In this document: positions 1 to 64,000 of the stretch, piece after piece
Numbering within the stretch: position 1 is the first letter of the stretch
Layout of the letters: each line of letters opens with the position of its first letter
NCBI RefSeq assembly: GCF_000230735.2
Contig: NC_019967.1
Coordinates: forward strand, 186,001 to 250,000
Length of the DNA: 64,000 nucleotides
Reading direction: 5' to 3'
Origin: Natrinema pellirubrum DSM 15624
GTDB lineage: Archaea > Halobacteriota > Halobacteria > Halobacteriales > Natrialbaceae
Position numbers and translations under genes: made by a program
The notes under the pieces: generated by a model
What the model was told of the DNA's origin: nothing
The model's input: only the letters and a program-made list of their open reading frames with translations
The model's database searches: none

Positions 1-1023
1 AACGACTGGGAACGTCCCGAGTGCATTCGTGATATCGGCGTACTCTTCGGGATGGCACGTCCAGTACTCCTTCGTGATCCGAGCGAGATCGTAGGCATCG
101 ACGGGGCTGATCGAACACCGATAGAGCGACGACCCACCACGACGGAGTTGTGTGAGTCGTGACTCGAGGTGTTCTTCTTTGAATTGCTCTCGCTCGGCGT
201 TGGTCAGGTCGTCAGTTTGGAACCGACCGAAGAGCCGTCCAATAGCAGGAAGGTCAGCAAGATAGGCGAGGACACTGTCGTCCGTTTTATCGAAGTGCTC
301 GATATCATCGTCGTTCACCGCGGTGATGAGGTAGTACTCGCGGATCGTGGTCGTCTCAGAGTCGATTTCACCGTTGTCAGTCGTATTCGCCGCAACGTAT
401 TTCTCGAGCAGCCGTTTCAACACGGGGCGTGAGCGAACATCAGCGTCAGCAAGTCGGTTCTGATGTGCACGGACGATCTCGTCGTCATCGACCTCGCGGC
501 TAGTGACGTAGATCTTCACTGGAAAGTCGACAGTCGAGTTGGCGAACTCCGAGAGTGACTGAACAGCCTTCGCCCACGCGTCGTCGTCCTCAAGAGCCAT
601 GTTCGCGGGCTCGACTTTCATCGCCCCAACGAGTGCGCCATCCGTTCGTTCGATGGCATGCGGGTACACTCGCTGGAGGCGAGTCAGATACCGTACCTCA
701 CTATTGTCGTCGCCGCCGTGCGTGTACTCCTTGTTCTTGATCGCCCAGCTAAGACGAGCAGCGAGCCACTCGGTGAGCCACAAATATCCGGGCTTGACCT
801 TATGGAGCAAGAACAGCAGCGTCGTAAGCATAAGTCCGAATCCCAGCACCGGGATTGTCAGTTCTGATGGGACGAACGTCGCTACAACGACCGTGACGAA
901 CGCGACTGCGAGAAACAGCATGAGTTCGCCGATCGTATAGCCCTGGAAAAAGGCCGTTGTGCCACCTAATGACTGGTGGATCTTTCGCGCATTATACTCG
1001 TGATCCTCAGTGTTCGTACTCAT
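1..1023 (-). CDS. VirB3/VirB4-like transfer protein, N-terminal part (runs off window)
   Basis: The frame is open from ATG at 1023 to the window edge (341 codons), so the C-terminus is missing. Residues about 27-75 hold two hydrophobic segments near the start, followed by a long soluble, charged region. Position directly behind a VirB6-like gene (5-bp gap) and the two N-terminal membrane segments fit the VirB3-like plus VirB4 N-terminal layout of archaeal type IV secretion loci. The ATPase motifs would lie beyond the visible part, so the VirB4 assignment is inferred from context and topology. It is the most downstream visible gene of the operon starting at 5594. Confidence 0.6.
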   Translation of the reverse strand, partial: MSTNTEDHEYNARKIHQSLGGTTAFFQGYTIGELMLFLAVAFVTVVVATFVPSELTIPVLGFGLMLTTLLFLLHKVKPGYLWLTEWLAARLSWAIKNKEYTHGGDDNSEVRYLTRLQRVYPHAIERTDGALVGAMKVEPANMALEDDDAWAKAVQSLSEFANSTVDFPVKIYVTSREVDDDEIVRAHQNRLADADVRSRPVLKRLLEKYVAANTTDNGEIDSETTTIREYYLITAVNDDDIEHFDKTDDSVLAYLADLPAIGRLFGRFQTDDLTNAEREQFKEEHLESRLTQLRRGGSSLYRCSISPVDAYDLARITKEYWTCHPEEYADITNALGTFPVV

Positions 1024-1028
1024 CAAAC

Positions 1029-2237
1029 TCACCACCTTGAGACCTTCTCTTTCGTGTTTTTGAGCCCACGCTTCGCTCGAGTCGACGCCTTCTGTGTAGC
1101 TTTGCGAGCGTCATCAGCGGCCTTATCGCGCATCCGTCCTGTCTTCGACTTCCGCAAGTTATTGTAGCGGCCGGCGTGATCCTTCGTTGAGCGAGCCGAG
1201 GATCCAAGCTTGTACGCTTTCGAGTCGCCGGTCCCGAGTGTCGTCTGGCCGCTCCTCGTTACGGGGCCGACCTGGTTATCTGCGTATCCACGGTGGACGT
1301 TTCGGGCTCCACGGACAGCTTTTCCAGAGGTCCGTTTTGCCTTTGCAGCGCCAGCTTTGGCCGCTGCAGGATTCGTTGCAGTAGCCCCTTTCTGGGCGAT
1401 CGTCCGCATCGCTGGGCTACTCCAGTAGACGGTCATGACCATCGCGATAATCGCCGCAGGGATCAGCGTCAATCCGATAAACAAGGAGAAGAGCCCTTTC
1501 ACAGAAGTCTCGAGACCACCAACCTCCCATCCAATCCGGAAGAGGATCGCTGGTGGAATCCCAGCAAGCACTAATCCAGGATAGATGCCTGAAGCACGAC
1601 GCGCCATGTTTGCCGCTGGACTAAATGGCCACACCTCCATCGACCAGAGGACACCCAATAGCGGCATAATCGGTGTTAGCACATAGAGAGCGATCCACCG
1701 GAAAGCGACGACGAACCCTGCAACGACCAAAAAGAAGTTCGATACGACGACCATTGCTAGAATAGCAAATGTTCCACCAAGAGAGGACCGAATAAGGCCA
1801 CCGAGCCCCGCAGACATTTCATCAGTTGGAGCGATCGTCATACCTACTGCGTCGAAGAACTGCAGCGGGATCGATACCAGTGGGAACCAGACGAAGGTAC
1901 CCATAAATACAAGCCCAAGCCGTCGTAGGAGCTGTTTTCGCCGGTACTCGCTCATGGAGCCCGACCGGAGACCAACGAAAGCAAAGGCGATAACTATCAT
2001 CATGATGGAAAGTGGGAGAATATATGAAAGGTATACGTCCTGGTACAAGCTCTCCCATGGCGCGTTGTCTGGGGATCCGATGACCATATATTCAGAGTCC
2101 GATTCTGGAGCAGGAACACCGACAATAGGTTCTAGAATCGCTTCATAGATATCATTGACAAGGCTGAGAAGAGCATCAGTGAAATCCTCAATGACGTTCT
2201 TAATTGCGTTCTCAACCTCCTCTTGCAACCACGCCAT
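1029..2237 (-). CDS. VirB6/TrbL-like polytopic membrane protein
   Basis: 402 aa. An N-terminal amphipathic region with a short acidic loop is followed by about six hydrophobic segments (roughly residues 70-95, 105-125, 150-175, 180-200, 215-235 and 245-275). A long basic, Lys/Arg/Ala-rich cytoplasmic tail begins near residue 280 with many KAG, RTSGK and TKEK stretches. Multiple central membrane helices with a long charged tail are typical of the VirB6/TrbL channel component of type IV secretion systems; this is a topology-based call. The ATG directly abuts the stop of the upstream lipoprotein gene, so translation is probably coupled. Confidence 0.6.
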   Translation of the reverse strand: MAWLQEEVENAIKNVIEDFTDALLSLVNDIYEAILEPIVGVPAPESDSEYMVIGSPDNAPWESLYQDVYLSYILPLSIMMIVIAFAFVGLRSGSMSEYRRKQLLRRLGLVFMGTFVWFPLVSIPLQFFDAVGMTIAPTDEMSAGLGGLIRSSLGGTFAILAMVVVSNFFLVVAGFVVAFRWIALYVLTPIMPLLGVLWSMEVWPFSPAANMARRASGIYPGLVLAGIPPAILFRIGWEVGGLETSVKGLFSLFIGLTLIPAAIIAMVMTVYWSSPAMRTIAQKGATATNPAAAKAGAAKAKRTSGKAVRGARNVHRGYADNQVGPVTRSGQTTLGTGDSKAYKLGSSARSTKDHAGRYNNLRKSKTGRMRDKAADDARKATQKASTRAKRGLKNTKEKVSRW

Positions 2238-3107
2238 CTAATTCTCACCCCCGCTAGATATGGGTTCATCAGAGCTACCATCAACGATAGTAAGCTCACA
2301 TGACTGACTATCTCCGTACTTGATTTGCTGGGTGTACGAGGGGTTTGATCCGACTTGGACATGAGCTGTGACAGTCATTGGTTCCGTACCGAGTTCATCA
2401 CAGTCTAGCGAGTGTACTGCACCATCTGTCGCATAGACAGATCCCTTAGAGTAGACTGTAGTCTTTCCCGGCGGCAAGTGTGTCTCGTGGTAGTATGACT
2501 GCGATTCCTTCGACAGTAGTCGGGCAACTGGTGAACCCTTCCACTGAAGTTCGGTGAGTAACGACGGAATCGTGCCTGTATTCTCAATAACGACCGCTGC
2601 GTACTCATCCCAGACAGGCGAATTCTTGTCCCACTCCATGTCGGGGTTCTCTACTGCCCACAGCACATCCGTAATCGTACACTCCGCCTCAAGCGTGAGT
2701 GTCGTCGTATCGACCTGCTCGCCTCCATCGAGAGCAATCAGTTCGTAGTCCCCAGTGAGGATACTGTCCTGATCGCGACCGAGAACTTCGAACGATGTCG
2801 TGGTCTCACCGCTTGCGAGACGCTGTTGGTCGAACAACTCGCCGTTCGGATCGATGAGGTTGATGAACTCTACCGACACATCATCGGTAACTTCGATCTC
2901 GAGGTTGGCATCACCCATCTCGACAGAGGTGAAGACGTCACTCCCTTCCGCACTAATTCCGTTGCCATCCGTACTGTTACTGGTGTTCGATGGGTCTGTG
3001 GACGTCCCCGACGTACAGCCAGCAAGGGCAGCTGTACTTAGACCCAAGCTGGCAAGGACTGCTCGGCGAGCGATACCGCTGTCATCTCGATTGGTGTTTT
3101 CTGTCAT
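2238..3107 (-). CDS. Tat-exported lipoprotein, function unknown
   Basis: 289 aa. The N-terminus has a twin-arginine motif (ARRAVLASLG) followed by a hydrophobic stretch and a lipobox ending ALAGC. This predicts Tat export and lipid anchoring at the outer face of the membrane. After a Ser/Thr/Asp/Asn-rich linker the mature part is beta-rich and acidic, with repeated short strands, and may be a small immunoglobulin-like domain. Its start overlaps the end of the upstream gene by 4 bp (ATGA) and its stop abuts the VirB6-like gene. It is therefore an integral part of the transfer-like operon, possibly an extracellular accessory. Confidence 0.75.
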   Translation of the reverse strand: MTENTNRDDSGIARRAVLASLGLSTAALAGCTSGTSTDPSNTSNSTDGNGISAEGSDVFTSVEMGDANLEIEVTDDVSVEFINLIDPNGELFDQQRLASGETTTSFEVLGRDQDSILTGDYELIALDGGEQVDTTTLTLEAECTITDVLWAVENPDMEWDKNSPVWDEYAAVVIENTGTIPSLLTELQWKGSPVARLLSKESQSYYHETHLPPGKTTVYSKGSVYATDGAVHSLDCDELGTEPMTVTAHVQVGSNPSYTQQIKYGDSQSCELTIVDGSSDEPISSGGEN

Positions 3108-4864
3108 GGATAGTCTCGTAGTCCAAGGACCGCACCGCCAGTCAGGTAGTCAAAGCCGTAGACAGCCAGAGCAACCGGGAGGAACCAGAGCAGCGTCACC
3201 AGAAGCAACTGAACAAGCTTCTGAAACGCGGGGTAGTTCGGGGGAACCGTCACCCGATCCTCGGCTGCTGAGTACAGCTGGTCTGCACGCCACCAGTCTG
3301 CGGGAACGTACTGGCCATCGATGAGCGACGACGACCGCTTCTCGAGTTCAAGGACAGCCATTCCACTCGCGTTCAGCGTAGCCGATTGATTGCCGATTTC
3401 GACTCGCCCAGTCGTGACCGGATCACCGGTCGTTGTCTCCGTGACGGTTGCCTGAACGAGTATTCCCGACGAGTTCGCCTCGAGAACGATCAACTCGAGA
3501 GTTGTGTCACGAACGGTTCCGTTGTCGGGGACCGAAATCGTCTCTGACTGGCCACGAACGATCCCGTGGACGGTCACCTCGTCGAAGGTGGCTGCTGGAA
3601 GCGTCTCTGATCGAACGGCGATCGATGTCGCATTCGTATAATTGTCAACCGTCGGAATGGCGATTGCACTCGAGAGGGACGGGCCAGCGTGTTTGCTCCC
3701 CCACGCCTCTTCGATCACTAACGGCGGCTCAGCATCCTCTGTTGCCTTGCTCGGCATATCCGGCCGTTTCTGCGTGGGGATAGCGTGGAGCTGTGCTGGA
3801 CGAACAGACGAATTCGTCCGAGTCGTCTCTGTTTCCGTCCGAGACACCATCGTCTGCCAGCCATCTACTCCCGCCGAATAGAACCGCCAGTTTCCACGCA
3901 AGCGCGCATCACTGCCAACATCGATTGCAGCCCACCGAGTTCCAGGGTGGATGACGACACCAGTGTGTGTTGGATCGTTTTCGAACGTAACGCGCTTCCC
4001 GCCTCTGTCGTCAATCTGCGAGACAACTGCATGGCGTGAATCAGTTGCTGTTACCTGTTCTGTTGGATAGTCGACCTCTGTCTCCCACGAACCCTCACAG
4101 GAGCCGATCGTGCTATTGTAGTCAGTGCACGTCCGGGTTTCATGCCGAAGGCGAGCGGTAACTGTCGCTTCAACGGTCAGATTCTGCGCTCCCGATAGTC
4201 TCCTGTACTCGAGCGTGGAGCGATGGCCATGATCAGCATCGAGTGTCCAGCTCTCTGTCTGTAGGACAACCGTGTCAACGGCAGTGTCTGCAATCGACCA
4301 ATAATGGCGAACCGAGCCGCTCGTGTCATCGTCTGGGACACGGACCCGGTAATCGGCGATCGCAAGGACCTCGCCGTCTGGCGTGATGTACCGCGTCGAG
4401 GTGTTCCCCGAGTGCAGCACCGTCGACGGCTGGACTGCAACGATGCTCGTGTATGCATCCCGAATGTAGAGCCCATCCTCGAGGTGTGCCCGTTCGGGAT
4501 AGACAGAGGTTTTCTCGCCGCCAGGATCAAAGTCCTGGAGATCACCGCTGTTCCACCTCTCGACGTCTTCGATTGGCTTCTCGAACGGGACGTCTGTCGA
4601 CCCTGCAAGCCGGGTCGAAAACTCTGGTGCAGAGGAAACCGTCTCTTCGAACTCGTCACTCGAGCGGTTTTGCTGATCGAGGTCGTCCGACCATAACAGT
4701 GGGAACCGTGTCTCGTTCACGCCGTAATCTGGCCCATCCGCAGGAATCGATGTGTCCGAACTTGGATTCGGCTCGGCAACAGCGACACCGACCGCCAAGA
4801 ACACAGCGCCTCCGCTTGCGACGAGAAGCATGAGGGCGGCGTTGATCGCACGTGGTGTGGTCAT
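3104..4864 (-). CDS. Large secreted, C-terminally membrane-anchored protein of the transfer-like operon
   Basis: 586 aa. An N-terminal hydrophobic signal segment (about residues 9-30, ending near VAVAEP) is followed by a long acidic Ser/Thr/Asp-rich ectodomain and a strong C-terminal hydrophobic stretch (about residues 548-575) with a short tail. This predicts a surface protein anchored from its C-terminus. The region around residues 200-260 has a Cys pair (TCTDYNSTIGSC) that could form a disulfide. No catalytic motif was recognised. It lies 36 bp downstream of the pilin-like gene and overlaps the lipoprotein gene by 4 bp. A surface adhesin or mating-pair role is inferred only from context. 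Confidence 0.7.
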   Translation of the reverse strand: MTTPRAINAALMLLVASGGAVFLAVGVAVAEPNPSSDTSIPADGPDYGVNETRFPLLWSDDLDQQNRSSDEFEETVSSAPEFSTRLAGSTDVPFEKPIEDVERWNSGDLQDFDPGGEKTSVYPERAHLEDGLYIRDAYTSIVAVQPSTVLHSGNTSTRYITPDGEVLAIADYRVRVPDDDTSGSVRHYWSIADTAVDTVVLQTESWTLDADHGHRSTLEYRRLSGAQNLTVEATVTARLRHETRTCTDYNSTIGSCEGSWETEVDYPTEQVTATDSRHAVVSQIDDRGGKRVTFENDPTHTGVVIHPGTRWAAIDVGSDARLRGNWRFYSAGVDGWQTMVSRTETETTRTNSSVRPAQLHAIPTQKRPDMPSKATEDAEPPLVIEEAWGSKHAGPSLSSAIAIPTVDNYTNATSIAVRSETLPAATFDEVTVHGIVRGQSETISVPDNGTVRDTTLELIVLEANSSGILVQATVTETTTGDPVTTGRVEIGNQSATLNASGMAVLELEKRSSSLIDGQYVPADWWRADQLYSAAEDRVTVPPNYPAFQKLVQLLLVTLLWFLPVALAVYGFDYLTGGAVLGLRDYP

Positions 4865-4900
4865 TGGGATTCAGGCAATCGCAGGCTCTGCTCTGGTGGG

Positions 4901-5356
4901 TCAGAACGGTTTGACACAGTCTGAGAAGCCGAATCCCATCTGACTTCCAACCTTGTCAATCAGTTCAGGTGAGATCAGCGCGAGGACGATGATCCCGAAC
5001 CCAATACCCGACATCACGAGTCTCTCTTTGGCCTGATTCTTCTTTTCGGGATTCCCACCGGCACGCATGTACGAGAGGCCAGCTCGACCGACGTAGAATC
5101 CCGTTGCTGGAAGACCGAGACCAGCAACAGCTCCGAAGACGATGCCAATGCCGGTCTCGACACCGGTTCCACAGTAGACGTCACCCACATTCGACTGGGC
5201 AGCTGCTGATCCGGAAGCGAGGGCGATGAAGGCCAGCCAGACTGTGAGTGAGGTCACTGCCGGCACGACTCGCCTACACGCTTGTCGGAACCCAGCCAGC
5301 AAATCAGGGCATTCAGTCGACGCATCTGGCGACTTACGCGGTGAATTGGTAGTCAT
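4901..5356 (-). CDS. VirB2/TrbC-like pilin candidate
   Basis: 151 aa from ATG 5356 (MTTNSPRK). Longer in-frame starts exist up to 5434 but lie inside the upstream gene. The order is a basic N-terminus, a hydrophobic signal ending ASGSAAAQS, a short extracellular stretch with one Cys, a Gly-rich hydrophobic segment (IGIVFGAVAGLGLPATG), a basic loop (GNPEKKNQAKER) and a second hydrophobic segment (SGIGFGIIVLALI). Signal peptide plus two helices with a basic cytoplasmic loop is the layout of VirB2/TrbC pilins. The family call rests on topology and on the neighbouring VirB6-like gene. It overlaps the 86-aa gene upstream by 23 bp. Confidence 0.55.
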   Translation of the reverse strand: MTTNSPRKSPDASTECPDLLAGFRQACRRVVPAVTSLTVWLAFIALASGSAAAQSNVGDVYCGTGVETGIGIVFGAVAGLGLPATGFYVGRAGLSYMRAGGNPEKKNQAKERLVMSGIGFGIIVLALISPELIDKVGSQMGFGFSDCVKPF

Positions 5357-5594
5357 TGGTGGAATGGTCTGCATGGAATGTTTCGAACAGCGCCTCGAGA
5401 GCCATACTAACGGGGGCCGCTTCAGTTCGGTCACTCACCTCACCTCGAGGGCTCCGAGAGCGAGTCTCGTCGAAGGGCGTCTGCTCGACCAGTCCGTCTT
5501 GGGACCTAGTAGGCGGATGTGGCTCGGGTTGCGGGAGGACTGATACTGCGTCGATCAGTTGGACCAAGCCACTCATAGTGTCTGTATTTTGCAT
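5334..5594 (-). CDS. Small acidic protein, first gene of the transfer-like operon
   Basis: 86 aa, acidic and Pro/Ser/Glu-rich, with no membrane segment or recognisable motif. It starts MQNTDTMSG; an alternative ATG lies at 5576. Support for a real gene comes from position: an archaeal TATA box lies about 50 bp upstream of the ATG and the 3' end overlaps the start of the pilin-like gene. The function is unknown. It could be a cytoplasmic regulator or accessory of the secretion operon, or a chance open frame in the leader. Confidence 0.45.
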   Translation of the reverse strand: MQNTDTMSGLVQLIDAVSVLPQPEPHPPTRSQDGLVEQTPFDETRSRSPRGEVSDRTEAAPVSMALEALFETFHADHSTNDYQFTA

Positions 5595-5643
5595 GGTTCA
5601 TTCACCATGGGAGTTGAACACACAGAACACTTATTGAATATAC

Positions 5644-5651
5644 TATATAAA
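5644..5651 (-). promoter_or_regulatory. TATA box of the transfer-like operon
   Basis: Reading the minus strand, TTTATATA lies in an AT-rich stretch. Transcription starting about 27 bp downstream would give a leader of roughly 27 nt before the ATG at 5594. No other comparable box lies upstream of the five co-directional genes that follow. Confidence 0.5.
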
Positions 5652-6045
5652 AATTTCCGGTGGAACTTACTAATGGAGTGAGTTTCAATCCTCAAAACCC
5701 GCTACCACGCTCAAGACTTCTCCTCCCCTCGACGAAGGCATCGCTATCGAGCGCTATAGCGAGTTCCGCATCGAAGATCTCTCCCGACAGCGACCCATTC
5801 GAACACGCAATCGATCAGGCTGTGTCTCAAACACGTCTAGAGTAGCAGGGTCTTTGGTTTCTTGATTGTCAAAAACGAGCGCAATCTCTCGGTGAACACG
5901 GAGTCCGTGCGCTACACGATCCAGAAAGTCGAAACCGAACCACAGACAGCGGTGATCGTCACGCTGCCCGCCGAGTTCAAGTGCGCCAATGCATGACCTT
6001 CACTGTGTGTTAGCGTGTGAAATATGCCAACTTTCTCGCGTACGG
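5652..6045. other. Intergenic region with a possible gene remnant
   Basis: There is no convincing complete gene. A plus-strand frame at about 5868-5996 has protein-like composition (it contains YTIQKVETEP and IVTLPAEFK) but lacks a proper start, so it may be the tail of a decayed gene. The rest shows no recognisable motif. Confidence 0.3.
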
Positions 6046-7409
6046 TTAATCTGAATGGAGCTTTTGTCCATCTGTCTCGAGAGCATACTCCTCTGCAAGA
6101 TCAACAACATCGTAGACATGAATCCCGGACTTGAACCACAGCACCTGATCGCTCACCTTCTCGATATCGGTCGCCGAACACTCGAGTCGATCAGAAACCG
6201 CGATCAAGAGATTGTCAAGCTCGGCGGCCTCGATCTTCGCGAGCTTCTCCTTGAGGTACTCGGGCGTCCAGAAGCCCACGATCTCGAGAATCGCCCGTCG
6301 CCCGTCTGGATGCTCAACTGCGAAGTCGGGGATCATCACCTCGGCACCCAAATCCAGCACGTCGTCCTCGCGACGTAACTCCCAGTCGGTGGTCGCCCGT
6401 TCCCACTTCTGGGCCAGTGTTCGTTCAAGATCGCTGTCGAACTCGTCCTGGGCGCTGTAGTGAGAGGACAATCCATCGGTCTGGTCGAGTTTAAACGTCA
6501 GTGATTCATTGTTTGTCGATCCTCCGTCCCCATCGAGGACTTCTGCCGTCATCTCCCAGCGGTCACACAGCGGCAGTGCTGGCAGGAAATTCGCCATCCG
6601 AATACCGTACTTCCGGGATTTCGAGAACAACGACGCAGGCCCATCCAGAATTGCCTCGTAGCCTGCAGCGATATCTGTCGACTCGACCCGCTCGCCGGTT
6701 TCATCGATTGGATAGATCCGGTGCATCAACCCGAACAACTTGACGTAGCTGAACACCGTGTTGAAGTGGTCCCACACACGGATCCGCATCTGAGTTGCGT
6801 CGTACAGGACCGCCTGAGCCAGCGCGAGGTTGTACCGCGTGAGAAGCCAGTCAACGCTGATCGTGTCCTCAGCGTATGTCTCCTCGCTATCCCCGGTCAG
6901 GCGGGTCGTTGACGAACGGCCCTCATCGGTGTATTCGTCAACGCACAGATCGCCAAATCGCACCAGCAGCTTGTTGTCCTCGAGATCGGCGTACATCCCT
7001 CGGTAACACTCTTCGAGACTAAGTCCAAGCTGGTCAGCGACGACACTGTAGACCTCGAGGCGCTGAGTGTCATCTCCAAGGGTGGGCTGTCGGACGATCG
7101 GATACGACTCGTTGGCTTTCGCGAACAACGCCTGACGGATTTCCTGAGGATCAGCCGCAGCCACCGTCTCGAACTCGCACTCATCCGTAAGGAGCTTCGC
7201 CAGCCCTTGGACGATCTTGTAGTCGGTATCGTCGATCGTCAGTTGGTCGATCGTCTCCTCGAGGTCACCTTTGGGTTCACCTATGTGGTCTTCGAAGATG
7301 TCGATGAGTTGCTGAGCCGTCTCTCGGTATCGAGACTCGGCAGGGCCGTAAACAGTGGCTCAACAGATCCGTTTCGCGTGCGCGAGCGAGCGAGATCAGC
7401 TGTCAGCAT
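6046..7409 (-). pseudogene. Bax1-like DUF790 nuclease, copy 1, frameshifted near its 5' end
   Basis: Partner of archaeal XPB: family members (DUF790, PD-(D/E)xK-type nucleases) pair with the XPB helicase in nucleotide excision repair. The ATG at 7409 overlaps the helicase stop by 14 bp, exactly as in copy 2 (46559). The first 20 codons read as in copy 2 up to EPLF, then the frame is lost near 7350 in a TTT run. The other frame continues with YRETAQ and stays open through the C-terminus, so a single missing base explains it. The nuclease core PDFAVEHPDGRRAILEIVGF is present. A shorter product from ATG 7164 (372 aa) would lack about 80 N-terminal residues. The indel may be real or a homopolymer sequencing error. 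Confidence 0.8.
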
Positions 7410-8808
7410 CGGTTCCTACCCCTTGGCGACGGTGTTGAGAGACATACGTTTCCTTGGTATTGGCCGCGATGATCTCGTAGAGGCGTGCTGGCTGGCGGTC
7501 GTCAGTCGGGCGAAGGATCCGCCCAAGCCGCTGGGCGTACTGGCGTTTCGAGGCACTTCCCGAGAGGATGATCCCGACGTTCGCCGCCGGTACGTCGATA
7601 CCCTCGTCGAGGACCTGTGAGGTCACGAGCATCGAGTACTCCCCGGTCCGGAATCTGTCGAGAAGGTCTGTGCGTTCCTCGGTAGCCGTTTGGTGAGTAA
7701 TACACGGGATGATGAACTCCTGGGAAATCTCGTAGGCGAAGTCATTATTCGCTGTGAAGATGATCGTCCGGTCGTCGTAGTGGCGTTTCAGGAGGTTATC
7801 CAGGGTTTCGAGCTTTTTCTCAGCAGTTCGAGCGATCTCTTCGGCCCGCTGTTTGGCGACTAGGGCTCGTCGCCCCTGTGGATCGTAGGAACTGCGCTTG
7901 AGGAACTCTTGGTAGCCCCGTTCCTTCCAGATGTCGAAGTCGTGGGAGTCGACGTAGTCGCGATATAGCTGGTATTCCTCTTCGTACTGATTGCGCTCGT
8001 CGGTGGTGAGCTCAACCTCGAGGTGAATCGTCTCGTAATCGCTGAGGTACTCGCCGGTGAGTTCGTCGACATCTTCCTTGTAGACGACGGGACCAAGTAA
8101 CTCGTCGAGGACCTCGTGTTGGTCGTCAGCTCGTTCGTAGGTGGCAGTCAATCCGAGCCGATAGGGCGCGATCGTCATCTCGGGAATCTGCTGGTAGGTC
8201 GGGGCAGGCAAGTGATGGACCTCGTCGACGACCAGCAGACCGAACCGGTCGCCGTACTCGTTGATGTACCGATAGGCGGAATCGTAGGTCGTCACCGTCA
8301 CGTCCGTGATCGTGTGGCTTCCCCCACCAAGAACGCCAACGTCGTCGGGAAGTTGGTCTCCGAAGGCGTTGGTGAGCGTCGCATGCCACTGGTTGAGCAG
8401 ATCGATTGTGGGGACAACCACGAGCGTACTGACGTCAGCGTCGGCGATCGCCTGGATCGCGAGGAAAGTTTTCCCACTGCCGGTCGGGAGGACGACACTC
8501 CCCCGGCGGTCGTGATCGATCCAGGCCTCGAGGGCGGCTTGCTGGTAGCCTCGAGGTTCGATCGCGACGGCAGGTGAGAGGGCAAGGTCACTGTAGGCTC
8601 TGGCATCGTCTTCAAGGGGTTCGCTAGCCATCGTGGCCTGTGCGAGAGTCTGCTGGTCGCGACTGGAGGGAGTTGCCCACTGATGGAGGTCGTGATAGCG
8701 ATAGGCTTGCGCTCGATACTCATCGACGCGGTCATCCCACTCTGCGTAGGGAGCACTGTCGGGGGCGTCCTCGAGTAGCAGCGTTCCATCATCGAACGTC
8801 AGGCGCAT
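7396..8808 (-). CDS. Archaeal XPB/Rad25 superfamily 2 DNA helicase, copy 1
   Basis: 470 aa. A short N-terminal damage-recognition-like part is followed by two RecA folds. Walker A LPTGSGKT is at residues 107-114, DEVH at 195-198, motif III LTATYER near 220, and the C-terminal motifs include LDEGIDVPAAN and QRLGRILRPT. The length fits compact archaeal XPB proteins. It would open DNA around lesions together with the Bax1-type nuclease encoded immediately downstream. It is a diverged paralogue of the gene at 45160 (that copy has DEEH instead of DEVH), so this is not a recent duplication. A CcbP-family gene precedes it on the same strand. Confidence 0.9.
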   Translation of the reverse strand: MRLTFDDGTLLLEDAPDSAPYAEWDDRVDEYRAQAYRYHDLHQWATPSSRDQQTLAQATMASEPLEDDARAYSDLALSPAVAIEPRGYQQAALEAWIDHDRRGSVVLPTGSGKTFLAIQAIADADVSTLVVVPTIDLLNQWHATLTNAFGDQLPDDVGVLGGGSHTITDVTVTTYDSAYRYINEYGDRFGLLVVDEVHHLPAPTYQQIPEMTIAPYRLGLTATYERADDQHEVLDELLGPVVYKEDVDELTGEYLSDYETIHLEVELTTDERNQYEEEYQLYRDYVDSHDFDIWKERGYQEFLKRSSYDPQGRRALVAKQRAEEIARTAEKKLETLDNLLKRHYDDRTIIFTANNDFAYEISQEFIIPCITHQTATEERTDLLDRFRTGEYSMLVTSQVLDEGIDVPAANVGIILSGSASKRQYAQRLGRILRPTDDRQPARLYEIIAANTKETYVSQHRRQGVGTDADS

Positions 8809-9065
8809 GCAACTACAAACGTCTACGACCGACGCCGTACTTGGGTTTGCTGGCTATCGCTCGACGATATTCGACCGCCGGGCGTGCTATGAAGGCGTTC
8901 ACCAAGATGACTCAAGAAGCGTTCTGAGAGTTGGTGGTTATTCAACTACACTGAAACAAACGAGCGAGTTCGAGATGGCTTTGCGACGCGAGACCCTCAT
9001 TACCGAGACGTGGTACTCCCTGTGAGTAAGGCTTGCTGAGGCAGTACAACTTTTTTCATCACTCG

Positions 9066-9416
9066 TTATCGGTTGAGCCAGTAGTGCCAGTCGGCGACTG
9101 CCTGTTCAGTATCATCGCTGGCTTCGAGAGGTTCGAGTTGTTTCAGTGGGACTCCGAGTTCTCTGTCGTTCCACTCGATGGTTACGAACTGCTGACGGAG
9201 CGACGGCTCTACCGAGGGCATCCCGAGCACGCTCACTGTTTCGCCTTCCTTTAGCGGAGATACCTCGTGCTCTTCGATACACTGCGCTTCAAAGGGAAAG
9301 TCCATGGTCTCCTCCAGATAGGTTATCCAGCCCACGGCCTGCTCGCCTTGAGTGTAGGCATCGACGATTATCTCCATCTTGATGCGTTCCTCACGCTCTT
9401 CGTCTCTATCTGCCAT
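9066..9416 (-). CDS. CcbP-type small acidic calcium-binding-like protein, copy 1
   Basis: 116 aa from ATG 9416 (MADRDEEREERIKM). A longer in-frame start at 9485 adds sequence absent from the paralogue at 44641. The core is rich in Glu/Asp, with blocks such as MDFPFEAQC, PLKEGETV, FVTIEWNDRELGVPL and DWHYWLNR. This matches my recollection of the calcium-binding CcbP family, known from cyanobacteria and widespread in archaea; that assignment is by eye. It lies upstream of xpb on the same strand in both copies of the module, with about 250 bp between them, so joint transcription is uncertain. Confidence 0.65.
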   Translation of the reverse strand: MADRDEEREERIKMEIIVDAYTQGEQAVGWITYLEETMDFPFEAQCIEEHEVSPLKEGETVSVLGMPSVEPSLRQQFVTIEWNDRELGVPLKQLEPLEASDDTEQAVADWHYWLNR

Positions 9417-9947
9417 GGTTAGCAGTAGGTCGGCTCGAAGGTAAGGCGTTCTGGAGGTACCTTCAGTTCTCACAGACTGAGACAAGCCAGTTCCGAGAGA
9501 CTACGCTCGCTGTCGCAGTCTACAATGTAGTCAAGGTCCAGAGGGCTGGTGAGCAGTCTAAACGGTTTTGCGACGCAACCCAGGGATTCAGCCGTCAATA
9601 TCGTCATTTCGCACTCCACTGATTCTCTTGGACAGATCGATGTTGATCACTCAATACCATCCCGTGGTTTGTATACTGTGAGTCGTTCCCACAGTTGTTC
9701 CTGACGAGTTGGAAACGTACTAGGCGGAGAGTCAGACGGGATGAGGTCGACCGTACTCTCAGTTGTTGTTCCCCACTGGAGCATTTCGCCTCGGTCTGTC
9801 CAGAAAACGAGCGGGTGTCCCTGAACTGTGGGTTGGGTACCGGTCGTTTCGAACTCCACACAGACTGTAGCTGGTAAGTCTACAGATCCAAGTGCAATCC
9901 ACCATGCAAGTCCTGTGTATCCATCGCACCTGTAATAGGAATCAGTA

Positions 9948-11016
9948 GAGCGTGTCATAGAATCCAACTCATAGCTTGAGCATCTCACGTCCTGGATCGT
10001 GTCCTCGCTCGTAGTTGGTGATTGCAATGACGATCCGAAGACATAGCGCAACGAACACTTCTGTTCGTGCGTGGACGCGGCCTCGGGCGCGGACGTGCCC
10101 GAGGCCGCAGTCCTTGACTGCGTCGTTGGTTCGTTCGATTCCTGTCCGGTTGTTGAACGTCTCGTCCAAGATGGATCGTTTCAGCTGAACGTCCTCGCTG
10201 TGTTCCTCAATGCGGTCTTCGACCCTGTACTCGATGTCTTTCGGGTCGTCAGTGTTTCGCGGGTTGTACGGAGCGATTGGCACGACTCCTGCGGTCAGCA
10301 GGTAGTCGTGCCAATCGAGGATGTCGTAGGCGCTGTCTCCAAGCATCCAGATCGGTGTATCGACGGCGAGCGCGTCACCCGTGACGCGCATCGCCGTCTC
10401 TTGGTCTGCTTGTTTGGCCTGTGTGAACTCCGCTGCTATCGGGATCTTTGCACCGGTTGAAACGATCGTACAGCCGAAGCCGTAGTAGTACTCTTCGGCT
10501 GTTGGATCGTAGTTCCATGAGGCAGCGTCGTTGTACTGGATCGCCTCGATGTGCGTCGAATCGATAGAGTACGTCGAGTCGAGCAGGCCGCGGACGGCGG
10601 CCTGCTCGACGAGCCTGTCGAAGACATCGTTGATAATGTGTTCGAGATCAGTGAGAAACCGGTCAATGGTGTCTCTCGATGGCGGTTTGTCGAGTCCGCA
10701 GTAGTACCAGACAAGGCCGTGCTGGAGTTCTCGCGTGACTGGGCGTGTTCCGTAGATGTTCTTGTAGTAGCAATGGAGAAAGGCGCGAAAGAGATCAGGT
10801 GGCTGGTGAACTCGTGTTCGCCCCCGGCGAGCGGGGGCGAACACGTCGTACTCCAGTAGAAACTCGAACTCAAGATACTCAAACAGCGGAACTGTTTCCG
10901 TAGCCGCTGCATTCAAAAACTCATCGACCGAAGCAACGTCTTGCAGGGTCGCGGTTGTGCTGGACACACTTTCCGCACCCTGCTGCTTCGTACGTGACGC
11001 TTTCTATGACACGCTC
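9948..11016 (-). mobile_element. 1069-bp insertion sequence with 15-bp TIRs, copy 1
   Basis: The ends are perfect inverted repeats GAGCGTGTCATAGAA / TTCTATGACACGCTC. They are flanked by a 7-bp direct repeat ATCAGTA (9941-9947 and 11017-11023), which defines the target duplication. One transposase gene on the minus strand fills the element. It disrupts a hypothetical gene. An apparently identical copy lies at 17560-18628, and a 151-bp non-autonomous relative at 36925. Confidence 0.9.
9969..10967 (-). CDS. IS4/IS5-superfamily DDE transposase (copy 1)
   Basis: 332 aa. The catalytic layout fits a DDE_Tnp_1-type transposase: first Asp in YSIDSTHIEAIQ, second in WMLGDSAYDILDWH, and a C-terminal region with NNRTGIERTNDAVKDCG containing the likely Glu. 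The N-terminus (residues about 40-110) is helical and includes LFRAFLHCYYKNIYG. It is full-length and probably functional. The exact IS group could not be decided by eye. Confidence 0.85.
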   Translation of the reverse strand: MSSTTATLQDVASVDEFLNAAATETVPLFEYLEFEFLLEYDVFAPARRGRTRVHQPPDLFRAFLHCYYKNIYGTRPVTRELQHGLVWYYCGLDKPPSRDTIDRFLTDLEHIINDVFDRLVEQAAVRGLLDSTYSIDSTHIEAIQYNDAASWNYDPTAEEYYYGFGCTIVSTGAKIPIAAEFTQAKQADQETAMRVTGDALAVDTPIWMLGDSAYDILDWHDYLLTAGVVPIAPYNPRNTDDPKDIEYRVEDRIEEHSEDVQLKRSILDETFNNRTGIERTNDAVKDCGLGHVRARGRVHARTEVFVALCLRIVIAITNYERGHDPGREMLKL

Positions 11017-11506
11017 ATCAGTAAGAAGCGGAACTGACTCACCATTAATTGAAACGGACCACGTCATTTGCTCGCGCGAATTACATATCTCGTTGAATAG
11101 ACAACTTCCCAATGGTGACTGGATCTGCGGAAGTCGTTCTGGAGTGCCTGCAGCAAGCGTCGTCCAAAAAAACAGCGTTGTATGCTGTGGCACCTCATAC
11201 TGGTGGTGCTCACGATCAACAGGTAATGTAACTTCAACTGCAGGATGGTCAAGATTTTCGGTTTCAACCATCAGTTCTGTATTGGGACAATCAGGATATC
11301 CGTATAGTACTTGGGAGAAGTTACTGTCATGATGTTTTTCATGAGCGCTCTTAATCACTTATTATGAATTTCGTTTGTGAATGTCTGTACGGAACAGCAA
11401 TCAAATCCCTGCTGATGATCTGGTGCTTTGCGAGGCCTACCAAGTAGTCCGTCATCACTGAATCCTCAAAGTTACAGTCAAGTGAATAGTGTCACAGATC
11501 TATAGT

Positions 11507-11800
11507 TTAACTATTCTCTTCATTAAACTCACAAGCCCCGACTGACCAAATGAAATATTTTTCGAGAGCTTGTTCTCGAGTCTCCACTTCTATTGTCTTT
11601 TCCCGTTCCTCACCGATAGGCCCAGTTTTGATTACCCACCCATCTTCATCTTCGAACCCATTCGCTGAAAACAGGAGTCCTCGATCTGTATCACGAACAT
11701 AGATCATATCTCGTTCGAACATCACTCTCACGTCGCCGTCATCATTCTGATCCATGTAGAGTACCATGTGGCGCGACCCTTTATGACCCGATAAGTCCAC
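11507..11800 (-). CDS. Small hypothetical acidic protein
   Basis: 97 aa. It starts MDLSGHKGSRHMVLYMDQND and is strongly acidic with several short beta-type segments (DMIYVRDTDRGLLFSANGF, GWVIKTGPIGEE). No known motif and no membrane segment. It stands alone between IS-damaged genes, about 150 bp upstream of the disrupted hypothetical gene. The continuous acidic composition typical of haloarchaeal proteins supports it as coding. Confidence 0.5.
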   Translation of the reverse strand: MDLSGHKGSRHMVLYMDQNDDGDVRVMFERDMIYVRDTDRGLLFSANGFEDEDGWVIKTGPIGEEREKTIEVETREQALEKYFIWSVGACEFNEENS

Positions 11801-12047
11801 TCACCTTAGTTGTGATGTTTCATACACAAATCCAACCCTAAATTCGTTAGAGTTCGGTTCAGCATAGCGAATTGTCCCAATCCCTAATAGCGCACTTATT
11901 CTACTATTGTCGGTACTTCCCGATCGAAGATTCTGGAATGGAGTTGAATCGGCGTGGGCCGTTCAACCTCGGGGCAGTAGCTGAGTGAACTGAGGCGTCA
12001 GTCTCAAAGAAGCAGAGACTGTGATGAGAACGGTTCTTCAGCTAATT
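11801..12047. other. Intergenic DNA upstream of an ISH3-type remnant
   Basis: No open frame of protein-like composition and no clear repeat was found. It probably includes decayed IS sequence next to the remnant at 12048-12278. Confidence 0.3.
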
Positions 12048-12278
12048 CTAAGGGGTGCTGCTGCTGGCGAATCGCTGGCCCGAGGCGTATGCGTCGGACA
12101 CGCCAACACCGTTCATCTCGATCTCCCACCGCCGGGCAAATTCTGCTTCCAGTTCGTGGGGAATCCAATCACAGAACGTCGTGAACGTAAACTGCTTGGG
12201 CAGGTCGCGCTCGCCCCATCGCGGACGGGCGACGACCGCCCATCGCAGCACAAGCCACAGGTTCTCCAGCAGGACCAC
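12048..12278 (-). pseudogene. C-terminal remnant of an ISH3-type transposase
   Basis: The 76-codon minus-strand frame reads VLLENLWLVLRWAVVARP, RDLPKQFTFTTFCDWI and ARRWEIEMNGVGV. This resembles the conserved C-terminal end of haloarchaeal ISH3-family transposases (compare SLLLQNAWRYLHYEYVATPR and WWWPYKEFVN in the complete copy at 43177). No N-terminal or catalytic part is nearby, so this is a truncated relic. Confidence 0.65.
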
Positions 12279-12355
12279 GAACAGGTCCTAAACCCAACAA
12301 ATGTAAAACAATTCTAATTAATATGGGGAGAATTAGAAAATGAACTGGTAACTGG

Positions 12356-13102
12356 TTAACTCACGCCCTCAACCATCCAACGTCTCACTTGACGTTTAGC
12401 ATTCCCATATCGAGAGTGGATTTTTGAAGTAAGTTGTACCCCATCTCGTGTAACAGAAACCTCATATCCGCTTTTCGATTCTGATTTAATCGGGGTGACC
12501 ATTATAATCAGGTCTTCTTGTTGATTTGTGTAATATTCAGAGTTATCATTTAGATCCAGACTATATTTCCATCCAGTTATTAACTCATTTTCATCGGATT
12601 TGGATTGATCTCCAATAACCCATCTCTTTCCTTTTTCAAGATCTTGAAAGCGAAGTGAATGATAGCAGATCTCTATTGCTTGAACAGTCTGTGAATCAAT
12701 TGAGGATTCACCCCTCTCCATGAGGTCTTCAAGACGATTCTGAATGTATTTATGAGTCTTACGTATAATTCTATTGTATCTACTAGAACCAACTTGTCCC
12801 GGCGACATTTTCTGAGCCTGCAACAACTTTTCTGCTTGCGCCAATGAATAGATATCATCTACACGCGGATTTTGACGTAATATTTTATATGTTGCGGTAC
12901 CGTTTATAACTCCTTTAGCTATTGCAATCTCACGTGCTTTCACTAATTTCCAGTATTCTTCTCCATCGCTGCCCATAGACTTCTCTTTAAAAGCGGACCT
13001 AACTTCTCGTTCAGTAGGATCACGACCCACATCCAAAACGGTCTCTGCATGATTAACACCAGTTATATCTTCAGCAGTTTCAAATTCATTTTCGGTCATC
13101 AC
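12356..13102 (-). CDS. Hypothetical protein with a J-domain-like N-terminus
   Basis: 248 aa, noticeably lower in GC than its neighbours, suggesting recent acquisition. Residues about 20-62 (ETVLDVGRDPTEREVRSAFK then YWKLVKAREIAIA) resemble a degenerate J-domain helix pattern without a clear HPD, so a DnaJ-like role is not claimed. The middle part (residues 70-150) is helical and basic; the C-terminal part is beta-rich and ends in an RRWMVEG helix. It stands alone on the minus strand. The function is unknown. Confidence 0.55.
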   Translation of the reverse strand: MMTENEFETAEDITGVNHAETVLDVGRDPTEREVRSAFKEKSMGSDGEEYWKLVKAREIAIAKGVINGTATYKILRQNPRVDDIYSLAQAEKLLQAQKMSPGQVGSSRYNRIIRKTHKYIQNRLEDLMERGESSIDSQTVQAIEICYHSLRFQDLEKGKRWVIGDQSKSDENELITGWKYSLDLNDNSEYYTNQQEDLIIMVTPIKSESKSGYEVSVTRDGVQLTSKIHSRYGNAKRQVRRWMVEGVS

Positions 13103-13588
13103 TATGTTAGGCTTTGATGGGGTATCGAATAATCATCGTGGTTCCTTTTGTTCCGTGTTGAAAATGCATGAAAGTTTTTCAATCACTTTGTGACAGGACA
13201 AGTTTTTGACCCGATTGTTGCCCTTCGTACTCTGTCAACTGGTCTTTTTCTGGGGGTCTTACCCAGACATCATATACGTTTCTTGTTTTCTCGAGATCGG
13301 ATTTGTCCACGTGGTCAAGCCGTGTCAGATCCATATTGTCCTCCCTCAATATTGTCGTTTATTAGAAAAGTCTCAAGTGGGAGATCTCACCGTTGATCGT
13401 CGAGAGCGCGGAGGATATTAATCAGTAGATCAGCAGTGGAAAATTTGATCATCCGTAGAACCAAGATCGGCACGTACAGAGATTGTGAAGACTTCTGCCC
13501 CACCGCCGTTTATTAATTATCATCGAGTAGTTCATCAGCAAACACCGCAGAATCATTCCGGATATCAGGAAGTAACTCGAGTTCGTTC
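13103..13588. other. AT-rich intergenic region downstream of the recombinase gene
   Basis: No clear gene. A 27-codon minus-strand frame at 13513-13596 starts GTG, overlaps the recombinase stop and encodes an acidic peptide (VGENELELLPDIRND...). It could be a translationally coupled small protein but is too short to be sure. The remainder shows no recognisable structure. Confidence 0.3.
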
Positions 13589-14537
13589 TCACCCACGCAC
13601 GTCATCAATCGAATCGGAGACATCCTTCATCTTGACGTCGGCGTAGGCCTCGTGGGTAGTCTCAATTGAGTTGTGTCGTAACGCTTCCTGAGCCTTTTCG
13701 GACATCCCGCTGGTATAGAGGTCGCGTCCGAGTGCTCGGCGAGCGCCGTGCAAGGTAAGATAGTCGTACTCCCCATCTGGATCGATCCCAGCTTCGTCGG
13801 TGAACCGTTTCAACAGCCGGCGAACGCCCTCTTTCGAGATCGACGGCGGCGGTACCTCGTGCTCGCGGTGTAGACGGTCAAGCACCTCGGTCTTCCCGGC
13901 GTCACCTCTATCCTCGAGGGCCCGAGAGACTGCCTTCTCGCCGAGTGCATCCTCGAGCGTGCGCTTTTTCGAGCTGTAGTGACCGGTCGGAAAGACGGGC
14001 CATGCCTCGGTCATCGGCTCTTGCACCCGGTACCATCGCTTGAGGACATCGTGGACACTCGCAGGAAACGGGGCCTGTTCGTACTCACGGGACTTGCCGT
14101 AGACTTCGATCAGCCGTTCGTCGAAATCGACGTCCTTCCACTGGAGGCCGTTACGCTTGTCGTCTTTCGGATCAGCGAACAACTCAGCACCACGCGCCCC
14201 TGTCCCGTCGAGCATGACGACGATCGCCCGGTCACGGAAGGCTGTCTCGGCGTCGGTCCGGATGGTTCCCTCGAGAGCCATGTCCACACGCTTGGTGGCG
14301 TACTCGAGCAACGTCTCGCGGTCCTCGGCGCTCCAGTACTGGCGCTTGCGTTTCCCATCGTCCTCTGGCAGCGGGTCCATCGCGGTGTTCGTATTTGCCG
14401 GGTTCGACTCGAGGTGTTGTTCTCGCACCGACCAGGAGAGAAAGGCCCGGACATAGGCGAAGTAGTTGTGAGAGGTTGAAGCCGCCAGGTCCTCGTCGAT
14501 TACGACGCGGTCGTAGAGGTGCTCGCTGTAACTGCGG

Positions 14538-16162
14538 CATCTGTTCTAGTTTAGTGACGGAGTGAAGCAGGATCTCAGCGGAGACTATACCGAATTGAGG
14601 CGGATTAGCTCAGGAGACTGGGTTCGCTGGAGCAGGCAGTCGCTGATTTGTTGTGTGATACCTTCGAGGCGGCGCACTCACAGCCGTGAGTGCGTCGCCG
14701 TTCCAGCGCTGCCGCTATCGACACAGGTGCTTCCCCGGTCGTCAGGCGAGTTCGTTACCAGAACTCGCCTGACTCAACCTGCTCACGTAACCGCGGTCGA
14801 TGCGGATTTGGATCACGTGAAGCCCACAGCAACAACTCATCTAAATCCGGAAGTTCGTACCCTAAATCGAGCATCACGTACAACTGAATCAGGTGTGAAT
14901 GGCGTTCGACAGCGTGAGAACATCGTCGACGAGGAAGTTGCGGCGACGACGCTGTGGCGTCGTCGGCGCTTTCCCGTTGTTTCACGTCCAGTTTCCGGAG
15001 TTCATCGACGATAACACGGCTCATCAGCAGTGAGATTGCGGCCATGATGACCAGAGCTTCGATGATGTACGGATCGGTCGTGTTGATTTCGTCAAGTCCG
15101 AAGCGTGATTTCAGTTCTTTGAACAATAATTCTATTTCCCAGCGCGCCCGATAGAGCTGTGCGATATCGGGCGCACTATAGTCGTCTTTCGAGAGATTTG
15201 TCAAATAGAGATGGTACTCTTCAGTATCCTCGTTCCAAACACCGACCAGTCGGAACGTTCGGGTCGTGCTGGTGCACGACCCTCGCTTTCGCTCGAACGA
15301 GAGGGTGATGCGAACATCGATTTCCTGTCGCTGCAGGTCGTCAAGGACGTCCTGCAGCGACTCTCCTTCGAGCGGGATACTGTTCCCCCGCCACGTCCGG
15401 AGCTCTTCGACGATCTCGAAGTTTGCGTCGTCTTTCACACGGGAGACGAACCAGCCGTTATTCTGGTCGATGCGGTCGAACAACCAGAAGTCGTAGAAAC
15501 CGAGATCGAGCAAGACAAGTGCGCCAGCTACCCACTCGCCGGTGGGTAGCTGGCTCCGTTCTTGGGTTTTAGCGTCAGTTGTTCGGTACCGTGTTGGAAG
15601 GCCAGTTGAGAGTGATTCTGTTAGGTGAAGTTTCAGACCGGCCTGATCGTCACCGGTCGCAGCGTACACATCCGCGGCGTCTTGATAGAGAGAAACAATG
15701 CTCCCATCGGCAATGAGGACGTCTCGAAAGCGTTCGAGACGTCCGCTAAGGTCGGCATTTCTGGTATCGAGATTCTCGATGGCATCATCGAGAATCTCTC
15801 GAAGGAGTGCAACGAACGGTGGAGAGAACCACCCGTGGAAGGTTGCATAGGAGAGTTCATCGCAGTCGGACATTTCGACGAATCGTTCGAGAAAAGCCTG
15901 TACAGATCGGTCTGACCCAGCAGCGAAGCCAAGTGAAAGCGTGTAGAACAGCGCAACAGCGTCGAATTTCCGTTCACGCTCGACGAGATTCGTTGCGCGA
16001 GCGCGCTCGCGCAACTCATCGGAGGGAAACGCTCTTTGAATCCGATCAACAATCACTGAATCCGGTGGGGAGTAAGTCACACTATCCACCGGATTTCTCT
16101 GACTGGTAGTTACAACGATATCTAATCAGACGACGGTACACTCTGCTAAACTAGAACGGATG
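14538..16162 (-). mobile_element. ISH8-type IS4-family element, copy 1 (1625 bp)
   Basis: The ends are inverted repeats CATCTGTTCTAGTTTAG and, from the other side, CATCCGTTCTAGTTTAG (one mismatch). Flanking 10-bp repeats GTAACTGCGG (14528-14537 and 16163-16172) are the target duplication, a length known for haloarchaeal ISH8-type elements. It carries one intact transposase gene and interrupts the tyrosine recombinase. Confidence 0.9.
14755..16089 (-). CDS. ISH8-type IS4-family transposase (intact copy)
   Basis: 444 aa. DDE residues fall in VLIADGSIVSLYQD (first Asp), VLLDLGFYDFWLFDRI (second Asp) and YRARWEIELLFKELKSRFGL (YREK-like box with the catalytic Glu). The N-terminal LRERARATNLVERERKFDA region is typical of IS4-type proteins. 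Full-length, in contrast to the copy at 24034, which has three single-base insertions. Confidence 0.9.
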   Translation of the reverse strand: MDSVTYSPPDSVIVDRIQRAFPSDELRERARATNLVERERKFDAVALFYTLSLGFAAGSDRSVQAFLERFVEMSDCDELSYATFHGWFSPPFVALLREILDDAIENLDTRNADLSGRLERFRDVLIADGSIVSLYQDAADVYAATGDDQAGLKLHLTESLSTGLPTRYRTTDAKTQERSQLPTGEWVAGALVLLDLGFYDFWLFDRIDQNNGWFVSRVKDDANFEIVEELRTWRGNSIPLEGESLQDVLDDLQRQEIDVRITLSFERKRGSCTSTTRTFRLVGVWNEDTEEYHLYLTNLSKDDYSAPDIAQLYRARWEIELLFKELKSRFGLDEINTTDPYIIEALVIMAAISLLMSRVIVDELRKLDVKQRESADDATASSPQLPRRRCSHAVERHSHLIQLYVMLDLGYELPDLDELLLWASRDPNPHRPRLREQVESGEFW

Positions 16163-16660
16163 GTAACTGCGGACATCGTGGGGTGTGAGCTCGTCGACGA
16201 ACTTGAGGTCACGCTCGTCTCGACAGTGGTCGGCGAACTCACGCAGTGGTGAGCGCATGGTTGTCTTCGAGCCGTCGGCGTTGATCTTATAACGCAGGTA
16301 GCTCTCGATGGCCTCGTGGACGGTTGTGCCCCCGCGTGTAGCCCGTCGATCCGTTGATCCAAACATTCGTATGTGGGGTACAGTGTCGACCCTAGTAAGT
16401 TCCCTTGGTTAAACTGGTATTTGACCAAGTAAATATGAAAACAGCTCTCGCGGTTGATCTCGGTAGTCTCGGGTACTTGAGCGTGCAAAATCACATTTCA
16501 TAAACCAAATACAGCTGTATAGATTTTTCTCGGCGGCGATCCACAGTTTCGGATCTCAAATCAGAAGACCTGAATGACGTCGTGTTTCTCGCGCACGCGC
16601 TCGAGTACGAGATCTGAACAGAATCAGATTCCGTACCTAATTCTCACATCGAAATGATCC

Positions 16661-17545
16661 TTAAAGATGGTCGTACCCTTTGCGTTCGAGTTCTACTTCC
16701 AGTTCGACATGCATCGCTTCGACAGTCTCCTCGTCGAAATGCTGTCCCGTCACTGCACCAGAGATCTCCGCGATTTCAGCGTGCCACTCACGCACTGCGT
16801 CCGCAAGGGCTGCTAGAAGTTCTTCCTCAGTCTGTTCTACTCCATCAACTTCCTCAACTATCTGCCATCCCGGCTGAAAGTTTTCGATGACGTACCCCGT
16901 GTTCTCAAGCTGAATTGCGAATCGCTCGCAGACTGCCCCAAACCCAGTTTCGAGACTAAGTAGCGGAATGACGTGGACGACATGATCGCGCTCTTCCAGC
17001 TCACGAAGATCCGCAACAGGGACAGCGGTTTCGGGGAGCACTGAATAAAGTGGTTCAGGAAGGGGAGAACCGCTCTCACCGGTTTCCGGCGGATCGTACT
17101 GGTCATTGATTGGATCGCCTTTCTCTTTCACGATGTCCGGCTCTTTGTCACTCGACTCGTCGCTGAGGACCTCTTTCAAAATGGCGTAGAACCGCCACTC
17201 ATCGCCGTAGTCATACAGATAGCATATTCGATCGTACTGTTCAAGCCCGAGTTGGCGGGTCATCTCGCCGATCGTCACGTCTCCAGCGTTCTCGATCCGC
17301 TCGGTACGCAACAGTGGGTCGCCATTGAGTGACTCCTCGTATTCCTGCGGACACTGGTATTTGACAGCACTGTCCCAGTAGTCCTCATCCTCTCCAACGA
17401 ACCAAAGATGGCCCTGATCAAGTCCGACTGCGGGGTTGATCAACGACTGCAACTCGGTGATCGTTCTGTCTGCGCCGACGACGATATCCCGCCACAGCGA
17501 CGTAGGATCCGGATCGAATTTGATGCGAAAGCGGTAGGCAGTCAT
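16661..17545 (-). CDS. Plasmid pRiA4b ORF-3-like protein
   Basis: 294 aa. It starts MTAYRFRIKFDPDPTSLWR, and the core contains the family hallmark YLYDYGDEWRFY (residues about 110-121) after TIGEMTRQLGLEQYDRICY. These match the pRiA4b ORF-3-like family, common on plasmids and near mobile elements and of unknown biochemical role. The C-terminal acidic tail (about residues 180-294) is helical and specific to this protein. The gene lies alone just left of a 1069-bp IS whose insertion side lacks a target duplication, so its promoter region may have been replaced. Confidence 0.75.
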   Translation of the reverse strand: MTAYRFRIKFDPDPTSLWRDIVVGADRTITELQSLINPAVGLDQGHLWFVGEDEDYWDSAVKYQCPQEYEESLNGDPLLRTERIENAGDVTIGEMTRQLGLEQYDRICYLYDYGDEWRFYAILKEVLSDESSDKEPDIVKEKGDPINDQYDPPETGESGSPLPEPLYSVLPETAVPVADLRELEERDHVVHVIPLLSLETGFGAVCERFAIQLENTGYVIENFQPGWQIVEEVDGVEQTEEELLAALADAVREWHAEIAEISGAVTGQHFDEETVEAMHVELEVELERKGYDHL

Positions 17546-17559
17546 CCTTTGAACTCTGT

Positions 17560-18628
17560 GAGCGTGTCATAGAATCCAACTCATAGCTTGAGCATCTCAC
17601 GTCCTGGATCGTGTCCTCGCTCGTAGTTGGTGATTGCAATGACGATCCGAAGACATAGCGCAACGAACACTTCTGTTCGTGCGTGGACGCGGCCTCGGGC
17701 GCGGACGTGCCCGAGGCCGCAGTCCTTGACTGCGTCGTTGGTTCGTTCGATTCCTGTCCGGTTGTTGAACGTCTCGTCCAAGATGGATCGTTTCAGCTGA
17801 ACGTCCTCGCTGTGTTCCTCAATGCGGTCTTCGACCCTGTACTCGATGTCTTTCGGGTCGTCAGTGTTTCGCGGGTTGTACGGAGCGATTGGCACGACTC
17901 CTGCGGTCAGCAGGTAGTCGTGCCAATCGAGGATGTCGTAGGCGCTGTCTCCAAGCATCCAGATCGGTGTATCGACGGCGAGCGCGTCACCCGTGACGCG
18001 CATCGCCGTCTCTTGGTCTGCTTGTTTGGCCTGTGTGAACTCCGCTGCTATCGGGATCTTTGCACCGGTTGAAACGATCGTACAGCCGAAGCCGTAGTAG
18101 TACTCTTCGGCTGTTGGATCGTAGTTCCATGAGGCAGCGTCGTTGTACTGGATCGCCTCGATGTGCGTCGAATCGATAGAGTACGTCGAGTCGAGCAGGC
18201 CGCGGACGGCGGCCTGCTCGACGAGCCTGTCGAAGACATCGTTGATAATGTGTTCGAGATCAGTGAGAAACCGGTCAATGGTGTCTCTCGATGGCGGTTT
18301 GTCGAGTCCGCAGTAGTACCAGACAAGGCCGTGCTGGAGTTCTCGCGTGACTGGGCGTGTTCCGTAGATGTTCTTGTAGTAGCAATGGAGAAAGGCGCGA
18401 AAGAGATCAGGTGGCTGGTGAACTCGTGTTCGCCCCCGGCGAGCGGGGGCGAACACGTCGTACTCCAGTAGAAACTCGAACTCAAGATACTCAAACAGCG
18501 GAACTGTTTCCGTAGCCGCTGCATTCAAAAACTCATCGACCGAAGCAACGTCTTGCAGGGTCGCGGTTGTGCTGGACACACTTTCCGCACCCTGCTGCTT
18601 CGTACGTGACGCTTTCTATGACACGCTC
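17560..18628 (-). mobile_element. 1069-bp insertion sequence, copy 2 (no target duplication)
   Basis: Same TIRs and length as the element at 9948 and apparently identical throughout. The 7-bp flanks differ (ACTCTGT on the left, GTAGACC on the right), so the usual duplication is missing. This points to recombination between copies or an adjacent deletion after insertion. Confidence 0.9.
17581..18579 (-). CDS. IS4/IS5-superfamily DDE transposase (copy 2)
   Basis: 332 aa, the same protein as at 9969-10967, full-length with the same DDE motifs (YSIDSTHIEAIQ, WMLGDSAYD, GIERTNDAV). Probably functional and able to mobilise the 151-bp MITE that shares its ends. Confidence 0.85.
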   Translation of the reverse strand: MSSTTATLQDVASVDEFLNAAATETVPLFEYLEFEFLLEYDVFAPARRGRTRVHQPPDLFRAFLHCYYKNIYGTRPVTRELQHGLVWYYCGLDKPPSRDTIDRFLTDLEHIINDVFDRLVEQAAVRGLLDSTYSIDSTHIEAIQYNDAASWNYDPTAEEYYYGFGCTIVSTGAKIPIAAEFTQAKQADQETAMRVTGDALAVDTPIWMLGDSAYDILDWHDYLLTAGVVPIAPYNPRNTDDPKDIEYRVEDRIEEHSEDVQLKRSILDETFNNRTGIERTNDAVKDCGLGHVRARGRVHARTEVFVALCLRIVIAITNYERGHDPGREMLKL

Positions 18629-18733
18629 GTAGACCGTGATCTAGCCACTACCCGCGGGCGCAGGGGGACCTCTCGTCGGCGACGAGAGGTAGGCACCGCG
18701 GAACTCCCACTCATAGATACCACAGCGCGGATA

Positions 18734-18753
18734 CCACGCCCTTTAGGGCGTGG
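18734..18753. repeat. Hairpin of an IS605/IS1341-type element end
   Basis: The perfect palindrome CCACGCCC-TTTA-GGGCGTGG lies upstream of a truncated tnpB. Similar GC-rich stems with a TTTA or CTAAA loop occur at 53435 and 54367. Such hairpins are typical of the subterminal ends recognised in IS200/IS605 elements. Confidence 0.6.
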
Positions 18754-18775
18754 AGGAAGCGCGTCACTCGGTTAG

Positions 18776-18922
18776 TCAGTCCTCGCTCAACGGCCCGTCG
18801 GAATCCAACCCCTTCGCACCTCGGAGTAAGACCCCTTTCCACGTCATTCCGTGCGAGTCCTTTATCTCGCTCAGTCGTTCGTACTGTTCCTCGTCGTCGA
18901 TCTCTATCTTTATGTAGCGCAC
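18776..18922 (-). CDS. 48-aa protein divergent from truncated tnpB
   Basis: The frame starts at GTG 18922 (VRYIKIEIDDEEQYERL) and continues SEIKDSHGMTWKGVLLRG before an acidic tail (KGLDSDGPLSED) and TGA. The composition is clearly protein-like: an initial beta strand followed by a helix, which could form a small ribbon-helix-helix-like fold; this is a guess. It lies between the element hairpin and tnpB on the opposite strand and appears to be part of the IS605/IS1341-type element. I recall similar short ORFs beside haloarchaeal tnpB genes, but the function is unknown. Confidence 0.6.
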   Translation of the reverse strand: MRYIKIEIDDEEQYERLSEIKDSHGMTWKGVLLRGAKGLDSDGPLSED

Positions 18923-18977
18923 ACATATCTGCACTATTTCCGTTTCGTTTATAACTCACGGTGCCGTACTCGTAGTT

Positions 18978-19541
18978 GTGACGACGACCGCCACGAAAAC
19001 GCTCGAAGCCACGCTCGCCCCGCCCACTACGGGCAAAGAGCAACGCCTTGAGCGTACCGTGGCGACCTACCGTCGTGCACTCTCGGACACCTTCGAGAGT
19101 GGTGTGGAGACGCAGACGGCGGTCAACGATATCGTCACGCCGTACACGCTCACGTCCTATGCGAAGGATGCGCTCAAGAACTACGTCCCGAAACTTCGGG
19201 ATACGTACAACGCGTCGGAGTTGGCCGACGACCACCCGGTTCGGTTCACGAACCGTGGGTTCACCCTCGACCATTCCGACGAACGTACACACGAGTTCTG
19301 CTGGCGCGTTCCACAGGCCGGACGTGGGAACGCTTTCTGGATTCCGCTCCAGATCGATCCCGAACAGGAATCGCTCTGGTTCGACCTGCTCGACGAGAGC
19401 GTGACGGTTGGCGAGTTTCGACTCCAACAGCACCGCACGAACTGGGTGCTACACGTCACCGTCGAGTATGAGGTAGCCGAACCAGATACACCGGGTGACC
19501 CGAGTCGAATTGGTTTCGAGTATGTGTTTAGCCCGAGCTGA
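18978..19541 (+). pseudogene. TnpB (IS605/IS1341-type), truncated by an IS66 element
   Basis: A TATA box (TTTATAA, 18948-18954) places transcription at the GTG start at 18978, fitting a leaderless gene. The sequence is the N-terminal half of a haloarchaeal TnpB: RRALSDTFESGVETQ, LKNYVPKLRDTYNAS, FTLDHSDERTHEF and VLHVTVEYEVAEPD, ending just before the expected RuvC-I GIDxG segment. The frame runs into the left end of the IS66 element at 19520. All catalytic residues and the zinc ribbon are lost. The missing half was not found in the window. Confidence 0.8.
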
Positions 19542-21145
19542 TTTCGGTACTGTCTCGTAGGAAGCGTTCAACGGACGCGACATGAACAGGCAGCAGACAT
19601 CGGATACGACTCTCAGGGATGGGCTCCGCAGCGGAGCCCATCCCGTTGCCTCTGCTGTCATAACTGGTTGGTGGAGTCTGTGAACGCAGACGATTTCACC
19701 AAAGAAGAGCTATTTTCTCGGTTGCTTCAGCTTGAGCAGCGGGTCGAAGAACTTGAGCAAGAAAACAAGCGGAAGGACAAGAAGATCGATCAGTTGCAAG
19801 AGCAACTTGACCAGAAGGACGAGCGGATAGAAGAACTCGAAACACGTCTTCGCAAATACGAAAATCCGCATACACCGCCCAGTAAGCGACGGTCGGGGAC
19901 TGACGAGTCCCCGACCTCGCAGGACGACGAAGACGAGAATGTTCGAACCGACGGCGGCACTCCTGGACGGAAGGACGGCCATGATCCAGAGTGGCGTGTA
20001 ACAGCTGGTCCCGACAAAGAGATCAAAGTCACCCGTGACTGTTGTCCCGAATGTGGCGAACACTTCGACGAGTCGGTGGGCGTCAGCCCCCGACTCGTCG
20101 AGGAGGTTCCTGATCCGCAGCCTCCTGAAGTCACCCAGTACAATCGCCACTGCTACCAGTGCGACTCTTGTGGAACAGAAACTGTTGCTAAACACCCCGA
20201 CTGCCCCGATGAGGGGCAGTTCGGGGTGAACGTCATCTCCCAAGCAGCACTTTCTCGGTACGATCACCGCCTTCCCTACCGGAAAATCGCTGATCGCTTC
20301 GAGCAACTGCACGGGTTAGAACTCTCAGGCGCGTCCGCATGGCACGCGACCGAGCGCGCTGCGCGCGCCGGTCGCTGCGAATATGAACAGATTCGAAGAC
20401 AGATTCAGCAAGCAGAGATCGTTCACGTCGACGAAACTGGTATCAAACGCGAGGGTGAGCAAGCATGGATCTGGACGTTTCGGACGGGAGAGCACACGCT
20501 GTACGCCGTAAGAGAGAGTCGTGGGAGCGATGTCCCCGCGGAAGTCCTCGGCGAGGACTTCGCGGGAACGGTCATCTGCGATGGGTGGACGGCGTATCCA
20601 GCGTTCACCAGTAATCTTCAGCGGTGCTGGGCACATCTTCTCCGGGAAGCCGAGGACATTGCTAGTGACCACGAGGAGGCAGAGCCGGTTCACCGGTATC
20701 TCAAACAGATGTTCGTCGGTCTCCAGTCGTGGCTGGAGACCGACCCGAGTCCTCGTGAGAGAGCACAGATGCACCGATCATGCCAGAACGGGCTTAGATC
20801 GCTCGTTGAGCGGTCAGTAACCGACGAGGCAGTGGCAACACTACTCGGGAAGATCGAAGGAGGGATCGACCACTGGCTCACCTTCGTCGGTGAGCCAGCG
20901 GTCTCCCAGACGAACAACGCAGCTGAGAACGCACTTCGTGAACCAGTCGTTCTCCGGAAAATCATCGGGACACTTCGTAACGATCGAGGTATGTTCGTTC
21001 ACGAGACGATCTTGTCCCTGCTGGCGACATGGCGCCAGCAGGGACGCAATCCATACGAAGAACTTCGTCGAGTCGTCAACAACAATGAGATGCTCTCACG
21101 GGATCACGCTGTGCCGGCTGTCGAGACTTCGGGGTAAACTCATAC
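19520..21145 (+). mobile_element. IS66-family element, diverged copy (1626 bp)
   Basis: The ends GTATGTGTTTAGCCCG and, from the right, GTATGAGTTTACCCCG are imperfect inverted repeats related to those of the three 1650-bp copies. The 8-bp flanks differ (GGTTTCGA versus CGCTGTTC), so no target duplication is present. Its left end truncates tnpB, consistent with a deletion or rearrangement after insertion. Confidence 0.8.
19680..21137 (+). CDS. IS66-family transposase (TnpC), diverged copy
   Basis: 485 aa if started at GTG 19680, the position equivalent to the ATG of the other copies; TTG 19668 and GTG 19671 are alternatives. An N-terminal coiled coil (residues about 10-60, heptads of Glu/Gln/Leu/Lys) is followed by the PPSKRRSGTDE linker and a zinc-ribbon-like CCPECGEHF...CYQCDSCG. 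The DDE core has HVDETGIKREGEQAWIWTF and VICDGWTAY, with the Glu probably in TNNAAENALREPVVLRK. Organisation is single-gene: no accessory tnpA or tnpB of classical IS66 elements is present. Confidence 0.85.
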   Translation: MNADDFTKEELFSRLLQLEQRVEELEQENKRKDKKIDQLQEQLDQKDERIEELETRLRKYENPHTPPSKRRSGTDESPTSQDDEDENVRTDGGTPGRKDGHDPEWRVTAGPDKEIKVTRDCCPECGEHFDESVGVSPRLVEEVPDPQPPEVTQYNRHCYQCDSCGTETVAKHPDCPDEGQFGVNVISQAALSRYDHRLPYRKIADRFEQLHGLELSGASAWHATERAARAGRCEYEQIRRQIQQAEIVHVDETGIKREGEQAWIWTFRTGEHTLYAVRESRGSDVPAEVLGEDFAGTVICDGWTAYPAFTSNLQRCWAHLLREAEDIASDHEEAEPVHRYLKQMFVGLQSWLETDPSPRERAQMHRSCQNGLRSLVERSVTDEAVATLLGKIEGGIDHWLTFVGEPAVSQTNNAAENALREPVVLRKIIGTLRNDRGMFVHETILSLLATWRQQGRNPYEELRRVVNNNEMLSRDHAVPAVETSG

Positions 21146-21287
21146 CGCTGTTCTAAGCCGTCGATCTCGTCACTGAGCGATGACACATAGGTCAGTTAGC
21201 AGGACTGAACTACACGCACCAAACCCATCCACAAGGAATGTGGAAATCATCATTAGAGCTAACTGTATCCTGCAAGGATGTTTCTAC

Positions 21288-21959
21288 ATGCCCTACATAA
21301 ACGACATTGAACGCCCACAGGAGGCGGTCACGGTTGCAAACCGATACCTCGACCGTGAACGCCCTCTGAGTGCTCTTGTTGTCGTGATCGCAGTGTCGCT
21401 GTTCCTTGGGACATACTTGATGACATCACTGCTGCCAGCGGTCATCGTCGCAGTTGGGTTACTCGTCGTTGCTCGCGCTCCGATTCTGCAGTCTCGTGGG
21501 ACAGTTCAACTCCGAACTGATGCTGATCTCGAGACCGTTGTCGAGGCGTTTACTGGCCCGACACCGCCGGTGCTCGCGTTCCAGTGGGGAATTGCAGACA
21601 AGGTATCAGACGAAGGCGACACAGTACAATACCGCACCTCGTATCTATTCGGCCTCCGATCTGCTGTGGTGACCGTCCAGACACAGACGGAAGATACACC
21701 AGGTGGAATCCACCGAGTCGAGTTGGAGATCATGGCGAACAATCAGCCATGGGCGACGTATACAGCAACGATTAGTCGCCAAAACGGCGAGACAATCGTC
21801 GACGTTGAGTATACATCGGATCGACGCTTCGGACTACGACGCATCCCACAGCAGTTCTTCGCAGAACAGTACCGCGATGATGCACTCACAGCGCAAGGAT
21901 ACACAGTCGTTGAGCGTGAGTCACATTTCGGTATCTGGTACGTGTTTAGCCCCGTCTGA
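21288..21959 (+). CDS. Hypothetical membrane protein whose last codon is replaced by an IS66 end
   Basis: From ATG 21288 (MPYINDIERPQEAVTVANRY), 223 aa as it stands. Two hydrophobic segments around residues 27-60 (LSALVVVIAVSLFLGTYLM and LLPAVIVAVGLLVVA) are followed by a soluble beta-rich domain (TVQLRTDADLETVVEAF to the C-terminus). At the 3' end the frame reads ESHFGI and then enters the IS66 element, giving the tail WYVFSPV. Without the element the target sequence reads GGT ATC TGA, so the original protein ended ESHFGI. The insertion changes only the tail, and the gene may still work. The function is unknown. Confidence 0.65.
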   Translation: MPYINDIERPQEAVTVANRYLDRERPLSALVVVIAVSLFLGTYLMTSLLPAVIVAVGLLVVARAPILQSRGTVQLRTDADLETVVEAFTGPTPPVLAFQWGIADKVSDEGDTVQYRTSYLFGLRSAVVTVQTQTEDTPGGIHRVELEIMANNQPWATYTATISRQNGETIVDVEYTSDRRFGLRRIPQQFFAEQYRDDALTAQGYTVVERESHFGIWYVFSPV

Positions 21960-23587
21960 TTTCGTCACTGTCTCGTAGGTGGTGGCCTGTGACAGATACA
22001 TGGTCTGTCAGCAGGGAGTCAGTCTACATTCTCAGGGATGGTCTCCGCTGCCCGGAGACCATCCCGTCGGCCCTGCTGTCGTCGTTTCGAGGTGGAATCG
22101 ATGAGCTGGGACGATCTCTCCAAGGACGAACTCCTCTCGCGGTTTCTCCAGATGGAGGAGCGAATCGACGAGCTGGAAGAGAAGATTGCCCAGAAGGACA
22201 AGCGGATCGAGGAACAGAACGAACGGATCGAAGAGCAGCAAGAGCGGATCGAAGAGCAGCAAGAGCGGATCGAAGAACTCGAAACACGTCTCCGGAAGTA
22301 CGAGAATCCACACACTCCACCCAGTAAGCGACGGTCGGGGACCGACGAGTCCCCGACCTCGCAGGACGACGAAGACGACGATGTCCGAACTGATGGTGGT
22401 ACTCCCGGTCGAAAGGACGGTCACAACCCGGAGTGGCGCTCTCCGCCCGATCCTGATGAAGAAATCGAGGTCACCTCTGACTGTTGTCCCGAGTGTGGCG
22501 ACCACTTCGACGAGTCGGTGGGCGTCAGCCCCCGACTCGTCGAGGAAGTCCCGGATCCACAGCCACCAGAAGTCACCCAGTACAACCGACACCGCTACCA
22601 ATGCGACTCCTGTGGAACTGAGACGGTTGCGACTCACCCCGACTGCCCCGATGAGGGGCAGTTCGGGGTGAACGTCATCGCGCAATCTGCCCTGTCACGG
22701 TACGATCACCGCCTTCCCTACCGGAAAATCACGGACCGCTTCGAGCAACTTCACGGACTCGAACTCTCAGGTGCATCCGCGTGGCACGCGACCGAGCGCG
22801 CTGCGCGCGCCGGTCGCTGTGAGTACGAGCAGATCCGTCGAGAGATTCAGGAGGCTGAAATCGTCCACGTTGACGAAACCGGCATCAAGCGTGACGGTGA
22901 CCAAGCGTGGATCTGGACGTTTCGGACGGACGAGCATACGCTGTACGCGGTCAGAGAGAGTCGTGGGAGTGATGTTCCCGCGGAAGTCCTTGGCGAGGAC
23001 TTCGCGGGAACGGTCATCTGTGATGGGTGGACGGCGTATCCAGCGTTCAGCAGTACGCTTCAGCGGTGCTGGGCACATCTTCTCCGGGAGGCTGAAGACG
23101 TTGCTAGTGACCACGAGGAGGCAGAACCGGTGTACCGGTATCTCAAGCAGATGTTCGTCGGTCTCCAGTCGTGGCTGGAGACCGACCCAGATCCTCGTGC
23201 GAGAGCACAGATGCATCGAGCGTGTCAGGACGGCCTCAGATCGCTCGTTGAGCGGTCAGTGACCGACGAACCAGTGGCAACACTCCTCGGGAAGATCGAA
23301 GGTGGACTCGACCACTGGCTCACCTTCGTCGGTGAGCCAGCGGTCTCCCCGACGAACAATGCCGCAGAAAACGCCCTTCGTGAACCTGTTGTTCTCCGGA
23401 AAATCATCGGAACACTCCGGAACGACCGTGGCATGTTCGTTCACGAGACGATCTTGTCCCTGCTGGCGACGTGGCGCCAGCAGGGACGCAACCCATACGA
23501 GGAACTTACGCGGGTTGTCCACGACAACGAAATGATCTCACGAGAGCAGACTGTGCCGGTTGTTGAGACCTCGGGGTAAACACGTAC
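21938..23587 (+). mobile_element. IS66-family element, copy A (1650 bp)
   Basis: Inverted ends GTACGTGTTTA / TAAACACGTAC are flanked by the 8-bp duplication GGTATCTG (21930-21937 and 23588-23595), the length expected for IS66. Copies B (25696) and C (31073) have the same length and encode the same protein. Confidence 0.9.
22101..23579 (+). CDS. IS66-family transposase (TnpC), copy A
   Basis: 492 aa from ATG 22101 (MSWDDLSKDELLSRFLQ). An upstream in-frame extension to 22038 looks like leader sequence. The coiled coil contains an exact tandem repeat (RIEEQQERIEEQQERIEE). Zinc-ribbon-like CCPECGDHF...CDSCG and DDE motifs HVDETGIKRDGDQAWIWTF, VICDGWTAYPAF and TNNAAENALREP follow. Full-length. 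Confidence 0.9.
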   Translation: MSWDDLSKDELLSRFLQMEERIDELEEKIAQKDKRIEEQNERIEEQQERIEEQQERIEELETRLRKYENPHTPPSKRRSGTDESPTSQDDEDDDVRTDGGTPGRKDGHNPEWRSPPDPDEEIEVTSDCCPECGDHFDESVGVSPRLVEEVPDPQPPEVTQYNRHRYQCDSCGTETVATHPDCPDEGQFGVNVIAQSALSRYDHRLPYRKITDRFEQLHGLELSGASAWHATERAARAGRCEYEQIRREIQEAEIVHVDETGIKRDGDQAWIWTFRTDEHTLYAVRESRGSDVPAEVLGEDFAGTVICDGWTAYPAFSSTLQRCWAHLLREAEDVASDHEEAEPVYRYLKQMFVGLQSWLETDPDPRARAQMHRACQDGLRSLVERSVTDEPVATLLGKIEGGLDHWLTFVGEPAVSPTNNAAENALREPVVLRKIIGTLRNDRGMFVHETILSLLATWRQQGRNPYEELTRVVHDNEMISREQTVPVVETSG

Positions 23588-23816
23588 GGTATCTGAATAG
23601 CATTATATCACCATAGGATGCAGAGACTCTTCATATATCATTTCTTATTTGTCATTAATTAAGCCTCAGACCTCGGTCGTGTAGCGGTAGCGAGCCTCCT
23701 TGGAGTATCGGCCGTTACTGGTGTATCTTCTGAGCATCGTCGATTAACCGTTCCAGCAACGGTGATGGAGAGTAGCAGGGGTATTCACTGAGTTCGTGGA
23801 GATTCTGTTCAAAAGG

Positions 23817-25444
23817 CATCTGTTCTAGTTTAGTGACGGAGTGAAGCAGGATCTCAGCGGAGACTATACCGAATTGAGGCGGATTAGCTCAGGAGACTGG
23901 GTTCGCTGGAGCAGGCAGTCGCTGATTTGTTGTGTGATACCTTCGAGGCGGCGCACTCACAGCCGTGAGTGCGTCGCCGTTCCAGCGCTGCCGCTATCGA
24001 CACAGGTGCTTCCCCGGTCGTCAGGCGAGTTCGTTACCAGAACTCGCCTGACTCAACCTGCTCACGTAACCGCGGTCGATGCGGATTTGGATCACGTGAA
24101 GCCCACAGCAACAACTCATCTAAATCCGGAAGTTCGTACCCTAAATCGAGCATCACGTACAACTGAATCAGGTGTGAATGGCGTTCGACAGCGTGAGAAC
24201 ATCGTCGACGAGGAAGTTGCGGCGACGACGCTGTGGCGTCGGTCGGCGCTTTCCCGTTGTTTCACGTCCAGTTTCCCGGAGTTCATCGACGATAACACGG
24301 CTCATCAGCAGTGAGATTGCGGCCATGATGACCAGAGCTTCGATGATGTACGGATCGGTCGTGTTGATTTCGTCAAGTCCGAAGCGTGATTTCAGTTCTT
24401 TGAACAATAATTCTATTTCCCAGCGCGCCCGATAGAGCTGTGCGATATCGGGCGCACTATAGTCGTCTTTCGAGAGATTTGTCAAATAGAGATGGTACTC
24501 TTCAGTATCCTCGTTCCAAACACCGACCAGTCGGAACGTTCGGGGTCGTGCTGGTGCACGACCCTCGCTTTCGCTCGAACGAGAGGGTGATGCGAACATC
24601 GATTTCCTGTCGCTGCAGGTCGTCAAGGACGTCCTGCAGCGACTCTCCTTCGGGCGGGATACTGTTCCCCCGCCACGTCCGGAGCTCTTCGACGATCTCG
24701 AAGTTTGCGTCGTCTTTCACACGGGAGACGAACCAGCCGTTATTCTGGTCGATGCGGTCGAACAACCAGAAGTCGTAGAAACCGAGATCGAGCAAGACAA
24801 GTGCGCCAGCTACCCACTCGCCGGTGGGTAGCTGGCTCCGTTCTTGGGTTTTAGCGTCAGTTGTTCGGTACCGTGTTGGAAGGCCAGTTGAGAGTGATTC
24901 TGTTAGGTGAAGTTTCAGACCGGCCTGATCGTCACCGGTCGCAGCGTACACATCCGCGGCGTCTTGATAGAGAGAAACAATGCTCCCATCGGCAATGAGG
25001 ACGTCTCGAAAGCGTTCGAGACGTCCGCTAAGGTCGGCATTTCTGGTATCGAGATTCTCGATGGCATCATCGAGAATCTCTCGAAGGAGTGCAACGAACG
25101 GTGGAGAGAACCACCCGTGGAAGGTTGCATAGGAGAGTTCATCGCAGTCGGACATTTCGACGAATCGTTCGAGAAAAGCCTGTACAGATCGGTCTGACCC
25201 AGCAGCGAAGCCAAGTGAAAGCGTGTAGAACAGCGCAACAGCGTCGAATTTCCGTTCACGCTCGACGAGATTCGTTGCGCGAGCGCGCTCGCGCAACTCA
25301 TCGGAGGGAAACGCTCTTTGAATCCGATCAACAATCACTGAATCCGGTGGGGAGTAAGTCACACTATCCACCGGATTTCTCTGACTGGTAGTTACAACGA
25401 TATCTAATCAGACGACGGTACACTCTGCTAACCTAGAACGGATG
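23817..25444 (-). mobile_element. ISH8-type IS4-family element, copy 2 (1628 bp, decayed)
   Basis: Same TIRs as at 14538 (one base change at the right end, CTAACCTAG), with a 10-bp target duplication GTTCAAAAGG (23807-23816 and 25445-25454). Three extra bases relative to copy 1 account exactly for the length difference and break the transposase frame. Confidence 0.9.
24034..25371 (-). pseudogene. ISH8-type transposase inactivated by three single-base insertions
   Basis: Compared with the intact copy at 14755-16089, extra G/C bases occur near 24241, 24276 and 24544, all in short G or C runs. The first 265 or so codons (from 25371) match, then the frame shifts after RGSCTSTT. A second open segment (24168-24626) carries the YRARWEIELLFKELK box. 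Apart from these indels only isolated substitutions are visible, so inactivation is recent or the indels are sequence errors. Confidence 0.85.
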
Positions 25445-25695
25445 GTTCAAAAGGGGCGACACCCCAGAACCGGTTGGATATCGAACAGAGTATGTACCAT
25501 CTTTAATATTTAAGGAGATAGGTTGTGAAAATGAGTGTGAAGTGACAGACGCGACCCATACCGGCGAGCAGCCAACAGCGGGTTTCAATCGCCCCACGAT
25601 ACTATTCGTCATCTGGGGAGGGATCGCGCTAGTAATTACGGCGCTGGCAACGTTGGATTTCGTGCAGGAAGGATTCGAGGACGCCTGGATATTTC

Positions 25696-27345
25696 GTACG
25701 TGTTTACCCCGAGGTCTCAACAACCGGCACAGTCTGCTCTCGTGAGATCATTTCGTTGTCGTGGACAACCCGCGTAAGTTCCTCGTATGGGTTGCGTCCC
25801 TGCTGGCGCCACGTCGCCAGCAGGGACAAGATCGTCTCGTGAACGAACATGCCACGGTCGTTCCGGAGTGTTCCGATGATTTTCCGGAGAACAACAGGTT
25901 CACGAAGGGCGTTTTCTGCGGCATTGTTCGTCGGGGAGACCGCTGGCTCACCGACGAAGGTGAGCCAGTGGTCGAGTCCACCTTCGATCTTCCCGAGGAG
26001 TGTTGCCACTGGTTCGTCGGTCACTGACCGCTCAACGAGCGATCTGAGGCCGTCCTGACACGCTCGATGCATCTGTGCTCTCGCACGAGGATCTGGGTCG
26101 GTCTCCAGCCACGACTGGAGACCGACGAACATCTGCTTGAGATACCGGTACACCGGTTCTGCCTCCTCGTGGTCACTAGCAACGTCTTCAGCCTCCCGGA
26201 GAAGATGTGCCCAGCACCGCTGAAGCGTACTGCTGAACGCTGGATACGCCGTCCACCCATCACAGATGACCGTTCCCGCGAAGTCCTCGCCAAGGACTTC
26301 CGCGGGAACATCACTCCCACGACTCTCTCTGACCGCGTACAGCGTATGCTCGTCCGTCCGAAACGTCCAGATCCACGCTTGGTCACCGTCACGCTTGATG
26401 CCGGTTTCGTCAACGTGGACGATTTCAGCCTCCTGAATCTCTCGACGGATCTGCTCGTACTCACAGCGACCGGCGCGCGCAGCGCGCTCGGTCGCGTGCC
26501 ACGCGGATGCACCTGAGAGTTCGAGTCCGTGAAGTTGCTCGAAGCGGTCCGTGATTTTCCGGTAGGGAAGGCGGTGATCGTACCGTGACAGGGCAGATTG
26601 CGCGATGACGTTCACCCCGAACTGCCCCTCATCGGGGCAGTCGGGGTGAGTCGCAACCGTCTCAGTTCCACAGGAGTCGCATTGGTAGCGGTGTCGGTTG
26701 TACTGGGTGACTTCTGGTGGCTGTGGATCCGGGACTTCCTCGACGAGTCGGGGGCTGACGCCCACCGACTCGTCGAAGTGGTCGCCACACTCGGGACAAC
26801 AGTCAGAGGTGACCTCGATTTCTTCATCAGGATCGGGCGGAGAGCGCCACTCCGGGTTGTGACCGTCCTTTCGACCGGGAGTACCACCATCAGTTCGGAC
26901 ATCGTCGTCTTCGTCGTCCTGCGAGGTCGGGGACTCGTCGGTCCCCGACCGTCGCTTACTGGGTGGAGTGTGTGGATTCTCGTACTTCCGGAGACGTGTT
27001 TCGAGTTCTTCGATCCGCTCTTGCTGCTCTTCGATCCGCTCTTGCTGCTCTTCGATCCGTTCGTTCTGTTCCTCGATCCGCTTGTCCTTCTGGGCAATCT
27101 TCTCTTCCAGCTCGTCGATTCGCTCCTCCATCTGGAGAAACCGCGAGAGGAGTTCGTCCTTGGAGAGATCGTCCCAGCTCATCGATTCCACCTCGAAACG
27201 ACGACAGCAGGGCCGACGGGATGGTCTCCGGGCAGCGGAGACCATCCCTGAGAATGTAGACTGACTCCCTGCTGACAGACCATGTATCTGTCACAGGCCA
27301 CCACCTACGAGACAGTGACGAAATCAGACGGGGCTAAACACGTAC
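25696..27345 (-). mobile_element. IS66-family element, copy B (1650 bp)
   Basis: Inverted orientation relative to copy A, with the same 11-bp ends GTACGTGTTTA / TAAACACGTAC. Target duplication GATATTTC (25688-25695 and 27346-27353). It interrupts the small membrane protein gene. Confidence 0.92.
25704..27182 (-). CDS. IS66-family transposase (TnpC), copy B
   Basis: 492 aa, the same protein as copy A, with intact coiled coil, zinc-ribbon-like region and DDE motifs. Its identity with copies A and C indicates recent amplification. Confidence 0.9.
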   Translation of the reverse strand: MSWDDLSKDELLSRFLQMEERIDELEEKIAQKDKRIEEQNERIEEQQERIEEQQERIEELETRLRKYENPHTPPSKRRSGTDESPTSQDDEDDDVRTDGGTPGRKDGHNPEWRSPPDPDEEIEVTSDCCPECGDHFDESVGVSPRLVEEVPDPQPPEVTQYNRHRYQCDSCGTETVATHPDCPDEGQFGVNVIAQSALSRYDHRLPYRKITDRFEQLHGLELSGASAWHATERAARAGRCEYEQIRREIQEAEIVHVDETGIKRDGDQAWIWTFRTDEHTLYAVRESRGSDVPAEVLGEDFAGTVICDGWTAYPAFSSTLQRCWAHLLREAEDVASDHEEAEPVYRYLKQMFVGLQSWLETDPDPRARAQMHRACQDGLRSLVERSVTDEPVATLLGKIEGGLDHWLTFVGEPAVSPTNNAAENALREPVVLRKIIGTLRNDRGMFVHETILSLLATWRQQGRNPYEELTRVVHDNEMISREQTVPVVETSG

Positions 27346-27622
27346 GATATTTCTTTTGAGTGGGGTAATGCTTCTCTGGTTCATCGGCCGCGACTGGTTC
27401 CGCCACGAAGGCGGTGCGTTCGTACGACGAGACGATGACCTGACGTTTCTTGGTGTGACGGTCTTCGTGCTGGTAGTAACGCTTTGGGTTCTTATCGAAC
27501 AGTTCGTCATCTGACGGTCTCTACGGATGCCAACGAGCGCTTCCCGTCTCTCCTGCCTAATCCCTCTCCCACAACCGTCCAACCAGACCGTGTTGGTTCG
27601 TCGAGTGACAATCAAGTGTCGG

Positions 27623-29353
27623 TCACACTCGAGCGCGAAGCCGGTCGATACGCTTCTCGGTTGGCGGATGCGTACCGAAGACCCGACGCGCAATAAATCG
27701 TCGCGTCCGATCGAAGAATGGATGTTTCTCCCACGGTGGCGGGACAATAGCGAACGCAGTAGCCGTATCCCGCTCGCGAAGATCCGTCGATGGGCGACGC
27801 TCGAGGTCAGCGTCAAGCGACTCAAGCGCGCTTGCGAGTGCGGCTGGGTCGCCAGTAATCGCGACCGCGCCGTCGTCGGCAGCGTACTCTCGGCCACGGG
27901 AGACGAGAGCGACGTACCACCGGCTGATGGTTCCAACCAACATTGCTAGTGGTTCGACGACAGGGTTGTAGCCGTATCGACTACGAGCGAGCCGTGCAAC
28001 AGCACTGGGCGCTGATAGCGCAGTGAGCACCGCGGCGTCTCGGTTGGCAATGTGGGCGAGTTCGTGAGCGATAGCAGCCTCGAGTTCGTGGTACTCAAGC
28101 GTCTCGATCAACCCCCTAGAGAGAACAAGTGTCGAGACAGCGGGACGATAGCCCACTGTCAGTGCGACGGGTGTTCCGTGCTCGAGTACTCGAATCTCGG
28201 GCGGCGGCAGGTCGACCTGACCAGCGAGTCGAGTAACAATCGACTCGAGGGATGCATTCACATCGACTTTTCGGTCAGAATTAGATCCCGCTGTACCGGC
28301 AATCTGATCGACCGACTCGATGTCCGTGACCGTGAGCGTCTCGAGATCGAATCGGTCCTCGAGATCTCGGAGAACAGCGTTGTTGCCTGTGAACTCTGTG
28401 CGGATTGTAGCGCCGACATGGATGCCAACGAACGCGGCAGCACTCACGGCGGCCACTGAGACGACAACAGTTTCGACTGATACGAGAGTTGCTGCCCAGT
28501 AACTGGCTCCGACTATAACGATTCCTGTGACGGTCACTAGAATGGTCGGTCGTAGATCTGTAGTTTGCTCAAGTTTGGTACGCACCCATTTGACCTCGTC
28601 CGTGATGCCGTAGGCGGCTGCTGGGTCGACAGGTTCCTCCTCGGCGATTTCGGCGGCGCGGTGCTCGATGGCGTCCCGCACCCCATCGACATGATTGGGA
28701 ACGATAATCGATCCGAAAACGAGCCAAACAAGTGCAGCGACAACGAGCAGTGCGAACCCAACCCAATAGGCCATACTGAGGTAGCCGACGATAAAAATCC
28801 CGATGACGAGCCAATTACCGCCGGTCGTGCGCTCACCGTTCACATCGTCTTTCGAACGGATCCATTCGTGGGCAGCCCAGAGGTACCCAGCCATCAGCAA
28901 GTAAAAGAAGCCAAGCAGGACCAAGAGCCCGAACAGCGGAACAGGCAGTACTGAACGAAGGAACGGCAGAGTACTTAGTACAATCAGTAACGACGAAAGT
29001 AACAGCACGTACGAGGCGAGTTCGACAATCCCCTGGGCAAGTGCACCAGCCGGTGCGGAGCGCTCGCGAGCGGTACGAACAGTCCGCAGCGACAATTCGA
29101 CGGCCGCCAAACAAGGCATCCCGACCGCAACTACGAGCGCTACAGCGAGTGGCTCGGCGGCGAGACGGAAATCAGAACCAGAGAGGATCGCTAGTGAGGA
29201 AAGCACCTCAACACCGTAGTGAACCCCAGCGTAGATCGGGACGCCAATCAACAAGAGGACAGCGACGACGACACCACTCGAGAGGAACAGACAGCTAACA
29301 CCGGCGATGACTGTCCGGACAAAAAGGCCAGCACGAGTTGGAAGCGACGTCAT
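27623..29353 (-). CDS. M48-family (HtpX-like) membrane metalloprotease, large form
   Basis: 576 aa from ATG 29353 (MTSLPTRAG); an in-frame extension to 29425 looks non-coding. About eight hydrophobic segments occupy the first two thirds, split by a charged loop (HVDGVRDAIEHRAAEIAEEE). The protease domain follows: zinc motif HELAH in AAIAHELAHIANRDA, the third ligand region in SRGREYAADDGAVAITGDP, and the C-terminal FGTHPPTEKRIDRL typical of HtpX-type enzymes. Such proteins degrade misfolded membrane proteins. The long N-terminal membrane part is larger than in the second M48 protease at 35192. The 3' end converges on the split membrane protein gene. Confidence 0.85.
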   Translation of the reverse strand: MTSLPTRAGLFVRTVIAGVSCLFLSSGVVVAVLLLIGVPIYAGVHYGVEVLSSLAILSGSDFRLAAEPLAVALVVAVGMPCLAAVELSLRTVRTARERSAPAGALAQGIVELASYVLLLSSLLIVLSTLPFLRSVLPVPLFGLLVLLGFFYLLMAGYLWAAHEWIRSKDDVNGERTTGGNWLVIGIFIVGYLSMAYWVGFALLVVAALVWLVFGSIIVPNHVDGVRDAIEHRAAEIAEEEPVDPAAAYGITDEVKWVRTKLEQTTDLRPTILVTVTGIVIVGASYWAATLVSVETVVVSVAAVSAAAFVGIHVGATIRTEFTGNNAVLRDLEDRFDLETLTVTDIESVDQIAGTAGSNSDRKVDVNASLESIVTRLAGQVDLPPPEIRVLEHGTPVALTVGYRPAVSTLVLSRGLIETLEYHELEAAIAHELAHIANRDAAVLTALSAPSAVARLARSRYGYNPVVEPLAMLVGTISRWYVALVSRGREYAADDGAVAITGDPAALASALESLDADLERRPSTDLRERDTATAFAIVPPPWEKHPFFDRTRRFIARRVFGTHPPTEKRIDRLRARV

Positions 29354-29463
29354 GACGGATTTCACCTCGAATAATTGAGAACCGGACGGACTAGAGGGGA
29401 ACCAAGATAATGCATGTCGTTTCAAGAATTAACCTCGAGTGACAAATAGATACCCGACCGATT

Positions 29464-29478
29464 GAGCGTGTCATAGAA
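29464..29478 (+). repeat. Solitary end of the 1069-bp IS family
   Basis: GAGCGTGTCATAGAA is a perfect match to the 15-bp TIR of the elements at 9948 and 17560, but no inward-facing partner was found within the next kilobase. It is probably a relic of a deleted element or MITE. Confidence 0.7.
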
Positions 29479-29614
29479 CTCTTCTCGTACCTTGTACCTT
29501 TTGGAGTGCTAGATATAGAGGGTGAATTCAGTAGGATAACTCCGGTTGGCTCACAGCACCAGTGGTAATCTAACAATCAGTCTCACTACTGTGAATTCAA
29601 AGAGCGACCTTCGA

Positions 29615-29914
29615 TTACCCAATGATGTACTCCGGAACGAGGAACATAATGGCGAGAAAACAGACCAATACGAGGATGGCTGTGAGACGCAGTAGACCAG
29701 CCGCCCGTCGTCGAGTTTTCGGAAGAGATTCAGCAATTCCGGACAGCGCAGTTCCGACGATAAAGAATAGTACCCACGGGACTTCTCCAGCGTCGCCGAC
29801 ACTCCAGGCATACACGAATATACACAAGAAGGAGAACGACGCGCCAAACTGGACGAGTGAGCTGGGCCAGCCTTGTGGCTCGTTAAACAGAACGTCGCTG
29901 ATATAGGGGACCAT
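29615..29914 (-). CDS. Small three-helix membrane protein
   Basis: 99 aa. It starts MVPYISDVLFNEPQGWPSS and has three hydrophobic segments: residues about 21-38 (VQFGASFSFLCIFVYAW), 46-62 (PWVLFFIVGTALSGIA) and 75-95 (LLRLTAILVLVCFLAIMF), with a basic loop KTRRR between the second and third. No known family recognised. The regular topology supports coding. Confidence 0.6.
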   Translation of the reverse strand: MVPYISDVLFNEPQGWPSSLVQFGASFSFLCIFVYAWSVGDAGEVPWVLFFIVGTALSGIAESLPKTRRRAAGLLRLTAILVLVCFLAIMFLVPEYIIG

Positions 29915-29934
29915 AGTCGATGTATTCCTGTTAA

Positions 29935-30280
29935 AGATACAAAATGATTACTTAATGTGATTCCAGTGGACCGTCTTTTCCCGTGCTACGCGATTCCACT
30001 GCAGGAACTGGGAGATAACATACTTCGAGATTCGCACGCTCGATCTAACAACTGGTTCGCTGAATGTCATATGAAAATAATTCCTTGTGGGAAGCTCCAT
30101 CACACGCTTGACACGACCAAAAATGAGATCAATTAAAGGCGGGATGACTTCTTGGAAACCTTCTCAAAATGCAGCTGGTTTCACCACATTCTTTGCTCTC
30201 CCAGATCACGCTATCTGCTAACGAGAAGGAATATCCTATGCATAATTATTTGTAAGTTTGGTTAGCTATTTGGTTAAATA
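29935..30280. other. Intergenic region without identifiable gene
   Basis: Mixed composition, becoming AT-rich toward 30240-30280, where the sequence before the next ATG could hold a promoter. No repeat or protein-like frame was seen. Confidence 0.4.
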
Positions 30281-30475
30281 ATGTCTAGTAAAGGAGTAGG
30301 AATGTTGGGCAGAATACGATCTTTGATTGGAGCTCCAATTATTGCACTAATCCTAGTTTACATAGATAATAATATCTTTGGCTTACCTTTTTATTTGATA
30401 TTAATTTTGGCCATTATAATATCGGTAGTGGTGAATGAAATAGTGCCAAAGGAGATAAAGAAAATACGTGAATAG
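30281..30475 (+). CDS. Tiny two-helix membrane protein, low GC
   Basis: 64 aa. MSSKGVGMLGRIRSLIGAPI leads into a hydrophobic hairpin (IIALILVYID and FYLILILAIIISVVV) and a charged tail (NEIVPKEIKKIRE). Base composition is strikingly AT-rich and the protein is basic rather than acidic, unlike neighbouring genes, suggesting foreign (perhaps viral) origin. Function unknown. It converges with the minus-strand gene ending at 30479. Confidence 0.5.
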   Translation: MSSKGVGMLGRIRSLIGAPIIALILVYIDNNIFGLPFYLILILAIIISVVVNEIVPKEIKKIRE

Positions 30476-30478
30476 ACA

Positions 30479-30712
30479 CTAATAGGATGACAGCCACCTC
30501 AGTGGAAACTGCTCGACTGCCAGTACAAGCCGGTAAAGCAGATAGACAACAGCGAGCCAGAGTCCTATCGAGAGTAGTCCACCCCAAAAGACAAGCCATG
30601 CGAATATCGCTGTCGTTGTAAGTACGGTGTAGAATAGACTTCCAGCAAGAAGCACGATAATCGCGGGAACAGTAAACCGTGGAATCTTTTCTTGGAGGGG
30701 TTCCACACTCAT
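30479..30712 (-). CDS. Tiny two-helix membrane protein
   Basis: 77 aa. A basic start (MSVEPLQEKIPRFTV) is followed by two long hydrophobic segments (PAIIVLLAGSLFYTVL with TTAIFAWLVFWGG, and LSIGLWLAVVYLLYRLVLAV) and a short basic tail. No family recognised. It is separated by 134 bp from another minus-strand mini-gene upstream (30847-31017). Confidence 0.55.
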   Translation of the reverse strand: MSVEPLQEKIPRFTVPAIIVLLAGSLFYTVLTTTAIFAWLVFWGGLLSIGLWLAVVYLLYRLVLAVEQFPLRWLSSY

Positions 30713-30846
30713 ATTCCCTTGTCATCACCTCAATATTAAATGTTTTATGAGCTTCAACCTTGCATACCATGTTCGGACAGTACGCACACGTAGTTACCGG
30801 TCAGTACAGAGGATACACGAATCAGTCACTGTAGTGACTGCAAATA

Positions 30847-31017
30847 CTATTCGGCGGAACCCTCACGGTAAATCTCACCACCGACGATTAACGTTCCAAA
30901 CAGAACTGACAGTACTCCAAGAGGCCAGAACAACCCGTGAAAATCGAAGAGGATAGCTAAAGAGACACCCGCGATGGTCAATTGCATTCCAGCGATTGCA
31001 TTTAGAATCTGACTCAT
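30847..31017 (-). CDS. 56-aa two-helix membrane protein
   Basis: The frame ATG 31017 to TAG 30847 reads MSQILNAIAGMQLTIAGVSL followed by AILFDFHGLFWPLGVLSV, LFGTLIVGGEIY and a short acidic end. Two hydrophobic segments with a central FDFHG turn give a hairpin. It lies 48 bp from the end of IS66 copy C, so its upstream region has been replaced by the element. Function unknown. Confidence 0.5.
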   Translation of the reverse strand: MSQILNAIAGMQLTIAGVSLAILFDFHGLFWPLGVLSVLFGTLIVGGEIYREGSAE

Positions 31018-31072
31018 TGGTAAATGAAGATGTTGTTCGCCGCCCTTTACGGTTCCGTTCTATAAGCATCTG

Positions 31073-32722
31073 GTACGTGTTTACCCCGAGGTCTCAACAA
31101 CCGGCACAGTCTGCTCTCGTGAGATCATTTCGTTGTCGTGGACAACCCGCGTAAGTTCCTCGTATGGGTTGCGTCCCTGCTGGCGCCACGTCGCCAGCAG
31201 GGACAAGATCGTCTCGTGAACGAACATGCCACGGTCGTTCCGGAGTGTTCCGATGATTTTCCGGAGAACAACAGGTTCACGAAGGGCGTTTTCTGCGGCA
31301 TTGTTCGTCGGGGAGACCGCTGGCTCACCGACGAAGGTGAGCCAGTGGTCGAGTCCACCTTCGATCTTCCCGAGGAGTGTTGCCACTGGTTCGTCGGTCA
31401 CTGACCGCTCAACGAGCGATCTGAGGCCGTCCTGACACGCTCGATGCATCTGTGCTCTCGCACGAGGATCTGGGTCGGTCTCCAGCCACGACTGGAGACC
31501 GACGAACATCTGCTTGAGATACCGGTACACCGGTTCTGCCTCCTCGTGGTCACTAGCAACGTCTTCAGCCTCCCGGAGAAGATGTGCCCAGCACCGCTGA
31601 AGCGTACTGCTGAACGCTGGATACGCCGTCCACCCATCACAGATGACCGTTCCCGCGAAGTCCTCGCCAAGGACTTCCGCGGGAACATCACTCCCACGAC
31701 TCTCTCTGACCGCGTACAGCGTATGCTCGTCCGTCCGAAACGTCCAGATCCACGCTTGGTCACCGTCACGCTTGATGCCGGTTTCGTCAACGTGGACGAT
31801 TTCAGCCTCCTGAATCTCTCGACGGATCTGCTCGTACTCACAGCGACCGGCGCGCGCAGCGCGCTCGGTCGCGTGCCACGCGGATGCACCTGAGAGTTCG
31901 AGTCCGTGAAGTTGCTCGAAGCGGTCCGTGATTTTCCGGTAGGGAAGGCGGTGATCGTACCGTGACAGGGCAGATTGCGCGATGACGTTCACCCCGAACT
32001 GCCCCTCATCGGGGCAGTCGGGGTGAGTCGCAACCGTCTCAGTTCCACAGGAGTCGCATTGGTAGCGGTGTCGGTTGTACTGGGTGACTTCTGGTGGCTG
32101 TGGATCCGGGACTTCCTCGACGAGTCGGGGGCTGACGCCCACCGACTCGTCGAAGTGGTCGCCACACTCGGGACAACAGTCAGAGGTGACCTCGATTTCT
32201 TCATCAGGATCGGGCGGAGAGCGCCACTCCGGGTTGTGACCGTCCTTTCGACCGGGAGTACCACCATCAGTTCGGACATCGTCGTCTTCGTCGTCCTGCG
32301 AGGTCGGGGACTCGTCGGTCCCCGACCGTCGCTTACTGGGTGGAGTGTGTGGATTCTCGTACTTCCGGAGACGTGTTTCGAGTTCTTCGATCCGCTCTTG
32401 CTGCTCTTCGATCCGCTCTTGCTGCTCTTCGATCCGTTCGTTCTGTTCCTCGATCCGCTTGTCCTTCTGGGCAATCTTCTCTTCCAGCTCGTCGATTCGC
32501 TCCTCCATCTGGAGAAACCGCGAGAGGAGTTCGTCCTTGGAGAGATCGTCCCAGCTCATCGATTCCACCTCGAAACGACGACAGCAGGGCCGACGGGATG
32601 GTCTCCGGGCAGCGGAGACCATCCCTGAGAATGTAGACTGACTCCCTGCTGACAGACCATGTATCTGTCACAGGCCACCACCTACGAGACAGTGACGAAA
32701 TCAGACGGGGCTAAACACGTAC
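31073..32722 (-). mobile_element. IS66-family element, copy C (1650 bp)
   Basis: Same ends as copies A and B. Target duplication AGCATCTG (31065-31072 and 32723-32730). It inserted in intergenic DNA between a 56-aa membrane protein gene and the propeller lipoprotein gene. Confidence 0.92.
31081..32559 (-). CDS. IS66-family transposase (TnpC), copy C
   Basis: 492 aa, the same protein as copies A and B, full-length. Confidence 0.9.
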   Translation of the reverse strand: MSWDDLSKDELLSRFLQMEERIDELEEKIAQKDKRIEEQNERIEEQQERIEEQQERIEELETRLRKYENPHTPPSKRRSGTDESPTSQDDEDDDVRTDGGTPGRKDGHNPEWRSPPDPDEEIEVTSDCCPECGDHFDESVGVSPRLVEEVPDPQPPEVTQYNRHRYQCDSCGTETVATHPDCPDEGQFGVNVIAQSALSRYDHRLPYRKITDRFEQLHGLELSGASAWHATERAARAGRCEYEQIRREIQEAEIVHVDETGIKRDGDQAWIWTFRTDEHTLYAVRESRGSDVPAEVLGEDFAGTVICDGWTAYPAFSSTLQRCWAHLLREAEDVASDHEEAEPVYRYLKQMFVGLQSWLETDPDPRARAQMHRACQDGLRSLVERSVTDEPVATLLGKIEGGLDHWLTFVGEPAVSPTNNAAENALREPVVLRKIIGTLRNDRGMFVHETILSLLATWRQQGRNPYEELTRVVHDNEMISREQTVPVVETSG

Positions 32723-32855
32723 AGCATCTGTAGTTACCGCGAGCGCTGCGTCCGCGAACATCTCGAGGTTCTGGAACCGTGGTATCCGGCTTCGAGAAGA
32801 CCTTACTGGCGGATGAGTCCTCGTCTCCGACAACGCTCGTGACGTGCGACCAAAA

Positions 32856-32866
32856 CATATATTTTA
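32856..32866 (+). promoter_or_regulatory. TATA box of the propeller lipoprotein gene
   Basis: CATATATTTTA centred about 28 bp upstream of the ATG at 32889 predicts a leaderless transcript and favours that start over the GTG at 32844. Confidence 0.55.
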
Positions 32867-32888
32867 CAATTTTGTCACTCTTGTACCA

Positions 32889-34205
32889 ATGCCCTCTACC
32901 CGCCGGTCGATTCTCGCAACGTGTACCACCGGGATCGGTGCACTCGCAGGGTGCATCTCGACCGAGAAACCGACCGCCGACGGCAACTGGCCCAGACGCA
33001 CGCTAAATAATGCCCACACTGGGTACTCGACCACAGAGGGTCCGACGACGGACCTCCACACAGTCTGGTACCAAGAGCGCAGCAGCGTAGTCAATCCCTC
33101 ACCGGTCGTCGATGATGGTGTGCTCTACTTTGCCTACTCACAGGCATCGCGAGGTGACAAACGCGGTGGGGCGTGGATCGAGGCGTTCGACGCAGCGACC
33201 GGCGACTCTCGGTGGACGACCGAACTCTTCCGGACCGACGAGCGCCACTATTTATACCACTCGGACTCGACGGTCGTCGATGAGGACCGGTTGTTCCTCC
33301 AGACCAAGCCTGGGCTGACGATGCTCACCACCGATGGTGAGATTCGGTGGACTTTCGACAATCTCTATCGCGGCCAGCAAAAGCCTGATGTCGTCACGCC
33401 CGTCGTGACTGACGACATAGTCGTGACGGGAACGTACGATACACTCGTCGAAGACCGTCAGGAGGAAATCGTCTTCGGCATTGATCCCGCGACCGGGAAC
33501 GAACGCTGGAACGTGCCATTCTCCGAGTGGGACGGGATGTGGCAACTGGCTGGGACCGACAACGTGGTCTACGTTGCGTTCGACAGTGGCGGACTTGTTG
33601 CACTCGATATGGCGACAGGTGTGGAACGCTGGCGCTGGAAAGGGCCTCTCAACGGCACCCCAACCGTCGTCGACGACCTGCTACTTGTGCCACTCCGACG
33701 GGGCAACGAGCACACGCTCGTCGCAATAGACCGTCGTGATCGCTCGCTTCGCTGGCGGCAGTCGATCGGGGTCCACTGGGCCGAGGCGGAATTTACCGTC
33801 GCTGATGGGTTGATCTATCACGTCGCAAACTACGGCCTCGAGGCCCGCCGGCTCGAGACTGGTGAGCGAGTGTGGCGCTTCGGTGGCGACGTTGATGACA
33901 AAGATCAGCGCAGGTTCTCGCCGGACAAACCGTATATGGGCCTCGACTCTACGCCGGTCGTTTCTGGTGATGCAGTCTACGCGCTGGGGTGGATCCAGCG
34001 TGATACGACGTACGTCCACCTGTTTGTCGTCGACGCTGCAACGGGCGAGGAACTCGGTCGTGCGGAGATGGGCCACAACGAGCAAGCCAGGACAGGGACC
34101 CCAGCAGTTACCTCCGACCTCGTCTTCGTCGGATCGAACAACGGGAATCTCTACGCATTCGGCGAGTGCTCGTTCGAGATCGCCGGTCGCTGTCTGTTTG
34201 GCTGA
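32889..34205 (+). CDS. PQQ-type beta-propeller lipoprotein, Tat-exported
   Basis: 438 aa from ATG 32889 (MPSTRRSILATCTTGIGALA), with a twin-arginine and a lipobox ending LAGC, so it is exported folded and lipid-anchored. The mature part consists of repeated blades with the PQQ-like signature: DAATGDSRWTTELF, DGEIRWTFD, DPATGNERWNVPF, DMATGVERWRWKG, RDRSLRWRQSIG, LETGERVWRFGG and DAATGEELGRAE. Such propellers commonly act as binding scaffolds (BamB-like) rather than enzymes; no metal or PQQ site can be assigned. It is a single gene facing the Yip1/M48 pair. Confidence 0.8.
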   Translation: MPSTRRSILATCTTGIGALAGCISTEKPTADGNWPRRTLNNAHTGYSTTEGPTTDLHTVWYQERSSVVNPSPVVDDGVLYFAYSQASRGDKRGGAWIEAFDAATGDSRWTTELFRTDERHYLYHSDSTVVDEDRLFLQTKPGLTMLTTDGEIRWTFDNLYRGQQKPDVVTPVVTDDIVVTGTYDTLVEDRQEEIVFGIDPATGNERWNVPFSEWDGMWQLAGTDNVVYVAFDSGGLVALDMATGVERWRWKGPLNGTPTVVDDLLLVPLRRGNEHTLVAIDRRDRSLRWRQSIGVHWAEAEFTVADGLIYHVANYGLEARRLETGERVWRFGGDVDDKDQRRFSPDKPYMGLDSTPVVSGDAVYALGWIQRDTTYVHLFVVDAATGEELGRAEMGHNEQARTGTPAVTSDLVFVGSNNGNLYAFGECSFEIAGRCLFG

Positions 34206-34475
34206 CGCACACGGACGGATAGCCACCAGATGTGTGGCGCAACAGGTGTCAGTAGCATCCCCGACCGGCGAAATACTGACAGACTTGCGCCCTCCATTCG
34301 GCACGCTTCCGTAGACATCACTCGAGCCAGATAGAACCCTCGCTGCTTGATAAGCAGGCGTAGTTGACGCAAGATGCCATCATCTGCTGTAAGTATCGAT
34401 CCGATAGTTCCTAAGGTCAAGACAATAATATAGATATCATAACACTTTACCAGGAACCAATAGTCGTTCAACACA

Positions 34476-35186
34476 ATGCCGCCCTTCACACCACTTTTCC
34501 ACCCTGATCGGTTCTTCGCCGAGCGGGACTTCCGCACCAGACGCATTATAGCCGTCAGTCTCCTACTTGTCTTCTCGCACCCGATCGGGGTATGGGGTAT
34601 CAGTTGGATACTCCAGGATCGTATTGACGGGACAGTTATGATCGATAATCCAAACCGACCGTCAGAGAGTTTCTGCAAGGCTTCCCCGGGATCAATAGAG
34701 ACAGGGTGTGATGCACCCGCTCAGGTTGACCGAAACGTCGATACTCTCCTCTCAGAGGCTACTGGTCAAGTCATCGGACTTGTCTTCCTTGGCATACTCA
34801 TTGTGATCGTTCTAGCAGGCTGTCTGCTCCATGCGGGGTCATGGTTGCTTGGCGGTGAGGGCGGGGCAGCGACATCATTCGCTGTCGCGATCTGGGGGCT
34901 GGTCCCGATCCTGTTCAATCTTCTCCTCGGTGTTGGCCTCCTCTACATGATGATTGACCCTGTGACGGTGACGCCAGATAGTAATCCGACCGTGTGGATG
35001 GACGAGTTCCGAGCGGACCTCAAACCGTTAGAACAGTTGAAACCGCTATTCACCGGAATCACAACTCTGTGGAGTGGGATAATCTGGCGATTTGGACTTC
35101 TGCACAAACGAGGGTTAGCACCGGGAGAGGCGACCGGTCTGGCCGGAAGTGTAGCATTGGTCTTCTGGTTACTCACCCTCATTTAA
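34476..35186 (+). CDS. Yip1-like polytopic membrane protein
   Basis: 236 aa. The N-terminal LFHPDRFFAERDFRTRRIIA is typical of haloarchaeal Yip1-domain proteins (Px-x-FF start). About five hydrophobic segments: residues 25-46, 100-120, 130-155, 190-210 and 218-236. An Asp/Asn-rich loop with two Cys (SFCKASPGSIETGCDAP) probably faces outside. Its stop lies 5 bp before the M48 protease ATG, so the two are probably co-transcribed; I recall Yip1-like proteins next to HtpX-like proteases in haloarchaea. Confidence 0.7.
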   Translation: MPPFTPLFHPDRFFAERDFRTRRIIAVSLLLVFSHPIGVWGISWILQDRIDGTVMIDNPNRPSESFCKASPGSIETGCDAPAQVDRNVDTLLSEATGQVIGLVFLGILIVIVLAGCLLHAGSWLLGGEGGAATSFAVAIWGLVPILFNLLLGVGLLYMMIDPVTVTPDSNPTVWMDEFRADLKPLEQLKPLFTGITTLWSGIIWRFGLLHKRGLAPGEATGLAGSVALVFWLLTLI

Positions 35187-35191
35187 CTACC

Positions 35192-36169
35192 ATGCCCTCC
35201 AGACCAACCACTCTTCAATTACGGATGGTCGCTGCCCTCCTTGGACTCGCCCTCGTCTTAGTTGGATTCCTTGTGGGTGTTTGGGTTGTGTTCTACGGTG
35301 TGCTCGTCCTTCTTGAGATTGCGAATGCCCTTCAGATAGCAGTCATTGTTACTGTTGCAACGCTTGTGACGATCGGCTATCTCGAGTACAGGCAGCTCGA
35401 AACGATCGAACGACGTGCAGATGCCTATCCAGTGGATCGAGAGACGGCACCGGAATTGTATCAAATAACAACGCGAGTTGCTGCCCAACTCAACGTCCCT
35501 GTCCCAACGATTGCTATCTCAGACCGAGATGTACCTGAAGCATTAGCGATTGGGTTCCGACCAGAAAACATCCATCTGGTGCTCTCTCTTGGGACAATCA
35601 AGGCACTGGATGGACAGGAGGAACTCGAGGCAGTGATTGCGCACGAACTCGCTCACGTCAGAAACCGAGACGCGATGATCATGACGGTTGTGTCACTTCC
35701 TGTTGTTCTCGCTAATGGACTGCGATCACGAATCACACAGATAGAAAATCCAGGGGCAGTTGGTATTGTGACCGTACCGCTTGGGTTTTTATCAACCGGC
35801 GTTTGGGTTGTCGGGAGAACGATCACAGCTCGTCTGTCTCGAGCCAGAGAACGAGCGGCAGATCAGGCAGCGACGGAGGTTACCGGATCACCTGCTGCCC
35901 TCGCCATCGCACTCCAACGACTCGATGACGAAATCGCAGACACACCGACTCGTGACCTTCGTGAAGCTTCGAGTGTCTCTTCGTTATCTGTTCTGCCACT
36001 TGATCCAAAGGAACCTGAAAAAGTCATGCTTGGACCAGACGGAGACACTGAGCCGTCGTATTGGTGGCTCAGACGGTGGACACACCGACTCAAACGCTAT
36101 CTCTTTGGAACACACCCACCAACCGACGAACGAATCAAGGCGCTCTCAGAACTCGAGCGCAAACAGTGA
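35192..36169 (+). CDS. M48-family (HtpX-like) membrane metalloprotease, short form
   Basis: 325 aa from ATG 35192 (MPSRPTTLQL). Two adjacent membrane segments (residues about 11-38 and 42-63) are followed by the protease domain. The zinc-binding HELAH is at 151-155 in AVIAHELAHVRNRDA, the third ligand region is RERAADQAATEVTG, and a membrane-like segment (VGIVTVPLGFLSTGVWVVG) lies between. The C-terminal FGTHPPTDERIKALSEL is the usual HtpX ending. Role: membrane protein quality control. It is translationally close to the Yip1-like gene and is the second M48 enzyme within 9 kb. Confidence 0.87.
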   Translation: MPSRPTTLQLRMVAALLGLALVLVGFLVGVWVVFYGVLVLLEIANALQIAVIVTVATLVTIGYLEYRQLETIERRADAYPVDRETAPELYQITTRVAAQLNVPVPTIAISDRDVPEALAIGFRPENIHLVLSLGTIKALDGQEELEAVIAHELAHVRNRDAMIMTVVSLPVVLANGLRSRITQIENPGAVGIVTVPLGFLSTGVWVVGRTITARLSRARERAADQAATEVTGSPAALAIALQRLDDEIADTPTRDLREASSVSSLSVLPLDPKEPEKVMLGPDGDTEPSYWWLRRWTHRLKRYLFGTHPPTDERIKALSELERKQ

Positions 36170-36517
36170 ACCGCCTCGAGGCACTCGGCCTGCCCTTCCT
36201 ATAGAGAAGAAGGACTTACAGTCTTCCGTGTTCGGGACGGTATTATCGCCCAAGAAGACTACCGTCGGCGTACTTTTCCTCGTACTCGGTATCGTCGGCG
36301 ATAAGACTCTGATAGTCCACTCGAGCATGACTCCGTGTTCTCAAGGTCTTGACGCTAGCTGGAGTGTACTGCATCTAGCAAGACGGCGAGAGACTCGAGA
36401 GTGGCACCGCGGTCGAATCGACAGTCGACGAAAAGCGCTTTTTAACGGCTCGCCTTGTCTTGAATGTAGTATGGATGCACTCCTGCCTATAGCAGTACAT
36501 ACGGCGAGGTGGCCACC
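36170..36517. other. Intergenic region, no gene recognised
   Basis: Open frames exist but show no haloarchaeal protein composition. An A-T step around 36430-36450 (AAAAGCGCTTTTTAACGG) could be the promoter of the winged-helix gene at 36518. No repeats were found. Confidence 0.35.
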
Positions 36518-36814
36518 ATGAGCAGTTCCACGGCCGAAGCCGAACTCAACGAGGACGAGCGAGCGGGTCTCGAGCTCATCCGCGAGTCCGGCGGCATCCA
36601 CCAGAGCGATTTCTGGAAGGAACTGGAATTCTCCTCGCACAAGGGCAGTCGGATCGTCGAATCGCTCGTTGAAAAGGAACTGGTCGATCGAGAGGAAACC
36701 GTTTACAGGGGCCACAACACCTACTTCATCTCGCCGACCGCACGAGACCTCGATTTCAGACTGCTGATGGCCGGCAATATGCTCTCACCGTTTGTCGGTG
36801 AGGAAGATGATTGA
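36518..36814 (+). CDS. MarR-like winged-helix DNA-binding protein
   Basis: 98 aa from ATG 36518 (MSSSTAEAELNEDER). The core LELIRESGGIHQSDFWKELE, SSHKGSRIVESLVEKELV and REETVYRGHNTYFISPT forms a typical wHTH with recognition helix HKGSRIVESLV and a wing. An acidic tail follows. It is a likely local transcription regulator, its targets unknown. Immediately downstream lies the decayed partition gene fragment. Confidence 0.7.
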   Translation: MSSSTAEAELNEDERAGLELIRESGGIHQSDFWKELEFSSHKGSRIVESLVEKELVDREETVYRGHNTYFISPTARDLDFRLLMAGNMLSPFVGEEDD

Positions 36815-36894
36815 TCCTAACAGTGACGCCTTCTCGCAGTGGATCATGAACCTCGCGTACGAGGAGTAGTAGTCACGATCGCCGCTCGAAATCG

Positions 36895-37215
36895 AGGCAG
36901 GTCCATTTCTCTTTGTCTACGGTAGAGCGTGTCATAGAATAGTTCTCAGGAGGCGTTGTTCACGGTTTCGCCCTTGAGCAAAACCCATGACTGACGAAAT
37001 TCATAGGATTACACGCGAATTGGAAGCTGTATAATCGCCAAGTTGAGGGTATGAGACGTATTCTATGACACGCTATACGGTATCTTGGTAGACGAACAGT
37101 TGATCACGCCCCATCACGGCCTTCTTTGACAGAGACCCTAACAGTGTTTTGAGTGATACTGATCAGTTTAACTGGCCAGTATTACTTCCCGATGGCGTCG
37201 GGTCTTCTTCCTCTC
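36895..37215 (-). pseudogene. Decayed partial duplicate of the parA partner gene, carrying a MITE
   Basis: Minus-strand segments on both sides of the MITE match the gene at 38358-38852. From 37215 down, the frame pieces read SGSNTGQLN and then DQLFVYQDT (compare SGSNTSQFD and HQLFVYQDTED). Left of the MITE the DNA matches the region encoding DKEKQ. Frameshifts and stops prevent translation. The motif AACTGGCCAGTATTACTTCC, also present in the intact gene, is kept at about 37170-37189. An ancestral tandem duplication followed by decay is the simplest reading. Confidence 0.75.
36925..37075. mobile_element. 151-bp MITE related to the 1069-bp IS
   Basis: The left end GAGCGTGTCATAGAA is identical to the IS TIR; the right end TTCTATGACACGCTA differs in the last base. 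A 7-bp target duplication TACGGTA flanks it (36918-36924 and 37076-37082), the same length as for the full IS. The interior has no coding capacity and no obvious similarity to the transposase gene. Confidence 0.88.
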
Positions 37216-37396
37216 GAGGAATAGTTGCAAGCCCAGTCGATACTGCTGGCGTCCTCACATTCTGCCTTGCTGTAATCGGGATTGCTACCTTCGATACGCC
37301 ACTTCTGACAAGGGGGATCCTCATCGGTGTTGCGACACGATGACGGTGTGCTCAAGTCACATCACAGTCAGCTTTCGGATTGGCCGGTCTAAGGAA

Positions 37397-38340
37397 CGCT
37401 CATCTCGATAAGTCGTAACATCAATTTTCCTTACTCTCCAAGTGTCTTCCAAGATGGACGAGAAGTCTGCGCAAGTGTTCCTTCCACCACGTGAGCGGTG
37501 CTTTGAACGTCTCCGTCTCGCCCGCTTCGGCGAGACGGTGACGTGTGTCCATTGCGAGAGTGACGACGTTGTCAAGCGCGGAACAACCGGAAAAGACGCC
37601 CAGCAGTACTGGTGCAAGGGGTGTGAGACGTACTTCAACGACCTCACAAACACGATCTTCGGCCAACATCGCTTCGAACTGGAAGAGATGTTCTATATCG
37701 TCAAGGAGATGCGATCTGAGCCGACCGCTCAGATCGCTCGTGACCTTGGCCGAGACTACGAAGCTGTTCTCAACTTCGTTCACAAAGTCCAGGATGTGAG
37801 CGGGGAGATCGATGAATTTGAGCTGTACGATGTCTGTGAAGCTGACGAGATCTACGTAACAGCTGGTGAGAAAGGGATCGAAGACGAGGATCAGAGTCCG
37901 CGCAAGCGCGGACTCAAAAAAAGGGACGAGGACGATTCGAATCAGACAAACCACCGGTGTTGACACTCGTCCGTCGGGATGACGGACGAGTTCGGTTTCT
38001 CGTCTGCAAGGATCTCCAAGACGCCGACGAAGACATCGCTGAATACGGTGATGGAAGCGTCATCCTCTGTACCGATGATTACACAATCTACGACGAGATC
38101 GAGGAGAAGGAGGGGGTGGACGGCCATCTGGCCGTCACCCACTCCGACACCTACGTCATCGGCGATGCCCACACGAACACCTGTGAGAACCGCCACAGCT
38201 TCCTTCGCCAGTGGCTGGCGAAGTTCAGAGGTGTCTCAAAACATCATCTCCAACGGTATCTCAATTTCCTTGAACTGAAACTCAACGAACCAGATAGCTG
38301 GTTCGAGAAACTCCTATGTTACAATGTATCGGGATGAGCG
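37397..38340 (+). mobile_element. IS1595-family (ISH4-like) element, 944 bp
   Basis: Inverted ends CGCTCATCTCGATA / TATCGGGATGAGCG (one mismatch) with the 8-bp target duplication CTAAGGAA (37389-37396 and 38341-38348), as usual for this family. It inserted 17 bp past the stop of the ParA partner gene. The transposase frame is broken in an A run. Confidence 0.88.
37454..38337 (+). pseudogene. IS1595-family transposase with a -1 frameshift in an A7 run
   Basis: The first part from ATG 37454 holds the N-terminal zinc ribbon (VTCVHCESDDVVKRG ... YWCKGCETYF) and the first catalytic Asp region (DVCEADEIYVTAGEKG). At 37917-37923 the sequence CTCAAAAAAAGGG interrupts the frame. One base back, the reading becomes KGRGRFESDKPPVLTL and continues through VILCTDDYTIYDEI, the ISXO2-like HSDTYVIGDAHTNTCENRHS and the end at 38337. 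This is either a one-base deletion or a programmed -1 slip at A-AAA-AAG. Confidence 0.8.
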
Positions 38341-38357
38341 CTAAGGAAAAGAAAGTG

Positions 38358-38852
38358 TTAGAAATCCATACCCCACTCGCGGAGAATATCCTCAGCGTCG
38401 TCTAAATTTTGCATCCCGGCGAGGTATATCGCTTCTCGAGCATCGAGCTTATAGAGATCATCGTCAAATCGGTCCTCAAGATCACGGCGTGCCTGTTTCT
38501 CTTTATCCTCGGTATCCTGGTAGACGAACAGTTGGTGCACACCCCCATCACGGTCTTCTTTGACTGAGTCTCTAACAACTATTCGTGGTAAGTCTGATCG
38601 GTCAAACTGACTGGTATTACTTCCAGACTGCGCCGGGTTTTCTTCCTGATCGATCTGGTCAGTCTGTCCAGTATTACTGACTGTATCTTTTTGCTCACCA
38701 TCCCAATCAGACTGATCAGCATTACCAGTATTACTGCCCATCTTTTTTTGTTCTTCTGACTGGCCAGTAGTACTGACTTCTTCTTCCTGTTCCTCTGGTT
38801 GGTCACTCTGTTCAGTCTCGTCAGCAAACGGGTTTTGGCCACCAGATTTCAT
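38358..38852 (-). CDS. ParA partner protein with repeat linker (ParB/centromere-binding candidate)
   Basis: 164 aa. The N-terminal region is acidic and disordered (KSGGQNPFADETEQSDQPEE). The central linker (about residues 25-88) has four imperfect repeats around STTGQ/SNTGQ (VSTTGQSEEQ, GSNTGNADQSDWDGEQ, VSNTGQTDQIDQ, GSNTSQFDRSD). The C-terminal domain begins LPRIVVRDSVKEDRDGGVHQ and has a helical end (EAIYLAGMQNLDDAEDILRE). The ATG overlaps the parA stop by 4 bp, so the two proteins are translated together. The position is that of a centromere-binding protein, but no known ParB fold was recognised. The linker DNA carries the same motif as the palindrome upstream of parA. Confidence 0.7.
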   Translation of the reverse strand: MKSGGQNPFADETEQSDQPEEQEEEVSTTGQSEEQKKMGSNTGNADQSDWDGEQKDTVSNTGQTDQIDQEENPAQSGSNTSQFDRSDLPRIVVRDSVKEDRDGGVHQLFVYQDTEDKEKQARRDLEDRFDDDLYKLDAREAIYLAGMQNLDDAEDILREWGMDF

Positions 38853-39712
38853 GCTGTGACCTCTGTCGTCGCAAATTGATCGGCAATGAATTCGGCTAGC
38901 TCGTCGAACTTCTCGAGCGTCGGTTCTTCGTAATCGCGAAGATCGCGGTAGTCATCATTCTCCGCGAGTTCGTAGATCGACACTTGGTTGTCCCACGCAT
39001 CACCAAGCATCGATCCACGCTCGCCGATCGACACAGGGGCGATCGGTAGCGACTCCTCCTGGAGTGCATTGAGATATTTCTGGTTCACGTTCGTTCCTTT
39101 GACCTTGTTCGGGACGGCACCGAGAACACCGACGTCGATATCTCCGAGTTCAGTCTCGAGGCCGCTCACCACATCACGGAGGCCCTGAACACTCCGTTCG
39201 CCTTTCGGAGATGGTTCGAAGGGGATGAGAAGGTTCGACGTTGCGTAAACCGCGTTGTACAGGTGTTGTCCCTCAGACGCTGGTGGGTCAATGATGATAA
39301 CGTCGTATTCTGAGGGAATACCAGCGTCGACGAGGACCTGTCGGAGCTGCTTTTCCTTCTCAAACTCCCCCTCGAGACTCGTCTGGTCCTCGAGTTCCTT
39401 GGCCGTCGTGAGGAGATCAGCAAGGTTGCCGAGATTATTGTGGCTTGGAACGAGATCGACGCCTTCAGTCGACTGGATGAGGTCATGAAAATCGCCTCGT
39501 GGTCGGTCAACCATATGGAGCACGAGATTGTCAGCCTCGCTATCAGCTTTCAGATCATCGAGACCGAAGTGATTGGTTAGGCCGCCATCCTGCGGATCCA
39601 TATCGATCCCGAGAACTTTCATTCCTTGATTCGCGTGCGCACGCATGAGGTTAGCCGCAAGCGTCGTCTTTCCGACGCCACCCGCCTCGGACCAGACTGT
39701 ATACGGAATCAT
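38849..39712 (-). CDS. parA: ParA/Soj-family partition ATPase
   Basis: 287 aa. Deviant Walker A SEAGGVGKTTLAAN near the N-terminus (residues about 8-21), then DMDPQDGGLTNHFG, and Walker B YDVIIIDPPASEG. The region LLIPFEPSPKGERSVQGL is typical of ParA proteins, and the short N-terminus lacks an HTH (type Ib-like). ATP-dependent nucleoid binding would segregate the replicon copies. A TATA box and motif array precede it, and the downstream gene is coupled by ATGA overlap. It lies next to orc1 and the origin, as usual on haloarchaeal plasmids. Confidence 0.88.
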   Translation of the reverse strand: MIPYTVWSEAGGVGKTTLAANLMRAHANQGMKVLGIDMDPQDGGLTNHFGLDDLKADSEADNLVLHMVDRPRGDFHDLIQSTEGVDLVPSHNNLGNLADLLTTAKELEDQTSLEGEFEKEKQLRQVLVDAGIPSEYDVIIIDPPASEGQHLYNAVYATSNLLIPFEPSPKGERSVQGLRDVVSGLETELGDIDVGVLGAVPNKVKGTNVNQKYLNALQEESLPIAPVSIGERGSMLGDAWDNQVSIYELAENDDYRDLRDYEEPTLEKFDELAEFIADQFATTEVTA

Positions 39713-39736
39713 ACACGCTAAGCAGATGGTCTCCCA

Positions 39737-39746
39737 ATATAAAAAT
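39737..39746 (-). promoter_or_regulatory. TATA box of the parA operon
   Basis: On the minus strand TTTTTATATT lies about 29 bp upstream of the ATG at 39712, predicting a leaderless transcript. The motif array begins immediately upstream, where a bound protein could block transcription factor access. Confidence 0.55.
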
Positions 39747-39803
39747 ACTAGCCAGACAAGACAGTATTGCTGGCCAGTAATACTGCCCAGTGTTACTAGC
39801 CAA
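39747..39803. repeat. Centromere/operator-like repeat array upstream of parA
   Basis: Contains TACTAGCCAGACA, then the 24-bp near-perfect palindrome at 39762-39785 (CAGTATTGCTGG / CCAGTAATACTG, one mismatched pair), then CCCAGTGTTACTAGCCA. The core TGGCCAGTAATACTG recurs, in one or the other orientation, in the neighbouring gene. Likely binding sites for the ParA partner (parS-like and/or autorepression operator). Confidence 0.6.
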
Positions 39804-39956
39804 AATAGAATACGAACGTCCGAGCATTTCAGTCAGTAAGTTTATAGGAAATCAAGAGTAGCGCCACTCGCTGATAAAGCGTCAAGAAGAGATCATAGCC
39901 GCAGTTATAGGATGAACAGGCGCAAAGCCTCCGCTTCAGCGCGGGGTGGGTGTCAA

Positions 39957-41222
39957 TCAGACGAGATTTTTGGCAGTCGCGATGTCTGTTAAATCCTCAA
40001 CGACATCATCAATCCGGTTATCTTCTCCAAGAATATCTAATGTTGCCTCCAAATCAGTTTTCACCTCAAAGCGGTAGTGTGATCCGCCCTGAATCCCCCG
40101 GTTCCGTGTTTCCACGATAAGGAACCCCTGCATCCCGAGAGATTGCAAGTGATCGCGAACCCGTCGTTCGACAAGCTGATTTGAATCGAGAATAGCAGCG
40201 ATATCCTTGTATTTCTGATAGACTTGTCGTGTTCGTGCCGGTGTTTCTTCGTCTATCTCGAGGGCAACAACAGAAAGCAACGCTAGCTGGTCCTGTGTCG
40301 TCAGGCTCCGCATTCCTTCTTCGATTCGCTTTCGTTCTAAGATATCACGTGCTTCGCGAACATGTAATTCACAAATCACTTCATCATCGTTGTTTAGGGC
40401 GAGTTCTCCTGCCTTGTACAGCAATCGGATCGCTTGCCGGGCACTGCCTTCGTCTTGAGCGGCAAATGCTGAGCAGAGTGGGATGACATCGCCATCAAGA
40501 ACACCGTCGACAAATGCACGTTCGGCTCGGCGTTCTAGAATACTCGTGAGTTGATTAGCGTTGTATGGTGCGAACTCGATCTCGCTATCGTACAGTGAAT
40601 CTTTGACTTTTGGAGAAAGATTGTCACGGAACTCTAGATCATTGCTGATACCAATAACAGAAATCCATTGGTTCCCAAGATGGCCGTTCTTCCTGGCCCT
40701 CGGAAGTTCGTATAAAAGGTCATCATTGCTACCAATCGAGTCGATCTCGTCAATGACAATAATGATTGTTTCATTGAGGCCGCGTAATTCATCATAGAGC
40801 AGGTCAAACATACTCTGTTGATCAATGCCGCTCGGCTTCTTAGACCCGTCACGAATTTCCTTGATGAGGTGCGCAGCGAGCTGATAGGATGTTGATTGAT
40901 TGTTCGCGCTGGTTTTGATGACGCTTAATTCCAAGTCGTCCTGAGAGTTCGCATACTCGTTTAGGAGATCAAGTTCGTGATCAATGGCGACTGTTTTACC
41001 TTGACCTGTTTTACCATAGAGAAATAGATTGTGAGCGTTAACACCGCGTGTTGCGGGGGCGAGCGCATTCCGGATTTCATCGAGTTCTTTTTCCCTCTCT
41101 GGGAGTTTCTCAGGTTGCCAGTCCTCTTTCAAGACAGACTCATCAGAAAATATCTCGACTGTACTGCCGTATGGATTGCTGTTGAGGCCCGTATCAGATG
41201 AATTCGCTCCGTCGCCGGACAT
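39957..41222 (-). CDS. Orc1/Cdc6 replication initiator
   Basis: 421 aa from ATG 41222 (MSGDGANSSD). A TTG five codons earlier is in frame, but the TATA box at 41249-41257 favours 41222 with a near-leaderless transcript. AAA+ domain: Walker A GKTGQGKT (about residues 70-77), Walker B IIIVIDEID (about 153-161), and sensor regions with VIGISNDLEF. The lid is followed by a C-terminal winged helix (RTRQVYQKYKDIAAIL, LQSLGMQGFLIVE). It should bind the ORB repeats just upstream and load the replicative helicase. A second, truncated orc1 lies at 48168. Confidence 0.92.
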   Translation of the reverse strand: MSGDGANSSDTGLNSNPYGSTVEIFSDESVLKEDWQPEKLPEREKELDEIRNALAPATRGVNAHNLFLYGKTGQGKTVAIDHELDLLNEYANSQDDLELSVIKTSANNQSTSYQLAAHLIKEIRDGSKKPSGIDQQSMFDLLYDELRGLNETIIIVIDEIDSIGSNDDLLYELPRARKNGHLGNQWISVIGISNDLEFRDNLSPKVKDSLYDSEIEFAPYNANQLTSILERRAERAFVDGVLDGDVIPLCSAFAAQDEGSARQAIRLLYKAGELALNNDDEVICELHVREARDILERKRIEEGMRSLTTQDQLALLSVVALEIDEETPARTRQVYQKYKDIAAILDSNQLVERRVRDHLQSLGMQGFLIVETRNRGIQGGSHYRFEVKTDLEATLDILGEDNRIDDVVEDLTDIATAKNLV

Positions 41223-41314
41223 TACATGTGGGACCAATGTAATGAGTGATTATAAACCCCCGTGTCCGGTGTGTCCAGTGTGTCCGCATACTCGATTCTT
41301 TGTATACCCCCACA

Positions 41315-41334
41315 CCCCACCATGTCCGCATAAT
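41315..41334 (-). repeat. ORB repeat 1
   Basis: On the minus strand ATTATGCGGACATGGTGGGG; the G-run follows the conserved TGCGGAC core. Nearest strong ORB to the orc1 promoter. Confidence 0.8.
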
Positions 41335-41506
41335 CTTGTGAGAAAGAACCCCTGCTTCACGTAGAACCAGCGAAGGCTCTAGAGAAGAGAAAGAACTAAG
41401 TTAAATCTGATACAACCAAACCCGCACTAGCGAAAATCCAACTAATTAATAATATGATATAACGAAAACCGCTGTAGTGCGGAGCGTCTGACACTCTTGC
41501 GGATAG

Positions 41507-41532
41507 ATTATGCGGACGCGGTGGGGGGTCCC
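41507..41532 (+). repeat. ORB repeat 2
   Basis: ATTATGCGGACGCGGTGGGG followed by GGTCCC, in opposite orientation to ORB 1 across the AT-rich core. Confidence 0.8.
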
Positions 41533-41570
41533 TCTTGTGTTGTTCTCTTACTATTGCTCTCTTCGGAGGA

Positions 41571-41594
41571 ATTATGCGGACACGGTGGGGAGGG
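41571..41594 (+). repeat. ORB repeat 3
   Basis: ATTATGCGGACACGGTGGGG followed by AGGG, 64 bp after ORB 2 in the same orientation. Confidence 0.8.
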
Positions 41595-41730
41595 GGAGCT
41601 ACTCACCACAGGGACTTCTACAGAGATACAGCGAGAGTTGCTCTGTTGCAGCGTCGAATAGCACCAGTTTCAGCCTTGTTCTCGGCTGATTTCCGTGAGG
41701 CTTGTGGGGAATTGGACGCCGTCTTGCGAT

Positions 41731-42546
41731 ATGAGGTCGAAACGGCCGATCATACGGCAGTGTAAGAATCTTGCCAAACAGCACGTGGATAACCCTGACG
41801 AACCCGCTGCGCCGGACGGCGCCAGCGGGTTCGCCGAGTGGACTCAGATCGCGTTTATCCTCTTGCATGCGGAACTCGACAAAGATTTCCGAGAGACTGA
41901 AGCATGGTTCAATGACTCCAGAGCCATCCGTGAAGAGCTTAACATCGACAAATCGCCGGATCACACCACGCTCTGTCGATGGGAGCAACAGGTCGACATG
42001 CGTGAACTCCGCAGCCTGCTCCGCCGCAGTGCGGAGCAGGCTGGCTGGTCGGGAACAGCAGCAATCGACGCCAGTGGCTTCCAGCGAGATCAAACCAGCT
42101 ATCATTACCGGAATCGTGCTGGCTTCTCGTTTCACAAGCTGAAGACAACGATTTTGGTCGATACAGAGTCACTGGCGATCAAAGACGTTCATTTCACGAC
42201 GAAGCGCAAGTGGGACGGACACATCGGCTTGCAGGTCTATCGGCGCAACGCCGAAGACCTGCAAGAGTTCCTTGCAGATGCGAACTATTCGTGGTCAGAT
42301 CTCAGAGAGGAGTGTCGCGCTGGCGCGACACGACCGCTAATCAAACACAGGGAGCACAATGCGCTGAAGAAAGCGCATAACGCTCGGATGGACGAAGATC
42401 TGTACCATCAGCGGACACTGAGTGAGACTGCGTTCTCACTGCTGAAGGATGACGGTGAGAAGTTACGCTCTCGGAGCTGGCACGGCCAGTTCCGAGAGCT
42501 CACGCGCAAGTGTATCGTGCATAACCTATCGCAGGCGGCGAGTTAG
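41731..42546 (+). CDS. IS5-family-type transposase inside the origin region
   Basis: 271 aa from ATG 41731 (MRSKRPIIRQCKNLAKQHVD); the longer in-frame start at 41695 is less likely. The HTH-like N-terminus includes DHTTLCRWEQQVDMRELRS, and the DDE core shows AAIDASGFQRDQTSYHYRNR and KTTILVDTESLAI. The C-terminal Glu is probably in RTLSETAFSLLKDDGEKLRSRSWHGQF. The element ends could not be found by eye, so its limits (within about 41600-42930) are open. Its presence separates ORB 4 from the other ORBs. Confidence 0.75.
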   Translation: MRSKRPIIRQCKNLAKQHVDNPDEPAAPDGASGFAEWTQIAFILLHAELDKDFRETEAWFNDSRAIREELNIDKSPDHTTLCRWEQQVDMRELRSLLRRSAEQAGWSGTAAIDASGFQRDQTSYHYRNRAGFSFHKLKTTILVDTESLAIKDVHFTTKRKWDGHIGLQVYRRNAEDLQEFLADANYSWSDLREECRAGATRPLIKHREHNALKKAHNARMDEDLYHQRTLSETAFSLLKDDGEKLRSRSWHGQFRELTRKCIVHNLSQAAS

Positions 42547-42938
42547 GGCTCGCCGCCTGCTCTCTTTCTCTGGACGTATCCGCCAGAGACATCGCCGTCA
42601 TCCACGTACGGGTTCTCACAAAGTGACCTAATTCTGATGGTTGCAGAATCAACGAACTGTACTCCTCCCACATCATCCAGATCTCAAAACAATCAGTACA
42701 GGAGTTCTAACGCCATCTACCTGGATATCAAAATTTCAATACTGCCGCCGTCTTGCGTTCAACAGAGCAGCGAGAGTGCCTCGGGGTCGTTCAGACGACC
42801 TCCGGCCTTCCGTGACGAAGCGAATCAGCAATCTGTGATGTCTGCAAAATCGTCGATTTCGCTTGATGGCGAGAGAGCGTTATTCCCTCGAATCACTTGA
42901 CCCCAAGGCTTCACCTTGGGACTTGTCCTCAAGGAGCT
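42547..42938. other. Non-coding stretch between transposase and ORB 4
   Basis: No protein-like frame. It contains the hairpin CCCAAGG-CTTCA-CCTTGGG at 42902-42920, which resembles subterminal stems of IS200/IS605-type elements and could equally be a terminator. The rest is probably IS tail or decayed origin-flank DNA. Confidence 0.4.
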
Positions 42939-42945
42939 TTACACA

Positions 42946-42968
42946 ATTATGCGGACATGGTGGGGCCC
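42946..42968 (+). repeat. ORB repeat 4 (displaced)
   Basis: ATTATGCGGACATGGTGGGG followed by CCC, in the same orientation as ORBs 2 and 3 but about 1.4 kb away, on the far side of the IS5-type gene. It lies within the 3' end of a decayed gene frame. Confidence 0.75.
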
Positions 42969-43129
42969 CCTCATTTCAGAACCTTCCGTTTCATCGGTCA
43001 AACACTCACCATCAGAACCGGTACTGTCTGATCCAGCGACTGCTTTCGCACGCTCGAGCTCACGGATCTCTCGCTGAGCCTGTCGTTCGAGCAGTTCGGC
43101 TCGGCAATAGCGTGCACGTTGGTTAACCT

Positions 43130-44517
43130 CAGTACCTCACAAAGCCGGTTAGTTAGAACGTCTGCTTGCTGATGGTGTGTTCAAGACCAAGCAAGCAGAC
43201 AATGAGATCCACGAAGACCAGCTCCTTAACTTTCTCGTCAACACGCTCAGCGATGAAATCGATCTTGATCTCGGCGATAATGCTGAAATCGACGCTGAGG
43301 AAATCTACGAGGTCCTCGTCGGCGCATGCGCCGACGGGACCTCGGTCTCTACGCTGTGTGGTTCCAGCGAGAACTCACCGCCTGCAAACACGATCCTTTA
43401 CCACCTCCGGACGAAGTTCGAGCCGGAACGGCTCGAACGAGTCGCTAACACGCTTCTTCGTCGGGATATCGTCGAACTGCTCCCCGAGCAGGTGGAGGTC
43501 TGCGCAGACCTCCACCTGCGGCCCTACTACGGTGACGAAGACGACACAGACGGCCTCTACCACTCCGAAGCCAAGCGCGGAACCACCGCGTTCCACGCCT
43601 ACGCGACACTGTACGCGCGTGTGAAGAACAAGCGACACACGCTGGCGGTGCGCCGTCTTGAAGACGGCGACACCGCCAGCAGCGTCCTCGCGGAGTTTCT
43701 TGGAGTACTCGACGGCCTTGACACCGAGGTCAAGGCCGTCTACCTCGATCGCGGCTTCTACGACAGCAAGTGTCTCACGCTACTCCAGGCGCACAACTAC
43801 GCCTACGTGATGCCGATCATCCGGTGGGGGAAGGCGATTCAGCAGGAACTCTCGGAAGGATGGAGTCGCGTCATCGACCACGACCTGACAGGGAAACTCG
43901 ACGGTCACAGCTGGACCGTCGAGTTTCCCGTCTACATCGACTGTACATACCTGAATGGACGGTACGACGAGCACGGCGTGGCGCGTCACGGCTACGCCGC
44001 TGACGCGCCGTTCATCGACACACCACGCCAGGCTCGATACCACTACACCAAACGGTTCGGTATCGAATCGAGCTATCGCCTATCCGAGCAAGCGATAGCG
44101 ACGACAACGACGCGAAATTCGACGGTGAGACTGCTGTACGTCGTGGTGAGTCTGCTGTTGCAGAACGCGTGGCGGTACCTCCACTACGAATACGTGGCGA
44201 CGCCCCGCCGAGGCGGGCGTCGCCTCTGGTGGTGGCCGTACAAGGAGTTCGTCAATATGGTTCGGAGGGCTGCGTGGACGGCCCTCGCGGTGCGTCGGGC
44301 CGTCCCCGCAAACCGGCCACCTGACGACCGGTTCCACCGGTAGTCACTGACCGAGCCCGCTTCTTCGTGAGTGGCAACGCTGTCGCGTCGGCGGCTGACC
44401 GCCGCCGACAGCGACAGCTCCGCCTTCGCTCAGCGTCGCTCAACCGTTACCGACGACTCATCACAGCAGAACAGGTGGCTCAGGTCAGGTCAACTGGCGA
44501 TGCTTTGTGAGGTACTG
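43130..44517 (+). mobile_element. ISH3-family element (1388 bp)
   Basis: Inverted ends CAGTACCTCACAAAGC / GCTTTGTGAGGTACTG with the 5-bp target duplication AACCT (43125-43129 and 44518-44522), typical of ISH3. It carries one full transposase gene. Confidence 0.92.
43177..44343 (+). CDS. ISH3-family transposase
   Basis: 388 aa from GTG 43177 (MFKTKQADNEIHEDQLLNFL). The catalytic core shows the first Asp region VCADLHLRPYYGDEDD, the second in VKAVYLDRGFYDSKCL, and the Glu region YHYTKRFGIESSYRLSEQ. The C-terminus ends with the ISH3-typical LLLQNAWRYLHYEYVATPR and WWWPYKEFVNMVRR. Full-length and probably active. Confidence 0.9.
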   Translation: MFKTKQADNEIHEDQLLNFLVNTLSDEIDLDLGDNAEIDAEEIYEVLVGACADGTSVSTLCGSSENSPPANTILYHLRTKFEPERLERVANTLLRRDIVELLPEQVEVCADLHLRPYYGDEDDTDGLYHSEAKRGTTAFHAYATLYARVKNKRHTLAVRRLEDGDTASSVLAEFLGVLDGLDTEVKAVYLDRGFYDSKCLTLLQAHNYAYVMPIIRWGKAIQQELSEGWSRVIDHDLTGKLDGHSWTVEFPVYIDCTYLNGRYDEHGVARHGYAADAPFIDTPRQARYHYTKRFGIESSYRLSEQAIATTTTRNSTVRLLYVVVSLLLQNAWRYLHYEYVATPRRGGRRLWWWPYKEFVNMVRRAAWTALAVRRAVPANRPPDDRFHR

Positions 44518-44640
44518 AACCTTGTCCAGTGACTCAGATCTGTTCTACGGGCGGATCGAGCGTCTCTTGGATTGGTTGGCAAGTGGTTTCAGCCACCCCC
44601 TACCCCGAGCATCTTGAGGCTAGAATGAGTACTGGTGGAT

Positions 44641-44997
44641 ATGTCATGGACCGAAAAGGAGGAAGAACGGGAAGAGCGCATTAAAATGCGTATCACCGTC
44701 GATACATACAGCGCCGAAGAGCAGGCGTGGGGATGGTACGCCTATTTGGACGATATGATGGACTTCCCGTTCCAAGCGCGCTGTGTCTCCGAGCGAGAGG
44801 AGTCTCCCCTCAAGGAAGGCGAAACGATACGCGTGATTGGAATGTCCCCGACAGATCCGACTCTCAGCCAGATGTTCGTGACGATAGAGTGGATGGACAG
44901 AGAACTTGGCGTACCGCTAGAGCAACTGGAACCTCTCGAAACCGGTCGTGACACAGAACAAGCGATTGCAGACTGGCAGTACTGGCTCGACCGCTAA
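44641..44997 (+). CDS. CcbP-type small acidic calcium-binding-like protein, copy 2
   Basis: 118 aa from ATG 44641 (MSWTEKEEEREERIKM); the in-frame GTG at 44635 is less likely. Same block structure as copy 1: MMDFPFQARCVSEREESPL, KEGETIRVIGM, FVTIEWMDRELGVPLEQ and DWQYWLDR. The conserved acidic residues could bind Ca2+. It lies 162 bp upstream of xpb copy 2, the same order as at 9416-8808, supporting a functional or travelling module. Confidence 0.65.
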   Translation: MSWTEKEEEREERIKMRITVDTYSAEEQAWGWYAYLDDMMDFPFQARCVSEREESPLKEGETIRVIGMSPTDPTLSQMFVTIEWMDRELGVPLEQLEPLETGRDTEQAIADWQYWLDR

Positions 44998-45159
44998 CAA
45001 CCGTGGCTCCTGACTGGGCTATCCACAACCGTGACCCCTCTCGGAGTCCAGCACCAAGGCACTCGCCTGTTTGTAGAAGGACAAGACGGACGAATGCCTC
45101 AGTGGAACCCAAGAAACCCACATATTGAATCCGGTCGGGGACCTCTGTCTATACACTGA

Positions 45160-46572
45160 ATGCGAGTCGAATTCGACGACGGGACGCTCCTACTCCGTGA
45201 TGCCCCCGACGATATCCCCTATGCGGAGTGGGACGACCGCGTCGACGAGTACCGAACGCAAGCATATCGATATCGATCCCTCCTCGAATGGGTAGGCGCC
45301 TGGTCGGACGGAAACGAGCAGGCAACGCTTCAGGACGGCTTCGCTCACGCTCTCGAAGACACCGCGCGGGCCTATCCTGCCCTCGATCTCACGCCACCGC
45401 TCCACATCGAGCCACGTGACTACCAGCAGGCCGCTCTCGACGCCTGGATCGACCATGGCCGCCAGGGGAGTGTTGTTCTCCCGACTGGCAGCGGGAAGAC
45501 GTTTCTTGGGCTGCAAGCAATTGCTGACGCCGGCGTGAGTGCGCTCGTCGTGACACCAACGATTGACCTGATGAATCAGTGGCACGCCACACTCACCAAC
45601 GCCTTTGGCGATCACCTCACAGAACCGATCGGCGTTCTCGGCGGCGGCAGCCACGAGGTCACCGCAATCACCGTCACTACCTACGATAGTGCCTACCGCT
45701 ACATCAACGAATACGGCGACCAGTTCGGCTTACTCGTCGTCGACGAGGAACATCACCTGCCGGCGCCGACCTACCGGCAGATCCCCGAAATGACGATCGC
45801 ACCGTATCGGCTGGGACTGACCGCTACCTACGAACGGCCTGACGGCAAGCATGAACTCCTCGAGGATCTCATCGGTCCGGTTGTCTATGAAGAGGCTGTC
45901 GACGAACTCGCTGGCGAGTACCTCAGCGAGTACGAAACCATCCACATGTCTGTCGAGCTCACGGCCGAGGAACGGGAGACATACGACGAGGAGTACCAGC
46001 ACTATCGCGACTACGTCGATAGCCACGAGTTCGACCTCTGGAAAGAGGAGGGTTATCAGGAGTTCCTCAAACGGACGTCCTACGATCCAAAGGGGCGGCG
46101 GGCACTCATCGCCAAGCAGCGCGCCGAGCGTATCGCCCGAACGGCAGAGAAAAAACTCGAGACACTCGACAACCTGCTCAAACGTCACCACGATGACCGC
46201 GCGATTATCTTCACTGCGAACAACGACTTCGCCTACGAAATCTCTCAGGAATTTATCGTCCCCTGCATTACCCATCAAACGAAGACGGACGAGCGCACCG
46301 AGATTCTCGAGCGGTTTCGGACTGGCGAGTACTCGATGCTGGCAACGTCACGGGTGCTTGATGAGGGGATTGACGTTCCCGCTGCGAACGTGGGGATTAT
46401 CCTGTCGGGAAGTGCTTCGAAACGGCAGTATGCCCAGCGGCTTGGACGCATCCTCCGGCCGACAGATGACCGCCAGCCAGCACGCCTCTACGAAATCATC
46501 ACGGCAGACACGATGGAAACGTACGTATCCCAACAGCGCCGACAGGGGGTGACGACGAATGCTGACGGCTGA
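45160..46572 (+). CDS. Archaeal XPB/Rad25 superfamily 2 DNA helicase, copy 2
   Basis: 470 aa, collinear with copy 1 without gaps over most of the length. Walker A LPTGSGKT at 107-114, motif II DEEH at 195-198 (DEVH in copy 1), LTATYER near 220, LDEGIDVPAAN and QRLGRILRPT in the second RecA fold. The stop overlaps the start of the Bax1-like gene by 14 bp. It would act in excision repair as the translocase that opens damaged DNA for the nuclease partner. Confidence 0.9.
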   Translation: MRVEFDDGTLLLRDAPDDIPYAEWDDRVDEYRTQAYRYRSLLEWVGAWSDGNEQATLQDGFAHALEDTARAYPALDLTPPLHIEPRDYQQAALDAWIDHGRQGSVVLPTGSGKTFLGLQAIADAGVSALVVTPTIDLMNQWHATLTNAFGDHLTEPIGVLGGGSHEVTAITVTTYDSAYRYINEYGDQFGLLVVDEEHHLPAPTYRQIPEMTIAPYRLGLTATYERPDGKHELLEDLIGPVVYEEAVDELAGEYLSEYETIHMSVELTAEERETYDEEYQHYRDYVDSHEFDLWKEEGYQEFLKRTSYDPKGRRALIAKQRAERIARTAEKKLETLDNLLKRHHDDRAIIFTANNDFAYEISQEFIVPCITHQTKTDERTEILERFRTGEYSMLATSRVLDEGIDVPAANVGIILSGSASKRQYAQRLGRILRPTDDRQPARLYEIITADTMETYVSQQRRQGVTTNADG

Positions 46573-47890
46573 CCTGGCTCGCTCTCGTACCACCGGCGAT
46601 GCAATCAAGCCGCTGTTTATCGATCCAACGGATGAGAACTACCGAGAGACGGCACGCGAACTCATTGCGCTGTTCGATGCCCATCTCGGTGAGCCGAAAG
46701 GCGATCTCGAGGATGCGATTGACGAACTCACCGTGGCGGATACCGACTACAAGATCGTCCAGGGACTGGCGAAACTGCTTCTGGACGAGTGTGAGTTCGA
46801 AGTCAGATCTCCAGTCGAGCCTCGTGAGATCCGCCAGCGCCTGTTCGAGAAAGCTAACGAACGGTATCCGGTTGTTCGCCAGCCTACGCTCGGTGACGAC
46901 ACACAGAAGATAGAGGTGTATAGTGCAGTTGCTGATGAGTTGGGTATCTCACTCGAAGCATGCTACCGCGGGATGTATGCTGACCTCGAGGAGAACAAAC
47001 GACTTGTCCAGATCGGCACGCGGACCGCTGACCAGTATGCCGGTGCTGGCGAGCAATCGACCACAACGACGACACTGACTGGCAGTAGTGACGGCGAGTA
47101 CGAACACACTGATCTGACGGTCGACTGGCTGGTCACTCGCTACAATCTTGCGCTCGCCCAGGCGGTCCTCTACGACGCAACCGAGATGCGAATCCGTGTC
47201 TGGGATCATTTCGGGACGGTATTCAGCTATGTCAAACTCTTCGGACTGATGCATCGGATCTATCCGATCGATTCTGATGGCAAGCGTGTCGAACGAACCG
47301 ACCATGCCGATGGCTACGAGGCCATACTTGACGGTCCAGCGTCGTTGTTCTCTCAATCACAAAAGTATGGCATCCGGTTGGCGAATTTTCTGCCAGCATT
47401 GCCCCTCTGTGACCGCTGGGAGATGACTGCTACAGTACTGATCGATGAGACAGCGGGTGAGACACGGCAACTCAGACTGTACGACACTGACGGACTCGAT
47501 TCACACTATAGTACCGGCAGGCAGTTCGATAGCGATCTTGAGCAGACACTCGCCCAGAAATGGGAGCGAGCGACCACGGACTGGGAGTTACTACGCGAAA
47601 ACGATGTATTTGACCTCGGTGATGAGGTGATGATCCCCGATTTCGCGATCGAGCATCCGGATGGCCGGCGAGCGATTCTCGAGATCATCGGATTCTGGAC
47701 ACCCGAGTATCTCGAGTCGAAGCTGAAGAAAATACGCCAAGCAGATGCTGAGAATCTCCTTGTCGCAGTCTCCGAACAGTTAGACTGCTCGAATGATGAC
47801 TTCGGTGAAACGAGCGAGCGGGTGCTCTGGTTCAAGACCGGAATTCATGTCTACGACCTGGTTGAACTGGCAGAAGAGTATTCGATTTGA
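46559..47890 (+). CDS. Bax1-like DUF790 nuclease, copy 2 (intact)
   Basis: 443 aa from ATG 46559 (MLTADLARSRTTGDAIKPLF). The N-terminal region (about 1-130) and middle domain (TVDWLVTRYNLALAQAVLYD, RVWDHFGTVFSYVKLFGLMH) are family-typical. The C-terminal PD-(D/E)xK nuclease core has MIPDFAIEHPDGRRAILEII followed by GFWTPEYLESKLKKI. Family members bind XPB and cut DNA next to the opened site. This intact copy allows the frameshift in copy 1 to be diagnosed. Confidence 0.88.
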   Translation: MLTADLARSRTTGDAIKPLFIDPTDENYRETARELIALFDAHLGEPKGDLEDAIDELTVADTDYKIVQGLAKLLLDECEFEVRSPVEPREIRQRLFEKANERYPVVRQPTLGDDTQKIEVYSAVADELGISLEACYRGMYADLEENKRLVQIGTRTADQYAGAGEQSTTTTTLTGSSDGEYEHTDLTVDWLVTRYNLALAQAVLYDATEMRIRVWDHFGTVFSYVKLFGLMHRIYPIDSDGKRVERTDHADGYEAILDGPASLFSQSQKYGIRLANFLPALPLCDRWEMTATVLIDETAGETRQLRLYDTDGLDSHYSTGRQFDSDLEQTLAQKWERATTDWELLRENDVFDLGDEVMIPDFAIEHPDGRRAILEIIGFWTPEYLESKLKKIRQADAENLLVAVSEQLDCSNDDFGETSERVLWFKTGIHVYDLVELAEEYSI

Positions 47891-48121
47891 GAACGGAACT
47901 CTCAGTATGTTTTCGACTGGCAGATGATTCGTGTCATGTGCAGTCGCGTCCGCGTAACTGAGAATCGGGAAGAGATTGATAATGAGGACATCGGATATAT
48001 TACCTGTCGCGTGATCCACTGCGCGCGACACTGCCCGGATTCAATCATCGCCCACCCTCAGTCCCGTCCGGTGTTGATCGCTGTCCCCGGTCCGCCGGAC
48101 ATACCGCTTTTCGAGACTCGA

Positions 48122-48157
48122 GACACACCGTGTGCAGAGGACACACCGTGTGCAGAG
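48122..48157. repeat. Tandem duplication of an 18-bp unit
   Basis: GACACACCGTGTGCAGAG occurs twice head-to-tail just before the truncated orc1 frame. The unit contains the palindrome CACACCGTGTG. It may mark a recombination junction. Confidence 0.75.
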
Positions 48158-48167
48158 TGACCGACGG

Positions 48168-48698
48168 GACGCGTTCCACGATGGCGTTCTCTCGGACGAT
48201 GTAATTCCGCTGACGGCGGCACTAGCCGCCCAAGAACACGGTGATGCCAGAAAGGCCATCGAGATTCTTCGTCACGCCGGCGAGCTTGCCGAGCGAGAAA
48301 ACGTCGAGACGGTCGTCGAGGAGCACGTTCGCGATGCCCAGGAGTGGGCTGAAATTGATCGGTTCGAGGAGCTGCTACGCGGATCGACAACCCAGGTCAA
48401 GTTCATCCTCTACTCTCTCGCGCTGCTCACCGATGAGAATCCGAACGAGGATGGATTCTCTACCAACCGGATTTACGAACGGTATCAAGCGACGACAGAG
48501 AAAGCTGATGCGAAGACTCTCAGCGAACACCGCGTGTATGAGCTGTTGAAAGAGCAGGCGTTCCTCGGTGTCGTTGAATCAACTCGGACCGGGGGTGGCT
48601 GGGGTGAAGGCAGTTATCTTGAGCATCGGCTGGTTCAGGATACCGGCATCGTGCTGAAATCTGTCCTCCGGGACAGCCGGTTGGAAGACTTGGCCTAG
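48168..48698 (+). pseudogene. Orc1/Cdc6, C-terminal fragment
   Basis: The frame starts abruptly with RRDAFHDGVLSDDVIPLTAA, which aligns with RRAERAFVDGVLDGDVIPLC of the intact initiator, and continues through the AAA+ lid (HGDARKAIEILRHAGELAE) and the winged helix (TNRIYERYQATTEKAD, HRVYELLKEQAFLGVVEST). Walker A and B parts are absent. The open frame could give about 180 aa from an upstream GTG at 48132. It is diverged from the intact gene, so it is a relic of another origin. Confidence 0.8.
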
Positions 48699-48789
48699 TT
48701 CCCGTTTCGGTCGCTGACCACACCCCTGATCACGAGTGTATCTCTCGATACGTCGGAAACGTGGGGCGGGTGTCCTCCCTCATCGAGTT

Positions 48790-49113
48790 TTACTCGTCCG
48801 GGTTGACCGGGCCCTTGTACTGAGAACGAATCTTCTCTCCCTCCCGCCACTGCCAGTAGTAGTAGCGATTATCGTTGATCTCCTTGATTGTGATCGTTGC
48901 TTTGGCCGGGACGTCATCCGGAAGATCGTCCGGTCGTTCTTCGACCTCTTCTTGATCTGCTGACTCCTCGAGACGGGCCTCTCGTTCCTTGTGCTCGGCG
49001 AGCGCTTCAGCGTACGTAGCAACGTCTCGGAGCTGCTCCGGGTCCGACTCGTTGAGCGTGTTGACGATCTCCTTCGGGAGGTTCGCCGGTGGGGTCGGGG
49101 GTTCGTAGGACAT
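48790..49113 (-). CDS. DUF6788-type haloarchaeal protein
   Basis: 107 aa. It starts MSYEPPTPPANLPKEIVNTL, has a helical middle (LRDVATYAEALAEHKEREAR) and a conserved C-terminal part ATITIKEINDNRYYYWQWRE with KGPVNPDE. The aromatic NRYYYWQWR motif is seen in many short archaeal plasmid proteins placed in DUF6788 (from memory). The function is unknown. It is divergent from the HTH/nucleotidyltransferase pair and shares an intergenic inverted repeat with it. Confidence 0.7.
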   Translation of the reverse strand: MSYEPPTPPANLPKEIVNTLNESDPEQLRDVATYAEALAEHKEREARLEESADQEEVEERPDDLPDDVPAKATITIKEINDNRYYYWQWREGEKIRSQYKGPVNPDE

Positions 49114-49127
49114 CGGCTACTCTCGTG

Positions 49128-49168
49128 TTAACCAACACGGCCCACGAATCCATAGTTTTGTTGGTTAA
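49128..49168. promoter_or_regulatory. Inverted repeat between divergent genes (operator candidate)
   Basis: TTAACCAACA (49128-49137) and TGTTGGTTAA (49159-49168) form perfect 10-bp arms with a 21-bp spacer. The repeat lies just upstream of the DUF6788 gene and about 80 bp before the HTH gene start. Confidence 0.5.
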
Positions 49169-49220
49169 AACGATGTAGACGGTTCTCGTGATTCCTGGCT
49201 GTAACACTACTCGAAACTTC

Positions 49221-49228
49221 TTTATATA
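49221..49228 (+). promoter_or_regulatory. TATA box of the HTH/nucleotidyltransferase operon
   Basis: TTTATATA lies 24-31 bp upstream of the GTG at 49252, predicting a leaderless transcript and supporting that start. Confidence 0.6.
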
Positions 49229-49251
49229 CAAGTTTCGTACTATGTTACACC

Positions 49252-50178
49252 GTGCTCCGCCGCATCGAACTCGAGGTCCTCGCCACGGTCGACCGCGGCG
49301 ACACGATCTCCGAACTCGCGACGAAGCTCGACCACAGCGAGAGCTACCTCTCTCGTGCCGTCGGCGATCTCGTCGAGAAGGGGCTCGTCTACACGGAACG
49401 CGACGGCCGCCGAAAACGAGTCGTCCCGTCGGATGCTCGCGCCGTCGAACTCTATCGGGACCTCGTCCGCCAGCACTCCCACATCGACTTCCCCGAACTG
49501 CTGACCGGGAAGACACTCGAGGTGCTGTACTACCTCGACCAGCCGCGAACTGTCTCCGAGATCGCCGACCGAAGCGACAACTACCGCAACACGGTCAACC
49601 GCGTGCTCAAGCGGTTTCGCGACCGTGGTCTCGTCGGGACGGACGACGGCCGCTATGACTTCAACGCCGATTTCGACCGCCTCCACGAGTTCGCCCGTGA
49701 ACTCGCACACCATCTGCATCGTCAACGCCTCGAAGTCGTCGCCCCGAAGGGCACGATTCTCTGGGAGGACTACGACGAATTCCTCGCCCAGGTCGAGGCG
49801 GAGATCGACACGGAAGCGTTCCACGAAACCGGCCTCGCTCGGTTCGCGGCCTTCGACCTCCAGTTCCTACTCACCGGCCACCGCTACTACTTCTACTCCG
49901 AGGACCTCGACGCAGTCTCGCCGGCGCAGCTCTGCTGTCATACCCTCTTGATTGACGACGGCAGCCGCCACCGCTCGTACTGTCTCCTCCTGCTCAGCCA
50001 CGTCGATGTCGACGAGGATGACCTCCGAGAGCAGGCGGCGAAGTATGACCTTGAAGACGAAATCGACGCCTTGCTCCGTTACCTCGAGACGCACGGCGAG
50101 GTCGACGACGACCGGCTCCCGGAGTGGGACGAGTTCCAAGAGCTGGCGGCTGACTACGAGGTGCCACTACCACAATGA
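49252..50178 (+). CDS. Two-HTH regulator, AbiEi-like antitoxin candidate
   Basis: 308 aa from GTG 49252 (leaderless). It holds two tandem winged-helix units: ISELATKLDHSESYLSRAVG with VEKGLVYTERDGRRKRV, and VSEIADRSDNYRNTVNRVLK with FRDRGLVGTDDGRYDF. A mixed domain follows, with WEDYDEFLAQVEAEI, LLTGHRYYFYSEDLDAVSP and a long acidic helical end. Its stop overlaps the nucleotidyltransferase start (ATGA). An HTH protein followed by a nucleotidyltransferase is the organisation of AbiE-type systems, where the HTH partner represses the operon. The role here is inferred. Confidence 0.65.
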   Translation: MLRRIELEVLATVDRGDTISELATKLDHSESYLSRAVGDLVEKGLVYTERDGRRKRVVPSDARAVELYRDLVRQHSHIDFPELLTGKTLEVLYYLDQPRTVSEIADRSDNYRNTVNRVLKRFRDRGLVGTDDGRYDFNADFDRLHEFARELAHHLHRQRLEVVAPKGTILWEDYDEFLAQVEAEIDTEAFHETGLARFAAFDLQFLLTGHRYYFYSEDLDAVSPAQLCCHTLLIDDGSRHRSYCLLLLSHVDVDEDDLREQAAKYDLEDEIDALLRYLETHGEVDDDRLPEWDEFQELAADYEVPLPQ

Positions 50179-50978
50179 GACCAACATTCGGACGCGAGTA
50201 CATCGAGAACGAATTCCAGCGAATCGGGGACGGGCTATCTGAACCGCTCACGGTCTACCTGATCGGTGGTGGCGCGATGTCGCTGCGCGACCTCAAGGGG
50301 GCGACGAAAGATATCGACCTGGTCGTTCCAGATGGCGACGCGTACGGCCAGCTGTGGGCCGTCCTGATGGACCTTGGGTATGCAGAGGTTCAATCGCTGG
50401 ATCCAGATTACCGGGCGCTGGGGGCGACGAGCTGCGTCGAGAACGACGATGGGTGTCGCCTCGATATCTTCAACCAGCAGGTCGCGAACAAGCTCGTGCT
50501 CACCGACGGTATGCAAGAGCGCAGCGAGCCGTTCCTCAACCTGGATCGACTGACGGTCCGGCTGGTCAGTAACGAGGATATCTTCCTGTTCAAGGCGATC
50601 GCAGGCCGCGACGACGACATCGAGGACATGAATATGATCGTACAGGTCGGCCTCGACTATGACGTCGTCCGTGAAGAACTCGAAGCCCAGATCGAACGCC
50701 TGGGTGACGATCAGTTCGCCACGTTCGCGAACGAGGCCCTGGTCGAACTCGAGGAGCGGTACGGGGTGACCACGCCGATTGAGGCCCGCATCCAGGAGCT
50801 CACGAATAGGTACTACCGGGGGCTCGAAGTCCTCCAGGTGCTCGACGAGTCGATGACTGTAGACGAACTGGCCGCTGAACTGGAGCTGGATGCCAACGAG
50901 GTTCACGACCGGATCGCGTATCTCTCGACGTTCGACCGGGTCCAACGAGATGGCGACACAGTCCGTCCCGTGGAGTAG
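50175..50978 (+). CDS. Nucleotidyltransferase-fold protein (DUF6036/AbiEii-like toxin candidate)
   Basis: 267 aa. MRPTFGREYIENEFQRIGDG leads to the nucleotidyltransferase core: VYLIGGGAMSLRDLKGATKD with IDLVVPD (G-G-A-M-S loop then the D-x-D-type acidic pair), followed by RLDIFNQQV with the third acidic position. The helical middle is DIFLFKAIAGRDDDIEDM, typical of DUF6036/AbiEii relatives, and the C-terminus carries an extra winged-helix-like segment (MTVDELAAELELDANEVHDR). Coupled to the HTH gene by a 4-bp overlap. A toxin role in a type IV-like toxin-antitoxin or abortive infection system is plausible but untested. Confidence 0.7.
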   Translation: MRPTFGREYIENEFQRIGDGLSEPLTVYLIGGGAMSLRDLKGATKDIDLVVPDGDAYGQLWAVLMDLGYAEVQSLDPDYRALGATSCVENDDGCRLDIFNQQVANKLVLTDGMQERSEPFLNLDRLTVRLVSNEDIFLFKAIAGRDDDIEDMNMIVQVGLDYDVVREELEAQIERLGDDQFATFANEALVELEERYGVTTPIEARIQELTNRYYRGLEVLQVLDESMTVDELAAELELDANEVHDRIAYLSTFDRVQRDGDTVRPVE

Positions 50979-50983
50979 TCCGC

Positions 50984-51274
50984 TCACGAGTACGGGGAGG
51001 GAAGGCGGCCGTCTGGTCGGGGAACGCGGCCACGCTTGATCTCGTGATCGACGCGACGCAGGTGCTTGCAGCCGCCTTCTGGTGAGCGCTACTGCCAGTC
51101 GGGACAGGTACACGATTCGTCGATGACGTCCACTTCGTACCTGTTGCCGGACGCGGACTGCACCTCGTAGCGGCCACCTTTCGAAAGGAGCGAGACATCC
51201 ATCGCTTCAGCGACGGCACGCTTCGTGCGGGGCTCGAGATCGTCTTGCGACTGTGCGTTCTCGTCGACGACCAT
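50984..51274 (-). pseudogene. SWIM zinc-finger gene interrupted by an in-frame amber codon
   Basis: From ATG 51274 (MVVDENAQSQDDLEPRTKRA) the frame reads EVQSASGNRYEVDV and the first SWIM half ESCTCPDWQ, then TAG (51089-51091). The same frame goes on with RSPEGGCKHLRRVDHEIKRG to a TGA at 50984. The intact relative at 52407 has CTCPDFEQRQPDNGCKHLRR. The stop therefore separates the CxC and CxH zinc ligands. It looks like CAG to TAG in a former CPDWQQR. Confidence 0.75.
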
Positions 51275-51788
51275 CCGGTCGCGAACGTCGCCCGTTCCGC
51301 CACCGTCCGGAGGGCCACTGAGCCGCTCGTGGAGAACTTCCTCCACCGGATGGGCTTCCGGCCACAGGTAGTAGACCTCGCGGCGCTCGTGATGGTCCTA
51401 GGCACGCGGCTGCGCTCCCGGTCCAGACTCTCCAGGCACCGAGCGCGGCCATCACGTCGACGATGTCACGGGGAACTGTCTGGTGGTCGTCCGGGAAGAA
51501 CACCCGGAAGCGGGTACACGCCTCCTGCGGCGGGACGGTCTCCCACCAGTCTTCGCTGGAGCCCCAGCTGTCGAACATCGCTTCATCGCTCCCGTAGCCG
51601 ACGGTCACGCCGTCGACCGGCGTCCAGTCTGCTGGGTGGTGGTCCGCCTCGCCTTCGAGCACCCGAAGAACGGCGTATCGGAGGTACTCGTGGGCTTGGT
51701 TGTCTGTCGTACGAGCGACCTGGTCGTGTTGCTCGGCAACGTGCTCGGCTTCCTCAAGGACCGTCGTGAGATAGGGTTCAGTCATCAT
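51275..51788 (-). pseudogene. Haloarchaeal hypothetical gene with frameshifts near its 3' end
   Basis: From ATG 51788 (MMTEPYLTTVLEEAEHVAEQ) the frame is protein-like: AHEYLRYAVLRVLEGEADHH, DWTPVDGVTVGYGSDEAMF, DSWGSSEDWWETVPPQE and FRVFFPDDHQTVPRDIVDVM. After AALGAWRVW (near 51430) the frame turns GC-rich and random-looking. Another frame shows ESLDRERSR, and the third gives DHHERREVYYLWPEAHPVEE and VLHERLSG. The three pieces join into one plausible protein, implying two frameshifts around 51395-51435. Family unknown. Confidence 0.55.
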
Positions 51789-51883
51789 TCGACGGAGGTC
51801 AGAACGCGCCTCCGCCCCTCTGCGGGCGCTGAAAAACTTAAGATCAGACACGGCATCATGCACTTTGAAAGTTCAGTTTGGTA

Positions 51884-52084
51884 TCATCGTTCGAGTACCT
51901 CTGCATCGGGGTGTTTTCCAGCTGGACCGGCAACTGCTTTCGCACGCTCGAGTTCACGGATCTCTCTCTGAGCTTGTCGTTCAAGCAGTTCGTCCCGCCG
52001 ACACCGTTCACGAGCGACATCGTCGACACCGTCCTTGCCATCGATCGTGAAATGCTTGCCACGGTGATCGATTTGCTCGAGCAT
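51884..52084 (-). CDS. 66-aa charged helical protein
   Basis: ATG 52084 overlaps the stop of the upstream 54-aa gene (TGATG), so translation is coupled. The sequence MLEQIDHRGKHFTIDGKDGV is followed by a long amphipathic, strongly charged helix (RRDELLERQAQREIRELERA) and a short Pro/Gly tail. It may dimerise as a coiled coil. A decayed paralogue lies at 42939-43129 beside the origin, which suggests a plasmid-borne family. Function unknown. Confidence 0.6.
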   Translation of the reverse strand: MLEQIDHRGKHFTIDGKDGVDDVARERCRRDELLERQAQREIRELERAKAVAGPAGKHPDAEVLER

Positions 52085-52248
52085 CAGTACTGATCCTCGG
52101 CTTCGTCCACTGCAGCATCTCGAGCGTCCGCTTGGAGGTGCTCGTAGCGGACCTCACAGCTGTCCGAACAGAACCGACCAGAATACCCTGTCCGATCGCG
52201 AGCAGGTTCCGAACACGTCGGCATTCGGCATTCGTCGCGGTCAGTCAT
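52084..52248 (-). CDS. 54-aa putative zinc-finger mini-protein
   Basis: The frame from ATG 52248 (MTDRDECRMPTCSEPARDRT) contains four cysteines as C-x4-C then FCSDSC, i.e. two Cys pairs that could form one zinc finger, followed by a short acidic helix (YEHLQADARDAAVDEAEDQY). The TGA overlaps the ATG of the 66-aa gene, supporting a two-gene operon. This resembles many haloarchaeal small zinc-finger proteins; its specific role is unknown. Confidence 0.65.
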   Translation of the reverse strand: MTDRDECRMPTCSEPARDRTGYSGRFCSDSCEVRYEHLQADARDAAVDEAEDQY

Positions 52249-52406
52249 CTGGCGATCCCTCGATGTAGGATCCGAGTTGTTTCAGTGGCTGTCGGCGTGA
52301 TTGTTGTCTCTCTTTGTCTCATGGGTTGCTACGGTGGGCTCCTTTCGAGCCCCCGCACCCCTTTCGGGGGATACAAACCGTCTCGAGTGACGAGATCACT
52401 CGACAG

Positions 52407-53003
52407 TCAGCGGCTGAACGTCCCATCTGGCGCAGGGACAAGTCCCGTCCGGATCTCGAGGTCGACACGGCGAAGATGCTTACAGCCGTTGTCTGGCTGG
52501 CGCTGCTCGAAATCAGGACAGGTACACGTCGCTGCTTCGAGATCGACCTTGTAGGTGTTCCCGCTTTCACTCTCGACCTCGTAGATCGGGCCCACTGTCC
52601 CAAAGCGGACGTCCAACTTTTCGTTCAGTGCACGGCGCGTTCGTGGGTCGTCGATCGAGTAGCCACCTGCCTCGAGGGCAGTCGGTGGCTGAGGGTTGTC
52701 GCAGGAGGCGGTGAACTCGTCGCGATGGTTGCGCTCGTGGCCGCATTTTCGACAGCGCCAGTACCGGGTCCGATACTCGTAGCTGTCTGTAAGATCGATG
52801 TCGTAGGGCGATGGTGCTTTCCCGGGGAGCCACTCGTCGATTGCGACGAGTTCGTGTCCGTTTAGACGAGCGGTATCGCCAGGATAGCTCTGGGATCGGT
52901 CGTTCGAGAATTCGCCGTCAGTCGAACGTTCTCGATGCGTCTCGCTCTGAATCGGTCGGTCAGTACTTATCGATATCTCGAGGCGGACGGAGTCGCGCCT
53001 CAA
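52407..53003 (-). CDS. SWIM zinc-finger protein
   Basis: 198 aa. A middle Cys pair (RYWRCRKCGHERNHRDEF then TASC) suggests an additional zinc site. The C-terminal SWIM finger is EVESESGNTYKVDLEAATCT, CPDFEQRQPDNGCKHLRRVD (CxC...CxH). The N-terminal 45 or so residues are polar and may not all be translated. SWIM domains bind DNA or proteins, and in haloarchaea they occur as short stand-alone proteins. Intact relative of the gene at 50984. A GC-rich hairpin-like stretch (GGGCTCCTTTCGAGCCC, 52337-52353) lies past its stop and could terminate transcription. Confidence 0.75.
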   Translation of the reverse strand: MRRDSVRLEISISTDRPIQSETHRERSTDGEFSNDRSQSYPGDTARLNGHELVAIDEWLPGKAPSPYDIDLTDSYEYRTRYWRCRKCGHERNHRDEFTASCDNPQPPTALEAGGYSIDDPRTRRALNEKLDVRFGTVGPIYEVESESGNTYKVDLEAATCTCPDFEQRQPDNGCKHLRRVDLEIRTGLVPAPDGTFSR

Positions 53004-53218
53004 GCCTTCTGGCGCACAAAAACCCTTGTAGAGCCAACAGCAGTGAAATACGTCGGGAAACTTCCTCGGATACCATCTTCCTGAGAGCGAAGAACGGTCG
53101 AACGGATGGGTCTATCTAGCTACACCACCGAACCACCGTCCAATTCCGCTATCTGACGATCAGTACTGAAGCTACATCGTATCGACCGTCTCCAATCGGT
53201 GTGATTACTATCAGGGGC

Positions 53219-53500
53219 ATGTATAACGGAAACGAGATGGCAAACCGGGTTCCCTACCATCACGAAATAGATAAACAGTTCTCGGTAGATTTCGTCAGTC
53301 CCCTGCTTGAGGATGTGGGAGAGCGTGTCGTCGGATACGAAGGCCACAAATCGGTCAAGGTCGAGTCGTTCGAGTTGGATCGAACTGTCTACGTCGTCTA
53401 TCGGTGGTTTGCGTCACTTAGTGACGGCGCGTATCCACGGCCTAAAGGCCGTGGCATTGTGCCTGTTCAACCTGTAAGCGATTATCTCCCTATGGGATGA
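53219..53500 (+). CDS. Possible small gene ending in an IS605-type hairpin
   Basis: 93 codons from ATG 53219 (MYNGNEMANRVPYHHEIDKQ). The part up to VESFELDRTVYVVYRWFAS has protein-like composition. The remainder reads through the hairpin at 53435-53454 and looks non-native (YPRPKGRGIVPVQ), so the gene may have been cut by a small palindromic element. It is not recognised in any family; it could be spurious. Confidence 0.35.
   Translation: MYNGNEMANRVPYHHEIDKQFSVDFVSPLLEDVGERVVGYEGHKSVKVESFELDRTVYVVYRWFASLSDGAYPRPKGRGIVPVQPVSDYLPMG
53435..53454. repeat. Solitary IS605-type hairpin
   Basis: CCACGGCC-TAAA-GGCCGTGG, preceded by GCGTCACTTAGTGACGGCGC. Stem size and loop match the hairpins at 18734 and 54367. 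No transposase gene is attached on the left, so it may be a palindrome-associated non-autonomous element or a leftover end. Confidence 0.55.
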
Positions 53501-53518
53501 GTCCCATATTTTATATTG
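53492..53518 (+). promoter_or_regulatory. Operator candidate and TATA box of the DUF6516/HTH pair
   Basis: The inverted repeat TATGGGA-TGAG-TCCCATA (53492-53509) directly abuts TTTATATT (53511-53518), which lies 26-33 bp before the ATG at 53544. Binding to the repeat would cover the promoter, as expected for an autoregulated toxin-antitoxin operon. Confidence 0.55.
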
Positions 53519-53543
53519 ATGGGGTTCATACCATAGTCCAGGG

Positions 53544-53825
53544 ATGGGACACACGGTCATCGAAGACGTTGAGGACCGCATTGGAGACCGGGTCATCCGA
53601 CGAAAAATCATCAAAACCGACGACGAGCAGTATCCGAGCGGATATCGGTACTCGCTGCACTACGGATACGTCGATGGCCGTGGGACCATCCTTCGCTACG
53701 ACAATGAGAATCGGACGGTTGGACGGCACGAACGCCACACCCCTGACAGTGTCGACGAAATCGAATTTCCGGGGATGATGGACCTCCGGGACCGGTTCAT
53801 TGAGGAGGTCGAACACCATGACTGA
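53544..53825 (+). CDS. DUF6516-type protein, toxin candidate
   Basis: 93 aa, probably leaderless. The core (IKTDDEQYPSGYRYSLHYGY, VDGRGTILRYDNEN, GRHERHTPD, EIEFPGMMDLRDRFIEEVEH) matches the layout of the DUF6516 family: short beta sheet with an H-x-x-x-H-like HERHTPD stretch and a C-terminal helix. From memory, such proteins are paired with HVO_A0114-type HTH proteins. It overlaps the HTH gene by 8 bp. Its biochemical activity is not known to me. Confidence 0.7.
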   Translation: MGHTVIEDVEDRIGDRVIRRKIIKTDDEQYPSGYRYSLHYGYVDGRGTILRYDNENRTVGRHERHTPDSVDEIEFPGMMDLRDRFIEEVEHHD

Positions 53826-54243
53826 AAACACGCTCAAAATCACGTTTCGCCAGGCCGACGAACACCGCGATGCCGCTCGAGAGCGACTGCGCCGCGCTGA
53901 AGCCGGCGAGAGCGACGAGTCGATCGAACAGGAGGTACGCCAAATACTGAACTTCGAGGAGTTCGACGATGTTGAGCGTCTTATGCGAACATCAAACCTC
54001 GAACTCATCGAAGCAATAGCTGAGCACAAACCAGCAAGCATCCGCGATACCGCCTCGATCGTTGACCGAGACTACCGGGAAGTCCACCGGAACCTCAAAG
54101 AACTCGAGTCGTTAGGTGTTGTCGAGTTTGAAACCAGTGGCCGGAGCAAGAAGCCGATTCTTCGCGGTGGCGTCGACAATATCGACGTCTCCATCCAGTT
54201 CCCACCTACAAGAAATGGCGAGCAGCAGGGAGTATCCGCCTAG
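53818..54243 (+). CDS. HVO_A0114-family HTH protein, antitoxin candidate
   Basis: 141 aa from ATG 53818 (MTENTLKITFRQADEHRDAA). The N-terminal MxxLKITFR strand could pair in a ribbon-like dimer. An acidic helical linker follows (AEAGESDESIEQEVRQILNF), then a winged helix with RTSNLELIEAIAEHKPASIR, DTASIVDRDYREVHRNLKEL and GVVEFETSGRSKKPIL. As the second gene of the pair it would neutralise the partner and repress the operon through the upstream inverted repeat; this is inferred from organisation. Confidence 0.72.
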   Translation: MTENTLKITFRQADEHRDAARERLRRAEAGESDESIEQEVRQILNFEEFDDVERLMRTSNLELIEAIAEHKPASIRDTASIVDRDYREVHRNLKELESLGVVEFETSGRSKKPILRGGVDNIDVSIQFPPTRNGEQQGVSA

Positions 54244-54298
54244 ACCCTGTGTTTTTGGCGTTTCTCCACGGCAGTGTAGTTGAGTGACGCGATTCACG

Positions 54299-54316
54299 CC
54301 CGCCGTGAACGGCGGG
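54299..54316. repeat. GC hairpin upstream of the TnpB element
   Basis: CCCGCCG-TGAA-CGGCGGG. It could be a terminator of the upstream pair or part of another IS605-type end. Confidence 0.45.
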
Positions 54317-54480
54317 ATTCTCTCGCTGGTTAAAGATAATATATATTATAAAGAGCAAGGAGAATACCCGCGCCTTTAGGCGCGGGATGAATCCGACACT
54401 CTGACCGCCAATCCACCGACAACGCTCCTGCCGGATATTCAACGCCCGGTCGTTGGTTTCAATACTTCTCATAACTAGTT

Positions 54481-55752
54481 ATGCATACAGTACAGATGCT
54501 GGAGACGACCCGCACCTACGTCGCACGCATCACGAACCACCAACAGGTTCGTGACGATCTTGACCAGTTCGGGTTCTCCGTATCCAAACTGTGGAACGTC
54601 GGTCGCTACTACATCCATCAGCGGTGGGACGAAACCGGCGAAATACCCGACGAAGCCGAACTCAAATCGGAGCTGAAAGACCACGAACGCTACAGTGACC
54701 TTCATTCGCAGTCCAGTCAGCGAGTTCTCGAAGAACTTGCTGAGGCGTTCACCGGCTGGTACAACTCCGACGACGGCAACAACCCACCCGGCTACCGGAA
54801 ACGTGGCAACGACCACCCGCGCTCCACCGTCACGTGGAAGAAACGAGCCATCAAGCACGACGAGAAACACGACCAACTCCGCCTCTCGAAAGGCTTCAAC
54901 CTGAAAGAGAGTCGGTCTGACTTCATCCTCGCGGAGTACGAAACCCGCCCCGACGTAGAAGTCGAGAACATCCAGCAGGTACGTGCCGTCTGGAACGGAG
55001 ACGGGTGGGAACTACACCTCGTCTGTAAGAAAGAGATTTCAGTCGAAAACGCGCCGGGTGACAACACGGCGGGTATTGACCTCGGTATCAGCAACTACCT
55101 CGCCATCGACTACGAAGACGGGGCGAGCGAGCTGTATCCGGGGAACGTGCTGAAAGAGGACAAGCACTACTTCACCCGCGAGGAGTACCAGACCGAAGGC
55201 GAGAACGGGCCGTCGAAACGTGCGCGGAAGGCTCGACAGAAACTCTCCCGACGCAAAGACCACTTCTTCCACACCCTGTCGAAACACATCGTTGAGCGGT
55301 GTGTCGAAGAAAGCGTGGAGAGGATAGCGGTTGGCGACCTCAGTGACATCCGCGAGAATGAGAACGGCGATTCGCGGAACTGGGGTGCGTCGGGGAACAA
55401 GAAACTCCACGGATGGGAGTTTGACCGCTTCACGAACCTGCTCGAATACAAGGCCGAGGAACACGGCATCCTCGTTGACCGTGTAGACGAGGAGAACACC
55501 TCAAAGGCGTGTTCGTGTTGCGGGCAGATTCGTGACTCGAATCGCGTGGAGCGCGGTCTGTACGTCTGTTCGTCGTGCGGGACGACAATGAACGCGGACG
55601 TGAACGGTGCGGTGAACATCCGCCGAAGGATAACTCAGAGTCCTCCGACAGGGGATATGAGTAACGGCTGGTTGGCACAGCCCGGAGTCTTCCTGTTCGA
55701 CCGCGAGAGCGGGTCGTTCAACACGAGAGAACAGGGAGACTGTAAACCCTAA
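54481..55752 (+). CDS. tnpB: TnpB RNA-guided nuclease-family protein
   Basis: 423 aa. The RuvC-I Asp is D200 in AGIDLGISNYLAIDYEDG. The RuvC-II segment reads IAVGDLSDIRENEN, with Gly285 at the usual Glu position and the nearest Glu at 292. The four-Cys zinc finger is CSCCGQIRDSN...YVCSSCG, and the RuvC-III Asp is D373 in MNADVNGAVNI. The length fits the family. TnpB proteins use an RNA from the right end of the element to cut DNA; that region is interrupted here by IS630. Activity is uncertain given the RuvC-II residue. Confidence 0.88.
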   Translation: MHTVQMLETTRTYVARITNHQQVRDDLDQFGFSVSKLWNVGRYYIHQRWDETGEIPDEAELKSELKDHERYSDLHSQSSQRVLEELAEAFTGWYNSDDGNNPPGYRKRGNDHPRSTVTWKKRAIKHDEKHDQLRLSKGFNLKESRSDFILAEYETRPDVEVENIQQVRAVWNGDGWELHLVCKKEISVENAPGDNTAGIDLGISNYLAIDYEDGASELYPGNVLKEDKHYFTREEYQTEGENGPSKRARKARQKLSRRKDHFFHTLSKHIVERCVEESVERIAVGDLSDIRENENGDSRNWGASGNKKLHGWEFDRFTNLLEYKAEEHGILVDRVDEENTSKACSCCGQIRDSNRVERGLYVCSSCGTTMNADVNGAVNIRRRITQSPPTGDMSNGWLAQPGVFLFDRESGSFNTREQGDCKP

Positions 55753-55783
55753 TATCCCAACGCTCGGGATTCCTCCGGCTTTA

Positions 55784-56943
55784 GTGATTAGCAAATCTTA
55801 TTGAGAAATCCACTGAGGTGATTGTCAATCCACGATGCAGCGAAACTCAGTTTCTCGGTCAGTTGGTCGAACAGTTCGTCAAGGAGTCTCCGGTACTCGT
55901 CTTCGCCGTTAACAATCAACGGCGAAGACTCCCACTTGAGACTCTTCCAGACAGGTTCGATTGGGTTGAGGTCCGGGGAACCAACCGGAAGGAACACCAG
56001 ATCAATCCCGAGTTCATGAGCACGCTTGCGCGTGTGCTTGCAGACGTGTGACGAAAAGTTATCCAACACGAGCAGAATCCGCTTGCCGGGATTCTGCTCG
56101 CGGATCTCCTCGAAACACCCACAGATTTGTTCTTTCTCCTGGTTCGGTGGGAACGACAGCACGCTCTCTCCGTTGAGCGCATAGAACCCGGCCGCTGGTG
56201 TATCGATTTTCACCAGCGGCCGAGTGATATGTGGTTCATCGACCGTATACAGTCGCTGAGAGTTGTCCCATGGTTGTGGATGCGAGACATCGAAAAATCC
56301 CACCACAGTCCCGCCATCAGTGCAGATATCCTCATCGGTACGCCACTTCTCTTCGTCGTCATCGTCGTCACTCTCGCGCTTATTATGTGGCTGGTCGTGA
56401 GCATCCTCGTCGAACGCGTACTCAACGCGTTCGTCGAGGATCTCTTCGGCGTTGTCGGGTCGATCAGGCCGTTTTGTCCGAGGAATGGCGTAGGAAAGGC
56501 CGAGATTGTGTAGGAACGTTGGGAGGTAGTGTGGATGATATTCGACGTCGAACTCCTCGTCGAGAAGGTGCTGAATCTCCTGTTTTTTCCACGGTTGTCC
56601 CTCACGTAGTCGATCGATGAGTTCGTCTTGTTGGTCTTCGTCGAGCTTCGGGGGCCGACCGCCCCCGAAGTTCGGAGTGAGTTTGCCGAGACCTCCTTCG
56701 TTCCAGCGGTTAACCCAGTTCGTGGCGGTGCCCTCAGATTTCCCGACGTCGTCGGCGGCTTCCTTCAGCGTGGCACCCTTGTACAGCCGTTTGATGAACA
56801 CGAGGCGTTCGAATTCCTTCTGATCGTCTGCCTCGCCGAGAAGACGATCCAGATCTTCTTCACTCAGGTGTCGCACGATTTTCTTCTCTCGACCAGTCAC
56901 TACACTAAAGAGATACTTCTACTCAATAACTTTCCCGAATCAC
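55784..56943 (-). mobile_element. IS630-family element (1160 bp) inside the TnpB right-end hairpin
   Basis: The ends GTGATTAGCAAATCTTATTG and, from the right, GTGATTCGGGAAAGTTATTG are imperfect inverted repeats flanked by TA dinucleotides (55782-55783 and 56944-56945), the IS630/Tc1 target rule. Rejoining the flanks restores a stem CCTCCGGCT / AGCCGGAGG. Confidence 0.85.
55788..56900 (-). CDS. IS630-family transposase
   Basis: 370 aa. The N-terminal HTH pair includes ATLKEAADDVGKSEGTATNW and KKQEIQHLLDEEFDVEYHPH. An unusual acidic stretch (ESDDDDDEEKW) lies before the catalytic DDE domain: GGTVVGFFDVSHPQPW (first Asp), ILLVLDNFSSHVCKHTRK (second Asp with the NxxSH motif) and LPVGSPDLNPIEPVWKSLK (third acidic residue in PDLNPIEPVW). 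Complete and probably active. Confidence 0.9.
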   Translation of the reverse strand: MTGREKKIVRHLSEEDLDRLLGEADDQKEFERLVFIKRLYKGATLKEAADDVGKSEGTATNWVNRWNEGGLGKLTPNFGGGRPPKLDEDQQDELIDRLREGQPWKKQEIQHLLDEEFDVEYHPHYLPTFLHNLGLSYAIPRTKRPDRPDNAEEILDERVEYAFDEDAHDQPHNKRESDDDDDEEKWRTDEDICTDGGTVVGFFDVSHPQPWDNSQRLYTVDEPHITRPLVKIDTPAAGFYALNGESVLSFPPNQEKEQICGCFEEIREQNPGKRILLVLDNFSSHVCKHTRKRAHELGIDLVFLPVGSPDLNPIEPVWKSLKWESSPLIVNGEDEYRRLLDELFDQLTEKLSFAASWIDNHLSGFLNKIC

Positions 56944-56980
56944 TATAGCCGGAGGAGGATGTCAAGCTGTCGGGTCGTGT

Positions 56981-58210
56981 TTAGGCATGAAGGGTATCAA
57001 CGCGAGCGTCTCGTGCCACGCGCCACCCGGCGACGATCGCGCCGAGCGTTCCGATACCGACTGCGATTACGAGACCTCCGAGGTAGACTTCCGGCGGCGT
57101 CCGCAGCAGGTCCTCGAAGCCGACGACCTGTGCGGCGACGCGATCGAGTACGAACGCGAATGCTGGGGTCGCGAGGAGACCGAGGAGTCCGCCGATTAGT
57201 CCGAGCGTCAACCCCTGTCCACCGACGATCCCGGCAAGGAACCCGCGTGACAGGCCGATCGCTCGCAACGCGGCCAGTTCCTCCCCCTGCTGGACGGCCA
57301 CGAGGACGAGCGTGTTCACCGTCAGTGCAACACCGGCTACCAGTGCCAATACGACGAGCGTCGCACCGCTAGCGAGTACCAACAGATACTCACTCAGTAG
57401 CGACTCGAACTGTTCCTCGCTCGTCCGGACATCGTATTCGGGATGCGACTGCTGGATCGCGTCGCTAACAGCCGCCCGGTCGGCACCCTCCGCCGTAGTA
57501 ACTGTCACGTACGTCGCCCGATCGGTGCCGGTGGTTCCCGTGATCGTCTGTAGTTCGCTGAGCGGCATCGTCACTGTCGAGGTCCCGAGGAACTGCGAAT
57601 ACGCCGAGGATATCCCGACGACCTCGAACTCGCGCTCGGTGGCACTCGATCGACTCGACCCGACGTAGAGCGTATCGCCGACGTCGACATCGAATCGATC
57701 GGCCGTCTGTGGATCGATGAGTATCTCTTGACTCATCGGCCCGTTGTACGTGCCGTTCGCATAGTGGCTATCGCCTTTCGAGAACCCGGTACCGCTCTCG
57801 AGCGAGAGATCGCCGTGGGTGTTCGGAACGCCGAGACCGGTCACCAGTTCGAGACTGTCTGGTTCCGTCCCGACGTAGACGCCGTGGAACGCGAGCGGTG
57901 ACGCCTGCTCGACGGCGTCGCGTCGCTCGAGGTCCGCGGCGAGCCGGTGCGAATCGGTGATCGGGTTTTCGATACTGCCGGTCGCAGTCAACTCAACGCC
58001 ATCGGCCGTAACCCAGATGTCCTGACCGGCCTGATCGAACCGTTCCTCGCCGGTCTGGACGACGCCGAGGCCGACACTCGCCAGAAGCGTGACGGCCAGG
58101 ACGGCCAGTGCGATCGAGAGAACGACGAACACTGTCCGGCCGCGTTCATGACGCACTTGCTGAAGCGTGAGTCGGGCGATCGCGCGTATTTTGATGAGTA
58201 GCCGGCGCAT
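56981..58210 (-). CDS. MacB/FtsX-type ABC transporter permease (second)
   Basis: 409 aa. One N-terminal membrane helix (TVFVVLSIALAVLAVTLLAS) is followed by a large external domain (residues about 45-275, with repeated short strands such as ADRFDVDVGDTLYVGSS). Three C-terminal helices lie around 285-310, 330-360 and 380-400. This four-helix layout is the MacB/FtsX/LolCE type, which moves substrates out of the membrane or controls envelope processes. It starts 2 bp after the stop of the first permease. It begins the higher-GC, chromosome-like block and ends about 17 bp from the TnpB element boundary. Confidence 0.85.
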   Translation of the reverse strand: MRRLLIKIRAIARLTLQQVRHERGRTVFVVLSIALAVLAVTLLASVGLGVVQTGEERFDQAGQDIWVTADGVELTATGSIENPITDSHRLAADLERRDAVEQASPLAFHGVYVGTEPDSLELVTGLGVPNTHGDLSLESGTGFSKGDSHYANGTYNGPMSQEILIDPQTADRFDVDVGDTLYVGSSRSSATEREFEVVGISSAYSQFLGTSTVTMPLSELQTITGTTGTDRATYVTVTTAEGADRAAVSDAIQQSHPEYDVRTSEEQFESLLSEYLLVLASGATLVVLALVAGVALTVNTLVLVAVQQGEELAALRAIGLSRGFLAGIVGGQGLTLGLIGGLLGLLATPAFAFVLDRVAAQVVGFEDLLRTPPEVYLGGLVIAVGIGTLGAIVAGWRVARDARVDTLHA

Positions 58211-58212
58211 GC

Positions 58213-59529
58213 TTATCGTCCCAGTTCAGCGACAACGTTCGTTCGTGCGACGAGATAGAGCGGATACGGAAGCGCCAGGACGCCAGCGATCAGCGCGACG
58301 GCGACGGCGTAGAGTCCGAACGCGGGACGGAGCGTCGCGATCGGCTCCGGCGCGATGGTCGCCGTGGCGACGTAGTTCGTGATCGAGACGCCAACGGTTC
58401 CGAGGACAATGCCGACTAGCGCGCCGGCTAGTGTCAGGCTCAACGTCGTAACCGCGACGATCGCGAGCCGGGACCGGGTCGAGAAGCCAATCGCTGCGAA
58501 CACGGCGATCGTCTGCCGGTCCTTGTCAATTGTCAGTGCCGCCGAGGTTGCGACGAACAGCGAACAGATCACGACTGCGACGATCAACGCGACCAGACTC
58601 GTGGCGAGCGCGAAATCGTTACTCCGGATCGACGCCAACTGACCGTCGTCACCCGTTTGGACCGTCGCGTTCGGATAGGCGTCCGCTGCCGCCGATTCGA
58701 CCGTGGCCGTCGACGCGTCCGGTCCGGTTTTCACGAGTATCTGATCGGCCAGATCATCGTTGTCGGCCCCCGAGATCGACTGTAGCTCGCTCAAATGAAC
58801 CATGACGAGCGGCAGCTCACCGCTTACGCCGTTGGCTCCCGTGTCTTCGATCGCGGTCGCAGTGTACTCGGGTCCACCACTCGTATACCCTCGACGGAGT
58901 GTCGCAGCCGGCATCGAACTCCCGACCTGGAGGGAATCACCTTCCGAGGCGTTGATCGCGGTGGCTGCTTCGTCCGTCAGCACGACTTCACCGGTCCGAG
59001 CGCCGTCGTACGTTCCGTTCGCGAAATGAGGATCCCCCGGCTCGAGTGAAGCAGTCGACACCCCCTCTATCGTGGTCGGCTCGGCTGGCGGGACGACGCC
59101 CATCGCGAGTACGGTCTCCGTTTCGCTGCTCCCATCGACACCGATACGGACCGCTTCGACGAGAACCGGTGTCGCGTACGCGACGTCCTCGCGCTCATCG
59201 AGCGTCGCGGACGTCTCGTGAACGGCTCCGAGTTGCGCGGTCTCGACGTCGATGACCGACGAGAGCGTCCCGCCGCCAGCTGGAACGATACGAACGTCGG
59301 CTTCGCTCTCGTCAGGTGAATCGGCCGCAATACCGGCGGCGATTCCGGTCACGATCACCAGGAGGGCGATCGTAACGGCGATGAGAGCGACCGTCACGAG
59401 CGTCTGTCTCGGTATCTGGCGAAGTCGTGACACCAGCCGATAGACAGCGACTCGGAAGAGTCCGCCCCATCGACGAACCCGGCGGCCGCGGGGTCGGCCT
59501 CGATTTCGCTCCGGGGGATCGTCACTCAT
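58213..59529 (-). CDS. MacB/FtsX-type ABC transporter permease (first)
   Basis: 438 aa. A basic N-terminus (RNRGRPRGRRVRRWGG) precedes the first helix (TLVTVALIAVTIALLVIVTG). An acidic external domain (about 65-300) contains TVLAMGVVPPAEPTTIEGV and GDSLQVGSSMPAATLRRGY. Three C-terminal helices follow (SLVALIVAVVICSLFVATSA, LAGALVGIVLGTVGVSI, YAVAVALIAGVLALPYPLY). It is the paralogous partner of the downstream permease and probably forms a heterodimer. The start overlaps the ATPase gene by 8 bp. Confidence 0.85.
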   Translation of the reverse strand: MSDDPPERNRGRPRGRRVRRWGGLFRVAVYRLVSRLRQIPRQTLVTVALIAVTIALLVIVTGIAAGIAADSPDESEADVRIVPAGGGTLSSVIDVETAQLGAVHETSATLDEREDVAYATPVLVEAVRIGVDGSSETETVLAMGVVPPAEPTTIEGVSTASLEPGDPHFANGTYDGARTGEVVLTDEAATAINASEGDSLQVGSSMPAATLRRGYTSGGPEYTATAIEDTGANGVSGELPLVMVHLSELQSISGADNDDLADQILVKTGPDASTATVESAAADAYPNATVQTGDDGQLASIRSNDFALATSLVALIVAVVICSLFVATSAALTIDKDRQTIAVFAAIGFSTRSRLAIVAVTTLSLTLAGALVGIVLGTVGVSITNYVATATIAPEPIATLRPAFGLYAVAVALIAGVLALPYPLYLVARTNVVAELGR

Positions 59530-60301
59530 TGAACTGCCCCGTCTGCCGTACCTCCCCGTCGAGGAGTCGAAGAACGCGGTCGGTCACTGCCATCGCGCGC
59601 TCGTCATGCGTCGCGACGAGTACTGTCCGTTCGTCTGCGACGTCGACGAGGAGCTCCAGGACTCGCGCTCCGGTTCCCGTGTCCAGCTCGCCCGTAGGTT
59701 CGTCGGCCAGAACGACCGCTGGGTCGGCGACCAACGCCCGCGCTATCGCGACGCGCTGTTGCTCACCACCGCTCAGCTCGCTCGGCAGATGGTCCATTCG
59801 ATCCTCGAGACCGACCTGCTCGAGTAGCTCGGCCGCTCGCCGCTGCCGCTCGCCCCGTGACACGCCGCGTTCGATCAGTGGCAAGGCGACGTTGTCCCGA
59901 GCGGGAAGCGCCGGCAGCAGGTGAAACTGCTGAAAGACGAACCCGATGTGATCGCGCCGCAATCGCGTCCGCTGCGCTCCGGAGAGCGCCGTGAGGTCTG
60001 TCCCGAGTACGTCGACGGTGCCGTCGCTCGGCTCGAGGAGGCCGCCGATGACGTGGAGTGCCGTCGATTTGCCGCTTCCGCTCGGACCCACGAGACCCAC
60101 GACGTCACCGGTGGCGACCTCGAACGAGACGTCGCGGAGAGCCGTGACGGTCCGCGACGCCGTCGACCGGGTCCCGTACTCGTGCGTCACCCCCTCACAG
60201 CGGACGGCGACCGACGACGGAGTCGCCGTTCGATCGGCACCGTCGCCGATCGGCCGTGCTCGGACGCTTTCGTCCTCGTTCAGAGATGAGTCGCGGGCCA
60301 T
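59522..60301 (-). CDS. MacB/LolD-type ABC transporter ATP-binding protein
   Basis: 259 aa, with a polar N-terminal extension of about 30 residues. Walker A GPSGSGKST at 72-79, Q-loop FVFQQFHLLPAL near 123, signature LSGGEQQRVAIARAL near 176, Walker B VVLADEPTGELD near 196 and the switch His in LVATHDERAM. It belongs to the MacB/LolD/FtsE group, which powers four-helix permeases. First gene of a three-gene operon with both permeases. No substrate-specific gene is adjacent. Confidence 0.9.
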   Translation of the reverse strand: MARDSSLNEDESVRARPIGDGADRTATPSSVAVRCEGVTHEYGTRSTASRTVTALRDVSFEVATGDVVGLVGPSGSGKSTALHVIGGLLEPSDGTVDVLGTDLTALSGAQRTRLRRDHIGFVFQQFHLLPALPARDNVALPLIERGVSRGERQRRAAELLEQVGLEDRMDHLPSELSGGEQQRVAIARALVADPAVVLADEPTGELDTGTGARVLELLVDVADERTVLVATHDERAMAVTDRVLRLLDGEVRQTGQFNE

Positions 60302-60491
60302 TCACTTGACTGTTCGAAGAACGCCGAACGACGATTCATTGTTTCGAGCCGCTTACCGTATTTTGTCTAAAATTACAAGCTGGTAGTAACGGCTTCACAC
60401 GGACTCGTACTCGAGCTGATGATCGGACTGCGCGCCGTCAGAAACCGTTCCAGAAGGCCCGTGTTACCTCTTGGAGTGGTTGTCTTTTGGC

Positions 60492-61067
60492 TCATCGTTC
60501 CGGCTCGCTCAATCCGCGGTTTCCGGTGATACGCTCGAGCGCGCGCCGACCGTAGCCGAGACCGGGCGCGCCGTCGTAATACCAGGCGATGAGCGCGACG
60601 ACAACGAGCCCTAACTGGACCCACTCGTACCACCCCATCGAGTACCGCAGGAAGCCGGCGAGAATACTGCCGGGAGTCTGGTACTGTGGTGGCTCGAGGA
60701 TGGGCCAGAACAGAAACGTCGTCGCCGACAGGTCTCGATCGAGGATCGCTGTCGGCGGGATGTCGGAGAGCAGATGTGAGGCGTGCCCGATAGCGAACGC
60801 CATTCCAGCCTCGGGCCAACCAAAACGACGGGCCAGACTGTAGGCAATCGGAAGCAGCAACGCCGCGACGAAGACCGAATGCGTGAGTGTCCGCCCTCCC
60901 GGGAGGAGTCCGAGCGTCCACGCGAACGGTTTGTCGATCAGGTCCGGAAACTGCGAGCCGATCGCGAGGGCGACCACCGGAAGCGCTCGCGGCGATCGGC
61001 GGTTGCGTCGCCAGCTATAGCCCGTATAGATTAGGTATGCGACGGCGAGGTGTCCCCAGGGCCACAT
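60492..61067 (-). CDS. DUF457-type membrane-bound metal-dependent hydrolase
   Basis: 191 aa from ATG 61067 (MWPWGHLAVAYLIYTGYSWR); an upstream in-frame extension to 61145 lacks protein character. The family motifs are the N-terminal WGHLAVAYL, SQFPDLIDKPFAWTLGLLPG, GGRTLTHSVFVAALLL and GHASHLLSDIPPT. The conserved His/Asp residues (GH, FPDLID, THS, GHASHLLSD) are the putative metal ligands, in a protein with about five membrane helices. It acts at the membrane; the substrate is unknown. Single gene, divergent from 61252. Confidence 0.8.
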   Translation of the reverse strand: MWPWGHLAVAYLIYTGYSWRRNRRSPRALPVVALAIGSQFPDLIDKPFAWTLGLLPGGRTLTHSVFVAALLLPIAYSLARRFGWPEAGMAFAIGHASHLLSDIPPTAILDRDLSATTFLFWPILEPPQYQTPGSILAGFLRYSMGWYEWVQLGLVVVALIAWYYDGAPGLGYGRRALERITGNRGLSEPER

Positions 61068-61251
61068 CGGATCGGGTTTGTAGCGGGGCCGGCAAAGACG
61101 TGTCGTTGTCGTTGGGGGTTTGCTTTTCCAATCGCTGTTGTTCACAGGCGGTACGAGGCGGATGCCCCGACCCTCGAGTTCGCGACGGCGGGCATCGAGT
61201 TCGCCGAGAGTGCGCTACGTTTAGGTGGCCTGCGGTGGCTCGTTGATGTAG

Positions 61252-61533
61252 ATGCCAACGCAGCGTCGGATGCAGTTCGTTCGCGGGAACGTCGCGTGGA
61301 TGGTCGGGACGGTCCTCGTCCTCGCCCTCCTGAACGCGCTCTCGTACGAACTGGTGTTCGTCTGCTCGCTGATCGGGTTTCTCGTCGTCACGGAGCTGAC
61401 CGCCCCGTTCAACGTCACGCCGACGTGGCGACGCCGACTCCGGTGGCTCATTGCGGTTGGACTCCTCGTCTTCGCGATCATCGTCGTGCGGCGGATCCTC
61501 GAGATCCTTCCGCCGGGGGTCGTTCCGGTATGA
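61252..61533 (+). CDS. Small membrane protein upstream of the DUF4350-MoxR genes
   Basis: 93 aa from ATG 61252, or 87 aa from ATG 61270 (MQFVRGNVAWMVGTVLVLAL). Helices at about residues 15-33, 34-50 and 65-83, separated by a basic loop (TPTWRRRLRW). It is followed at short distance by the DUF4350 gene on the same strand, so it is probably part of the same operon. A 21-codon frame overlapping its stop (61530-61595) is probably not a gene. Confidence 0.65.
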   Translation: MPTQRRMQFVRGNVAWMVGTVLVLALLNALSYELVFVCSLIGFLVVTELTAPFNVTPTWRRRLRWLIAVGLLVFAIIVVRRILEILPPGVVPV

Positions 61534-61591
61534 GCCACCAGCGCGTCCACTCCCGAGAGCGGTCGATCACTCACCGTCGGGAGGTGTCACG

Positions 61592-62716
61592 ATGAGCTGG
61601 CACGGGGGCCTGTTCGGCGACGGGGACGGCGTCGAGTGGCCGCGCGTTCTCCTGCTCGTCCTCGTCGTCACCGTCGTCGTCACGCTCGGCACCGCGGCCG
61701 CGACGTCGTCGACTGCGTTCGGTCCCTATAATCCAGCTTGGGATGGCTCATCCGACTTCCGTCAGGACATCGAGACCGACTCATCCGTCGAGCGTCACCT
61801 CGTCAGCGACACCGTGCAGTACGACCACCTGCCGGCCAACGACACGGTCGCGTTCGTGACCGCGCCCGACGAGCGCTACGACGAGGACGACGCCGAGCGT
61901 GTCCGTGAGTTCGTCGCCGAGGGCGGGACGCTCGTCGTCCTCGAGAACTTCGGCGACTCGGGGAACGCGCTGTTGTCCGCTGTCGGTGCCGAGGCGCGAG
62001 CCGACGGCCAACTTCTGCGGGACGAACAGCACCACTTTCGCGGGCCGACGATGCCGGTCGCAACGAACGTCACGAACCACACGTCCACGACCGGCGTCGA
62101 TCAGTTGACCCTCAACTACGCGACGGCGGTCGATCCCGGAAACGCGACCGTACTGGTCAGAACCAGTGACTTCGCCTATCTCGGGCCCGAAGACGACGAT
62201 CTCGATGAACAGAACGATCTCCGATCGTATCCGGTCGCGACGGTCGAGAACGTGAGCGAGGGCCGGGTCGTTGTCGTCGGCGATCCGAGCATCAGTATCA
62301 ACGCGATGTACGACGAACCCGACAACGCCGCGTTCGTGCGCGGATTGTACGCCGACGCCGATCACGTGATCATCGACCGGTCCCACGACGCGGCGGTCCC
62401 GCCGCTGACTGCCACGTTGCTGGCGATCCGAAACTCGCCGCTGTTACAGTTACTCGTCGGGACGCTCGGAATCGGACTCGTCGGGCTCTTCTCTCGATAC
62501 GGGATGCGGTCCGGGCTCGAGACCGTCCAGTCACGGTTGCCGGCGCGCGTTCGGCGGTCGGACAGACGCGACAGGACGTCTGCCACCCCCGGTCTGTCCG
62601 ATACCGAGCGCGCCGAATACCTCCGCCGACGCTATCCCGATTGGGACGAGGAACAGGTTCAGCGAGTGATAACAGCGCTTAACCATCCTCGCTCGGAAGG
62701 TGAGGCAGACGAATGA
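61592..62716 (+). CDS. DUF4350-domain membrane protein
   Basis: 374 aa from ATG 61592 (MSWHGGLFGDGDGVEWPRVL). One N-terminal helix (VLLLVLVVTVVVTLGTAAAT) is followed by the external DUF4350-like domain: DHLPANDTVAFVTAPDERYD, FVAEGGTLVVLENFGDSGNA and VVVVGDPSISINAMYDEPDN. A second helix (LLQLLVGTLGIGLVGLFS) and a basic cytoplasmic tail with RRRYPDWDEEQVQRVITAL complete it. DUF4350 proteins typically precede moxR and DUF58 genes. The start of moxR overlaps its stop by 4 bp. Confidence 0.82.
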   Translation: MSWHGGLFGDGDGVEWPRVLLLVLVVTVVVTLGTAAATSSTAFGPYNPAWDGSSDFRQDIETDSSVERHLVSDTVQYDHLPANDTVAFVTAPDERYDEDDAERVREFVAEGGTLVVLENFGDSGNALLSAVGAEARADGQLLRDEQHHFRGPTMPVATNVTNHTSTTGVDQLTLNYATAVDPGNATVLVRTSDFAYLGPEDDDLDEQNDLRSYPVATVENVSEGRVVVVGDPSISINAMYDEPDNAAFVRGLYADADHVIIDRSHDAAVPPLTATLLAIRNSPLLQLLVGTLGIGLVGLFSRYGMRSGLETVQSRLPARVRRSDRRDRTSATPGLSDTERAEYLRRRYPDWDEEQVQRVITALNHPRSEGEADE

Positions 62717-63744
62717 GCGGTACCACCGATCCGGCTGCCGGGACGAGCGGCGATCCGGAGACCGTCTACGAGGAGTTACAGACCGAAATCAGCCGCGTTC
62801 TAATCGGTAATGACGAAGGTGTCGAATATATCACCATTGCACTACTGACCCGCGGTCACATCTTGCTCGAGGGCGTGCCCGGAATCGCCAAGACGACGCT
62901 TGCGAATCTTTTCGCACGGACATCCGGGCTCGACTTCAACCGGATCCAGATGACGCCGGACACTCTCCCCGCCGACATCACGGGGACGCACATCTATCGA
63001 CAGGGCGCGGAGTCGTTCGAACTCCAGCGTGGTCCAGTCTTCGCTAATCTCGTTGTCGCCGACGAAATCAACCGTGCGACGCCGAAGACTCAGAGCGCGC
63101 TGCTCGAGGCGATGCAAGAGCGGCGCGTGACGATCGAAGGCGAGACGCTCGCGTTACCGGATCCGTTTATGGTCGTCGCGACCCAGAACCCGATCGAGTC
63201 CGAAGGCGTCTTCCAACTGCCGGAAGCACAGCGCGATCGCTTCCAGTTTAAACTGACGCTCGACCTTCCGGATCGGACGGACGAACGCGAACTCCTCGAC
63301 CGGTTCGATGAGAAACCGAACCTCAGCCCGGAGGAAGTCGACCAAGTCGTCGATCCTGACCAACTCGTCGCTGCCCGCGAAACCGTTCAGACGGTCCACG
63401 TCGCACCGGCCGTCAAGGAGTACGTCCTCGATCTGGTCGCCGCGACCCGAGACCACGCCGATGTCGCTCACGGGGCTTCGCCGCGCGCGACACTGGCGTT
63501 TCTCAACGGTGCCAAGGCACGGGCTGCGATTCGTGGTCGTGACTATGTCATCCCCGACGACGTGAAATCGATAGCCGAGCCGGTATTGCGCCACCGACTC
63601 GTGTTGAACACCGACGCGGACCTGAGCGATGTCGATCCCGTCGAGGTCGTCGCGGATATCGTCGATACGATCGAGCCCCCGAGCGCCGATACGGCTCGGG
63701 CGTTCGATTCGGCTGCAGCGAGCGACGGTGGTAATATCGATTGA
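62713..63744 (+). CDS. MoxR-family AAA+ ATPase
   Basis: 343 aa. Walker A GVPGIAKTTLA (54-64), Walker B VVADEINRATPKTQSALLEA (about 114-133), sensor 1 VVATQNPIESEG, and the arginine finger region FQLPEAQRDRFQFKL. The C-terminal lid (GASPRATLAFLNGAKARAAI, YVIPDDVKSIAEPVLRHRLV) is typical of the MRP subfamily. MoxR proteins act as chaperones for VWA/DUF58 partners, but no DUF58 gene follows here, unlike the usual gene order. Coupled to DUF4350 by ATGA. Confidence 0.92.
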   Translation: MSGTTDPAAGTSGDPETVYEELQTEISRVLIGNDEGVEYITIALLTRGHILLEGVPGIAKTTLANLFARTSGLDFNRIQMTPDTLPADITGTHIYRQGAESFELQRGPVFANLVVADEINRATPKTQSALLEAMQERRVTIEGETLALPDPFMVVATQNPIESEGVFQLPEAQRDRFQFKLTLDLPDRTDERELLDRFDEKPNLSPEEVDQVVDPDQLVAARETVQTVHVAPAVKEYVLDLVAATRDHADVAHGASPRATLAFLNGAKARAAIRGRDYVIPDDVKSIAEPVLRHRLVLNTDADLSDVDPVEVVADIVDTIEPPSADTARAFDSAAASDGGNID

Positions 63745-64000
63745 CATCCTTCCTACCCTACTCGTTTGTGCTTCCGCTGGGGTTGGAAGTCTTCGCTCCT
63801 TAAACGAGGGGTCTCTGCCTCGAAAAACGTGAAGCCCCCTACTCTCGAGCGTCCTCACGCACATCGGTCTCGAGAGCAGTCATTCTGTCAGCCGAACCGA
63901 TCCAAGCAGCTAGCCGTCTCCGTGGACCGCCTCGAGGTCACTCCCCGAGGTACTCGACCTGCTTCGCCTGTAGAGAGAATACCTTATTGGGATGCGCTGT
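63745..64000. other. Non-coding end of window downstream of moxR
   Basis: No protein-like frame. The sequence after the moxR stop (CATCCTTCCTACCC, TTAAACGAGGGGTCTCTGCC) does not read as the expected DUF58 gene and may be mobile-element flank. Nothing else was recognised. Confidence 0.35.

Follow-up and report, generated by a model that had tools for sequence, protein, structure and literature searches.

Sites of one 13-bp-phased family beside parA and inside the partner gene of a probable haloarchaeal plasmid partition locus

In the present study, a family of 13-bp-phased DNA sites was found immediately 5' of parA and again, repeatedly and beyond chance, inside the gene for its small partner protein, as the sequence-only reading of this DNA had proposed. 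We consider it likely that this is a ParA-type plasmid partition locus, in which an array acting as centromere and operator is written over the coding sequence of the protein that would bind it. The window, i.e., the whole stretch of 64,000 nucleotides that was analyzed, comes from Natrinema pellirubrum DSM 15624; its contig, 287.8 kb long, is one of three in this haloarchaeal genome of 4.35 Mb.

Results

The window replicon carries a minus-strand gene set consisting of orc1/cdc6, parA, and a 164-aa partner gene. The parA gene (38849..39712, minus) encodes a Walker-type ATPase of 287 aa (Pfam AAA_31, 6e-22), the phmmer relatives of which in the PDB include Soj and other ParA proteins and which has the deviant Walker A motif of ParA/Soj family ATPases (SEAGGVGKTT). 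The partner ORF (38358..38852, minus) overlaps parA by 4 nt, and the replication initiator gene orc1/cdc6 (39957..41237, minus; TIGR02928, E 4e-113) adjoins the par locus. A TATA-like box, TATTTTTATA, was inferred from the sequence at 39738..39747 (minus), ~30 bp before the ATG of parA. Just 5' of this box, at about -42 to -44 from the ATG, most loci of the family described below have a GTCTGACG box, which is common to five of the six partner clades although their 13-bp words differ; it was present with at most one mismatch in 53/87 loci versus 4/83 in a control stretch, and its variant in the window is GTCTGGC (39751-39758).

Regarding the sites themselves, exact CCAGTANTACTG was matched three times in the partner gene (38668, 38725, and 38764) and once 5' of parA (39774), which are all its matches in the window, and was absent from 100 dinucleotide shuffles. 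Of the five copies of the consensus CAGTANTACTG in the genome of 4.35 Mb, four fall in a 1.1-kb stretch of the window, three of them in the partner gene and one 5' of parA; the sole exact copy elsewhere lies on contig C2 (G000:C2:200414; L001). The near-palindromic array previously noted at the parA TATA box consists of three palindromes, CAGTATTGCTG, CAGTAATACTG, and CAGTGTTACTA (39762..39798), which start at 39762, 39775, and 39788 in steps of exactly 13 bp and lie just upstream of the box. The in-gene sites proposed near 38668, 38726, and 38761 were recovered by the exact matches listed above and correspond to CAGTATTACTG at 38669..38679 (18.8 bits, coding for part of VSNTG), CAGTATTACTG at 38726..38736 (18.8 bits, part of GSNTG), and CAGTAGTACTG at 38765..38775 (16.0 bits, part of VSTTG), the latter two being 39 bp, or 3 x 13, apart. 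Besides these three strong sites, the partner gene contains weaker ones. A fourth, proposed near 38611-38623, was confirmed as a degenerate site (AAGTAATACCA when read in the sense of the gene, 5.0 bits) and proved to be the first of three 13-bp-phased units, AAGTAATACCAGT, CAGTTTGACCGAT, and CAGACTTACC, at the junction of the linker and C-terminal domain (38586..38622, minus). The reading frame shifts from one of these degenerate units to the next; together they encode SNTS-QFDR-SDLP, with the rare TTA as the Leu codon, and the junction is conserved in most clade-1 loci. Apart from a duplicate downstream of the partner gene, no further site clusters were found on the window replicon.

The duplicate is a decayed, partial, and non-coding copy of the junction region of the partner gene (37080..37260, minus), with three 13-bp-phased sites, GAGTGATACTG, CAGTTTAACTG, and CAGTATTACTT, at 37151..37187. 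Copies that are 97-98% identical are present in three related genomes, and in relatives the duplicate lies directly 3' of the partner gene, its sites starting ~220-280 bp after the partner stop. In the N. pellirubrum genome, an IS1595-like transposase in two ORFs (37442..38337, plus), assigned by a weak match below the curated cut-off (Pfam Zn_ribbon_IS1595, E 2e-4), lies between the partner gene and duplicate. Duplicates with two to three phased sites also occur in the lineage loci L006, L010, L011, and L036-L039. In the duplicates of the window and of its closest relatives, the third unit (CAGTATTACTC and variants) is nearer to the consensus than the coding CAGACTTACC, and, on this small sample, release from coding seems to have brought the unit closer to the consensus of the sites; the duplicates of two more distant relatives retain CAGACTTACC with little or no change.

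The C-terminal domain of the partner was detected in 234 of the 394 Halobacteria genomes searched, and 87 parA-partner loci were parsed. The overlap between the partner start and parA measures 4 nt in all 59 unique loci and 4 or 1 nt in further loci. The partners sort into six C-terminal types (clades), with type 3 represented by one locus, and in all six a lag of 13 ranks first or second among the repeat periods 5' of parA. The repeat words are CAGTAATACTG (type 1), TGTGTTCATTAGT (type 2), TAGTTGTACTA (type 4), ATCTTAGATA (type 5), and CAGTTATACTG (type 6); in a cross matrix, types 1, 3, 4, and 6 have part of the word in common and types 2 and 5 are unrelated. Site type matches partner clade: a C-terminal-domain tree requires 7 changes of motif label versus 39.6 for shuffled labels, and some of these 7 are due to crude labeling, e.g., at L025, which has a variant word in its sites. 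In some genomes (G096, G390, G378, and G137), loci of two types occur, with a separate word for each locus. Since the repeat word tracks the C-terminal type, these sequence comparisons point to the C-terminal domain of the partner as the array reader. In G378, a single 320-kb replicon (contig C2) carries par loci of clades 1 and 2 (L012 and L122), each with its own array. In Natrinema hispanicum DSM 18328, the same par locus occurs twice (L038 and L077), ~186 kb apart on a 292-kb contig (NZ_SHMP01000007.1), which is possibly a plasmid cointegrate or an assembly effect.

Upstream arrays like that of the window are present in all 37 clade-1 loci, the consensus of which is CAGTANTACTG. Clade 1, to which the window belongs, is the only one in which the array reaches into the partner gene, within the disordered linker; in-gene arrays were searched for in the other clades and were absent. 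Matches to the clade-1 matrix occur in clade-5 genes, and we think that they stem from a conserved TVQL peptide.

In the window gene alone, the codon-preserving shuffle did not give a significant result (3 sites versus 1.75, p = 0.22) because its AGT, AAT, and ACT codons sit mostly in the sites; when codons were redrawn from the usage of six other window ORFs, 0.04 sites of at least 14 bits were expected versus 3 observed (0/2000). The codon-shuffle control that the sequence-only reading had proposed is not passed by the window gene taken by itself and is decisive across homologues, and our claim rests on the family. A weight matrix was built from type-1 (clade-1) upstream regions only and was then scanned over the genes. 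The linkers contain 48 sites of at least 10 bits versus 12.2 ± 2.8 in protein-preserving codon permutations, while the C-terminal parts and parA contain none at this threshold. In a thinned set of 24 loci (<85% identity; threshold of at least 8 bits), there are 35 linker sites versus 6.6 ± 2.1 after codon-preserving shuffles and the lag-13 identity is 1514 versus 1298 ± 21; none of 300 permutations matched the observed value of either. In-gene site pairs are exactly 13 bp apart in 21 cases versus 0.8 and 26 bp apart in 7 versus 0.2. Site density per kb is 17.5 in the upstream 0-150 interval, 0 in parA, 5.8 in the linker, 0 in the C-terminal part, and ~0.1 at 0.3-2.4 kb downstream. The parA genes of clade 1 contain no site of at least 8 bits in 32 kb versus 1.65 in codon permutations, which hints weakly at an avoidance of sites in these genes.

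The reading frames of the in-gene words were also informative. The word is read in the SNT frame, giving S-x-T, in 31 of 36 cases and in another frame, mostly giving VT, in the other five. The family junction SNTG-QFDR-SDLP is encoded by CAGTAATACTGGT, CAGTTTGACCGGT, and CAGACTTACC, i.e., by one DNA unit in three frames, and two adjacent units in the Haladaptatus loci give SVTR followed by DSNT. The junction Leu codon is TTA or CTA in 24/26 loci (15/17 in the thinned set) versus 6% of Leu codons elsewhere. Since 13 is not a multiple of 3, the word occurs in two frames, and the rare TTA is kept, the repeat is selected as DNA. A protein linker repeat, to which the sequence-only reading had coupled the DNA sites, is not supported as the repeating unit; the 13-bp period belongs to the DNA and runs through different reading frames, and the peptide is its consequence, with three units giving SNTG-QFDR-SDLP and two giving SVTR-DSNT. 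A type-1 sub-clade of mostly GC-rich loci (L025-L032, L053, and L056) lacks in-gene sites, which are thus dispensable in this sub-clade and not essential to the system; three of its members in the thinned set have 6-8 upstream sites, and others have 2.

The partner protein has a conserved N-terminus (MKSGxxDPFA), a disordered linker (approximately residues 15-85), and a conserved helical C-terminal domain. In its AlphaFold model, the linker mostly has pLDDT values below 50, and helices are predicted at residues 112-128, 135-145, and 150-159 with block means of 88-93. Searches of Pfam and NCBIfam gave no match to a known DNA-binding family, including the ParB (CTPase/HTH) family, and neither Foldseek with the predicted fold nor a comparison with PDB sequences gave a significant match. 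Helices 112-128 and 135-145 follow a possible short strand, a pattern that makes a ribbon-helix-helix fold plausible, although Foldseek and Pfam gave no support for it. By analogy, the MKSGxxDPFA N-terminus is a candidate for the contact with ParA.

Discussion

The best reading of the present results is that, as originally suggested, the gene for the protein presumed to bind them contains sites resembling a centromere, given that the array tracks the C-terminal clade of the partner. In the mechanism that we favor, the partner would be the centromere-binding protein, its C-terminal domain would recognize the 13-bp-spaced iterons, and its conserved N-terminus would probably contact ParA. The iterons 5' of parA would serve as operator as well as centromere; further phased sites overprinted on the linker would extend the array in clade 1, the disordered linker having a sequence free enough to carry them. 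Bound to both stretches, which lie ~1 kb apart around parA, the partner may form one larger partition complex and may also repress or tune the operon, and the in-gene array may enlarge this complex or add a roadblock. The ParA family membership and the adjoining orc1 gene both fit plasmid partition. Further features of ParA systems are present at the locus, namely, a small gene directly 3' of parA in the same operon and an iterated cis site, the clade-tracking words of which indicate cognate specificity by association. We lean slightly toward the stronger view of a coding centromere, in which the amino acids of the clade-1 linker are largely dictated by a 13-bp-phased array for the same protein; if true, the centromere would include the very gene that encodes the protein binding it.

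Other origins of the motif were considered and rejected. A chance origin is countered by the dinucleotide shuffles, whole-genome counts, and codon permutations, and a role at the RNA level was discarded because the upstream array lies 5' of the parA TATA box. An origin as a protein feature, whereby an SNTGQ linker repeat spread by duplication and its likeness to the upstream array is secondary, might be argued from the 31 of 36 in-gene sites that share one frame and encode S-x-T and from the non-significant permutation of the window gene alone. We regard it as scarcely credible and reject it on account of the exact 13-bp spacing, which is no multiple of 3 (21 pairs versus 0.8), the reading of the word in another frame as VT, and the rare TTA at the junction; furthermore, the upstream array 5' of the TATA box encodes nothing, and single junction sites are found in genes without repeats.

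The in-gene sites may instead be operators only, with the partner or another repressor acting on the promoter-proximal and in-gene sites and with no role as a centromere. The upstream array abuts the parA TATA box, no other site clusters were found on the window replicon, and SegB sites are also present in the segAB promoter, where they may serve feedback (PMC12284271). We nevertheless judge this reading unlikely because long arrays (up to 8 upstream sites of at least 8 bits) and the occurrence of arrays beside parA in all six clades go beyond what a repressor requires. Moreover, a single stretch of DNA often doubles as operator and centromere in ParA systems. It is quite improbable that the repeats are iterons for Orc1 or another initiator that lie beside parA by chance: orc1/cdc6 does adjoin the locus, but the repeat word follows the C-terminal domain of the partner. 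This correspondence does not separate the partner from ParA as the reader because parA and the partner co-evolve and the clade match fits either, and some bacterial type Ia ParA proteins bind their own promoter specifically. The ParA protein of this locus, however, is short (287 aa), starts at the Walker box, and lacks the N-terminal HTH domain of type Ia, and we find it quite improbable that it reads the arrays. The binder may also be a protein encoded at an unlinked locus.

From sequence comparisons, the loci described herein appear to represent a widespread haloarchaeal plasmid-segregation family in which one stretch of DNA would serve as protein code and binding site. They supply, across the class, candidate centromeres together with candidate binding proteins in a form open to direct testing, and among these are centromere/partner pairs that coexist in one cell and appear to be orthogonal. 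They are also a clear example of a disordered protein segment overprinted with an array of DNA sites, the linker reading as SNTGQ repeats because the array is overprinted on it. The clade-specific words may act as incompatibility determinants and could be used as orthogonal parts for plasmid maintenance.

In the literature searched, with subscription journals mostly outside its scope, we found no prior description of the haloarchaeal partner family or its arrays. The parS of pSM19035, which is bound by the omega protein, is similar in that short iterated promoter sites are both operator and centromere, and differs in consisting of 7-bp heptads instead of 13-bp units; we know of no sites inside the gene of its binding protein. 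The SegAB system of Sulfolobales, with a ParA-type SegA and ribbon-helix-helix SegB, uses a palindromic site of 13 bp, and most of its sites are intragenic (PMC12284271). The haloarchaeal loci resemble it in the order of a parA-like gene and a small (here putative) binding-protein gene, in palindromic sites just 5' of the operon, in the 13-bp site size, and in the presence of in-gene sites (PMC12284271). SegB sites are scattered over the chromosome with one shared consensus, whereas the haloarchaeal sites form tandem arrays with 13-bp steps, mostly on plasmids and with clade-specific words, and the in-gene sites of clade 1 lie within the gene of the partner itself. The partner gave no match to SegB in sequence or fold, and the SegAB site TCTAGA-S-TCTAGA is not matched by the clade-1 consensus CAGTANTACTG. 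In repABC plasmids of Alphaproteobacteria, parS lies 5' of the operon and, in Rhizobiales, also at the 5' end of repB (PMC9040568), the binding-protein gene, which is a similar placement; the binding protein and site are unrelated to those described here, and an iterated phased array across a disordered linker was not described there. The sequence-only reading knew of no description of such an unusual design; sites in a binding-protein gene were, however, reported for repB parS (PMC9040568), and most SegB sites are intragenic (PMC12284271). Centromere sites inside genes are already known, and the phased array overprinted on the partner gene would be a new form of them.
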